The position numbers were made by a program, and so were the translations under genes. Under the pieces are notes generated by a model. The model was not told where the DNA came from. It worked only from the letters and a program-made list of their open reading frames with translations, and ran no database searches. From the NCBI GenBank assembly GCA_944325245.1, contig CALUZM010000017.1:1-37840 (forward strand): 37,840 nt of DNA. Direction: 5' to 3'. This document shows positions 1-37,840 of the stretch, piece after piece; position 1 is the first letter of the stretch; each line of letters opens with the position of its first letter. The stretch comes from an uncultured Massilimicrobiota sp. Its GTDB lineage: Bacteria; Bacillota_I; Bacilli_A; Erysipelotrichales; Coprobacillaceae.

Positions 1-1069
1 TTTATCACATTTTGAAATGCCATATCATTTAGCTGAAAAGTATAATGGATTCATGGATAGAAGATGTATTGATTTCTTTGTGAAATATGCCAAAGTATGT
101 TTTGAAAGATATAAAGGAAAAGTCAAATATTGGATGACTTTTAATGAAATCAATAATCAGGCTGAGTTAACAGCTATGGGAGCACATCACCTTGCGCAAG
201 AAGGTGCCGTTCTTGTGAAAGAGGGCGATGATATTGAATACATGATGTATAAATCAGCACATCATGAATTGGTAGCAAGTGCTTTAGCTGTTAAAGCAGC
301 ACATGAAATTGATCCAGATGCAAAAGTTGGATGTATGATTGGTATGAATGGTGTCTATCCAGCAACTTGTAACCCTGAAGATGTTTTGAATGCACAACAA
401 GCTATGCATCAAAAATATTGGTTTGTAGAAGTTCATGCAAGAGGACATTATCCAAAACATATATTAAAGAAATTTGAAAGAAAAGGATATGACAATTTTA
501 TCTTGCCTGAAGATGAAAAAGCATTAGCTGAAGGATGTGTAGATTATATTGGATTCTCATATTACATGAGTTATGCAACAAAATACACTGGAAGATTTGG
601 TCGTTCATTTGATTTCTCAGAAGAAGATTTCGTAAGAAATACATACTTAAAAGCAAGTGACTGGGGATGGCAAATTGATCCAGTTGGTTTAAGATGGTGT
701 TTAAACTGGTTTAATGATCGTTTTGAACTTCCAATGATGATTGTTGAAAATGGTTTTGGAGCATATGATAAATATATTGATGATAATGATCAATATGTTG
801 TTGATGACCAATATCGTATTGATTACTTAGCTGCTCATATTGCTGCTATGAAAGAAGCTGTTGACTATGATGGTGTTGATTTATTAGGATATACAATGTG
901 GGCACCAATTGATATCGTTTCTGCTTCTACTGGTGAATATGATAAACGTTATGGATTTATCTATGTTAATTATAACAATGCTCATGAAGGAGATTTCTCA
1001 AGAGCAAAGAAAAAATCTTTCTATTGGTATAAAAAAGTCATTGAAACAAATGGAGAAGATTTAGGATAA
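1..1069 (+). CDS. 6-phospho-beta-glucosidase, GH1 (5' end outside window)
   Basis: The frame is open from base 2, so the start and roughly the first quarter of the (beta/alpha)8 barrel lie outside the window; about 355 residues are visible. GH1 landmarks are the acid/base motif TFNEI and the nucleophile motif IVENGFG. The loop STGEYDKRYGF carries the Lys and Tyr used by 6-phospho-glycosidases to hold the substrate phosphate. The expected reaction is cytoplasmic hydrolysis of PTS-imported beta-glucoside-6-phosphate to glucose-6-phosphate and an aglycone. It resembles the GH1 at 28329 closely, down to the C-terminal NGEDL, so the two are paralogues. It ends at a bidirectional terminator facing pepP. 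Confidence 0.93.
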   Translation, partial: LSHFEMPYHLAEKYNGFMDRRCIDFFVKYAKVCFERYKGKVKYWMTFNEINNQAELTAMGAHHLAQEGAVLVKEGDDIEYMMYKSAHHELVASALAVKAAHEIDPDAKVGCMIGMNGVYPATCNPEDVLNAQQAMHQKYWFVEVHARGHYPKHILKKFERKGYDNFILPEDEKALAEGCVDYIGFSYYMSYATKYTGRFGRSFDFSEEDFVRNTYLKASDWGWQIDPVGLRWCLNWFNDRFELPMMIVENGFGAYDKYIDDNDQYVVDDQYRIDYLAAHIAAMKEAVDYDGVDLLGYTMWAPIDIVSASTGEYDKRYGFIYVNYNNAHEGDFSRAKKKSFYWYKKVIETNGEDLG

Positions 1070-1074
1070 TAAAT

Positions 1075-1101
1075 AAAAGCAGGTCGATTTGACCTGCTTT
1101 T
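1075..1101. terminator. Bidirectional intrinsic terminator
   Basis: A perfect 11-bp stem, AAAAGCAGGTC (1075-1085) with GACCTGCTTTT (1091-1101), encloses a 5-nt loop. A-tracts on one side and T-tracts on the other let it serve both the GH1 gene and the convergent pepP, whose stop codon overlaps it. Confidence 0.9.
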
Positions 1102-2854
1102 ATATAGCCTTTGTATAGTCTTTTAACCATTGTTTTTCATCTTCATTTAAATATGGAGAAATTTTATCATAGACTTCCTGATGATACTGGTTTAACCAGT
1201 TTTTTTCTTTTTGAGATAACATATCCACCTCAATAGCATCTAAATCAATAGGCACGAATGTTAATGGTTCAAAATGTAAGAATTGTCCATATTCATTTTC
1301 TACACCCTTGACACATAATAATTCGTTTTCAATACGAATACCATATTGTCCTTCTAAATAGATTCCAGGTTCATCTGTGATATTCATGCCTGGTTCAAGT
1401 GTCACATTTTCATCCATAGATCTTAGTTTATAACGGAAACCTTGTGGACCTTCATGAACATTTAAAAGATGTCCAACTCCATGTCCAGTTCCGCATTGAT
1501 AATCAATGTCTTCACTCCACATAGGACTTCTTGCTAAAATGTCTAAGCTTTGTCCTGTACATCCATGTAAGAAATGAGCATTTTGAAGTGTTAACATACC
1601 TTGTAAAACCATTGTGAAATGTTTCTTCTGAATAGGTGTAATTTGTCCTAAAACAAAAGTTCTGGTAATATCTGTTGTTCCATCCATGTACTGTCCACCA
1701 CTATCAATTAATAACATACCATCCTGATCAATTGGTGAATATTGTTCTTTTGTAGGGTGATAATGCATTAAAGCGGCATTGTCTTTCCATGCACAGATTG
1801 TTGTAAAACTTGGTTCAATAAATAAATCCTGCTGTTGTCTAAACTCTAGGACTTTATCAGAAACACTCATTTCATCCATATCAATCTTTCCATAATTATT
1901 TTTAAGCCAATACATAAATTTAGTCATGGCAACACCATCTTTGATGTGTGCATTTTGAGAATTTTGAATCTCAACATCATTTTTAATAGATTTAAAAGCT
2001 TGAGAAGGATTCATACCATCTACAACCTGGCATTGAATAGCTTCAAATAATTGATAATTGATATGTTTTGTACTTAATAAAACACGTCCTGTTAATTCAT
2101 GAGCATCTTGATAAATATCCTGATAATCTTTAATAATTACATTTTCCTGCTGTAAGGCTTTAACCATTTCTAAATCATAACTTCCTTTTTGGAGATATAA
2201 GTAAGAACGTTCATTAGTAATTAAAGCAAAAGCCAAAACAACCGGAGAACAAGGGATATCATTTCCCCTTATATTAAATGTCCATGCAATATCATCAAGA
2301 CTGGCAATGATATGTGATTGACAATCATTTTCTTTCATATATTCTAATATGATTTCAATTTTTTCGTGTGCAGCTAAACCATGATATTGAATATCATAAA
2401 GGAAAGCTTTTTCACATGATCTTTGAGGACGGTCTTTCCAAAATTCCTGCATGAAATCAATACATTGAATCTGATAGTCTTTTTGAAGATGTTTTTCTAA
2501 ATCTAATACAAAATGACAAGTCATTGTTTGACCATCAAAAGCAATGACTTCATGGTCTTGAACATGTTCTACCAAAAATTCTAATAATGTTGGAACACCT
2601 TTTTGTCCCATCTTCATCAAAGTAATACCGTCATAGAGTTCTTTAGCTGCCTGGATAAAGTAACGTCCATCAGTCCATAAATAAGCCTCGTTTGGTGTTA
2701 CAAGCAGTGTTCCAGCACTTCCTGTAAAACCACTTAAATAAGCACGAGCCTGATAATAATCTCCAACAGTTTCTGATTGATGATCATCATCAGTAGGCAC
2801 AATATAGTAATCAATATGTTTGTCTTTTAATAGTTCTTGAAATTCTTTAATCAT
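1100..2854 (-). CDS. pepP: Xaa-Pro aminopeptidase (M24B)
   Basis: A cytoplasmic metallopeptidase that removes an N-terminal residue preceding proline. The 584-residue length fits the large three-domain Xaa-Pro aminopeptidases: two creatinase-like N-terminal domains, then a pita-bread catalytic domain. The five expected metal ligands are visible at about residues 385-510: Asp in LLIDSGGQY, Asp in GTTDITRTF, His in GTGHGVGHL, Glu in DEPGIY and Glu in RIENELL. The start is set at ATG 2854 because GGGGG lies just upstream; a GTG at 2869 is in frame but has no ribosome binding site. It is divergent from the flavodoxin operon, with an inverted repeat between the two. Confidence 0.93.
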   Translation of the reverse strand: MIKEFQELLKDKHIDYYIVPTDDDHQSETVGDYYQARAYLSGFTGSAGTLLVTPNEAYLWTDGRYFIQAAKELYDGITLMKMGQKGVPTLLEFLVEHVQDHEVIAFDGQTMTCHFVLDLEKHLQKDYQIQCIDFMQEFWKDRPQRSCEKAFLYDIQYHGLAAHEKIEIILEYMKENDCQSHIIASLDDIAWTFNIRGNDIPCSPVVLAFALITNERSYLYLQKGSYDLEMVKALQQENVIIKDYQDIYQDAHELTGRVLLSTKHINYQLFEAIQCQVVDGMNPSQAFKSIKNDVEIQNSQNAHIKDGVAMTKFMYWLKNNYGKIDMDEMSVSDKVLEFRQQQDLFIEPSFTTICAWKDNAALMHYHPTKEQYSPIDQDGMLLIDSGGQYMDGTTDITRTFVLGQITPIQKKHFTMVLQGMLTLQNAHFLHGCTGQSLDILARSPMWSEDIDYQCGTGHGVGHLLNVHEGPQGFRYKLRSMDENVTLEPGMNITDEPGIYLEGQYGIRIENELLCVKGVENEYGQFLHFEPLTFVPIDLDAIEVDMLSQKEKNWLNQYHQEVYDKISPYLNEDEKQWLKDYTKAI

Positions 2855-2876
2855 TATTATTACCCCCACTAATACT

Positions 2877-2926
2877 TTATCATATTCTTACAAGTTTTGA
2901 TAATAAAAATAATCAGAATATGATAA
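2877..2926. promoter_or_regulatory. 12-bp inverted repeat between divergent genes
   Basis: TTATCATATTCT (2877-2888) and AGAATATGATAA (2915-2926) are perfect reverse complements separated by 26 bp. Each arm contains TATGAT reading outward, a possible -10 for the gene on its side; on the plus strand TTGATA (2897-2902) lies 16 bp before it. It may be a divergent promoter pair or an operator. Confidence 0.5.
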
Positions 2927-2941
2927 ATAAGGAAAACTTAT
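2927..2941 (+). promoter_or_regulatory. LysR-type box, operon 1
   Basis: The sequence ATAAG-GAAAA-CTTAT is a 5-N5-5 palindrome of the T-N11-A type bound by LysR-family regulators. It ends 21 bp before the -35 at 2963, placing its centre near -63. The identical box with identical spacing occurs at 7061-7075, and a LysR gene lies between the two operons. Confidence 0.7.
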
Positions 2942-2962
2942 AGAAAGGATTAGAAATCTAGA

Positions 2963-2990
2963 TTGATGATTTTGATGGAAAAGATAAAAT
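2963..2990 (+). promoter_or_regulatory. Promoter of flavodoxin/CMD operon
   Basis: TTGATG (2963-2968), a 16-bp spacer and TAAAAT (2985-2990) lie just upstream of the broken flavodoxin gene. The -35 is weak, as expected for an activator-dependent promoter. Confidence 0.5.
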
Positions 2991-3013
2991 AATAATGAGA
3001 GGAGATGAAAACC

Positions 3014-3508
3014 ATGAGTCATGTTTTGATGGCTTATTATTCACAGGCCAATGGAAATACTAGAAGTATTGCCAAAAGGATTCATGAGAAGTGTGGATAT
3101 GATTTGTTTGAAATTGAAACAATGGAACCTTATCAAGGAAGTTATGATGAAATTGTAGAAAGAGGAAAATGGGAAGTTGAGCATCACTTCGAACCTGTAT
3201 TGAAAGCTGATGCCATAGATATACCTCATTACGATACCATCATATGAGGAACACCAACATGGTGGTATACAATGGCACCAGCCATGTTTTGTTTTATCAA
3301 ACAGCATCATTGGGAAAATCGTAAAGTGATTCCTTTTCAGACACATGGTAGATGGCCAGGACATACTATTGAGGATATCAAACAATTATGCCAAGGGGCA
3401 ATGTTTCAGTATGAACGGGCGATTCAATTTGATTCTCAAGGTGGAAATCGCTTAATAACAAAACCAGAAGAAATTGATGATTGGATAACGTTACTCATGT
3501 CATTATAA
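3014..3508 (+). pseudogene. Flavodoxin family protein, interrupted by an in-frame TGA
   Basis: The FMN-binding N-terminus (SHVLMAYYSQANGNTRSIAKRI) begins at ATG 3014, 9 nt after GGAG. Codon 78 (3245-3247) is TGA; the frame then continues without a shift into GTPTWWYTMAPAM, the conserved flavin-loop region, and on to a normal end at 3508. One G-to-A change (TGG to TGA) would create it. TGA ends other genes in this window, so recoding is unlikely. The second half has an ATG at 3272 but no ribosome binding site. The full-length form would be a flavodoxin of about 164 residues, related to the intact gene at 7149. It is first in an operon with the CMD and iron-sulfur flavoprotein genes. Confidence 0.85.
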
Positions 3509-3521
3509 GGAGGAAATCAAA

Positions 3522-4274
3522 ATGTCAATAAGTGAAAATGCAAAAAAATACCATGAAAGAATGTTTCCAGGTTATGATTCATCTTTAGCAAAAACAGATC
3601 CTGAATTTATTGAATTATTTGATAATTTTACTTTTGATGAAGTTGTGAATCATGATGATTTGGATGATAAGACAAGATTTTTAGCTATTTTAGCAACCCT
3701 GCTGGGATGTCAAGGGATTGATGAATTTAAGACTATACTTGTTGCTGCTTATCATATGGGTGTGACACCTGTTGAAATGAAAGAAATTGTTTATCAGGGA
3801 ACAGCTTATTTAGGAATTGGAAGAACTTTCCCATTTTTACATGCTGTTAATGATTTTTGTACAAATCAGGGTATTGAGTTACCATTAGCTGGACAGTCAA
3901 CGACAAATTCTCAAAACAGATTAGAAAAAGGGATTCAGGCACAGGTTGATATTTTTGGAGAGAGTATGAGAGATTTTTATCAATCTGGACCAGAAGAATC
4001 AAAGCATATCAATCATTGGCTGGCAGATAACTGTTTTGGAGATTACTACACAAGAGGTGGTTTAAACTATCAACAAAGAGAAATGATTACTTTTTGTTTC
4101 TTGGCAGCACAAGGAGGATGTGAACTTCAATTAACTTCACATGCGGCAGCCAATATGGGCATTGGAAATGATAAGCATTTCCTGATTCAAATTATTTCTC
4201 AATGTTTACCATATATTGGTTATCCAAGAAGTTTAAATGCTTTACGTTGTGTCAATGAAGCAGCTAAACAATAA
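3522..4274 (+). CDS. Carboxymuconolactone decarboxylase (CMD) family protein
   Basis: At 250 residues it contains two CMD-like helical repeats. The first has TLLGCQGIDEFKTILVAAYH and an LGIGRTFPFLHAVNDF segment; the second has AAQGGCELQLTSHAAANMGI and ends in PRSLNALRCVNEA. Each repeat has one conserved-looking Cys rather than the CxxC of AhpD, so classical AhpD peroxidase chemistry is doubtful. This double-CMD type is common beside flavodoxins, SDRs and aldo/keto reductases in Firmicutes, as here. AAGGAGG precedes the ATG. The substrate is unknown. Confidence 0.85.
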   Translation: MSISENAKKYHERMFPGYDSSLAKTDPEFIELFDNFTFDEVVNHDDLDDKTRFLAILATLLGCQGIDEFKTILVAAYHMGVTPVEMKEIVYQGTAYLGIGRTFPFLHAVNDFCTNQGIELPLAGQSTTNSQNRLEKGIQAQVDIFGESMRDFYQSGPEESKHINHWLADNCFGDYYTRGGLNYQQREMITFCFLAAQGGCELQLTSHAAANMGIGNDKHFLIQIISQCLPYIGYPRSLNALRCVNEAAKQ

Positions 4275-4295
4275 TGGAAAGAGAGAAACATCAAA

Positions 4296-4850
4296 ATGAA
4301 TAAAAGAAAATGTTTAATCATATCTGCTAGTCCTAGACGTCATGGAAATAGTGAAGTCTTATGCCAACAATTTGCTAGGGGAGCACAGGAACAGGGCGTA
4401 GATGTAGAAATAATTCATTTAAATGCTTATCAAATTGCTCCTTGCATTGCCTGTGAATATTGTCGCCATCACGATAATCAATGTTTCCGTCAAGATGATG
4501 CCAATCAAATCATTCAAAAAATGATTGATGCAGATATCTGGGTTTTATCGACACCCGTTTACTTTTATAGTGTCTCTGCTCAGCTAAAACTTCTGATAGA
4601 TAGAATATTTGCAAGAGAATATGAAATCAGAGAATCATCAAAAAGAAAAGATGCTTATTTCATCATCACAAGTGGTTCACCAGATCACCAGCAAATGGTT
4701 GGCACAATTGAAAGTTTACGAGGGTTTATCCGTGTTTTACGTACTGTTGATGAAAAAGGAATTATTTATGGCACAGGTGCTTTTCAAATAGGTGATGCTA
4801 TCAAACATTCATCATATCAAGAGTCTTATGAAATAGGACGACAGATCTAA
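4296..4850 (+). CDS. NAD(P)H-dependent FMN reductase / iron-sulfur flavoprotein-like
   Basis: A 184-residue flavodoxin-fold protein. The N-terminal ISASPRRHGNSEVL loop is the FMN phosphate-binding segment of the NADPH-dependent FMN reductase family, and STPVYFYSVSAQLKLLIDR is its second flavin motif. Between them APCIACEYC continues to a fourth Cys with spacing C-x2-C-x2-C-x6-C, matching the compact cluster motif of iron-sulfur flavoproteins, so a [4Fe-4S] cluster next to FMN is plausible. It is last in the first redox operon and is followed by a hairpin terminator. The electron partner is not identifiable, though the (now broken) flavodoxin is an obvious candidate. Confidence 0.82.
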   Translation: MNKRKCLIISASPRRHGNSEVLCQQFARGAQEQGVDVEIIHLNAYQIAPCIACEYCRHHDNQCFRQDDANQIIQKMIDADIWVLSTPVYFYSVSAQLKLLIDRIFAREYEIRESSKRKDAYFIITSGSPDHQQMVGTIESLRGFIRVLRTVDEKGIIYGTGAFQIGDAIKHSSYQESYEIGRQI

Positions 4851-4855
4851 AAAAT

Positions 4856-4903
4856 AAAGTCAATTGTTACTATTTTCTCACACAAAATGAATTGACTTTT
4901 TCT
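4856..4903 (+). terminator. Terminator of first redox operon
   Basis: AAAGTCAATT (4856-4865) pairs with AATTGACTTT (4890-4899) across a 24-nt loop, followed by a T-rich run. The loop is long, so strength is uncertain. Confidence 0.6.
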
Positions 4904-4952
4904 TTATACTTTTTTCATTTCATAGTAAAATAAGTATCAAGGAGATGACCCT

Positions 4953-5846
4953 ATGTTTAAACAGATGCAATATTTTATAGCCGTTGTTGAAACACAGAGC
5001 TTTACGAAGGCTGCTGAAGAATGTTATATTTCACAATCTGCTATTTCTCAACAGATCAAAGCCTTAGAAGAAGAGTTAGATACACAATTACTGATTCGCT
5101 ATAAAAAGTCATTTTCTTTAACTTTAGCTGGTGAATATTTTTACAAACGTTCCAAAGAAGTGCTGGAAGAAGTTCATGAATTATGTCAAAAGACAAAAGA
5201 AATTGAAGAGGATGAGAATGTTTTAAAGATTGGATATTTAAGAGGATATCCAGGAAAAGAATTGAAAGAAGCCATTGTTGAGTTTTCTTCTTTGTATCCT
5301 GATGTTTCTATAGATTTAAAACGTGGGAATCATGAAGAGTTATATAATTATTTACTTGACCAGCAGTCAAGTGTGGTCATTAGTGATCAAAGAAGGGCTT
5401 TTCATGATGATTATGTCAATTATCATTTATTACATATGGAATGCTATGTCGAAATCTCTACGAATCATCCTTTAAGTGAAAAAAATATTCTTGATGTGGA
5501 TGATTTGAAAAAAACACCTTGTATTGTAGTGGCGTCTCAAGATCAGCAGGCGATTGAACAGGAGTTTTATGAAAATATTATTGGACTGAAGTGTCCTTAT
5601 ATATTTGCGAATGATATTGATGAGGCCAGACTATTAGTTGCGATTAATAAGGGCTTTATGCCAATTGAACATGCCCAAGTGCCTGTCTCACCTTCTTCAA
5701 ATATTAAGGTGATACCACTTTATCGACATCATAAACAGCTACAACGTAATTATTGTGCTTTTTGGCGAAAAGAAAAGACAACTTATTATATTGAAGAATT
5801 TGTTGAGATTCTAAGAAAAAAGATGAGAAAAAGTTATGAGGAATAA
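4953..5846 (+). CDS. LysR-family transcriptional regulator
   Basis: At 297 residues it has the normal LTTR length. The winged helix-turn-helix at residues 1-60 includes FTKAAEECYISQSAISQQIK, followed by a linker helix and a two-lobed periplasmic-binding-like effector domain from about residue 90. AAGGAG precedes the ATG. It sits between two operons whose promoters share the palindrome ATAAG-N5-CTTAT at the standard LTTR activation position, so it is the natural candidate to control both (inference). No copy of the box was found in front of this gene. The inducer is unknown; quinones or electrophiles would fit the flavodoxin/CMD/SDR/AKR targets. Confidence 0.93.
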   Translation: MFKQMQYFIAVVETQSFTKAAEECYISQSAISQQIKALEEELDTQLLIRYKKSFSLTLAGEYFYKRSKEVLEEVHELCQKTKEIEEDENVLKIGYLRGYPGKELKEAIVEFSSLYPDVSIDLKRGNHEELYNYLLDQQSSVVISDQRRAFHDDYVNYHLLHMECYVEISTNHPLSEKNILDVDDLKKTPCIVVASQDQQAIEQEFYENIIGLKCPYIFANDIDEARLLVAINKGFMPIEHAQVPVSPSSNIKVIPLYRHHKQLQRNYCAFWRKEKTTYYIEEFVEILRKKMRKSYEE

Positions 5847-5873
5847 TTATCAAAGGATAGTTATTCTTTTTTT
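5841..5873 (+). terminator. Terminator of lysR
   Basis: GAATAATTATC (5841-5851) pairs with GATAGTTATTC (one wobble pair) and is followed by seven T. It overlaps the stop codon. Confidence 0.82.
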
Positions 5874-6009
5874 CTGTAGTATAACCATTGAAACAAACTG
5901 CAGAAGCAATGAACTAGCAGAAAAACGAAAAAGTAGTGATTTGTTATTAACATTGATATGTTTCCCACATTTATTGAATAGTATCATATAAAAAATACTC
6001 TTTTCCATG

Positions 6010-6040
6010 AAAAAAGCAGCAAACTTTAGATTTACTGCTT
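6010..6040 (-). terminator. Terminator of antitoxin/toxin operon
   Basis: On the minus strand AAGCAGTAAA pairs with TTTGCTGCTT (plus-strand positions 6031-6040 and 6014-6023, one wobble) and is followed by a T run at 6015-6010. The 5874-6009 stretch beyond it holds nothing convincing. Confidence 0.75.
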
Positions 6041-6054
6041 CTGTGAATTTTTTT

Positions 6055-6237
6055 CTATTCTAAATGTCTATCCGTATTTCTTGCACCATACATCAAGCGG
6101 CGTACTTCCATTACATCATCAATCAATCGTAATGCTGCATCCTCATTTTTTAAAACATTAGTAATGTAATTCGCAGTACTAATTAAATCCTGTTCAAATA
6201 GTGGTAAATACCTAAGTTGATAGGATTTATTTTCCAT
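6055..6237 (-). pseudogene. RelE/ParE-family toxin with internal deletion
   Basis: The start ATG 6237 has GGAG 8 nt upstream. The first 40 or so codons (YQLRYLPLFEQDL..., TNVLKN.AALRLIDD) match the N-terminus of RelE/ParE-type toxins. The last residues VMEVRRLMYGARNTDRHLE match the extreme C-terminus. The central strands, which carry the nuclease residues and normally take about 40 codons more, are missing, leaving 60 residues. The join falls on IDDV, a string that occurs in such toxins both in the helix and before the final strand, suggesting recombination between short direct repeats. The product is unlikely to be toxic. It overlaps the antitoxin gene by 11 bp, as in a normal TA operon. Confidence 0.75.
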
Positions 6238-6487
6238 GAACCGCACTCCTTACATTACTAAAAACTGTTTCGTGAGAAAGCCTTTTTTCTGTCATTGCTG
6301 CTTGTCTGTCAGCTTCATCAAGTTTCATCTCGATATTGTCAGTCAGACTTGCGTATTCTTCCAGGCTTAATACGACCATTGCTCCATAACCATTTTTTGT
6401 AAGATATACAGGTTTTCCACTGTTTACAATAGCTTCGATCTCTGGGAATTTATTTCTAAGGTCAGAAACAGGTCTAATTTGTATCAT
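6227..6487 (-). CDS. Type II antitoxin, Phd/YefM family
   Basis: An 86-residue protein with the Phd/YefM N-terminal DNA-binding fold (IRPVSDLRNKFPEIEAIVNSG, then PVYLTKNGYGAMVVLSLEEY) and a charged C-terminal tail (KLDEADRQAAM...) of the kind that wraps the toxin. The start at 6487 is preceded by AAAGGAG. It is translationally coupled to the deleted toxin at 6237. Such antitoxins usually repress their own promoter; here the partner appears to be dead, so the antitoxin may persist as a free repressor or as a relic. Confidence 0.9.
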   Translation of the reverse strand: MIQIRPVSDLRNKFPEIEAIVNSGKPVYLTKNGYGAMVVLSLEEYASLTDNIEMKLDEADRQAAMTEKRLSHETVFSNVRSAVHGK

Positions 6488-6523
6488 GTTTATGCACTCC
6501 TTTCACGTTTTTATTCTATCTTA

Positions 6524-6552
6524 ATTTTATCAAAATATTATCATAATAACAA
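6524..6552 (-). promoter_or_regulatory. Promoter of antitoxin/toxin operon
   Basis: On the minus strand TTGTTA (6552-6547), a 17-bp spacer and TAAAAT (6529-6524) lie about 37 bp before the antitoxin start. Confidence 0.5.
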
Positions 6553-6603
6553 CGTTCTTCTCGTGATTTTTTATTTTCTGCTCTTATTTTTATGCTATAT
6601 CTG

Positions 6604-6795
6604 TTATGGATTGTTGGGAGCATAGTGCATTTCTGTCTGCTGATTGTTCTCATTTTTTAAAACAATATCATCAGCCTAGATGCGCCAGTTGATATTTGCT
6701 GTTTTTGCATCAAGAACAGTGCTTGTAGACAGTGCGATAAAGATAGTTGCAAGGGTGAGAATACCAGTAAATAATTATTTCAATATCTTATTCAT
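6604..6795 (-). pseudogene. Remnant of a small secreted protein with two in-frame stops
   Basis: AAGGAG (6810-6805) lies 9 nt before ATG 6795. The frame reads MNKILK, then stop TAA (6777-6775), then a hydrophobic stretch LFTGILTLATIFIALSTSTV with VLDAKTA as a possible cleavage region, then NINWRI, stop TAG (6678-6676), then a polar segment ADDIVLKNENNQQTEMHYAP ending at TAA (6606-6604). With the two stops read through it is a typical signal peptide plus mature start. The intact ribosome binding site and the coding look on both sides of the stops argue for a decayed gene, not chance. The family is not recognised. Confidence 0.55.
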
Positions 6796-6890
6796 TTTTT
6801 GATTCTCCTTTCGTTTTGGGAAAAATAGATACTCATTTTGGAATATCTAACATAGAAAAAACACTTTTATACATTCCTATCATCTATATG

Positions 6891-7058
6891 TTATTCAAGT
6901 TTGTTAATACTGATGTGCTTTTTGAATCTGTAACTTTGCATTTCTAAGTATTTTACTGTATCAAGGTTCATTCGGGAGTAGTAAAAAATCTTCTTTCTGC
7001 CTCTAGAATTATTGATACATGCAGTGTTTTCAAGGTGCTTTAAGTGTTGTTTAGATAT
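6891..7058 (-). pseudogene. C-terminal fragment of a winged-helix regulator
   Basis: On the minus strand an open stretch of 55 codons reads ISKQHLKHLENTACINNSRG, then RKKIFYYSRMNLDTVKYLEM, ending SINKLE and TAA (6893-6891). The pattern of recognition helix (SKQHLKHLE) and wing (SRGRKKIFYYS) resembles ArsR/MarR-like winged helices. It has no start codon and the frame is closed by TAA at 7061-7059, so the 5' part is missing. It overlaps the LysR box region at its 5' edge. Original role unknown. Confidence 0.45.
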
Positions 7059-7081
7059 TTATAAGAAAATCTTATAAATAT
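7055..7081 (+). promoter_or_regulatory. LysR-type box within a 12-bp palindrome, operon 2
   Basis: ATATTTATAAGA (7055-7066) and TCTTATAAATAT (7070-7081) are perfect reverse complements around AAA. The core ATAAG-AAAAT-CTTAT (7061-7075) matches the box at 2927-2941 and, like it, ends exactly 21 bp before the -35. Confidence 0.7.
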
Positions 7082-7096
7082 GATTAGAAAGGAAAA

Positions 7097-7124
7097 TTGT
7101 TAAAAAAGTGTAAATCCTTATAAT
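7097..7124 (+). promoter_or_regulatory. Promoter of second flavodoxin operon
   Basis: TTGTTA (7097-7102), a 16-bp spacer and TATAAT (7119-7124) lie 24 bp before the flavodoxin start. Confidence 0.7.
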
Positions 7125-7148
7125 AAGAAATGTAAGAGGTGATGCCAA

Positions 7149-7679
7149 ATGAGTAAAAATTTAATTGTTTATTTTTCAAGAAGTGGTGAGAACTATGTGA
7201 ATGGACAGGTTGTTTCTTTGGAAAAAGGAAATACTGAAGTCGTTGCAGAAATGATTCATTCATGTATTGAAAGTACCTTGTTTCAAGTGGAAACGATCCA
7301 TGAATATCCTCAAGATTATCATCAATGTACACAAGAAGCGAAAAAAGAATTGGAAAATAATGAAAGACCCAAAATATTGGATTATGTTCATCAGTTTAAG
7401 GATTATGATCATATTTTTCTCTGTTATCCTAATTGGTGGTCAACCATGCCAATGGCTATGTTTACATTTTTAGAAAGTCATCAGACAGAGCATAAACATA
7501 TTTATCCACTTTGTACGCATGAAGGAAGTAGAATGGGACATAGTGTGGAAGATATTCAAAAATTATGTCCACAGGCGATTATTCATCAGCCTTTAGCGAT
7601 AAGAGGCAGTCAGGTGAAACATGCAAAAGGGCAAATTGAAAAATGGTTAAAAGATCAAAATTTTGAAATTCAAATATAA
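7149..7679 (+). CDS. Flavodoxin family protein
   Basis: A 176-residue single-domain flavodoxin. LIVYFSRSGENY at residues 5-16 is the FMN phosphate loop, DHIFLCYPNWWSTMPMAM at about 92-109 is the second flavin-stacking segment, and HEGSRMGHSVEDIQKLCP fits the third. It should bind FMN in the cytoplasm and shuttle electrons, probably to the downstream SDR/AKR/ADH-type enzymes or as a small quinone reductase. It is the intact counterpart of the broken flavodoxin at 3014 and shares the same predicted LysR control. AGAGGTGA precedes the ATG; the SDR gene follows after 20 bp. Confidence 0.9.
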   Translation: MSKNLIVYFSRSGENYVNGQVVSLEKGNTEVVAEMIHSCIESTLFQVETIHEYPQDYHQCTQEAKKELENNERPKILDYVHQFKDYDHIFLCYPNWWSTMPMAMFTFLESHQTEHKHIYPLCTHEGSRMGHSVEDIQKLCPQAIIHQPLAIRGSQVKHAKGQIEKWLKDQNFEIQI

Positions 7680-7699
7680 GAGAAAAGGAGCGATAAAAT

Positions 7700-8530
7700 A
7701 TGAAAGAAGTTATGATTGTGACTGGAGCTGGTCAAATTAGTATGGCGATTGCCAGAAGAGTAGGTTATGGAAAGAAAATTGTGATGGGTGATAAGAATAT
7801 TCAAAATGCGAATGCGATTGCCAAAACAATGAATGATGCAGGATATGATGTGGTACCATTTGAAATGGATTTATCTTCTCGAGAATCTATTTTAAAGATG
7901 ATTGAAGAAGCTAAAAAATATGGACCTATCACAATGATGGTCAATGGTGCAGGAGTATCTCCAAGTCAGGCACCTATTGAAACGATTTTACATGTCGATT
8001 TATATGGAACAGCTGTATTGTTAGAAGAAGTTGGAAAGGTTATTGAACCAGGTGGAGTAGGTGTGACAATTTCAAGTCAATCAGGATTTAGAATGAAACA
8101 ATTAACACCACAAGAAGATGAGCAACTGGCTTGTACACCAACAGAAGAGTTGTTGAATATTGATTTATTAAAAGTGGAAAATATTCGAGATACTTTACAT
8201 GCTTATCAACTTGCAAAACGTTGTAATGAAAAAAGAGTTATGGCTGAATCAGTGAAGTGGGGAGAAAAGAAAGCACGTATTAATGCCATTGCCCCAGGGA
8301 TTGTGGTCACACCATTAGCTATTGATGAATTCAATGGGCCTAGAGGAGATTTCTATAAGAACATGTTTGCTTCTTGTCCAGCAGGTAGACCAGGAACAGC
8401 CGATGAAATTGCGAATGTTGCAGAATTGTTGATGAGTGATCGTGGAGCATTTATTACGGGATCAACATTCCTGATTGATGGCGGAGCAACTGCTTCATAC
8501 TATTATGGCCCATTAAAACCACAACAATAA
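7700..8530 (+). CDS. Short-chain dehydrogenase/reductase (SDR)
   Basis: A 276-residue Rossmann-fold oxidoreductase. The cofactor loop is VTGAGQISMAIARRVG near residue 8, a variant of TGxxxGIG; NGAGVSPS is the NNAG-like motif; the catalytic YxxxK is YQLAK at residues 169-173. The C-terminal APGIVVTPLA and GSTFLIDGGAT are standard SDR signatures. The acidic residue after the second strand (VMGDK) suggests NAD(H) preference. It lies 20 bp after the flavodoxin and 30 bp before the broken aldo/keto reductase, clearly one operon. The substrate is not identifiable. Confidence 0.92.
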   Translation: MKEVMIVTGAGQISMAIARRVGYGKKIVMGDKNIQNANAIAKTMNDAGYDVVPFEMDLSSRESILKMIEEAKKYGPITMMVNGAGVSPSQAPIETILHVDLYGTAVLLEEVGKVIEPGGVGVTISSQSGFRMKQLTPQEDEQLACTPTEELLNIDLLKVENIRDTLHAYQLAKRCNEKRVMAESVKWGEKKARINAIAPGIVVTPLAIDEFNGPRGDFYKNMFASCPAGRPGTADEIANVAELLMSDRGAFITGSTFLIDGGATASYYYGPLKPQQ

Positions 8531-8560
8531 TCTCATATGTAAGTGGAAAGGAAGAGACAA

Positions 8561-9421
8561 ATGGAATATAAAACATTAAATAATGGCGTAATTATGCCTG
8601 TGCTTGGTTTTGGTGTCTATCAAATTAAAAAAGAAGAATGTGAACAAAAAGTTATTGAAGCCATTCAATCAGGTTATCGTTAAATTGATACTGCAGCTAT
8701 TTATATGAATGAAATTGAAGTGGGAAAAGCTATTCAAAATTGTGGTGTCAATAGAGAAGATTTATTTATCACAACAAAATTATGGGTACAGGATGCTGGC
8801 TATGAAAAGTCTCAAAAAGCGATTGATGCTGCTTTACAAAGATTGCAATTGGATTATATAGATTTACTTTTGATTCATGAACCTATGGGAGATATTTATG
8901 GACAATGGAAAGCCATGGAAGAAGCTTACCATGCAGGAAACGTGAGAGCATTAGATGTAAGTAATATGTATGCTGCTCGTTTGATGGATTTTTTGATGCA
9001 TGTCAATGTCAAACCTGTCATTAATCAAATTCGCACCAATCCTTATTTTCAACATCAGGATACAAAACAATTTATGGATCAGTATGATATTGTTCATGAG
9101 GCACATTCTCCATTTAGTCAGGGAAATCATCAGTTGTTTGAAAATGAAATCTTATTAAAGATAGCTAGTAAGCATCATAAAAGTGTCGGACAAATTATAT
9201 TGCGCTGGTTAATCCAACGTGGCATTGTGACTTTAACACGTACAACACATTTATTTAGAATGAAAGAAAATATGGATATTTTTGATTTCTGTTTAACTGA
9301 TGAAGATATGCATCAGATATCTTTATTGGATGATCCTCAGGGAAATACATTTGATAACAGAAATCCTAACGTTGTGAAAAGAATTTGTTTGAATCGATAT
9401 CATTATGATGAAGAAAAATAA
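8561..9421 (+). pseudogene. Aldo/keto reductase with an in-frame TAA
   Basis: The gene begins at ATG 8561 after AAAGGAAGAG with MEYKTLNNGVIMPVLGFGVY. Codon 41 (8681-8683) is TAA inside GYR-stop-IDTAAIYMNE, where the family has GYRLIDTA, so TTA to TAA is the simplest origin. The frame then runs undisturbed to 9421. Catalytic residues survive: Asp in IDTA, Tyr in IYMNE, Lys in TTKLW and His in LLIHEP. The only ATG after the stop, at 8708, would lack the first strands and the Asp/Tyr, so a restart product would not be active. Otherwise a normal 286-codon reductase of the 2,5-diketogluconate reductase type. Confidence 0.88.
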
Positions 9422-9440
9422 AGAAAGCGAGGGAATAATA

Positions 9441-10622
9441 ATGAATGATTTTCAATTTCAAAATACGACAAAGGTTTATTTTGGAAAGAACCAATTACAT
9501 CATCTTCATGAAGAAGTATTGAAATATGGCGATAAGGTTCTTGTTGCTCATGGAGGAGAATTTATTCAAAATTCACCACTATATTCAAATGTTTTAGATG
9601 AATTGAAATCTCATGGTATTACAGTTTATGAGTTAGGAGCAGTGGAACCCAATCCAAGACATACAACAGTGAATAGAGGTGCTGCCTTATGTAAAGAACA
9701 TGGCATTCAAACAACTCTAGCCATAGGAGGAGGTTCAACAATCGATTGTTGTAAAGCTATTGCAGCAACAGCATTATCAAAAACAGATAATATTTGGGAT
9801 TTGGTTGAAGGAAAAGTTGAATGGAAAGATGCCTTGGCTGTGATTGCTATGCCAACAATTGCTTCGACTGGTAGTGAGATGGATAAATCTTGTGTGATTG
9901 CCAATGAAGATATCAAGGTCAAAAGTGGAATCAATGGAGAAGCGATTAGACCAAAAGCAGCATTCCTAGATCCAACAAATACCTTTACAGTTCCAGCAAG
10001 ACAGACAGCTTGTGGTGGTTTTGATATTATGGCTCATTTCTTTGATATGAATTATTTTGTTAATGCACCTAAATATCCATTACAGTTCAATGTTGTCGAA
10101 ACGCTTTTAAAAACTGTTCGAACACAACTGCCTATTGCTATTAAAGAACCTGAAAATTATGAGACTCGAGCAACCATGTTATGGGCTGCCAGCTAGGCAT
10201 TAAATAGTTTCTGTACGTCTGGATTTAAGACACAGGCTTCTTTACATGCATTAGAACAATTCTCATCATCATATGATTTGATACATGGATTAGGTTTAGC
10301 AATTTTAGCACCAAAATGGATGAAATATTTATTAGATCGAGATGATAGTGTTGCTGAAGATTTTGCTAGATTTGGTAAAAACGTTATGGGTGTTGAACCA
10401 AGTGGAGATGTCAAAGTTGATGCCTATCAGGTCATTGATGCTCTGCAGGCATTTATTAAAGATGAATTACATTTACCAGTTCATTTATCAGAACTTGGTT
10501 TAGATGATCAAAAATTTGATGAAATGAAAGTCAAAGCTTGTTATGGAAAAGAGTCTTTACCAAATGCTTATCGTCCATTGACACAGGAAGATTGTCTCAA
10601 TATTTATAAGATGTGTTTATAG
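9441..10622 (+). pseudogene. Iron-containing alcohol dehydrogenase with an in-frame TAG
   Basis: The start is ATG 9441 (MNDFQFQNTTKVYFGK) after GCGAGGG. Codon 252 (10194-10196) is TAG in WAAS-stop-ALNS, where butanol-dehydrogenase-like proteins carry Leu; TTG or TTA changed by one or two bases would give it. The rest continues in frame to 10622 for a total near 393 codons. The NAD-binding GGGSTIDCCKA and the metal ligands Asp195/His199 (FDIMAH) lie before the stop; His270 and His282 (DLIHGLGLAI) lie after it, so the truncated protein cannot hold iron. It is the last gene of the operon and is followed by a good terminator. Confidence 0.88.
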
Positions 10623-10648
10623 AAGATGTTGTGGCATCTTCTTTTTTT
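10621..10648 (+). terminator. Terminator of second redox operon
   Basis: AGAAGATG (10621-10628) pairs perfectly with CATCTTCT (10635-10642) across a 6-nt loop and is followed by a T run. It overlaps the stop codon. Confidence 0.88.
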
Positions 10649-10785
10649 CATAATATGAAATATGTTAAAATAAAGTTGCAATCTTAAAAAAAGAAAAATG
10701 CAACCATCTGTTGACAAAAAACAACTTCATGTTGGTGGTATATAGGAATTGTTTTCGCTATGATAAAACCAAGGAAGGTGAAAAT

Positions 10786-11694
10786 ATGAATTTTGGAGAA
10801 AAATTACAATATTTAAGAAAAGAAAGAGGTTTATCTCAAGAAGAACTTGCTGGAATGCTTCATGTGTCTAGACAGGCAGTGAGTAAATGGGAATCACAGG
10901 GAAGTTATCCAGAAATGGAAAAATTGATACTGATCAGTGATTTGTTTCAGGTGAGTTTAGATTATTTAATAAAAGATCAAACGACTCCTCAATCATATGA
11001 GAAAAACTATGATTATGTTTCAGAACATCAAATTGAAACATATATGCAATTCAAAAAGAAATTTGCTTTATATATGGCTTGTTTGATTGCATTTATTGTT
11101 TTAGGTTTAATCATTCCTATTTTATGTACAGATACAGCTTATGAAACATTGAGTGGATTTGGCTTTTTATTGGTAGTAGGTATTGGTGTCTTTGGACTTA
11201 TTATGACTGGTCTTTCAACAAAACAGTATCAAGATATAGAAAACAAAGAAATGAAAATGAGCTATTCTCTTTCGCAGCAACTACAAAATCAATATCAACA
11301 TTTTCATTCACGTTTTGTAGTAGCTATGGCTTCAGGAGTTTTGATTATTATTTTATCTTTAGCGATTGTTGCGTTATTGAGTGAACTTCACATACCTTAT
11401 CCTCAACTGATTACAGCACAGTTTATCTTGTGTGTGAGTCTGGCTGTTTTTCTCTTTATCTATTATGGAATTTTGGAGGATATGTATAAATTCTTACTTG
11501 ATAATTCATCGTATATCAAAGAAAAAGAAAAGGAAAAAGAAAATGAAAGTATTTATGCTATAACAATGCCTTTGGCGGCGATGATTTATTTGATTATGGG
11601 GTTTACACAAAACTGGTGGCATCCAGGATGGGTTATTTTTCCAATTACTGTTTTTATCTCAATGGCTATTGCACAATGGCGTCAAAAGCAATAA
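10786..11694 (+). CDS. XRE-family regulator with a C-terminal multi-pass membrane domain
   Basis: A 302-residue protein. Residues 1-65 are a lambda-repressor-like HTH (EKLQYLRKERGLSQEELA, then VSRQAVSKWESQGSYPEMEK). After a short linker come about six hydrophobic helices near residues 92-112, 121-142, 176-197, 207-228, 255-275 and 280-297, so the DNA-binding domain would hang in the cytoplasm from the membrane. Such XRE-membrane fusions are common in Firmicutes and usually control their own or neighbouring genes. The start at 10786 is preceded by AAGGAAGG; an upstream in-frame start at 10711 lacks a ribosome binding site. It stands alone after a terminator, and pepF follows by 50 bp. Confidence 0.88.
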   Translation: MNFGEKLQYLRKERGLSQEELAGMLHVSRQAVSKWESQGSYPEMEKLILISDLFQVSLDYLIKDQTTPQSYEKNYDYVSEHQIETYMQFKKKFALYMACLIAFIVLGLIIPILCTDTAYETLSGFGFLLVVGIGVFGLIMTGLSTKQYQDIENKEMKMSYSLSQQLQNQYQHFHSRFVVAMASGVLIIILSLAIVALLSELHIPYPQLITAQFILCVSLAVFLFIYYGILEDMYKFLLDNSSYIKEKEKEKENESIYAITMPLAAMIYLIMGFTQNWWHPGWVIFPITVFISMAIAQWRQKQ

Positions 11695-11744
11695 GCGTGT
11701 AAAAAGAAGAAAATAAGTATATAATAAGAACAAGGAGGTTTTTT

Positions 11745-13490
11745 ATGGAAAAATGTTGGGATTTAAATCAGTTATATTTATCTTTTGATGATCCACAATT
11801 CTCAAAGGATATAAAGACTTTAGAAAAAAGACTAGAAGATATGAAAAGCATTCCTTGTCAGGATGTTCACGAAGACAATCTAAAGTCATATTTAGAACAA
11901 TTCAATCAATTTCAGGATCTGGTAGAAAAAATATATGCTTTTATATCATTAACGATGAGTAGTGATACAACAAATCAGGATGCTTTAAAATATTCATCTG
12001 TTATTGAAACTCTTTTAGCAAGTTTTGCTGATACACAAGCCAGAATTGATCGTTGGATTGGACAGTTTGATTTGAGTCAGATTCAAGATTCCTATATTCA
12101 GGAACATATGTATGTTTTACAAGAAATTCAGGAAAACAATCATCATCTCTTAAGTGATGAAGGAGAGAAAGTCTTGGCACAAATGAAAACAACGGGATCA
12201 AGTGCCTGGCTGAAATATAAAGATCAGTTGATCTCATCTATGAAAGTGTCAATGGATGGAAAAGATTACCCATTAACAGAAGTGTTGAATATGGCTTATT
12301 CAAAGGATAAAGATGTCAGAAAAAAAGCTTACGAAGCAGAACTGGCAGCCTACAGTCAAGTTGAACAGGGTGTGGCCAGTGCTTTGAATGCTATTAAAGG
12401 TGAAGCCATAACAGTAACACAATTAAGAGGTTATGATTCTGTTTTACAGCGTACTTTAATAGATTCAAGAATGTCACAAAAAACATTGGATGTTTTGCTG
12501 GAAACAATGAAAAAAGCATTACCAATTTTTGAAAGATATTATCGTTTAAAAGCGGAACACTTAGGTTACTTTCAGGGATTACCATGGTATGAACTGTATG
12601 CTCCAGTGGTGGAAAGTCATGAATCTTATCCTTTTGAAAAAGGCAGTCAGTTTGTGATAGAGCAGTTTTATAGTTTTTCCAAACATTTAGGTGATTATGC
12701 TAAAAAAGCAGTTGAACAACATTGGATTGATATTTATCCAAGAGTAGGCAAAGTTGGTGGTGCATTCTGCCATAATTTACATTGTATTGGGGAAAGTCGC
12801 TTTTTATTGAATTATGGCAATGAATTTGGTGATACCGTGACTTTGGGGCATGAACTCGGTCATGGTTTTCATGGAGAATGCTTGAATCAACAAACAGCTT
12901 TAAATGCAGATTATCCAATGCCTATTGCTGAAACAGCTTCAACATTTTGTGAAACTATTATTAAAAATGCAGCTTTAAAATCAGCTGATTCAACACAAAA
13001 GCTCTTTATTTTAGAAAATGAACTTTGTGATTGCGCACAAGTTATTGTTGATATTTATTCTCGTTTTCTATTTGAAAGTCGTCTGATTGAAAGACGACAA
13101 AAAGGACCTTTAAGCGTTGAAGAAATCAAAGATTTGATGCTTGAAGCTCAAAAGGAAGCTTATGGACAAGGATTGGATCATCGTTATTTACATCCTTATA
13201 TGTGGACATGGAAGCCACATTATTATGAGGCAGATTATGCTTTCTATAATTTCCCTTATGCATTTGGTCTTTTATTGGCGAAAGGATTATATGCTTTATA
13301 TCAACAACAAGGACCATCTTTTAGTGAGATTTATGAAAAGTTTTTATCATTAACAGGACAGATGAGTTTAGAAGATGTTGGAAAAAGCGTTGGTATTGAT
13401 TTACAAGATGCTCATTTCTGGCAAAATTCAATAGACATGATAAAAGATGATATTGATTTGTTTGAAGAGTTATTAAAACAAAATTCATAA
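11745..13490 (+). CDS. pepF: Oligoendopeptidase F (M3B metallopeptidase)
   Basis: A 581-residue cytoplasmic zinc endopeptidase that degrades short peptides. The zinc motif HELGH is at residues 369-373 and the third ligand Glu lies in PIAETAST near 395. The N-terminal helical domain and the C-terminal YHLHPYMW-like region (RYLHPYMWTWKPHYY) with YNFPYAFG are typical of the family and the length is normal. AAGGAGG precedes the ATG and a TATAAT at 11720-11725 may be its -10, so it may be transcribed separately from the XRE gene. It is followed by a strong terminator. Confidence 0.95.
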   Translation: MEKCWDLNQLYLSFDDPQFSKDIKTLEKRLEDMKSIPCQDVHEDNLKSYLEQFNQFQDLVEKIYAFISLTMSSDTTNQDALKYSSVIETLLASFADTQARIDRWIGQFDLSQIQDSYIQEHMYVLQEIQENNHHLLSDEGEKVLAQMKTTGSSAWLKYKDQLISSMKVSMDGKDYPLTEVLNMAYSKDKDVRKKAYEAELAAYSQVEQGVASALNAIKGEAITVTQLRGYDSVLQRTLIDSRMSQKTLDVLLETMKKALPIFERYYRLKAEHLGYFQGLPWYELYAPVVESHESYPFEKGSQFVIEQFYSFSKHLGDYAKKAVEQHWIDIYPRVGKVGGAFCHNLHCIGESRFLLNYGNEFGDTVTLGHELGHGFHGECLNQQTALNADYPMPIAETASTFCETIIKNAALKSADSTQKLFILENELCDCAQVIVDIYSRFLFESRLIERRQKGPLSVEEIKDLMLEAQKEAYGQGLDHRYLHPYMWTWKPHYYEADYAFYNFPYAFGLLLAKGLYALYQQQGPSFSEIYEKFLSLTGQMSLEDVGKSVGIDLQDAHFWQNSIDMIKDDIDLFEELLKQNS

Positions 13491-13496
13491 TGATGG

Positions 13497-13533
13497 AGAG
13501 TTCCAAACATTCATATGTTTTGGGACTTTTTTT
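13497..13533 (+). terminator. Terminator of pepF
   Basis: AGTTCCAAACAT (13499-13510) pairs with ATGTTTTGGGACT with one bulge and is followed by a run of seven T. Confidence 0.85.
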
Positions 13534-13557
13534 AATGATAAGGGTCAGATAAAACTA

Positions 13558-13586
13558 TTGACTTCACTATAGTTTGGATGTATATT
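13558..13586 (+). promoter_or_regulatory. Promoter of marR-MATE operon
   Basis: TTGACT (13558-13563), a 17-bp spacer and TATATT (13581-13586) are close to the sigma-A consensus. Confidence 0.8.
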
Positions 13587-13615
13587 GTTTATGTGTAAAT
13601 GATATACATGTAAAC
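13587..13615 (+). promoter_or_regulatory. Candidate MarR operator
   Basis: GTTTATGTGTA (13587-13597) and TACATGTAAAC (13605-13615) form an inverted repeat matching at 9 of 11 positions around 7 bp. It begins directly after the -10 and covers the transcription start, a typical place for repression by the MarR protein encoded just downstream. Confidence 0.6.
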
Positions 13616-13629
13616 TAAAAGGAGGGTGT

Positions 13630-14064
13630 ATGAAAACGAACATAGAAACAATGTTAGAATATTTTATTCAAATTAGAAAATGTTATGCAAATATTTTGAA
13701 TAAAAGACTTAAAGATATAAAATTATCACCTAATGAAATTAATATTCTTATTTTACTTTCTAATAATCCTACAATTACCACAAGCAGCCAGTTGAATGTT
13801 TTGCTGGGAGTTTCTAAAGGATTGATTAGCAGAAGTATAGATAGTCTCATGAAAAAAGGATGGATTCGATGTGAAAATGATGTCTCTGATAGGCGTGTTT
13901 TGCATATTTATTTAACATCAGAATCATCTGAAGTGATTAAGGTTTTAAAGTCAGAGATTCAAAAGATTAATCATGATGTTCTAGCAGATATTAGTGAAGA
14001 AGAGATGAAGGCTATGGAAATGACGATGTCAAAAATTATTCAACGTTTTAAAGAAAATCAATAG
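13630..14064 (+). CDS. MarR-family transcriptional regulator
   Basis: A 144-residue winged-helix protein. SPNEINILILLSNNP and SSQLNVLLGVSKGLISRSID form the helix-turn-helix, DVSDRRVLHIYLT is the wing with the conserved D-x-R-R, and dimerisation helices lie at both ends. GGAGGG precedes the ATG. It is 16 bp upstream of a MATE exporter and has a palindrome over its own start site, so the usual reading is autorepression with relief by a compound exported by the pump. The ligand is unknown. Confidence 0.92.
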   Translation: MKTNIETMLEYFIQIRKCYANILNKRLKDIKLSPNEINILILLSNNPTITTSSQLNVLLGVSKGLISRSIDSLMKKGWIRCENDVSDRRVLHIYLTSESSEVIKVLKSEIQKINHDVLADISEEEMKAMEMTMSKIIQRFKENQ

Positions 14065-14080
14065 AAAGGGTGGTTTGATT

Positions 14081-15481
14081 ATGAAATTGAAAATGTCACA
14101 GGAAGTCGATTTGGGAAAAGAACCTGTCGGACATTTACTGTTTATTTTGGCAGTACCAGCCATTACATCACAGGTTGTCAATGCATTATATAATATGGTT
14201 GATCGTATGTATATTGGACATATTCCAGAAATTGGTTCAACAGCTTTAACAGGCGTAGGTGTATGTTTTCCTCTTATTATGATTATTTCAGCTTTTGCTT
14301 ACTTGTTTGGTATGGGTGGAGCACCACGTGCCAGTATTTTCATGGGTAAAAAAGATAATGATACTGCAGAAAAAATCTTAGGAAACTGTACCACATCATT
14401 AATAATCATTGCAGTGTTATTAACAGTTTTGGTTTTATTATTTCAAGAACCTTTATTATACCTTTTTGGAGCGAGCACAAATACAATTGGTTATGCTATG
14501 GATTATATGACAATTTATGCCATAGGGACAATCTTTGTTCAATTGACACTAGGGTTGAATGCTTTTATATCTGCACAAGGGTTTTCTAAAATCAGTATGT
14601 TAACCGTTGTCATTGGTGCTGTCACAAACATTATTTTAGATCCTATTTTCATTTTTGGATTCAATATGGGTGTTCAAGGTGCAGCTATCGCAACAGTTTT
14701 ATCACAGGCCTTAAGTGCCATCTGGGCATTCTGGTTCCTATCAGGAAAAAACACAACTTTGAAATTAAAAAGAAAAAACTTGAAAATTGATTTTCATATT
14801 TTACTTCCATGTATTGCTTTAGGAGTCGCTCCTTTTGCTATGCAGGCTACTGAAAGTGTTTTGGTATTATGCTTTAACTCATCATTATTAAAATATGGTG
14901 GAGATTTGGCTGTTGGGGCTATGACAATTTTATCAAGTGTTATGCAATTTGCGATGCTGCCATTACAAGGTTTAACACAAGGTGGACAACCTATTATTAG
15001 TTATAACTATGGTGCTAATCAGGGAGAACGTGTTCAAAAGGCATTTAAACTTCAAACAATTTCATGTTTTTCATATTCATCTTTATTATGGTTATTGATT
15101 ATGCTAGTACCAGGTTTATTTGTTGCTATTTTTACAAGTGATCCACAATTAACTGAAATCACAATCTGGGCATTAAGAATTTATATGGCAGGTGTTTTAT
15201 TGATGGGTATTCAAATCTCATGTCAACAGACATTTATTGCTTTTGGAAATTCAAAGAAGAGTGCTTTTTTGGCAGTCTTTAGAAAGATTCTTGTTTTGAT
15301 TCCATTGATTTATATTTTACCAATGTTGATATCTGATCAGGTTTTTGCAGTCTTTTTGGCAGAGCCTATTGCGGATACCATTGCTGTTTTGACAACTTCA
15401 ACAATGTTCTACTTTGAAATGAAAAATAAAATGAAAGAAATGCAATTAAATCATAAGGCAGAAAAGTCATATGATGATTGA
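14081..15481 (+). CDS. MATE-family efflux transporter
   Basis: A 466-residue membrane protein with about 12 transmembrane helices. Early signatures are GHLLFILAVPAITSQVVNAL and NMVDRMYIGHI; later QGFSKISMLTVVIGAVTNII and GLTQGGQPIISYNYGA are typical of the DinF/NorM-type MATE exporters that use Na+ or H+ gradients to extrude drugs. ATG 14081 follows AAAGGGTGG; a TTG at 14075 is in frame but less likely. It forms an operon with marR. The stop is TGA. A long perfect hairpin follows 22 bp later. Confidence 0.93.
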   Translation: MKLKMSQEVDLGKEPVGHLLFILAVPAITSQVVNALYNMVDRMYIGHIPEIGSTALTGVGVCFPLIMIISAFAYLFGMGGAPRASIFMGKKDNDTAEKILGNCTTSLIIIAVLLTVLVLLFQEPLLYLFGASTNTIGYAMDYMTIYAIGTIFVQLTLGLNAFISAQGFSKISMLTVVIGAVTNIILDPIFIFGFNMGVQGAAIATVLSQALSAIWAFWFLSGKNTTLKLKRKNLKIDFHILLPCIALGVAPFAMQATESVLVLCFNSSLLKYGGDLAVGAMTILSSVMQFAMLPLQGLTQGGQPIISYNYGANQGERVQKAFKLQTISCFSYSSLLWLLIMLVPGLFVAIFTSDPQLTEITIWALRIYMAGVLLMGIQISCQQTFIAFGNSKKSAFLAVFRKILVLIPLIYILPMLISDQVFAVFLAEPIADTIAVLTTSTMFYFEMKNKMKEMQLNHKAEKSYDD

Positions 15482-15503
15482 ACAGTTTAAAGATACTTTT
15501 GTT

Positions 15504-15552
15504 GATGAAGTGATGAGTGGCAGGAAGAAATCCTGCCACTCATCACTTCATC
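15504..15552. repeat. Perfect 22-bp inverted repeat with 5-nt loop
   Basis: The left arm (15504-15525) starts GATGAAGTGATGAG and ends GGCAGGA; the right arm (15531-15552) is its exact reverse complement, and the loop is AGAAA. The stem is richer in GC than its surroundings. There is no T run on either side, so it does not fit an intrinsic terminator. It may stop the MATE transcript in another way, protect its 3' end, or be a mobile repeat. Confidence 0.85.
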
Positions 15553-15985
15553 CGCATTTAAGGTCTCATGTGAACATTGCTCAATGGCTAAAATAACAGG
15601 GTTATTCAGGGAATGTAGAAACAATGGTATCTTTATAATATTGTTGGATTATTATGATCTGTTCTTTTCAATATGATATTTATGACTGCAGGATGCTATT
15701 CACATAGTTAGAAAAAAGTGGATTATGAACTTTAGGGCAATTTGAGATAAAATGGTGATTAATCAAGATAAAGAGAATTATATAGCTCAGTAGTTATTTG
15801 CCTCTGTGTAGATGTGAAATGATTTGGATGATAAAATGAGTTCAATTAAAGAATATCTAGAATAAGAATTGCTTTGATAAGTGATTCTTTTATTATGCTT
15901 TATAAGCATAATTGAATATGAAATATAAGTATTTGAAGTCATATATGGAGTGATATACAATAAAATTGAAAGTTGTGGTGACATT
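15553..15985. other. Gene-free stretch
   Basis: No supported gene. It contains stop-rich frames on both strands and an 8-bp palindrome TTATGCTT-TAT-AAGCATAA near 15893-15911. The phrase TATAGCTCAGTAGTT near 15780-15795 recalls a tRNA D-arm, but no cloverleaf forms around it. The promoter of the next gene presumably lies in the last 100 bp. Confidence 0.5.
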
Positions 15986-17677
15986 ATGCAAATAGAAAAA
16001 TTTCAATGGGCTGAGACATCAACAATCGTAGAGATGATTTGCCATGTCTGGAAATTAGATCAAATGTTTAAGGGCTTAAAAAATGGAATGATTTTTTCAC
16101 AAGAATATTTTTATGATGTTCTATTGCATTCAACAGATTTATATATCACGGTTGAAAATCAAAATATTGTTGGTTTTTTAGCACTATCTTTATCTAAAAA
16201 AGATAAAATTTTGATTCCCGAAGAATATCAGAATCTTCTCTATCATCAACATGATGACTTTCATTCTATTTCATCTTATCGTCAAATGATGCAAGCTTAT
16301 CATCAAAGTTGTGATCAGTTATTAAAACAGACGCATCAGACATATGATGGAGAAATTGTTTTGTTTATGGTTGATGAAAAATATCAGCATCAGGGTGCAG
16401 GAACAAGGCTTTATGAGTATGCAGAATCTTTATTTCAAAAAGAAGCATGTTCTTGTTATATATTGTATACGGACACAAGTTGTGCTTATGAATTCTATGA
16501 TCATCATCACATGAAGCAACTTGGGCACTATCAACGAGATAAAGATTTTACAATTTACTTATATGCAAAGGAGTTGAAATCAATGGAGTATAGACAATTA
16601 CCACATGGCAATGAAAAAATCAGTGTGATTGGTTTAGGAACCAGTTCACTTGGCGAATCAAGTGATGAAGAAATCGTTGCAACGATTCAAGAAGCAATAG
16701 CACAAGGGGTGAATTATATCGATTTGGCTAGTGGGCATGCGAAAACATTTCAGGCAGTTGGTCAAGCTATCAAAAATCAAAGAGAAAAAGTGTATTTACA
16801 GATTCATTTTGGAGCTAATTATGAAACAGGTGAATATGGCTGGACAACGAATTTAGAAAAGATTAAACAATCGATACAATGGCAATTAAAAATGTTGCAG
16901 ACAGATTATATTGATTTTGGTTTTATTCATTGTCTTGATGAAGAAGCAGATTTAAAAGCTGTTGAAGAAGCAGGGGTTATAGATTATATTCAAGAACTCA
17001 AAAAACAGGGTATTGTTAAACATATCGGATTATCATCACATACACCAGAAATTGTTCATAAAGTTTTAGATATGCATATTTTAGATATGGTGATGTTCAG
17101 TATTAATCCTGCATATGATTATAAACATGGAGAATATGCAATTGGACAGACTGATGAAAGAATGGCTTTATATCAGCGTTGTGAAAAAGAAGGGGTTGGA
17201 ATTTCTGTCATGAAAGCTTTTAGTGCTGGGCAATTGCTAGATCAAGAAAAATCTCCATTTCCTCAAGCTCTCACACGTGTTCAATGTATTCAATATGCAT
17301 TAGATAAACCCGCTGTTGTGACAGTTTTACCGGGAGTGAGAAATCGTGACGATTTAAAAGATATTTTACAATATGTACAAGCCACTGATGAAGAAAAAAA
17401 TTATACAATTATTTCAACATTTGAGGCAGTAGAGCATCAAGGAAAATGTGTTTATTGTAAACATTGTCATCCTTGCCCAATGGGATTGGATATTGCATTG
17501 ATGAATAAATATTATGACTTGTGTTTACTAGGTGATGAATTAGCTAAAGATCATTATCATCATTTGAATAAAAAAGCAAGTGACTGTGTTCAATGTGGAC
17601 ATTGTAATCATCGTTGTCCATTTCATGTTGACCAGATGCAAAGAATGAAGGAAATAGCAGATTATTTTCATGAATAA
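15986..17677 (+). CDS. GNAT acetyltransferase fused to [4Fe-4S] aldo/keto reductase-like protein
   Basis: A 563-residue ORF. Residues 1-199 are a GNAT domain with the acetyl-CoA loop YQHQGAGTRLYEYAE near 130-145. Residues 200-563 are an aldo/keto reductase barrel starting MEYRQLPHGNEKISVIGLG, then two cluster motifs: CVYCKHCHPCP near 488-498 (C-x2-C-x2-C-x2-CP) and CVQCGHCNHRCP near 534-545 (C-x2-C-x2-C-x3-CP), enough for two [4Fe-4S] clusters. The usual catalytic Tyr and Lys are not at their places (IDLASGHAK, VYLQIHFGA). AAGGAG lies 9 nt before the internal ATG 16583, so the reductase can probably also be made alone. The join sits exactly where a GNAT protein would normally end, suggesting a lost stop codon. 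Start 15986 (ATG) is preferred; GTG 15950 is possible. Confidence 0.8.
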   Translation: MQIEKFQWAETSTIVEMICHVWKLDQMFKGLKNGMIFSQEYFYDVLLHSTDLYITVENQNIVGFLALSLSKKDKILIPEEYQNLLYHQHDDFHSISSYRQMMQAYHQSCDQLLKQTHQTYDGEIVLFMVDEKYQHQGAGTRLYEYAESLFQKEACSCYILYTDTSCAYEFYDHHHMKQLGHYQRDKDFTIYLYAKELKSMEYRQLPHGNEKISVIGLGTSSLGESSDEEIVATIQEAIAQGVNYIDLASGHAKTFQAVGQAIKNQREKVYLQIHFGANYETGEYGWTTNLEKIKQSIQWQLKMLQTDYIDFGFIHCLDEEADLKAVEEAGVIDYIQELKKQGIVKHIGLSSHTPEIVHKVLDMHILDMVMFSINPAYDYKHGEYAIGQTDERMALYQRCEKEGVGISVMKAFSAGQLLDQEKSPFPQALTRVQCIQYALDKPAVVTVLPGVRNRDDLKDILQYVQATDEEKNYTIISTFEAVEHQGKCVYCKHCHPCPMGLDIALMNKYYDLCLLGDELAKDHYHHLNKKASDCVQCGHCNHRCPFHVDQMQRMKEIADYFHE

Positions 17678-17802
17678 CAATATAATTTCACTTTTTATAA
17701 GAATTTTTGATGATATAATAAAAGTAGAAAGAGTTTATCAATGAAAGGAATAATTATAATGGTTTGGATATAGGTAGTGATAGAAGATAAGGAGGAACTA
17801 TT

Positions 17803-18204
17803 ATGAATCATAAAATAATCTATCTGCTTATAACAAAGTGCCTTTTGGGTATTCTTTGTATTCTAGCCGCTGTTGTAATTCTTATTCCAAATTATGTTCC
17901 TACTCAAGAAACATCTGAGATTTTTGCACCAATCATTATATTTGGTACTGCTGGAGCAATAGGACTTATTTTGTATTCGGATCGTTTAAAAAAGCGTTTT
18001 GATTGGAATGACGATGAATTACAGAAGATGAGAAATGTTGATGCTTCCTTGTGCAATAAGATAATATTACTTGGATTTTTGACCTTATTGCTTCCTGATA
18101 ATGGAGTGGTTAAAATTGCTCATATACAGGGAATTGCATTGATTATTATAGGATTAATATTTATCATACAATTTATAGGGTATTGTAGCCAATTAAAAAA
18201 ATAA
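17803..18204 (+). CDS. Small multi-pass membrane protein, unknown function
   Basis: A 133-residue protein not assigned to a family. Four hydrophobic helices lie near residues 6-28, 40-58, 86-98 and 106-127; the middle loop DRLKKRFDWNDDELQKMRNV is charged and cytoplasmic by the positive-inside rule. AAGGAGGAAC precedes the ATG. A TATAAT at 17714-17719 may be its -10 but no good -35 is seen. It stands alone between the fusion gene and a strong terminator. Possibly related to DUF2178-like membrane proteins, not certain. Confidence 0.8.
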   Translation: MNHKIIYLLITKCLLGILCILAAVVILIPNYVPTQETSEIFAPIIIFGTAGAIGLILYSDRLKKRFDWNDDELQKMRNVDASLCNKIILLGFLTLLLPDNGVVKIAHIQGIALIIIGLIFIIQFIGYCSQLKK

Positions 18205-18248
18205 TGTTGTTTTTAAAGATGTGTCAATAATAGAATGTGCGTAATTTA

Positions 18249-18287
18249 TACAATAAAAGATGGGTTTCCATCTTTTATTGTATTTTT
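18249..18287. terminator. Intrinsic terminator
   Basis: TACAATAAAAGATGG (18249-18263) and CCATCTTTTATTGTA (18268-18282) form a perfect 15-bp stem with loop GTTT, followed by TTTTT. It closes the small membrane protein gene. Confidence 0.88.
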
Positions 18288-18362
18288 AGAATAAATACGC
18301 ATATGATGTTTATATTCAAATGATATACACACTTAAAATAATGGTTTTACAGTTATTGAAAA

Positions 18363-18401
18363 TTTGTATACTTTAAAGTAGTATACTTATAAGTATACAA
18401 A
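18363..18401 (+). promoter_or_regulatory. Triple GTATACTT operator-like site
   Basis: GTATACTT occurs at 18366-18373 and 18381-18388, and inverted (AAGTATAC) at 18391-18398. The last two form an 18-bp perfect palindrome GTATACTTATAAGTATAC, while the first and third form TTTGTATACTT...AAGTATACAAA. This nested arrangement suggests cooperative binding of a dimeric regulator. It lies about 130 bp before the YjdF-like pair. The rest of the 18288-18530 gap shows nothing else clear. Confidence 0.55.
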
Positions 18402-18530
18402 TGAAAAAATATGATTTATGATCCATGTTTATAATAAATATATAGAGGTGGCATTTATCCACTTTTCTGTATGCATAAAAAAACCTTAGCTGTCTATATT
18501 TTAATAAGTATAGAAATGGAGTCTTGAATA

Positions 18531-19148
18531 ATGAAAAATTATAAATATTTATATGGTGTGTGTATCATTATATATGTTGTGACTTTGATGTATGCTGTTA
18601 TAAAAGGATCAAGATTACAGATGTGCATCATAGCTGGTATATTACCTTGTTTACTTCCTGTTTTAAAGTATAAATTTCATTGTAAGATAACCTATGAGAT
18701 TAAAATCATATATCTTGTTTTTATCTATTTTTCTTCGCTGATAGGAAGTTGTTTAGAAGGTTATGAATTGGCTTATTATGATAAAATTGTTCATTTCTTT
18801 AGTGGTATCATTATAACGATGTTAGCTTGTCTGATTTATAGCTTTATCAAAAAAAACATCAAGATTCAACAACCTTCAGATCAAAAGATTTACTATATTT
18901 TTATCATGACATTTAATATGTCTATCGCATTATTATGGGAGTTTTATGAATATGCTATGCTGATTTTCTTTCAAAATGATTGTATTCATCATTATACTAC
19001 AGGTATTCATGATTCAATGATTGATATGATATGTGCTTGTCTAGGAAGTTTAATTATATTGTATCAAGTTGTACAGTATCATCGAAAAAATAAAAAATAT
19101 TATTCGATAAAAGTTATGCATCAATTCTATAATCAAAATATTTTATGA
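18531..19148 (+). CDS. YjdF-like (DUF2238) membrane protein
   Basis: A 205-residue protein with about six hydrophobic segments. It has the signatures of the DUF2238/YjdF membrane family: YYDKIVHFFSGI, ALLWEFYEYAMLIFF and GIHDSMIDMICACLGSL, in which the acidic and His residues fall in or next to helices. No biochemical role is established for the family. GGAG precedes the ATG by 9 nt. It is followed 42 bp later by a paralogue of the same length. The stop is TGA. Confidence 0.82.
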   Translation: MKNYKYLYGVCIIIYVVTLMYAVIKGSRLQMCIIAGILPCLLPVLKYKFHCKITYEIKIIYLVFIYFSSLIGSCLEGYELAYYDKIVHFFSGIIITMLACLIYSFIKKNIKIQQPSDQKIYYIFIMTFNMSIALLWEFYEYAMLIFFQNDCIHHYTTGIHDSMIDMICACLGSLIILYQVVQYHRKNKKYYSIKVMHQFYNQNIL

Positions 19149-19190
19149 TACATCAAATAGTGGTACAATAAAGAAAAGAAGGTGGCATAG

Positions 19191-19799
19191 ATGAAAAAAC
19201 TCAAAGGAACATGGATAACATGTGTGATTATTTATATAATGACACTTATATATGCTTTTTATGTGAATTGGCAAGGAAAGTATTTTGGGATGACTTTTGT
19301 GGCATGTATTACACCGTTTATTGTACCTACTTTTATGAAACTTATAAAGGTGAGGGTTCCATTAGAATTCCATATTATCAATATTGTTTTTGTTTATTTT
19401 GCAAGTTTATGGGGAAGTTGCTTGGGTGGGTATCAGCTTCCTTATTATGATAAGTTTACACATTTTGCTAGTGGTGTTGTGATATGTGAAATGATCTTTC
19501 TGCTTTATAAACATTATTTAAGACATGATCATAGAAAATCATTGATGTTTATTTTTTTGAATGCGGTGAATGCAAGTGTTGCATTGCTTTGGGAGTTTTA
19601 TGAATATGCTTTACTTGTTTTCTTTCAATATGATGCAATTAAACATTTTTCAACAGGTGTTCATGATACGATCACGGATATGCTAGTGGCAGTGATCGGA
19701 GGTCTTATTTTATCTATATATCTGATACATTATGATCAAAGTGAAAAAAATCATTTCTTTGTTTCACTGGAAAGAAAAATTCATAAGATGAATCATTAA
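19191..19799 (+). CDS. YjdF-like (DUF2238) membrane protein, tandem paralogue
   Basis: A 202-residue membrane protein clearly homologous to the gene just upstream: YYDKFTHFASGV, ALLWEFYEYALLVFFQYDAI and GVHDTITDMLVAVIGGL align one to one. The conserved polar residues (Asp-Lys-His, Glu-x-x-Glu, His-Asp-Asp) are kept in both copies while the membrane helices have drifted, which suggests that both are functional, perhaps as a heterodimer. AAGGTGG precedes the ATG and a hairpin terminator follows. Confidence 0.82.
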   Translation: MKKLKGTWITCVIIYIMTLIYAFYVNWQGKYFGMTFVACITPFIVPTFMKLIKVRVPLEFHIINIVFVYFASLWGSCLGGYQLPYYDKFTHFASGVVICEMIFLLYKHYLRHDHRKSLMFIFLNAVNASVALLWEFYEYALLVFFQYDAIKHFSTGVHDTITDMLVAVIGGLILSIYLIHYDQSEKNHFFVSLERKIHKMNH

Positions 19800-19805
19800 C
19801 CATAG

Positions 19806-19839
19806 GAAGTTCTTTTAGAATTATAAGAGCTTCTTTTCT
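19806..19839 (+). terminator. Terminator after YjdF-like pair
   Basis: GAAGTTCTT (19806-19814) pairs with AAGAGCTTC (19825-19833) with one wobble, followed by TTTTCT. Confidence 0.7.
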
Positions 19840-19916
19840 ATTGTTCGTATATATAGAAGAATATGTTCGTAATTATGAATATCATAAAAAGTATTTTATT
19901 TTTTACTAAAAATACA

Positions 19917-19946
19917 TTAACAAACGTCGGGGGAGGGGGTTATAAT
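19917..19946 (+). promoter_or_regulatory. Promoter of the PTS/KDG operon, with G-rich spacer
   Basis: TTAACA (19917-19922), an 18-bp spacer and TATAAT (19941-19946). The spacer contains GGGGGAGGGGG, striking in such AT-rich DNA. G-tracts in the spacer usually lower basal strength, so activation or a topology-dependent response is possible. Confidence 0.75.
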
Positions 19947-19962
19947 AAAGTTGTACAAAATA

Positions 19963-19977
19963 GCGAATATAATTCGC
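19963..19977 (+). promoter_or_regulatory. Candidate IclR operator
   Basis: GCGAAT-ATA-ATTCGC is a perfect 15-bp palindrome starting 16 bp after the -10, just downstream of the expected transcription start. A repressor bound here would block the operon; the IclR protein encoded as second gene is the obvious candidate. Confidence 0.6.
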
Positions 19978-20005
19978 AAATACGGATAAGAGAGGAGAGA
20001 GAAAT

Positions 20006-21331
20006 ATGGGGTTATCCGAAGCTGCAACTGAGAAGTTGCTTGTGATTGCTGATAAGATTAGTAATCAAAAACACATGAGCTCAATTAAGAATGCTTTTAC
20101 AACTTTAATGCCTGTCATTATTACAGGGGCATTCTGTACGCTTGTGACAAATGTAATTTGTTCTACAACAACTGATGGTATTTCTCTTGCTAAAGTGCCA
20201 GGTATGGCATGGCTGGAAGTACTTTCACCAATCTTTAGTGCTGCAAACTATGCAACATTAAATTTCTTTACAGTAGGTGCTGTTATTTTGATTGGTCTTG
20301 AATTAGGGAAAAAGAATGGTATCAACACTTATGCACCTGCTATTGTCGCATTATGTTCATTCGTCGCTTGTTGTCCAACATTTGTTAATTTTACTTTAGA
20401 AGATGGAAGCATTATACAAGTTGCCGATGTATTAGGAAAAGATTATACAGCTGCTAAGGGATTGTTCTTAGGTATGGTTATTGCCATGTTATCAGTAGAA
20501 TTATTCTCTTGGATTGTTAAATCTGGTAAATTAAAAATTAATATGCCTGATACAGTACCACCAAATGTTTCAAATTCATTTAACGTATTATTCCCAGTTA
20601 TGTTGACAATCATCGTATGTTCAGCAGTTAACTTTGGAATTAATCAATTAACTGGTATGACTTTATATGACATTATTTATACAATGTTACAAAAACCATT
20701 GGAAGCAGTTATGCAAGGTCTACCTGGATTATTAATCTTGATGTTAGTTGCACAATTATTCTGGGTTATTGGTATTCATGGTAATCAGATTATTAAACCA
20801 GTACGTGAACCATTATTAAATGCAGCTATTATAGCTAATACTGATATGGTTAACTCTGGAATCACTGATCGTAGTCAATTAAATATTATTAATATGTCTT
20901 ATTGGGATACTTATATGTCTATGGGTGGTTCTGGTGTAACTATTGGTTTAATTGTAGCTATTTTCCTTTTCTGTAAACGTGAAGATTATAAATCAGTTGC
21001 AAAATTGTCATTAGCTCCTGGTATTTTCAATATCAATGAAACAATGACATTTGGTTTACCAATTATGTTAAACCCAATTTTAGCAATTCCATTTATTATT
21101 ACACCATTAGTTACAGGAAGCATTGCTTATTTCTTGACTGTGATTGGATTTGCTGATGTATTGGTATATGCTATTCCTTGGACAACACCACCAATTTTAA
21201 GTGCTTGGTTAGCATCTGGTGGAAGTATTACATGTATTATTACACAGTTAATTTGTATTGCTGTTTCTATTCTTATTTATATTCCATTTGTTATTGCAGC
21301 AAACAAACAAGCAAAAGCTCAAGAACAATAA
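20006..21331 (+). CDS. PTS EIIC, lactose/cellobiose (Lac) family
   Basis: A 441-residue permease with about ten transmembrane helices that carries a sugar across the membrane for phosphorylation. Signatures are the N-terminal ISNQKHMSSIKNAFTTLMPV, the loop FWVIGIHGNQIIKPV near residue 256 and FNINETMTFGLPIMLNPILA near 345, where cellobiose/chitobiose EIICs have the substrate-binding NINEP segment (Pro is Thr here). No EIIA or EIIB is fused; the only EIIB-like domain in the window is at 29819 and no EIIA is present, so partners must be encoded elsewhere or shared. It is first in a nine-gene operon of KDG metabolism. AGAGGAGAG precedes the ATG. Confidence 0.92.
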   Translation: MGLSEAATEKLLVIADKISNQKHMSSIKNAFTTLMPVIITGAFCTLVTNVICSTTTDGISLAKVPGMAWLEVLSPIFSAANYATLNFFTVGAVILIGLELGKKNGINTYAPAIVALCSFVACCPTFVNFTLEDGSIIQVADVLGKDYTAAKGLFLGMVIAMLSVELFSWIVKSGKLKINMPDTVPPNVSNSFNVLFPVMLTIIVCSAVNFGINQLTGMTLYDIIYTMLQKPLEAVMQGLPGLLILMLVAQLFWVIGIHGNQIIKPVREPLLNAAIIANTDMVNSGITDRSQLNIINMSYWDTYMSMGGSGVTIGLIVAIFLFCKREDYKSVAKLSLAPGIFNINETMTFGLPIMLNPILAIPFIITPLVTGSIAYFLTVIGFADVLVYAIPWTTPPILSAWLASGGSITCIITQLICIAVSILIYIPFVIAANKQAKAQEQ

Positions 21332-21345
21332 ATGTTATAAAATAC

Positions 21346-21370
21346 AACCACCCTTCAGGGTGGTTTGTAT
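21346..21370 (+). terminator. Weak hairpin between EIIC and iclR genes
   Basis: AACCACCC (21346-21353) pairs with GGGTGGTT (21358-21365) around TTCA; the following bases are T-rich but interrupted (TGTATT). It may lower downstream expression rather than end the transcript. Confidence 0.55.
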
Positions 21371-21413
21371 TCCATGTAAGCCTATGTTATGATTGTTATG
21401 AAGGGGTGATTTC

Positions 21414-22175
21414 ATGAAACTCAATAGAACATTATTAAGAGCGATAGATATATTAGAATTATTATCTAAAAATAAAGATGGTTATACTTTAGCTCAAATT
21501 GCCAATATTTTGGATTCTCCAAAATCAAGTATTTTTGATATTCTTAAAACTTTATTGTATAAAAACATGATTTTAGAAGATACCCAGACAGGCATAACAA
21601 AATATAAGATAGGCCTACAATCCTTTTTGATAGGAAGTAGTTTTATCAATGATATGGATATTGTCAGTGTTGCTAAAAATGATTTAATAGATTTAGCCAA
21701 TAAGATGCATGCCACAACATTTATGGCTGTTTTAGATGATTTTAAAGTCACTTATATTTATAAATATGAGTCTGTACATAGTGTCATTACAACAGCAAAT
21801 ATAGGAACACGAAATCCTTTGCATAGTACGGGTTTAGGAAAAGTTTTGTTAGCTTTTTCCGGTGAAGAAATGTTAAAAGATGCTTTGAAAACAATGACTT
21901 ATGAACCGATTACACCTTATACAATTACTTCACCAGAAAAGTTCTTTGATGAATTAAAACAGGTCAGAATTAATGGATATGCAATTGATGATCGTGAAAA
22001 TTCATTATATCAATATTGTGCTGCAGCACCTTTAAGAAATCATGATGGTGAAGTGATTGCAGCTATCAGTTGTGTAGGGTTGTATGAAGAATTTACGGAT
22101 TTAAGTGGATTAGGAAATATAGTGAAAGAAACAGCACGTACAATATCAAAAAGATTAGGATATAAGGAGGAGTAA
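21414..22175 (+). CDS. IclR-family transcriptional regulator
   Basis: A 253-residue regulator. Residues 1-65 form the winged helix (RAIDILELLSKNKDGYTLAQ, then LDSPKSSIFDILKTLLYKNM) and residues from about 80 on form the GAF-like IclR effector domain, including NPLHSTGLGKVLLAF and YAIDDRENSLYQYCAAAPLR. The relatives KdgR and related IclR proteins answer to KDG or other sugar-acid intermediates, which fits its place between the EIIC and mannonate dehydratase genes. It probably acts on the GCGAAT-ATA-ATTCGC palindrome before the operon (inference). Confidence 0.92.
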   Translation: MKLNRTLLRAIDILELLSKNKDGYTLAQIANILDSPKSSIFDILKTLLYKNMILEDTQTGITKYKIGLQSFLIGSSFINDMDIVSVAKNDLIDLANKMHATTFMAVLDDFKVTYIYKYESVHSVITTANIGTRNPLHSTGLGKVLLAFSGEEMLKDALKTMTYEPITPYTITSPEKFFDELKQVRINGYAIDDRENSLYQYCAAAPLRNHDGEVIAAISCVGLYEEFTDLSGLGNIVKETARTISKRLGYKEE

Positions 22176-22178
22176 GAC

Positions 22179-23213
22179 ATGAAAATGACATTTCGCTGGT
22201 ATGGCAATGATGATCCTGTGACTTTAGATAAAATTAAACAAATTCCTAATGTAACAGGGGTTGTCAGTGCCATCTATGATATACCAGTTGGTGAAGTCTG
22301 GCCAGTGGAAAGAATCCAGCAGCTTGTTAGTGCAGTTCATCAAAAAGGATTAGAACTGGAAGTTATTGAAAGTGTGCCAGTGCATGAAGATATTAAATTA
22401 AAGCGTGGCGATTATCAAAGATATATTGATAATTATAAACAAACAATAAGAAACTTATCACAATGTGGAATCAAATGTATTTGTTATAATTTTATGCCTG
22501 TGTTTGACTGGACACGTTCATCTATTGACCATGAATTAGAAGATGGTTCAACAGCACTTGTTTATTATAAAAATGAAATTGATCAGTTAGACCCAACAAA
22601 ATTAACTTTGCCAGGATGGGATGCTTCGTATTCTCCAGATGAAGTCAGTGAACTCATTCAAGCTTATCAGCAATTAGGAGAAGAAGGATTGTGGAAAAAC
22701 TTAGAATATTTTATTCAAGAAATTATGCCAGTGGCTGTAGAATGTGATGTCAATATGGCTATTCATCCAGATGATCCACCTTGGTCTATATTTGGGATTC
22801 CTCGTATTATTACATGTGAAAAGAATTTGGATCGTTTCTTAGCACTCTATGATGATACACATCATGGGTTAACATTGTGTAGTGGATCACTAGGTTGTAC
22901 AAAGAAGAATGATATTCCAGCTTTAATTAGAAAATATGGAAAAATGAAAAGAATTCATTTTGCTCATGTGAGAAATGTAAAGATTTTAGAAGATGGTTCA
23001 TTTGAAGAAAGTGCCCACTATGCAAAATGTGGTTCATTGGATATGGTTGATATCATGAAAGCCTATCTGGAAACAGATTTTCAAGGTTATATTAGACCTG
23101 ATCATGGACGTATGATTTGGGGAGAAAAGGGGAAACCAGGATATGGATTATATGATCGTGCATTAGGAGCAATGTATCTTGGTGGTATTATTGATGGATT
23201 GAAAGGAAAATAA
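22179..23213 (+). CDS. uxuA: Mannonate dehydratase
   Basis: It converts D-mannonate to 2-keto-3-deoxy-D-gluconate (EC 4.2.1.8), needing Fe2+ or Mn2+. The 344-residue TIM barrel starts MKMTFRWYGNDDPVTLDKIK and shows family motifs IPVGEVW, IHPDDPPWSIFG, CSGSLG, FAHVRN and RPDHGRMIWGE, with the metal-binding Cys and His residues present. AAGGAGGAG lies across the end of iclR, so the two are coupled. UxaC and UxuB, which normally make mannonate from glucuronate, are not in the window, so mannonate must come from another locus or directly from the imported compound. Confidence 0.95.
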   Translation: MKMTFRWYGNDDPVTLDKIKQIPNVTGVVSAIYDIPVGEVWPVERIQQLVSAVHQKGLELEVIESVPVHEDIKLKRGDYQRYIDNYKQTIRNLSQCGIKCICYNFMPVFDWTRSSIDHELEDGSTALVYYKNEIDQLDPTKLTLPGWDASYSPDEVSELIQAYQQLGEEGLWKNLEYFIQEIMPVAVECDVNMAIHPDDPPWSIFGIPRIITCEKNLDRFLALYDDTHHGLTLCSGSLGCTKKNDIPALIRKYGKMKRIHFAHVRNVKILEDGSFEESAHYAKCGSLDMVDIMKAYLETDFQGYIRPDHGRMIWGEKGKPGYGLYDRALGAMYLGGIIDGLKGK

Positions 23214-23217
23214 GCTT

Positions 23218-24639
23218 ATGATGAAAAAAGTAAAATTACCTGATGATTTTTTCTTGGGTGCTGCGGCTAGTGCATGGCAAACGGAAGGCTGGACAGGTAA
23301 AAAAGATCATCAGGATTCATATATTGATTTATGGTATAAAGAAAATAAAAATGTCTGGCATAATGGTTATGGTCCAGCGATAGCGACTGATTATTATCAT
23401 CGTTATAAAGAAGATATTTCTTATATGAAAGAAATAGGAATGAATTGTTATCGTACATCTTTAAACTGGTCACGTTTTTTAATAGACTATGAAAATGTGA
23501 TTGTGGATGAAGATTATGCGCGTTATTATGATCAAATGCTTGATGAAATGATAGCTCAAGGTATTGAACCTATGATTTGTTTAGAACATTATGAAATACC
23601 TGGAGAATTATTTAAGAAATATGATGGTTTTGCGAGTAAACATGTTGTTGATTTGTTTGTAGAATATGCAAAAAAAGCCTTTGAAAGATATGGACATAAA
23701 GTGAAATACTGGTTTGCATTTAATGAACCCGTTGTTGTGCAAACACGTATTCATCTTGATGCTTTACGTTATCCTTTTTATCAGGATAGTCAGGCTTGGA
23801 TGCAATGGAATTATAATAAAGCTTTAGCGACAAACATGCTTATGAAAGCCTATAAAGAAGGTGGTTATCAAGGGAAGTTTGGAACAATCATTAATGTGGA
23901 AACAGTTTATCCTAGAGGAAATAGTCCTCGTGACTTAGAAGCTGCAAATATGTATGATTTATTTTATAATCGTATTTTCTTGGACCCTGCAATTAAAGGA
24001 CATTATGAAGAAGGTTTCTTTGATTTATTAAAAAAACATAATATTTTAATGGACTATACTCAAGAAGAATTGGATATTATTCAAAATAATACATTGGATT
24101 GGGTAGGAATTAATCTTTATCATCCAAATCGTGTCAAAGGTCGTACAACAGCTATACATCCAGATGCACCTTTCCATCCCGATTTCTATTATGAAGATTT
24201 TAATATGCCTGGTAAAAAGATGAATCCTCATCGTGGTTGGGAAATTTATCCAAAGATTATGTATGATATGGCTTTACGTATGAAAAATGAATATAATAAT
24301 TTTGAATGGTTTGTGGCTGAAAGTGGTATGGGTGTAGAAAATGAAAAACAATATAAAAAAGATGGAATGATTCAAGATGATTATCGTATAGAGTTTATTA
24401 AAATGCATTTAGATTGGCTTATTCGTGGTATTGAAGAAGGATCAAACTGTAAAGGATATATGTTATGGGCTTTTACTGATAATGTTTCACCAATGAATGC
24501 ATTTAAAAATAGATATGGATTAGTTGAAATTGATTTAGAAGATCAACGTAATAGACATTTAAAGAAATCTGCTTATTTTTACAAAGATTTAATTCAAACA
24601 AGAGAGTTTGAAATTGATGATGATGAAGATGTCAAATAA
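23218..24639 (+). CDS. GH1 glycosidase, atypical phosphate-binding loop
   Basis: A 473-residue cytoplasmic GH1 enzyme starting DDFFLGAAASAWQTEG. The acid/base Glu170 is in FNEPV and the nucleophile Glu368 is in VAESGMGV instead of the usual TENG. The loop after WAFTDN reads VSPMNAFKNRYG: Ser and Tyr align with the phosphate-binding Ser and Tyr of 6-phospho-glycosidases, while Lys is one place early with Asn at the canonical spot. It is probably a 6-phospho-beta-glycosidase of changed specificity, but a non-phosphorylated substrate cannot be ruled out. It lies 4 bp after uxuA, which links its aglycone to sugar-acid metabolism. Confidence 0.88.
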   Translation: MMKKVKLPDDFFLGAAASAWQTEGWTGKKDHQDSYIDLWYKENKNVWHNGYGPAIATDYYHRYKEDISYMKEIGMNCYRTSLNWSRFLIDYENVIVDEDYARYYDQMLDEMIAQGIEPMICLEHYEIPGELFKKYDGFASKHVVDLFVEYAKKAFERYGHKVKYWFAFNEPVVVQTRIHLDALRYPFYQDSQAWMQWNYNKALATNMLMKAYKEGGYQGKFGTIINVETVYPRGNSPRDLEAANMYDLFYNRIFLDPAIKGHYEEGFFDLLKKHNILMDYTQEELDIIQNNTLDWVGINLYHPNRVKGRTTAIHPDAPFHPDFYYEDFNMPGKKMNPHRGWEIYPKIMYDMALRMKNEYNNFEWFVAESGMGVENEKQYKKDGMIQDDYRIEFIKMHLDWLIRGIEEGSNCKGYMLWAFTDNVSPMNAFKNRYGLVEIDLEDQRNRHLKKSAYFYKDLIQTREFEIDDDEDVK

Positions 24640-24666
24640 ATAATAATGAAAAGAGGGATGAACAAA

Positions 24667-26385
24667 ATGTTAAAGAGTCAAAAGCTAAGAGAAATGGCGC
24701 CTGAGTTAGATCCTCTACGTTTAGGAACAGGTTGGAAATTAGAAGATTTATCAAAACCACAGATTATCATTGAAAGTACATTTGGCGATAGTCATCCAGG
24801 AAGTGGCCATTTACTTGAACTTGTAGAAGAAGCCAGAAATGGGATTCATGAAGCTGGTGGATATGGTGCCAGATATTTTACAACAGATATTTGTGATGGG
24901 GAAGCACAAGGACATGATGGGATTAATTATTCATTAGCTTCACGTGATATGATTGCGAATATGATTGAAATACATGCCAATGCAACACCTTTTGATGGGG
25001 GTGTCTTTATTGCCAGCTGTGATAAAGGGATGCCAGCGCATTTAATGGGACTTGGACGTGTGAATATTCCATCTATTGTAGTGACAGGTGGTGTGATGGA
25101 TGCGGGACCAAATTTATTGACCCTTGAACAAATTGGTATGTATTCTGCACAATATGAGCGTGGTGAAATATCAAAAGAAAAATTTGAATTTTATAAACAT
25201 CATGCCTGTCCATCATGTGGTGCATGTTCATTTATGGGAACAGCTTCAACAATGCAAATTATGGCAGAAGCTTTAGGATTGACATTGCCAGGAAGTGCCT
25301 TGCTTCCTGCCACAAGCAAAGATTTACGTGAATTTGCTTATCGTGCTGGAAAACAGGCTGTCTGGTTAGCTAAACATGATTTAAAACCAAGAGATATTGT
25401 GACGATGAAATCTTTTGAAAATGCGATTATGGTTCATGCTGCCATTTCTGGTTCAACAAATTCATTATTACATTTACCAGCTATTGCTAAGGAATTTGGC
25501 ATTGAAATTGACTCTGATACGTTTGATCGTTTACATCGAGGAGCTCATTATTTATTAGATATTCGACCAGCTGGACGTTGGCCGGCACAATTCTTCTATT
25601 ATGCTGGTGGTGTACCAATGATTATGGAACAAATTAAAAGCATGTTACATCTTGATGTGATGACAGTAACTGGAAAAACATTAGGAGAAAATTTAGAAGA
25701 ACTCAAACAAACAGGATATTATGAAAAATGCTTCAAGAATTTAGAAAAGTATGGTATTCAAAGAGAAGATGTCATTCGTTCTTTTGATAATGCATTTGGT
25801 ACAGATGGAAGTATTGCGATATTGAGAGGAAACTTAGCGCCTGAAGGAGCTGTTGTGAAACATACTGTTGTGCCTAAAGAAATGTTTGAAGCGACTTTGA
25901 TTGCTAGACCATTTGATTGTGAAGAAGATGCTATTGCGGCTGTTTTATCACATAAGATTCAACCGGGTGATGCTGTCTTTATTCGTTATGAAGGTCCTCA
26001 AGGCAGTGGTATGCCAGAAATGTTTTATACTACAGAAGCGATTGCTTCTGATGAAAAATTAGGCGCTTCTATTGCTTTGATTACTGATGGACGTTTTTCT
26101 GGTGCTTCTAAAGGACCGGCTATTGGACATGTTTCTCCAGAGGCAGCTCAGGGAGGACCAATTGCTTTGGTTGAAGAAGGAGATTTAATTGAAATTAATA
26201 TTCCTCAACGTATTTTAAGAATTTGTGGCATTCATGGACAAAAGATGAGTGAAGAAGATATTCAAAAAGTATTAGAGGAAAGAAGAAAGCATTTAAAACC
26301 ATTTGTCAGCAAGTATCAAGATGGTGTATTGAAAATCTTCTCTGAACATGCAGTTTCAGCTATGAAGGGTGGATATATGAAGTAA
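24667..26385 (+). CDS. IlvD/Edd-family sugar-acid dehydratase
   Basis: A 572-residue Fe-S dehydratase related to dihydroxy-acid dehydratase and phosphogluconate dehydratase. Two cluster Cys are clear, in FIASCDKGMPAHL and ACPSCGACSFMGTAST, together with TDICDGEAQGHDGINYSL and the C-terminal ITDGRFSGASKG. The first cluster Cys of IlvD (TPCNxH) is replaced by SHPGSGH, so it is not a canonical IlvD and may belong to an aldonate dehydratase branch. Its neighbours suggest an aldonate such as gluconate as substrate, with KDG as product. AGAGGG lies 9 nt before ATG 24667, which is preferred over 24646 and 24658. It ends in TAATG overlapping the next gene. Confidence 0.88.
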   Translation: MLKSQKLREMAPELDPLRLGTGWKLEDLSKPQIIIESTFGDSHPGSGHLLELVEEARNGIHEAGGYGARYFTTDICDGEAQGHDGINYSLASRDMIANMIEIHANATPFDGGVFIASCDKGMPAHLMGLGRVNIPSIVVTGGVMDAGPNLLTLEQIGMYSAQYERGEISKEKFEFYKHHACPSCGACSFMGTASTMQIMAEALGLTLPGSALLPATSKDLREFAYRAGKQAVWLAKHDLKPRDIVTMKSFENAIMVHAAISGSTNSLLHLPAIAKEFGIEIDSDTFDRLHRGAHYLLDIRPAGRWPAQFFYYAGGVPMIMEQIKSMLHLDVMTVTGKTLGENLEELKQTGYYEKCFKNLEKYGIQREDVIRSFDNAFGTDGSIAILRGNLAPEGAVVKHTVVPKEMFEATLIARPFDCEEDAIAAVLSHKIQPGDAVFIRYEGPQGSGMPEMFYTTEAIASDEKLGASIALITDGRFSGASKGPAIGHVSPEAAQGGPIALVEEGDLIEINIPQRILRICGIHGQKMSEEDIQKVLEERRKHLKPFVSKYQDGVLKIFSEHAVSAMKGGYMK

Positions 26386-26675
26386 TGGCAACTAAGAAAG
26401 TAAAGAAGGATAAAATGGATGGATTGACGGAACGTCAAAAAAATATTATTCGTTTACGTCAAAAACTCAATGCACCTGATCCAGATGCTGTGCATGTATT
26501 TACACCTTATAAAATATTGACTTATGTTTTTGTGATTCTTTTTCCACCCTATGCTTTATATCGCATCTGGAAAAAGAATTCACCATTCAATAAACAGGAA
26601 AAATGGGTACAGACAATGGTTTGTGTGATTTATATGTTTGTTGTGATTGTTAATTTATGGGAGGTATATGGTTGA
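26385..26675 (+). CDS. Small two-helix membrane protein in the KDG operon
   Basis: A 96-residue protein of no recognised family. A very basic N-terminus (KKVKKDKMDG, then QKNIIRLRQKLN) is followed by two hydrophobic helices near residues 43-62 and 76-94 with the basic loop RIWKKNSPFNKQEKW between. It overlaps the dehydratase stop by one base (TAATG) and its own TGA overlaps the eda start (TGATG), so it is translated in step with both. This fixed position suggests a role tied to the pathway, perhaps a membrane anchor or a small transporter accessory. Confidence 0.8.
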   Translation: MATKKVKKDKMDGLTERQKNIIRLRQKLNAPDPDAVHVFTPYKILTYVFVILFPPYALYRIWKKNSPFNKQEKWVQTMVCVIYMFVVIVNLWEVYG

Positions 26676-27316
26676 TGAAAAAGTCAGAAGTATTAATGAA
26701 GTTAAGACAATGTGGGGCAGTTGCAGTCATTCGTGGTGATAGCTATGATGAAGGGTTGAATATTTCTAAAGCTTGTATTCAAGGTGGTTTAAAAGCCATT
26801 GAAATGGCTTATACAAATAGTCATGCTTCACAGATTATTCAAGATTTAAAAGAAATGTATAAAGATGATTTGGATGTTTTTGTAGGAGCTGGAACAGTTT
26901 TGGATGCTCCAACAGCTAGAAGTGCAATTCTTGCTGGAGCACAATATATTGTGTCACCATCATTTGATTATGATACAGCGATTTTATGTAATCGTTATGG
27001 TGTTCCTTATATTCCGGGTTGTATGACAATCAAAGAAATAGTCACAGCTATGGAAGCAGGAAGTGAAATGATTAAACTATTTCCAGGTAGTGCCTTTGGT
27101 CCAGGTTATATTGGAGCTATTAAATCACCTTTACCTCAAACATCTATTATGGTTACTGGTGGTGTCAAATTGGATAATGTCCAACAATGGTTCAATGCTG
27201 GTGTTGATGCGATTGGAGTTGGAGGCGAATTAAATAAACTCGGTGCTCAAGGGCAATTTGATGAAGTGACAAAAATAGCCGCTCAATATGTACAGGCAGT
27301 GAAAGAGGCTAGATAA
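26675..27316 (+). CDS. eda: KDPG/KHG aldolase
   Basis: It cleaves 2-keto-3-deoxy-6-phosphogluconate to pyruvate and glyceraldehyde-3-phosphate, the last step of the Entner-Doudoroff-type route. The 213-residue TIM barrel shows Glu near 43 in AIEMAY, VGAGTVLD, SPSFD, IPGCMT and the Schiff-base Lys near 133 in MIKLFPGS, followed by MVTGGV. GGGAGG lies 9 nt before ATG 26675, preferred over the in-frame upstream start at 26657. It is coupled to the membrane protein upstream and lies 1 bp before kdgK. Confidence 0.95.
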   Translation: MKKSEVLMKLRQCGAVAVIRGDSYDEGLNISKACIQGGLKAIEMAYTNSHASQIIQDLKEMYKDDLDVFVGAGTVLDAPTARSAILAGAQYIVSPSFDYDTAILCNRYGVPYIPGCMTIKEIVTAMEAGSEMIKLFPGSAFGPGYIGAIKSPLPQTSIMVTGGVKLDNVQQWFNAGVDAIGVGGELNKLGAQGQFDEVTKIAAQYVQAVKEAR

Positions 27317-27317
27317 T

Positions 27318-28316
27318 ATGAATGTTTTATGTATGGGAGAAACCTTATTAAGGTATTCTACAAAAAAGGGACATCGTTTTTCAGAACTTGATTTTCAAGT
27401 CCATGTCGGGGGTAGTGAAACCAATATTGCAGTTAATTTAGCTCAATATGGTTTTCATACATCTTTATTGACCAAACTTCCTCGTCATGCTTTGGGGGAA
27501 GCTGTGATTTCTTTCTTAAAGAGTTTTGGTGTAGATACATCAAAGATTTTAAGAAATGATATGCGTATAGGAAGTTATTTTTTAGAAAATGGCAGTGGGA
27601 ACCGTGCCAGTCAAGTGATTTATGATCGCTGTTATAGTGCGATGACATCTTTTACATTGAATGATATTGATTTAAAAACAGTATTTCAAAACATTGATGT
27701 TTTTGTTGTGTCAGGAATTACAGTGGCTTTAAATGAGCATATTCAAAATGCTGTGGTGGAAATGGTCAAATATTGCCAGGGAAATAATATTCTTGTCGTC
27801 TATGATAGTAATTATCGTGCAAAACTTTGGAGTATTGAAGAAGCAGGAAAAGCTTTAAAACGTATTTTACCATATGTGGATATCTTATCAGCAGGATATC
27901 TTGATGCGCAGAATTTTTTAGATATCACAAGTTCTAAAGAAACATTTGAAGAAAAATTAGCTGATGTCTATAACCAAATCAAACAGCAATATCCTCATAT
28001 TCATTATATCATGTCAACAAAGAGAGATATCATCTCTACTAGTGTCAATGAATTAACAGGATATTTATATGATGAGTCATTGCATGTTTCTCCAATTTAT
28101 CATATTGATGATATTGTTGATCGTGTCGGTGGGGGAGATGCTTTTCTTTCAGGTGTATTGTATGGATTATTGAACCAACGTGATAGACAATATAGCTTAA
28201 TGTTTGGATGCTGTGCATCTGTTTTGAAACACACAATCCATGGTGATGCCAATCAGTTCAGTATTGAAGAGATAGAGAGTTTTATGTATCAAGGTGTTTC
28301 AAAAATTAATAGATAA
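27318..28316 (+). CDS. kdgK: 2-keto-3-deoxygluconate kinase (PfkB family)
   Basis: A 332-residue ribokinase-like sugar kinase. The N-terminal MGETLLRYSTKKGHR and VGGSETNIAVNLAQYG motif binds the sugar, and VGGGDAFLSGVLYGL near 271-285 holds the anion hole and catalytic Asp (about 274). KDG phosphorylation gives the KDPG used by the eda product encoded directly upstream. Family membership is certain; the substrate is inferred from the neighbours uxuA, dehydratase and eda. Confidence 0.9.
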   Translation: MNVLCMGETLLRYSTKKGHRFSELDFQVHVGGSETNIAVNLAQYGFHTSLLTKLPRHALGEAVISFLKSFGVDTSKILRNDMRIGSYFLENGSGNRASQVIYDRCYSAMTSFTLNDIDLKTVFQNIDVFVVSGITVALNEHIQNAVVEMVKYCQGNNILVVYDSNYRAKLWSIEEAGKALKRILPYVDILSAGYLDAQNFLDITSSKETFEEKLADVYNQIKQQYPHIHYIMSTKRDIISTSVNELTGYLYDESLHVSPIYHIDDIVDRVGGGDAFLSGVLYGLLNQRDRQYSLMFGCCASVLKHTIHGDANQFSIEEIESFMYQGVSKINR

Positions 28317-29760
<1,444 letters not shown>

Positions 29761-29769
29761 TGTGCAATA

Positions 29770-29798
29770 TTGGTATTTTTGTGAAAGTTTAGTATAAT
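29770..29798 (+). promoter_or_regulatory. Promoter of EIIB-like/acetyltransferase pair
   Basis: TTGGTA (29770-29775), a 17-bp spacer and TATAAT (29793-29798) lie 20 bp before the EIIB-like gene. Confidence 0.7.
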
Positions 29799-29818
29799 AA
29801 ACATATGAGGTGAGGAGT

Positions 29819-30436
29819 ATGGAAGCTTTCTATAAACAGGAAGATTTAGAAGTTTTTAGAAAATGGGTTTATTATCAGGTGGAAAATGATCCTCGCTTAA
29901 CTTTAGAAAAGTATGATTCACGTACATATAAAATATATTATAAAAAGAGAGTGGCTAGATTTGTGATATGGCCGATTGGGATTGTTGAAGAAGCTATTGT
30001 TGAAGGAGAACAATTACTTTTTTATTTACATTATCAGTTTTATAGTTTTCATTATGCAACGAATTTATTTCATCGTATGATGGAAAAACTGCTTGAAGAT
30101 GAAAAAACAAATTATCATATTTTATTATGTTGTTCAGGTGGAATGACAACTGGGTATTTTGCTCAGAAATTGAATAAGTATTGTCAATTAAACCATTTAC
30201 CTTATCAAATTGATGCACAAGCTGTTCATCAGTTGGAGAATGTTTATCAGAATTATGATTTTATTTTTATAGCACCTCAGCTAAGATATAAACAAAGGGA
30301 ATTATCTCAAACATTAAAACCGGTACCTGTTTATAATATTGAAGCTTCAGTGTTTGCGACTTATGATTGTCAGGCAATGATTGAAGTCATAGAGAAAGCA
30401 ATTAAAGATGGAGGATATGATGAGCGAAAAGGATAA
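29819..30436 (+). CDS. PTS EIIB (Lac-type)-like domain with a novel N-terminal domain
   Basis: A 205-residue protein. Residues from about 100 to the end match a cellobiose-type EIIB: the P-loop ILLCCSGGMTT with phospho-acceptor-type Cys105, then IDAQAVHQLENVYQNYDFIF, IAPQLRYKQREL and VPVYNIEASVF. Residues 1-95 are an unrecognised domain rich in aromatic and basic residues (SRTYKIYYKKRVARFVIWPI, FYLHYQFYSFHYATNLFHRM). Normal EIIBs of this type are about 100 residues, so this is a fusion. It may supply EIIB for the upstream EIIC, or be a phosphorylation-sensing regulator. ATG 29819 follows GAGGTGAGG; GTG 29810 is in frame but less likely. Confidence 0.8.
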   Translation: MEAFYKQEDLEVFRKWVYYQVENDPRLTLEKYDSRTYKIYYKKRVARFVIWPIGIVEEAIVEGEQLLFYLHYQFYSFHYATNLFHRMMEKLLEDEKTNYHILLCCSGGMTTGYFAQKLNKYCQLNHLPYQIDAQAVHQLENVYQNYDFIFIAPQLRYKQRELSQTLKPVPVYNIEASVFATYDCQAMIEVIEKAIKDGGYDERKG

Positions 30437-30995
30437 AATGATGGCTGGACATTTATATCAGCCTTATGATCAGGAATTATATCATGAAAGGGAAATCTGT
30501 AAGAGAATGCTTTATGAATATAATCGTTATACGCCAGTTCAAAAAGCAGAACGAGATATTCTTTTAAAAAAATTATTGAATTGTAAAGGAGAATTATGTA
30601 TTGAACCACCATTTTATTGTCAATATGGATATCATATTACAGTTGGCTTAAACTTTTATAGTGATGTCAATTTAACAATTTTGGATCAGGGACTTGTCGA
30701 AATCGGAGATCATGTTGTCTGTGGGCCCAATGTTCACATCTATACTGCATCTTATCCATATCATGAGATGCAAAGAATGCAAGGATATGAATATGCCAGA
30801 TCTGTAAAAATTCATGATTATGTCTGGATTGGTGGCAATGTGACTATTTTACCAGGTGTCAAAATTAACCAGGGAGCAATTATTGGAGCGGGTAGTGTCG
30901 TAACACAGGATATTCCTCCATATGTTATTGCGGCCGGAAATCCATGCCGAGTCATTCGTCCAATTACCAAGGAAGATGTACATAAGAAATGGTAA
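30420..30995 (+). CDS. Maltose/galactoside O-acetyltransferase family
   Basis: A 191-residue hexapeptide-repeat acetyltransferase that moves acetyl from CoA to a sugar hydroxyl. The N-terminal MMAGHLYQPYDQEL and the left-handed helix repeats from about residue 60 are typical of Maa/LacA. The catalytic His lies in GPNVHIYTASYPYH, and VWIGGNVTILPGVKINQGAI and GAGSVVTQDIPPYVIAAGNP complete the coil. ATG 30420 follows GGAGG by 5 nt; it overlaps the EIIB-like gene by 17 bp and is coupled to it. Acetylation of non-metabolised or excess sugars is the usual suggested role. A partial second copy of its 3' end lies at 32097-32171. Confidence 0.93.
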   Translation: MSEKDKMMAGHLYQPYDQELYHEREICKRMLYEYNRYTPVQKAERDILLKKLLNCKGELCIEPPFYCQYGYHITVGLNFYSDVNLTILDQGLVEIGDHVVCGPNVHIYTASYPYHEMQRMQGYEYARSVKIHDYVWIGGNVTILPGVKINQGAIIGAGSVVTQDIPPYVIAAGNPCRVIRPITKEDVHKKW

Positions 30996-31023
30996 TTGAG
31001 ATAAAATAAACTCATAATATAAT
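30996..31023 (+). promoter_or_regulatory. Promoter of leader/methyltransferase unit
   Basis: TTGAGA (30996-31001), a 16-bp spacer and TATAAT (31018-31023) begin directly after the acetyltransferase stop codon. The expected transcript start is near 31030. Confidence 0.7.
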
Positions 31024-31053
31024 CACAATCATATTATAAGGAGTGGACTATTT

Positions 31054-31092
31054 ATGTTATTTATTCGGGATAAATACTCGGTGCAGTTCTAA
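31054..31092 (+). CDS. Leader peptide, 12 codons
   Basis: AAGGAG (31038-31043) lies 10 nt before ATG 31054. The frame reads MLFIRDKYSVQF and ends at TAA 31090-31092. Its last codons fall in the first arm of the stem-loop structure at 31077-31147, as in ribosome-mediated attenuators upstream of inducible resistance genes. Expression is inferred, not shown. Confidence 0.6.
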   Translation: MLFIRDKYSVQF

Positions 31093-31147
31093 AACTGATA
31101 ACAGATTGCATCGAGATTAAATAATATGTTATCAGGATAACTGCACC
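31077..31147 (+). promoter_or_regulatory. Attenuator-like RNA with alternative pairings
   Basis: GGTGCAGTT (31080-31088) pairs perfectly with AACTGCACC (31139-31147), and inside it CTGATAACA (31095-31103) pairs perfectly with TGTTATCAG (31127-31135). The 5' arm can instead pair as CTCGGTGCA (31077-31085) with TGCATCGAG (31107-31115), one wobble. The two folds exclude each other. No T run follows, so control would be on translation or RNA stability rather than simple termination. Confidence 0.65.
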
Positions 31148-31186
31148 TATTGAATACATATAAACAAAAAAAGGAGTAGTTATTAA

Positions 31187-31951
31187 ATGAATAAAGAAGA
31201 ATTGTTACAAGAATGGTTGAAAGAAGAAAAAAAGGCACAAATACAGGGATGGAATTTTTCTCATATTTATGGAAGATATGAGGAAGAGGATGATTTGCCT
31301 TGGGATTTTCATGAAATAATAAAAAAATATTTATCTCATGATATGAAATTGTTGGATATGGAAACAGGTGGAGGAGAATTCCTGCTAAGTTTAAACCATC
31401 CTAAGAATTTAATATCTGCAATTGAAGGATATAAACCAAATGTAGAGTATTGTAGAGATGTTTTACTTCCATTCGGAATTGATTTTAAAGAAGCTGATGG
31501 ATTAGATGATTTACCATTTGAAGATAAAAAGTTTGATATAGTAACAAATAAGCATGGCGATTATAAAGTTACAGAATTAAAAAGAGTATTAAAAAATGGT
31601 GGATTATTTCTTACCCAACAAGTAGGAGCGGAAAACGATAGAGAACTTATTGAATTGTTATTGTCTGAAAAAACGACTTGTACATTTGCAAACCAATATT
31701 TGAATATTCGAAAAAAAGAATTAGAAGATCATAATTTTGAAATACTTGAGAGTAACGAAGTATATCGACCAATAAAATTTTATGATGTAGGAGCATTGGT
31801 CTGGTTTGCTAAAATTATTGAATGGGAGTTTGTAGGTTTTTCAGTAGAATCTTGTATAGAAAATTTATATAAAGCACAAGCTATACTGGAGAAGAAGGGT
31901 GTTATCGAAGGAAGAATTCACAGATTTTACATTGTTGCCAGAAAAACATAA
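31187..31951 (+). CDS. Class I SAM-dependent methyltransferase
   Basis: A 254-residue protein with a class I fold. Motif I is LLDMETGGGEFLLSL near residues 55-69; the following acidic strand and the LPFEDKKFDIVTNKH segment fit motifs II-IV, and ELKRVLKNGGLFLTQQVG is the post-motif helix and strand. It opens with an N-terminal lid helix (EELLQEWLKEEKKAQIQGWN). The substrate is unknown; nothing marks it as an rRNA methyltransferase. AAGGAG lies 10 nt before the ATG. It follows its own promoter, a leader peptide and an attenuator-like fold, so expression is probably inducible. The 31952-32096 stretch after it holds only an orphan ribosome-binding-site-like AAAAGGAG near 31965. Confidence 0.88.
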   Translation: MNKEELLQEWLKEEKKAQIQGWNFSHIYGRYEEEDDLPWDFHEIIKKYLSHDMKLLDMETGGGEFLLSLNHPKNLISAIEGYKPNVEYCRDVLLPFGIDFKEADGLDDLPFEDKKFDIVTNKHGDYKVTELKRVLKNGGLFLTQQVGAENDRELIELLLSEKTTCTFANQYLNIRKKELEDHNFEILESNEVYRPIKFYDVGALVWFAKIIEWEFVGFSVESCIENLYKAQAILEKKGVIEGRIHRFYIVARKT

Positions 31952-32096
31952 ATTTTTGAAATGCAAAAGGAGTCATAAATTTCTTGCTTTACCTTAATAC
32001 GTTTAATATACGGTTATAAAAAATCAAAATTTGCGTTTTAATAAATCTTATTATGATTAATAAAGTGATGAATTTAATGATTGAGATTCTTTTTTT

Positions 32097-32171
32097 TATT
32101 TCATCGCATCAGGATATCCTTGTCGAGTCATTCGACCTATCACAAAGGAAGATGTTCATAAGAAATGGTAA
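32097..32171 (+). pseudogene. 3' remnant of a second maltose acetyltransferase gene
   Basis: The frame ending at TAA 32169-32171 reads YFIASGYPCRVIRPITKEDV followed by HKKW. The last 20 codons match those at 30936-30995 in 52 of 60 bases; seven of the eight differences are in third positions and one changes Asn to Tyr. No upstream part of the gene remains. The silent pattern shows that it diverged while still a working gene, so it is a relic of a paralogue or of a replaced allele, not a fresh duplication. Confidence 0.8.
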
Positions 32172-32211
32172 ATTGTATAGAAGTTTGATGAAGCATAGAG
32201 GTGATGAGACA

Positions 32212-32673
32212 ATGAAAGTTCATATAAGATTGGCAAAAGCATCTGATTATGATGAAATTATGGAGATTTTAAATCAGGTCCATGCTCTCCATGTGAAGTT
32301 AAGACCTGATTTGTATCAAGAAAGTCATGATCTTTTCACATTGGAAGAACTAAAAGATGATATTTCTCATCAGGGTTATTATGTTGCTAAAGAAGATGGA
32401 AAAGTTGTTGGTATATTAAGAATTATGTTTCGTCATATCAAGACGCCTGCACATCAAGAATGTCGTATCATATGGATAGATACAATGGGTGTGGCTGACG
32501 GATATCGAGGAAAAGGGATTGGTCACCAGTTACTCTGTTATGTGAAAACATTAAAAGAACAGTTAGGTTATGACCGCATTGAATTACAGGTGAATGCTCA
32601 AAATCAACATGCTTATGATATCTATAAACAGTATGGTTTTGTAGATAAATCTATCATTATGGAATTGTCTTGA
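32212..32673 (+). CDS. GNAT-family N-acetyltransferase
   Basis: A 153-residue acetyltransferase. IRLAKASDYDEIMEILNQVH is the N-terminal strand and helix, YVAKEDGKVVGILRI the central strands, and GVADGYRGKGIGHQLLCYVK the acetyl-CoA loop with RxxGxG near residue 100. The C-terminal IELQVNAQNQHAYDIYKQYG is typical of amino-group acetyltransferases close to RimI. ATG 32212 follows GAGGTGA; the in-frame extension to 32053 runs through the acetyltransferase remnant and is not used. Acceptor unknown. A strong terminator follows. Confidence 0.9.
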   Translation: MKVHIRLAKASDYDEIMEILNQVHALHVKLRPDLYQESHDLFTLEELKDDISHQGYYVAKEDGKVVGILRIMFRHIKTPAHQECRIIWIDTMGVADGYRGKGIGHQLLCYVKTLKEQLGYDRIELQVNAQNQHAYDIYKQYGFVDKSIIMELS

Positions 32674-32680
32674 ATATAAA

Positions 32681-32716
32681 GAAAAAGAGATTATGATTTC
32701 TCATAATCTCTTTTTC
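32681..32716. terminator. Bidirectional terminator, perfect 16-bp stem
   Basis: GAAAAAGAGATTATGA (32681-32696) and TCATAATCTCTTTTTC (32701-32716) pair perfectly around TTTC. A and T tracts at both ends allow action on both strands. Confidence 0.88.
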
Positions 32717-32827
32717 GTGTTATTATTTTTCGAAAGTTGTGTATTATATGAACTACAATCTCCATCTCTCTACCAAATAACTTCCACCTTGCTCTTCTTC
32801 CTCACCATATCCGTATCTCTACGGACA
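32717..32827 (-). ncRNA. Candidate small RNA
   Basis: A minus-strand transcript would start near 32826 from the promoter at 32833-32860 and end at the terminator at 32716-32681, about 145 nt in all. It opens with the small hairpin CCGTA-GAGA-TACGG and then has a purine-rich single-stranded-looking part (GGTGAGGAAGAAGAGCAAGG). No convincing ORF is present. No known RNA family was recognised. Confidence 0.3.
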
Positions 32828-32832
32828 AGTAT

Positions 32833-32860
32833 ATTCTACCATAATTTTCAAATAATGCAA
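32833..32860 (-). promoter_or_regulatory. Candidate minus-strand promoter
   Basis: On the minus strand TTGCAT (32860-32855), a 16-bp spacer and TAGAAT (32838-32833) with an extended TG just before the -10. It lies beyond the end of chbG and would drive the candidate small RNA. Confidence 0.4.
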
Positions 32861-32875
32861 GATGGTTTTGTCGAT

Positions 32876-33616
32876 TTATGACTGATGAAGGTCTGAATAA
32901 TTGATAAGTTGGATGTGATGATCATGAATAAATTGCTTAACTTTATCGGAAGTCAGTAATTCTAACTCTTTCATACGAGGAATGCTGTAACTTGTCATAT
33001 CATATAGCCTTTGATCAAGATAGGCTGGATGACACATAAATTCTAAAGCACCTTCTTTTGATGTTAGAACTTGAGTAAAAAACTCATAATTGACATCTTC
33101 ATTATACATTTGATCATAAACTGGAACATATGGGTAATCTTCAATAATCTGTTCTCTTTGACGAATAGGAAGATTATATTCCTTCGCTAGTTTTTTGGTT
33201 ATATCCATATGCCATGGTAATAAGTGAACATGATGGTGAGAATCAATATGTGTTGGTTTACAATGTGCAATTTCAATGAATTTTTCTATTTGTGCCTTCC
33301 ATTCTTTATATAATTCATCAGGATTGGCATGTGGCTGACCATCAGGATAATCTTTTGGTCTGATGAAATCTCCAGTTGCTGTTGTGTAAGATTTTGCTCC
33401 ATCAATCAAGGGACGTCCTACTGTTAAAACAAGATGAATACCGACTCCTAAATTTGGGAAATTTTTAGCTTGTTCTAAAGCAAAACTGGCATAGGGCATA
33501 TTCATCATGCATGTTGTAGAAGTAACAATTCCTTGGTTATGTGCAACTAAAATACCAATTGTATTGGCTTGTGTCATGCCAAAGTCATCAGCGTTGACGA
33601 TTAATTTTTGAATCAT
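32876..33616 (-). CDS. chbG: ChbG/YdjC-family carbohydrate deacetylase
   Basis: A 246-residue protein that removes an N-acetyl group from chitobiose-type sugars, often after PTS uptake. Metal ligands are visible: Asp in VNADDFGMTQ, His in GVGIHLVLTVG and two His in THIDSHHHVHLLP; the C-terminal EFMCHPAYLD also fits. Length is normal for the family. AAGGAGG lies before the ATG at 33616. It is divergent from aroE. The precise substrate is unproved; monodeacetylation of chitobiose or chitobiose-6-phosphate is the known activity. Confidence 0.93.
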   Translation of the reverse strand: MIQKLIVNADDFGMTQANTIGILVAHNQGIVTSTTCMMNMPYASFALEQAKNFPNLGVGIHLVLTVGRPLIDGAKSYTTATGDFIRPKDYPDGQPHANPDELYKEWKAQIEKFIEIAHCKPTHIDSHHHVHLLPWHMDITKKLAKEYNLPIRQREQIIEDYPYVPVYDQMYNEDVNYEFFTQVLTSKEGALEFMCHPAYLDQRLYDMTSYSIPRMKELELLTSDKVKQFIHDHHIQLINYSDLHQS

Positions 33617-33694
33617 GAAAAAACCTCCTTATAAGAAGATTATACTCTAAATAGTTAAGAGAAGTTGTTTTTTTCATATTCTTAAAATATTTCT

Positions 33695-33723
33695 TTGTGT
33701 CTAGAGGATGATTGCTATATAAT
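33695..33723 (+). promoter_or_regulatory. Promoter of the aroE operon
   Basis: TTGTGT (33695-33700), a 17-bp spacer and TATAAT (33718-33723) lie 25 bp before aroE. Confidence 0.7.
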
Positions 33724-33748
33724 AGAAAAGAAATCGAGGAGGGATGCT

Positions 33749-34597
33749 ATGAACACAATTACTGGTTATACTGGTTTATATGGCATTGTAGCAAATCCAA
33801 TTAAACATTCATTATCTCCAATGATGCATAATACAGCTTTTCAATATCTTGGAATTAATGATGTTTATTTGGCATTTGAAGTTACTGAAGAGCATTTTCA
33901 TGATTTTATGCTAAGTGCCAAAACACTTCATATGAAAGGTTTTAATGTATCCATGCCCTATAAAGAAAAAATCTTACCTTATTTAGATGAATTAACCCCT
34001 GAGGCGCAATTGTGTCAGGCTGTGAATACAGTTAAAAATGAAAATGGAAAATGGATTGGTCATATCAGTGATGGGCGTGGCTTTATTATGGCGTGTGAGG
34101 AAAAAGGCTGGGATGTCCGTCATCAAAAAATTGTAATCTTAGGTGCAGGTGGTGCAGCAAAGGCAATCATTGCAGCTTTAGCATTTCATGATGTGCAAGA
34201 AATTGTGATTTATAATCGTAGCGTTAAGGAATGGGTTGAAACTTTTCAAGAAAAATTAGCTTGTCCTATTGTTTTCAAGCCGTTATCTGATTTGCAATCT
34301 CTAAAAGATGATTTAAAAGATGCCTATTTATTGATTCAAACAACGAATGTCGGGATGAAACCTCATCCTGAAGGATGCTTGATTCCTGATGTTTCATATT
34401 TAAGAAAAGAATTAAAAGTAGCAGATATTATTTATAATCCTAAAGAAACAAAATTATTAACCTTGGCAAAAGCGCAGGGACTTGATTATATGAATGGTGA
34501 AGGAATGATTGTTTATCAGGGTGCTGTTTCTTTTGAGTTTTGGACAGATTGTCCAATGCCAATATCAGAAGTGAAAAAAAGTTTAAAAATGGAGTGA
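33749..34597 (+). CDS. aroE: Shikimate dehydrogenase
   Basis: It reduces 3-dehydroshikimate to shikimate in the route to aromatic amino acids. The 282-residue protein begins YGIVANPIKHSLSPMMHNTA, the substrate site, and has NVSMPYKEKI with the catalytic Lys, then VNTV and HISDGRGFI with the catalytic Asp (canonical NTDG is ISDG here). GAGGAAKAIIAAL is the dinucleotide loop and GMIVYQGAVSFEFW the C-terminus. CGAGGAGGG sets ATG 33749. The NTDG change leaves open that it prefers quinate or a related substrate. Confidence 0.9.
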   Translation: MNTITGYTGLYGIVANPIKHSLSPMMHNTAFQYLGINDVYLAFEVTEEHFHDFMLSAKTLHMKGFNVSMPYKEKILPYLDELTPEAQLCQAVNTVKNENGKWIGHISDGRGFIMACEEKGWDVRHQKIVILGAGGAAKAIIAALAFHDVQEIVIYNRSVKEWVETFQEKLACPIVFKPLSDLQSLKDDLKDAYLLIQTTNVGMKPHPEGCLIPDVSYLRKELKVADIIYNPKETKLLTLAKAQGLDYMNGEGMIVYQGAVSFEFWTDCPMPISEVKKSLKME

Positions 34598-34603
34598 GAA
34601 GAA

Positions 34604-35191
34604 ATGAAGGAAATTGTTGTAGCTTCAACAAATGAAGGAAAAATTAAAGAGATAAAAGCTATGTTAAATCAAATTGGTATTGAAGTGAAATCATTGAAGG
34701 ATGTTTTTGATCATGAAATAGATATTGAAGAAAATGGACAAACATTTCAGGAAAATGCTTTGATTAAAGCACAAACAATTTGTGATATGATTCATAAACC
34801 TGTTTTAGCTGATGATTCAGGTTTAGAAGTAGATGCTTTAGATGGGGCGCCCGGTATTTATTCGGCTCGTTTTATGGGACATGATACAAGCTATGATGTT
34901 AAAAATCAATATATTATTGATGCTGTAAAAGGAAAAGAAAGGGGAGCACGATTTGTTTGTGCTATGGCTTTATGTATACCAAATCAGGATCCTATCTTAA
35001 TTGAAGAATATTTTAATGGAGAAATTCATGATAAGATTGAAGGAGAAAATGGTTTTGGTTATGATCCTATTTTCTATGTCCCTGAGCTTCATAAAACATC
35101 AGCACAGTTAACTTTAGAAGAAAAAAATCAATATTCACATCGTGCTAAAGCGCTGAAAAAACTTTATACGATTTTAAAAGGAGAAGAATAA
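34604..35191 (+). CDS. rdgB: XTP/dITP diphosphatase (RdgB/HAM1)
   Basis: It hydrolyses non-canonical purine triphosphates to monophosphates, cleaning the nucleotide pool. At 195 residues it has every family motif: ASTNEGKIKEIKAML, ENALIKA, ADDSGLEVDALDGAPGIYSA, GFGYDPIFYV and SHRAKALKKL. It is 6 bp after aroE and directly abuts trmL, so the three genes form an operon. Confidence 0.96.
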   Translation: MKEIVVASTNEGKIKEIKAMLNQIGIEVKSLKDVFDHEIDIEENGQTFQENALIKAQTICDMIHKPVLADDSGLEVDALDGAPGIYSARFMGHDTSYDVKNQYIIDAVKGKERGARFVCAMALCIPNQDPILIEEYFNGEIHDKIEGENGFGYDPIFYVPELHKTSAQLTLEEKNQYSHRAKALKKLYTILKGEE

Positions 35192-35698
35192 ATGAATCAT
35201 ATTGTATTAGTACATCCTGCTATCCCTCAAAATACAGGTAATATTATGCGTACTTGTGTTGCGACACATTCACGTTTACATTTAATTAAACCATTAGGTT
35301 TTTCTCTTGATGATAAACATATGAAAAGAGCAGGATTAGATTATATTAAAGATTTAGAAATGCAAATTTACGATAGTTGGGAAGATTTTGTAAGTCAAAA
35401 TCAAGGAGATTATCATTTCTTTACAAGATATTCTAAGCTTTGTTATAGTGATCAAAACTATGTATCCAATCAGGATCAATATATTATTTTTGGACATGAG
35501 CATGATGGTATCCCTCATGAAATCTTAAAAAATCATTTAGATGAATGTGTCCGTATTCCGATGGATGCCAATGCTAGAAGTCTGAATCTTTCTAATTGTG
35601 TAGCAATAGGCATTTATGAAGTTTTACGCCAACAGAATTATCCAAAATTATCAAAGGTTGAGGTACAAAAAGGTGCTGATTTCATATATAAAGAATAG
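35192..35698 (+). CDS. trmL: tRNA (cytidine(34)-2'-O)-methyltransferase
   Basis: A 168-residue SPOUT-fold enzyme that 2'-O-methylates the wobble base of certain leucine tRNAs with SAM. Motifs are HPAIPQNTGNIMRTCVAT, the knot segments IIFGHEHDGIP and IPMDANARSLNLSNCVAIGI. It starts on the base after the rdgB stop and overlaps the next gene by 26 bp. Confidence 0.95.
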   Translation: MNHIVLVHPAIPQNTGNIMRTCVATHSRLHLIKPLGFSLDDKHMKRAGLDYIKDLEMQIYDSWEDFVSQNQGDYHFFTRYSKLCYSDQNYVSNQDQYIIFGHEHDGIPHEILKNHLDECVRIPMDANARSLNLSNCVAIGIYEVLRQQNYPKLSKVEVQKGADFIYKE

Positions 35699-36332
35699 AA
35701 AAAGTGATATTTTTCTAGCATTGGTTCTGACTGTTTTTATTATCGGTTTAGCAGTTGTCATCACCGTATTCTTTAAACCGTTGTATTACTTTGATATTCA
35801 ATATCTAAAAATCAGTGAGAATACAGGCCTTTCTCCAGATGTTATTCGTCATAATTATGATGTTTTGATTCAGTATCAGAGTCTCTTTTATCAAGGTGCT
35901 TTAAATCTTCCTGATTTTGCAATGTCTAGCAGTGGTCGTATCCATTTTGAAGAAGTGAAAAGAATTTTTGAAGCCATTCAAATAGTGTGTCTAATAACAG
36001 GAATGATATCTTTAGTTATGATGGTTTTGCGTTTTCGTCAAAAAGAGTATCGTTTTTTGCAGTTAACATCTTTGTTTTCTGTTGGAATACCTTTAGTGAT
36101 TGGATTTTTAGCAGCTATTGATTTTAATAAAGCATTTGTTATTTTTCATCAGATTGTCTTTAGAAATGATTATTGGATTTTCGATGAAGTGACAGACCCG
36201 GTGATTACGATTTTACCAGAAGCCTTTTTTATGCATTGTTTTATGATGATTATTGGAATTGTCCTTGTTATCAGTGGAATACTCTATTTGATTTATTTAA
36301 GACAAAGAAAAAAGATTTTGTCTGCTTTATAA
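35673..36332 (+). CDS. TIGR01906 (DUF1461) integral membrane protein
   Basis: A membrane protein of about 219 residues. GTG 35673 is chosen because GAGG lies 9 nt upstream and residues before it are encoded inside trmL; the first helix follows soon after. Four transmembrane segments are seen, with a conserved-looking extracytoplasmic region (KPLYYFDIQYLKISENTGLS, then YDVLIQYQSLF and MSSSGRIHFEEVK) typical of TIGR01906. It follows trmL in many Firmicutes. Function unknown. Confidence 0.88.
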   Translation: MLISYIKNRKSDIFLALVLTVFIIGLAVVITVFFKPLYYFDIQYLKISENTGLSPDVIRHNYDVLIQYQSLFYQGALNLPDFAMSSSGRIHFEEVKRIFEAIQIVCLITGMISLVMMVLRFRQKEYRFLQLTSLFSVGIPLVIGFLAAIDFNKAFVIFHQIVFRNDYWIFDEVTDPVITILPEAFFMHCFMMIIGIVLVISGILYLIYLRQRKKILSAL

Positions 36333-36361
36333 AAGCCTGTCATCATAATTATGACAGGCTT
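36333..36361. terminator. Bidirectional terminator
   Basis: AAGCCTGTCAT (36333-36343) and ATGACAGGCTT (36351-36361) form a perfect 11-bp stem around a 7-nt loop between the convergent TIGR01906 and HAD genes. Confidence 0.8.
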
Positions 36362-36956
36362 ATAAAATATTTTGCTTTTCTAATTCTTTTCTTAAATCAG
36401 CTTGGTAAGGTAAATAAATACCATGAATATGAAGTTCTTGTGCTGCTCTAATATTTGCCAACATATCATCAATGAAAAGAGATTCCTCAGGATTCAAATG
36501 ATATCTTTTTAAAAGAAGTTCATAGATTTTTTTATCTGGTTTGACGAGATGTTCATTAGCAGAAATGATACCACCATCAAAAAGCTTGAAAAAGTCATAT
36601 CTTTCAAACATTGTTTCAATAGCTTCTTTATGGAAATTAGATAAGAGATAGAGCGCATATCCACGGTCTTTGAGTTCTTGTACAATTTTTACGTTTTTGG
36701 TTAATGGGGTCATCATCTGAGTCCAGTTTTCCATTACAAAAATAATTTCATCATGATAGTGAGGATGCTTTAATGTCAAAGATTGAATTGCATCTTTAAT
36801 CATCATGGTTCCTATATCCAGTTCAATCCATTCATCACTGGAAAAAATAATCATCATTAAATCTCCCATTACGGATGGAGTGAAATGTTTTTGCAGATAT
36901 TCCTCAGGTTGAAAATCTAATAAAACGTTTCCGATATCAAAAATAATATTTTTCAT
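36360..36956 (-). CDS. HAD-superfamily (IA) phosphatase
   Basis: A 198-residue haloacid-dehalogenase-like hydrolase. Motif I is IFDIGNVLLDF with the nucleophilic Asp at residue 5 and Gly in place of the second Asp, as in YihX-type sugar-phosphate phosphatases. LYLLSNFH is motif II, KPDKKIYELLLKR motif III and FIDDMLANI motif IV. The cap is helical (type C1). ATG 36956 follows GGAGAG; an in-frame start at 36998 has no ribosome binding site. Substrate unknown, perhaps a sugar phosphate. Confidence 0.9.
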   Translation of the reverse strand: MKNIIFDIGNVLLDFQPEEYLQKHFTPSVMGDLMMIIFSSDEWIELDIGTMMIKDAIQSLTLKHPHYHDEIIFVMENWTQMMTPLTKNVKIVQELKDRGYALYLLSNFHKEAIETMFERYDFFKLFDGGIISANEHLVKPDKKIYELLLKRYHLNPEESLFIDDMLANIRAAQELHIHGIYLPYQADLRKELEKQNIL

Positions 36957-36980
36957 ATATGACTCTCCGTTCATAACAAA

Positions 36981-37009
36981 TTCACACAATTCATGCATTA
37001 TGTTATAAT
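36981..37009 (+). promoter_or_regulatory. Promoter of PAP2 gene
   Basis: TTCACA (36981-36986), a 17-bp spacer and TATAAT (37004-37009) lie 26 bp before the PAP2 start. Confidence 0.7.
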
Positions 37010-37035
37010 ATATTCTAGCATAGGAGGATATGTAG

Positions 37036-37656
37036 ATGAAAGCATTTTTAGAAAAATATAACAGTTTAAAATATTTGCTTTATTTTTTTATTGCCTATAT
37101 GATTGGTTTTGTTATTTTAGAAAACCATCAGTCATCACGTTTAATCATTACTGATTCATGGATTGATCAGTATATTCCTTTTAATGAATATTTTGTGATT
37201 CCATATGTTTTGTGGTTTGTATTTATCGCATTAGGTTTTGCTTATTTTGTTTTTATAGATCAAAGTGGAATTAAAAGGACTTACTTTTATTTGTTTTTAG
37301 GAATGAGTCTTTCTTTGTTGATTTATGCGATATTACCCACAGGGCAGAATTTACGCGTTCATTTACCTAATGACAATATTTTCCAATGTCTCGTTAGTTT
37401 TATATATTCAGTAGATTCACCGACAAATGTCTGTCCAAGTATTCATGTTTATAATAGTGTTATGATGTGTGTGTCATTATTGAAAAGTCCTCGTATTCAA
37501 AAATCTTCATGGCTATGTGCAGGTATTGTGATTTTAGCTGTTTTGATTTGTATGTCAACAGTCATGATTAAACAACATGCTTTCATAGATATTGTTTTTG
37601 CTTTGATTTTAGCTATCATTATTTATAATATTGGGAAAAGAAAGTTTGACTATTAA
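37036..37656 (+). CDS. PAP2-family membrane phosphatase
   Basis: A 206-residue membrane protein with six hydrophobic helices. The phosphatase motif NVCPSIHVYNS contains the PSxH element with the acid His, and STVMIKQHAFIDIV holds the nucleophilic His and Asp of the last motif. The first motif (KxxxxxxRP) is weak. Members dephosphorylate lipid phosphates such as phosphatidic acid or undecaprenyl pyrophosphate. GGAGGAT precedes the ATG. Confidence 0.85.
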   Translation: MKAFLEKYNSLKYLLYFFIAYMIGFVILENHQSSRLIITDSWIDQYIPFNEYFVIPYVLWFVFIALGFAYFVFIDQSGIKRTYFYLFLGMSLSLLIYAILPTGQNLRVHLPNDNIFQCLVSFIYSVDSPTNVCPSIHVYNSVMMCVSLLKSPRIQKSSWLCAGIVILAVLICMSTVMIKQHAFIDIVFALILAIIIYNIGKRKFDY

Positions 37657-37724
37657 ATATGTTCACTTGACATGGATAAGTGCATATTAGTAGATATATA
37701 TTTCTTTTTCAACGAAATATCAAT

Positions 37725-37750
37725 GAAAGATGGCGGATATGCCATCTTTC
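37725..37750. repeat. 10-bp hairpin after PAP2 gene
   Basis: GAAAGATGGC (37725-37734) and GCCATCTTTC (37741-37750) pair perfectly around GGATAT. No clear T run follows, so it is only a possible terminator. Confidence 0.55.
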
Positions 37751-37763
37751 GTGGATCAGTGAA

Positions 37764-37840
37764 AAGGGGCTGTAACGAAATAAATATTCATAAGGTCACC
37801 TAAAAAAGAAAACGACAGTGAATATCGTTAATGATACTCG
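37764..37840. mobile_element. Possible insertion sequence end, cut by the window edge
   Basis: The sequence AAAAGGGGCTGTAACGAAAT near 37762-37781 resembles the terminal inverted repeats of several Firmicute insertion sequences that begin GGGGCTGT. No transposase and no second end are in the window. Confidence 0.25.

Follow-up and report, generated by a model that had tools for sequence, protein, structure and literature searches.

Introduction

In an uncultured Massilimicrobiota sp., an acetyltransferase gene and an aldo/keto reductase-like gene lie in a single open reading frame, within which the ribosome-binding site and start codon of the reductase are still present. The locus raises two questions: how the two genes came to be joined, and whether one or two proteins are made from them. 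We analysed it within a stretch of 37,840 nt (the window; contig CALUZM010000017.1, positions 1 to 37,840). FusionDB is said to cover fusions and fissions between adjacent prokaryotic genes. Adjacent genes that are fused elsewhere, with indels among the causes, are described in the available part of the GeneTack frame-transition survey (PMC3711429). Our explanation, put forward with considerable confidence, is that two neighbouring genes under common regulation have genuinely become fused, in a limited lineage.

Results

One frame, two complete domains

The frame and its two halves comprise the following features:
15986..16579, + strand: GNAT acetyltransferase domain, residues 1-198 (Pfam, invariant G137/G139, GNAT-like model)
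16583..17677, + strand: aldo/keto-reductase-fold domain with C-terminal Fe-S motifs, residues 200-563, with its own ATG at 16583 (Pfam, model, 1ynp match)
17447..17617, + strand: eight Fe-S cysteines, C488, C491, C494 and C497, and C534, C537, C540 and C544 (invariant in relatives)

The frame runs without a stop from the ATG at 15986 to the stop codon at 17675-17677 and encodes 563 aa. Both halves are complete: the GNAT half occupies residues 1 to ≈197 and is followed, after a linker of two residues, by a reductase of 364 aa with an aldo/keto-reductase fold and two Fe-S cysteine motifs. The first-pass annotation had described a GNAT protein fused to an Fe-S aldo/keto reductase, and the stop-free frame (15986-17677) and its domains bear this out.

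The GNAT half matches PF00583 at residues 112-164 with 28.9 bits (cut-off 20.7). The GNAT acetyl-CoA motif has the form Q/R-x-x-G-x-G/A, and QHQGAG is found at residues 134-139, with G137 and G139 invariant across 19 alignment rows. By profile and motif this half is a member of the GNAT superfamily, with acetyl transfer as its predicted activity. An AlphaFold model of the whole fusion, confident in the GNAT-like part, placed the last GNAT strand at residues 188-196, followed by a low-confidence joint at 198-212, and in an alignment with 17 free GNAT rows the end of the GNAT half coincided with the ends of the free homologues. The join had been proposed to lie where a GNAT protein would end, in agreement with both the free GNAT ends and the last predicted strand. 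Two alignments (A2 and A5), in which GNAT rows were placed on the reductase region, were left out.

Since the whole-fusion model was of low quality over the reductase half (15 rows, pTM 0.44), the reductase was modeled by itself, giving a mean pLDDT of 91.9. It matches PF00248 (Aldo_ket_red) at residues 215-423 with 104.8 bits (cut-off 24). AKR11C1 (1ynp) was the best match both by fold (Z 28.5, rmsd 2.8, 263 aligned) and by sequence (E 1.7e-20), but the present family differs from it in having a C-terminal Fe-S region and a histidine in place of the catalytic lysine. The catalytic tetrad of aldo/keto reductases consists of Asp, Tyr, Lys and His. Read from the alignment to 1ynp, the tetrad is incomplete: Asp246 and His315 are kept in 77/77 relatives, the Lys position is a histidine (His274) in all 77, and the Tyr position is D in 36, H in 31, E in six, Y in three and S in one. 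The reductase half belongs to the aldo/keto reductase superfamily by sequence and fold, but is not a proven canonical carbonyl reductase. Asp246, His315 and the altered Lys and Tyr positions could form a metal site instead of the usual proton relay. The cysteines form the motifs CX2CX2CX2CP and CX2CX2CX3CP, and all eight are present in 77/77 relatives; Pfam Fer4 models hit the C-terminus with scores under their cut-offs. In a search of the open-access literature, neither a GNAT fusion with this reductase family nor the family's altered tetrad came up.

Fused and separate genes among relatives

The window species (G000) was compared with Massilimicrobiota sp. An134 (G002, locus L058), M. timonensis An13 (G003, L059), an uncultured Massilimicrobiota MAG (G004, L064), a Thomasclavelia MAG (G041, L063) and another Massilimicrobiota (G001); G002, G003 and G004 were tied to L058, L059 and L064 by sequence match at the fusion locus. 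The G004 assembly contains two rpoB sequences that are 85.6% identical (L180 and L185) and is likely a mixed bin.

A GNAT orthologue is found at this position in six of the 43 family genomes (G000-G004 and G041), always adjoining the reductase. The raw tally was 11/43, but the matches beyond these six are other genes (≤39% identity, mostly to part of the query). The frame is fused in two of the six, G000 and G002, which are also the only fused cases among the five Massilimicrobiota genomes (one genome per species), and both copies carry the internal start site; a wide distribution of fusions lacking that site, which would have spoken against the first-pass annotation, was not what we found. 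In the other four, the GNAT frame differs from that of the reductase. G003 and G004 have a TAA or TAG starting 5 nt upstream of the reductase ATG, and in G041 the GNAT TAA shares one base with that ATG, so that a stop between the domains, suggested earlier as a check, is present in both sister species and in Thomasclavelia. In G001, the GNAT frame ends 11 nt inside the reductase gene. The G001 GNAT is also broken, with its middle part missing; because this single-contig assembly breaks gyrB too, part of the damage may be an assembly error.

A wider set came from 80 tblastn loci (L058-L137), of which 77 were used, with the reductase start located by pattern (L107, L123 and L126 were dropped). 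Homologues of this GNAT occur in four of the 77 (L058, L059, L063 and L064), and an in-frame GNAT precedes the reductase only in L058. Full-length tblastn matches had made L059, L063 and L064 candidate fusions, but their genes are separate and in other frames. L080 has 151 open codons ahead of the reductase, the translation of which is of low complexity with no clear domain by eye.

The junction and the internal start

Two features mark the junction:
16568..16573, + strand: internal Shine-Dalgarno sequence AAGGAG, read as the codons Lys-Glu in the fusion (sequence, cross-species comparison, start-site count, 16S pairing)
16574..16582, + strand: junction spacer TTGAAATCA (Leu-Lys-Ser) of 9 nt; in M. 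timonensis An13 the spacer has 8 nt with a TAA (cross-species comparison)

The ATG at 16583 encodes residue 200 and is exactly where the free reductase relatives (≈364 aa, beginning MEYR) start, confirming the earlier observation that AAGGAG and this ATG are properly placed for the reductase alone. We counted such sites in 337,840 bases of the organism's own genome (15 stretches of 20 kb plus the window). AAGGAG stands 4-11 nt before 34 of 164 ORF-first ATGs, but before only four of 1891 in-frame internal ATGs, ATG 16583 included. The internal site is start-like, and rare among internal ATGs, yet not unique. By computation, it pairs with the tail of the 16S rRNA at -9.4 kcal/mol, more strongly than the GNAT start does (-5.8 kcal/mol). 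Among 229 internal ATGs in the ORFs of the window, 6.6% are as open as ATG 16583 or more so.

From one mRNA, ribosomes starting at ATG 15986 would make the 563-aa acetyltransferase-reductase, while the intact AAGGAG and ATG 16583 would let some ribosomes start a free 364-aa reductase with the altered (Lys to His) active site. That the old start works in this way is a reading that we advance tentatively, somewhat below an even chance; two products from one locus, stated generally, are plausible at close to even. Alternatively, only the fusion protein is made, and the internal Shine-Dalgarno sequence and ATG are unused, inherited remnants, for which the chance falls just short of even. Against such remnants stands the site itself, which is strong, correctly spaced (AAGGAG-9-ATG) and intact in both fused species, with weak predicted structure around the start in G000 (-4.0 kcal/mol), though G002 is less open (-6.7). 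Elongating ribosomes may, on the other hand, hide the internal start.

The retention of the site speaks for unused remnants. In 12 gene pairs of G000 and G002, synonymous retention (AAG 8/41, GAG 6/19) had suggested selection for the internal Shine-Dalgarno sequence. In a larger set (93 of 120 gene pairs, chosen for a 4-fold-site difference of 0.2-0.6), however, AAG was retained in 172/365 and GAG in 53/166 cases, a joint chance of ≈0.15, and AAGGAG at Lys-Glu was retained in six of eight cases. Selection is therefore not claimed, and, since the retention is within chance, conservation does not prove that the internal start is used. Nor did the junction stand out as conserved in sliding synonymous divergence.

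Both halves are under purifying selection. In the fused pair (G000-G002), dN/dS is 0.255 for the GNAT and 0.086 for the reductase, and the constraint is like that in the split pair (G003-G004; 0.284 and 0.122), a similarity that also speaks for the internal signals being remnants. Since GNAT constraint is unchanged after fusion, the fusion may be neutral.

The promoter and the transcription unit

Upstream of the fused gene, two features were recognized:
15895..15909, + strand: palindrome ATGCTTTATAAGCAT, a candidate LysR-type operator (recurrence upstream of relatives)
15927..15961, + strand: third half site AAGTATT (15927-15933), overlapping a -35-like TTGAAG, with a -10-like TACAAT at 15956-15961 (promoter scan, fixed spacing)

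The TTGAAG-17-TACAAT pair was found by a scan that overall finds no more sites than chance. Recurrence was assessed in 79 upstream regions (the 77 loci plus G000 and G001). The palindrome was found with up to three mismatches in 17 of these, against 0.5% of shuffled sequences. The full arrangement (palindrome, 17 or 18 nt, AAGYATT half site, 22 nt, TAYAAT-like box) was found in 14/79 regions and in 0/3950 shuffles, by a pattern that was drawn up once the first matches had been seen and that tolerated variants at several positions; the 22-nt distance from half site to -10 box is constant in all 14. Upstream of genes of this reductase family, Erysipelotrichaceae share the arrangement with gut bacteria of the clostridial kind.

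We take this arrangement of palindrome, half site and -10 box to resemble a LysR-type promoter, and the putative promoter before the GNAT looks like one. Of the 77 loci, 11 have a LysR gene in the flanks retrieved; the closest LysR of Massilimicrobiota is encoded in another part of the genome, away from the fusion locus. The upstream GTG at 15950 is unlikely to be a start, because it lies just before the -10 box. No known RNA family reached the gathering score in 15400-17900, and a scan found no intrinsic terminator.

In all six GNAT-reductase pairs, the arrangement is 83-100 nt upstream of the GNAT start; eight loci lacking a GNAT have it 87-148 nt upstream of the reductase start. Since the promoter precedes the GNAT, or the reductase alone where there is no GNAT, the GNAT lies between promoter and reductase. 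The position of the promoter suggests that the two genes formed one transcription unit before they were fused.

Origin of the fusion

In split relatives, the reductase ribosome-binding site lies inside the end of the GNAT gene. The spacer following AAGGAG is TTATAACT in G003 and TTTATTT in G001; that of G004, TTATAGTT, is preceded by AAGGGG rather than AAGGAG. The two fused species have spacers of equal length, differing at one synonymous base (TTGAAATCA in G000, TTGAAATCC in G002), and this length is 9 nt, compared with 8 nt in G003. Because the GNAT and reductase frames differ in the split relatives, an indel was required for fusion. By direct reading of the sequence, one base inserted just before the TAA of a G003-type spacer removes the stop and joins the frames, although later substitutions are then required to reach the present letters, and the exact base event has no unique reading from a 9-nt spacer. 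In the lineage of G000 and An134, a one-base insertion of this kind would have abolished the GNAT stop and created the single frame. The first-pass annotation had attributed the fusion to loss of a stop codon, which the frame difference rules out as the sole cause; its interpretation stands insofar as genes that are separate in relatives have been fused with the internal signal kept.

In a tree of the GNAT, G000 and G002 form one group (support 98), G003 and G004 another (100). With separate genes in the outgroup and in other lineages, the fusion is most simply a derived state. The difference between G000 and G002 at 4-fold sites is 0.46 in the fused gene, and the median over 120 orthologue pairs from sampled stretches is 0.44. 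Since this divergence is typical of the genome, the open frame has lasted: it would be about as old as the split between G000 and G002 and constrained since, assuming no later transfer of the GNAT part.

The reductase end has a different history. DNA identity between G000 and G003 is 0.61-0.76 over the GNAT, climbs through the reductase, and reaches 0.91-1.00 from ≈17300 to 19700, compared with ≈82% at 11701-15455. In a tree of the 3' part of the reductase, G000 groups with G003 and G004 (99) rather than with G002 as for the GNAT; the 5' part is undecided (support 55). By these comparisons, the fused gene of the window is a recombination mosaic with a breakpoint at ≈17100-17300, inside the reductase gene, and its reductase end was probably acquired from the M. 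timonensis lineage or donated to it. Identity between G002 and G003 is 96-100% over 13600-15500 (MarR and MATE genes), though they differ strongly in the next kilobase, and their gyrB genes are 98.9% identical; such near-identity indicates that exchange between these species is common. Elsewhere in the window, the 3.3 kb of 19722-23007 are 95.7% identical to G004, far more so than the neighbouring regions, and probably mark a third tract of exchange. At 18531-19799, two related genes for DUF2238 membrane proteins stand in tandem.

We also considered whether the fusion could be ancestral in the genus, with G003 and G004 re-split through an imported GNAT allele. The G003 and G004 GNATs are only 57% and 53% identical to that of G000, whereas the reductases share ≈90% identity, and this region recombines often. 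However, the genes are separate in G001 and in the Thomasclavelia outgroup as well, and all pairs compared show faster evolution of the GNAT than of the reductase, making an ancestral fusion improbable. An artefact of assembly or sequencing, with the genes really separate, is very improbable: single-base indels are common errors, and the G001 assembly has broken frames at this locus and in gyrB, but An134, which is 87% identical and was separately assembled, has the same open junction and spacer length, one synonymous base apart.

Discussion

The fusion in Massilimicrobiota is recent but of an ordinary kind, and the event is a known one. It resembles the prokaryotic adjacent-gene fusions described in the available part of the GeneTack survey, in which genes whose stop and start codons lie close together in one genome are fused in another, with indels as a cause, but differs from them in that the ribosome-binding site and start of the reductase survive within the fused frame (PMC3711429). 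The pairing of a GNAT with an Fe-S reductase was not found in the survey material available (PMC3711429). For Cas11b, a shorter product from an internal in-frame start is reported as shown, in the available part of that study (PMC11899642). The start at 16583 likewise lies within a longer ORF in the same frame, but its product is predicted, and it would be the original start of a gene that used to stand alone, unlike that of Cas11b as described there (PMC11899642). In blaGES-1/aacA4, integron gene cassettes were fused via partial loss of the attC recombination site (PMC4670013). Neighbouring genes are joined and transcribed together there as here, but no integron attC site was seen at the Massilimicrobiota fusion (PMC4670013).

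The pairing of the genes suggests that the likeliest role of the locus is in small-molecule metabolism, with both activities serving one regulated pathway. If both products are made, the fusion would add an activity while the cell keeps the free enzyme. Most fusions of adjacent genes come to light long after they arose, whereas here sister species still have the separate genes. Since the spacer shows the type of mutation needed and the old start is intact, the step from two proteins to one, or to both, is testable in close relatives. The locus also draws attention to a family of Fe-S proteins in gut Firmicutes that resemble aldo/keto reductases, in which the active site is changed and the promoter conserved.
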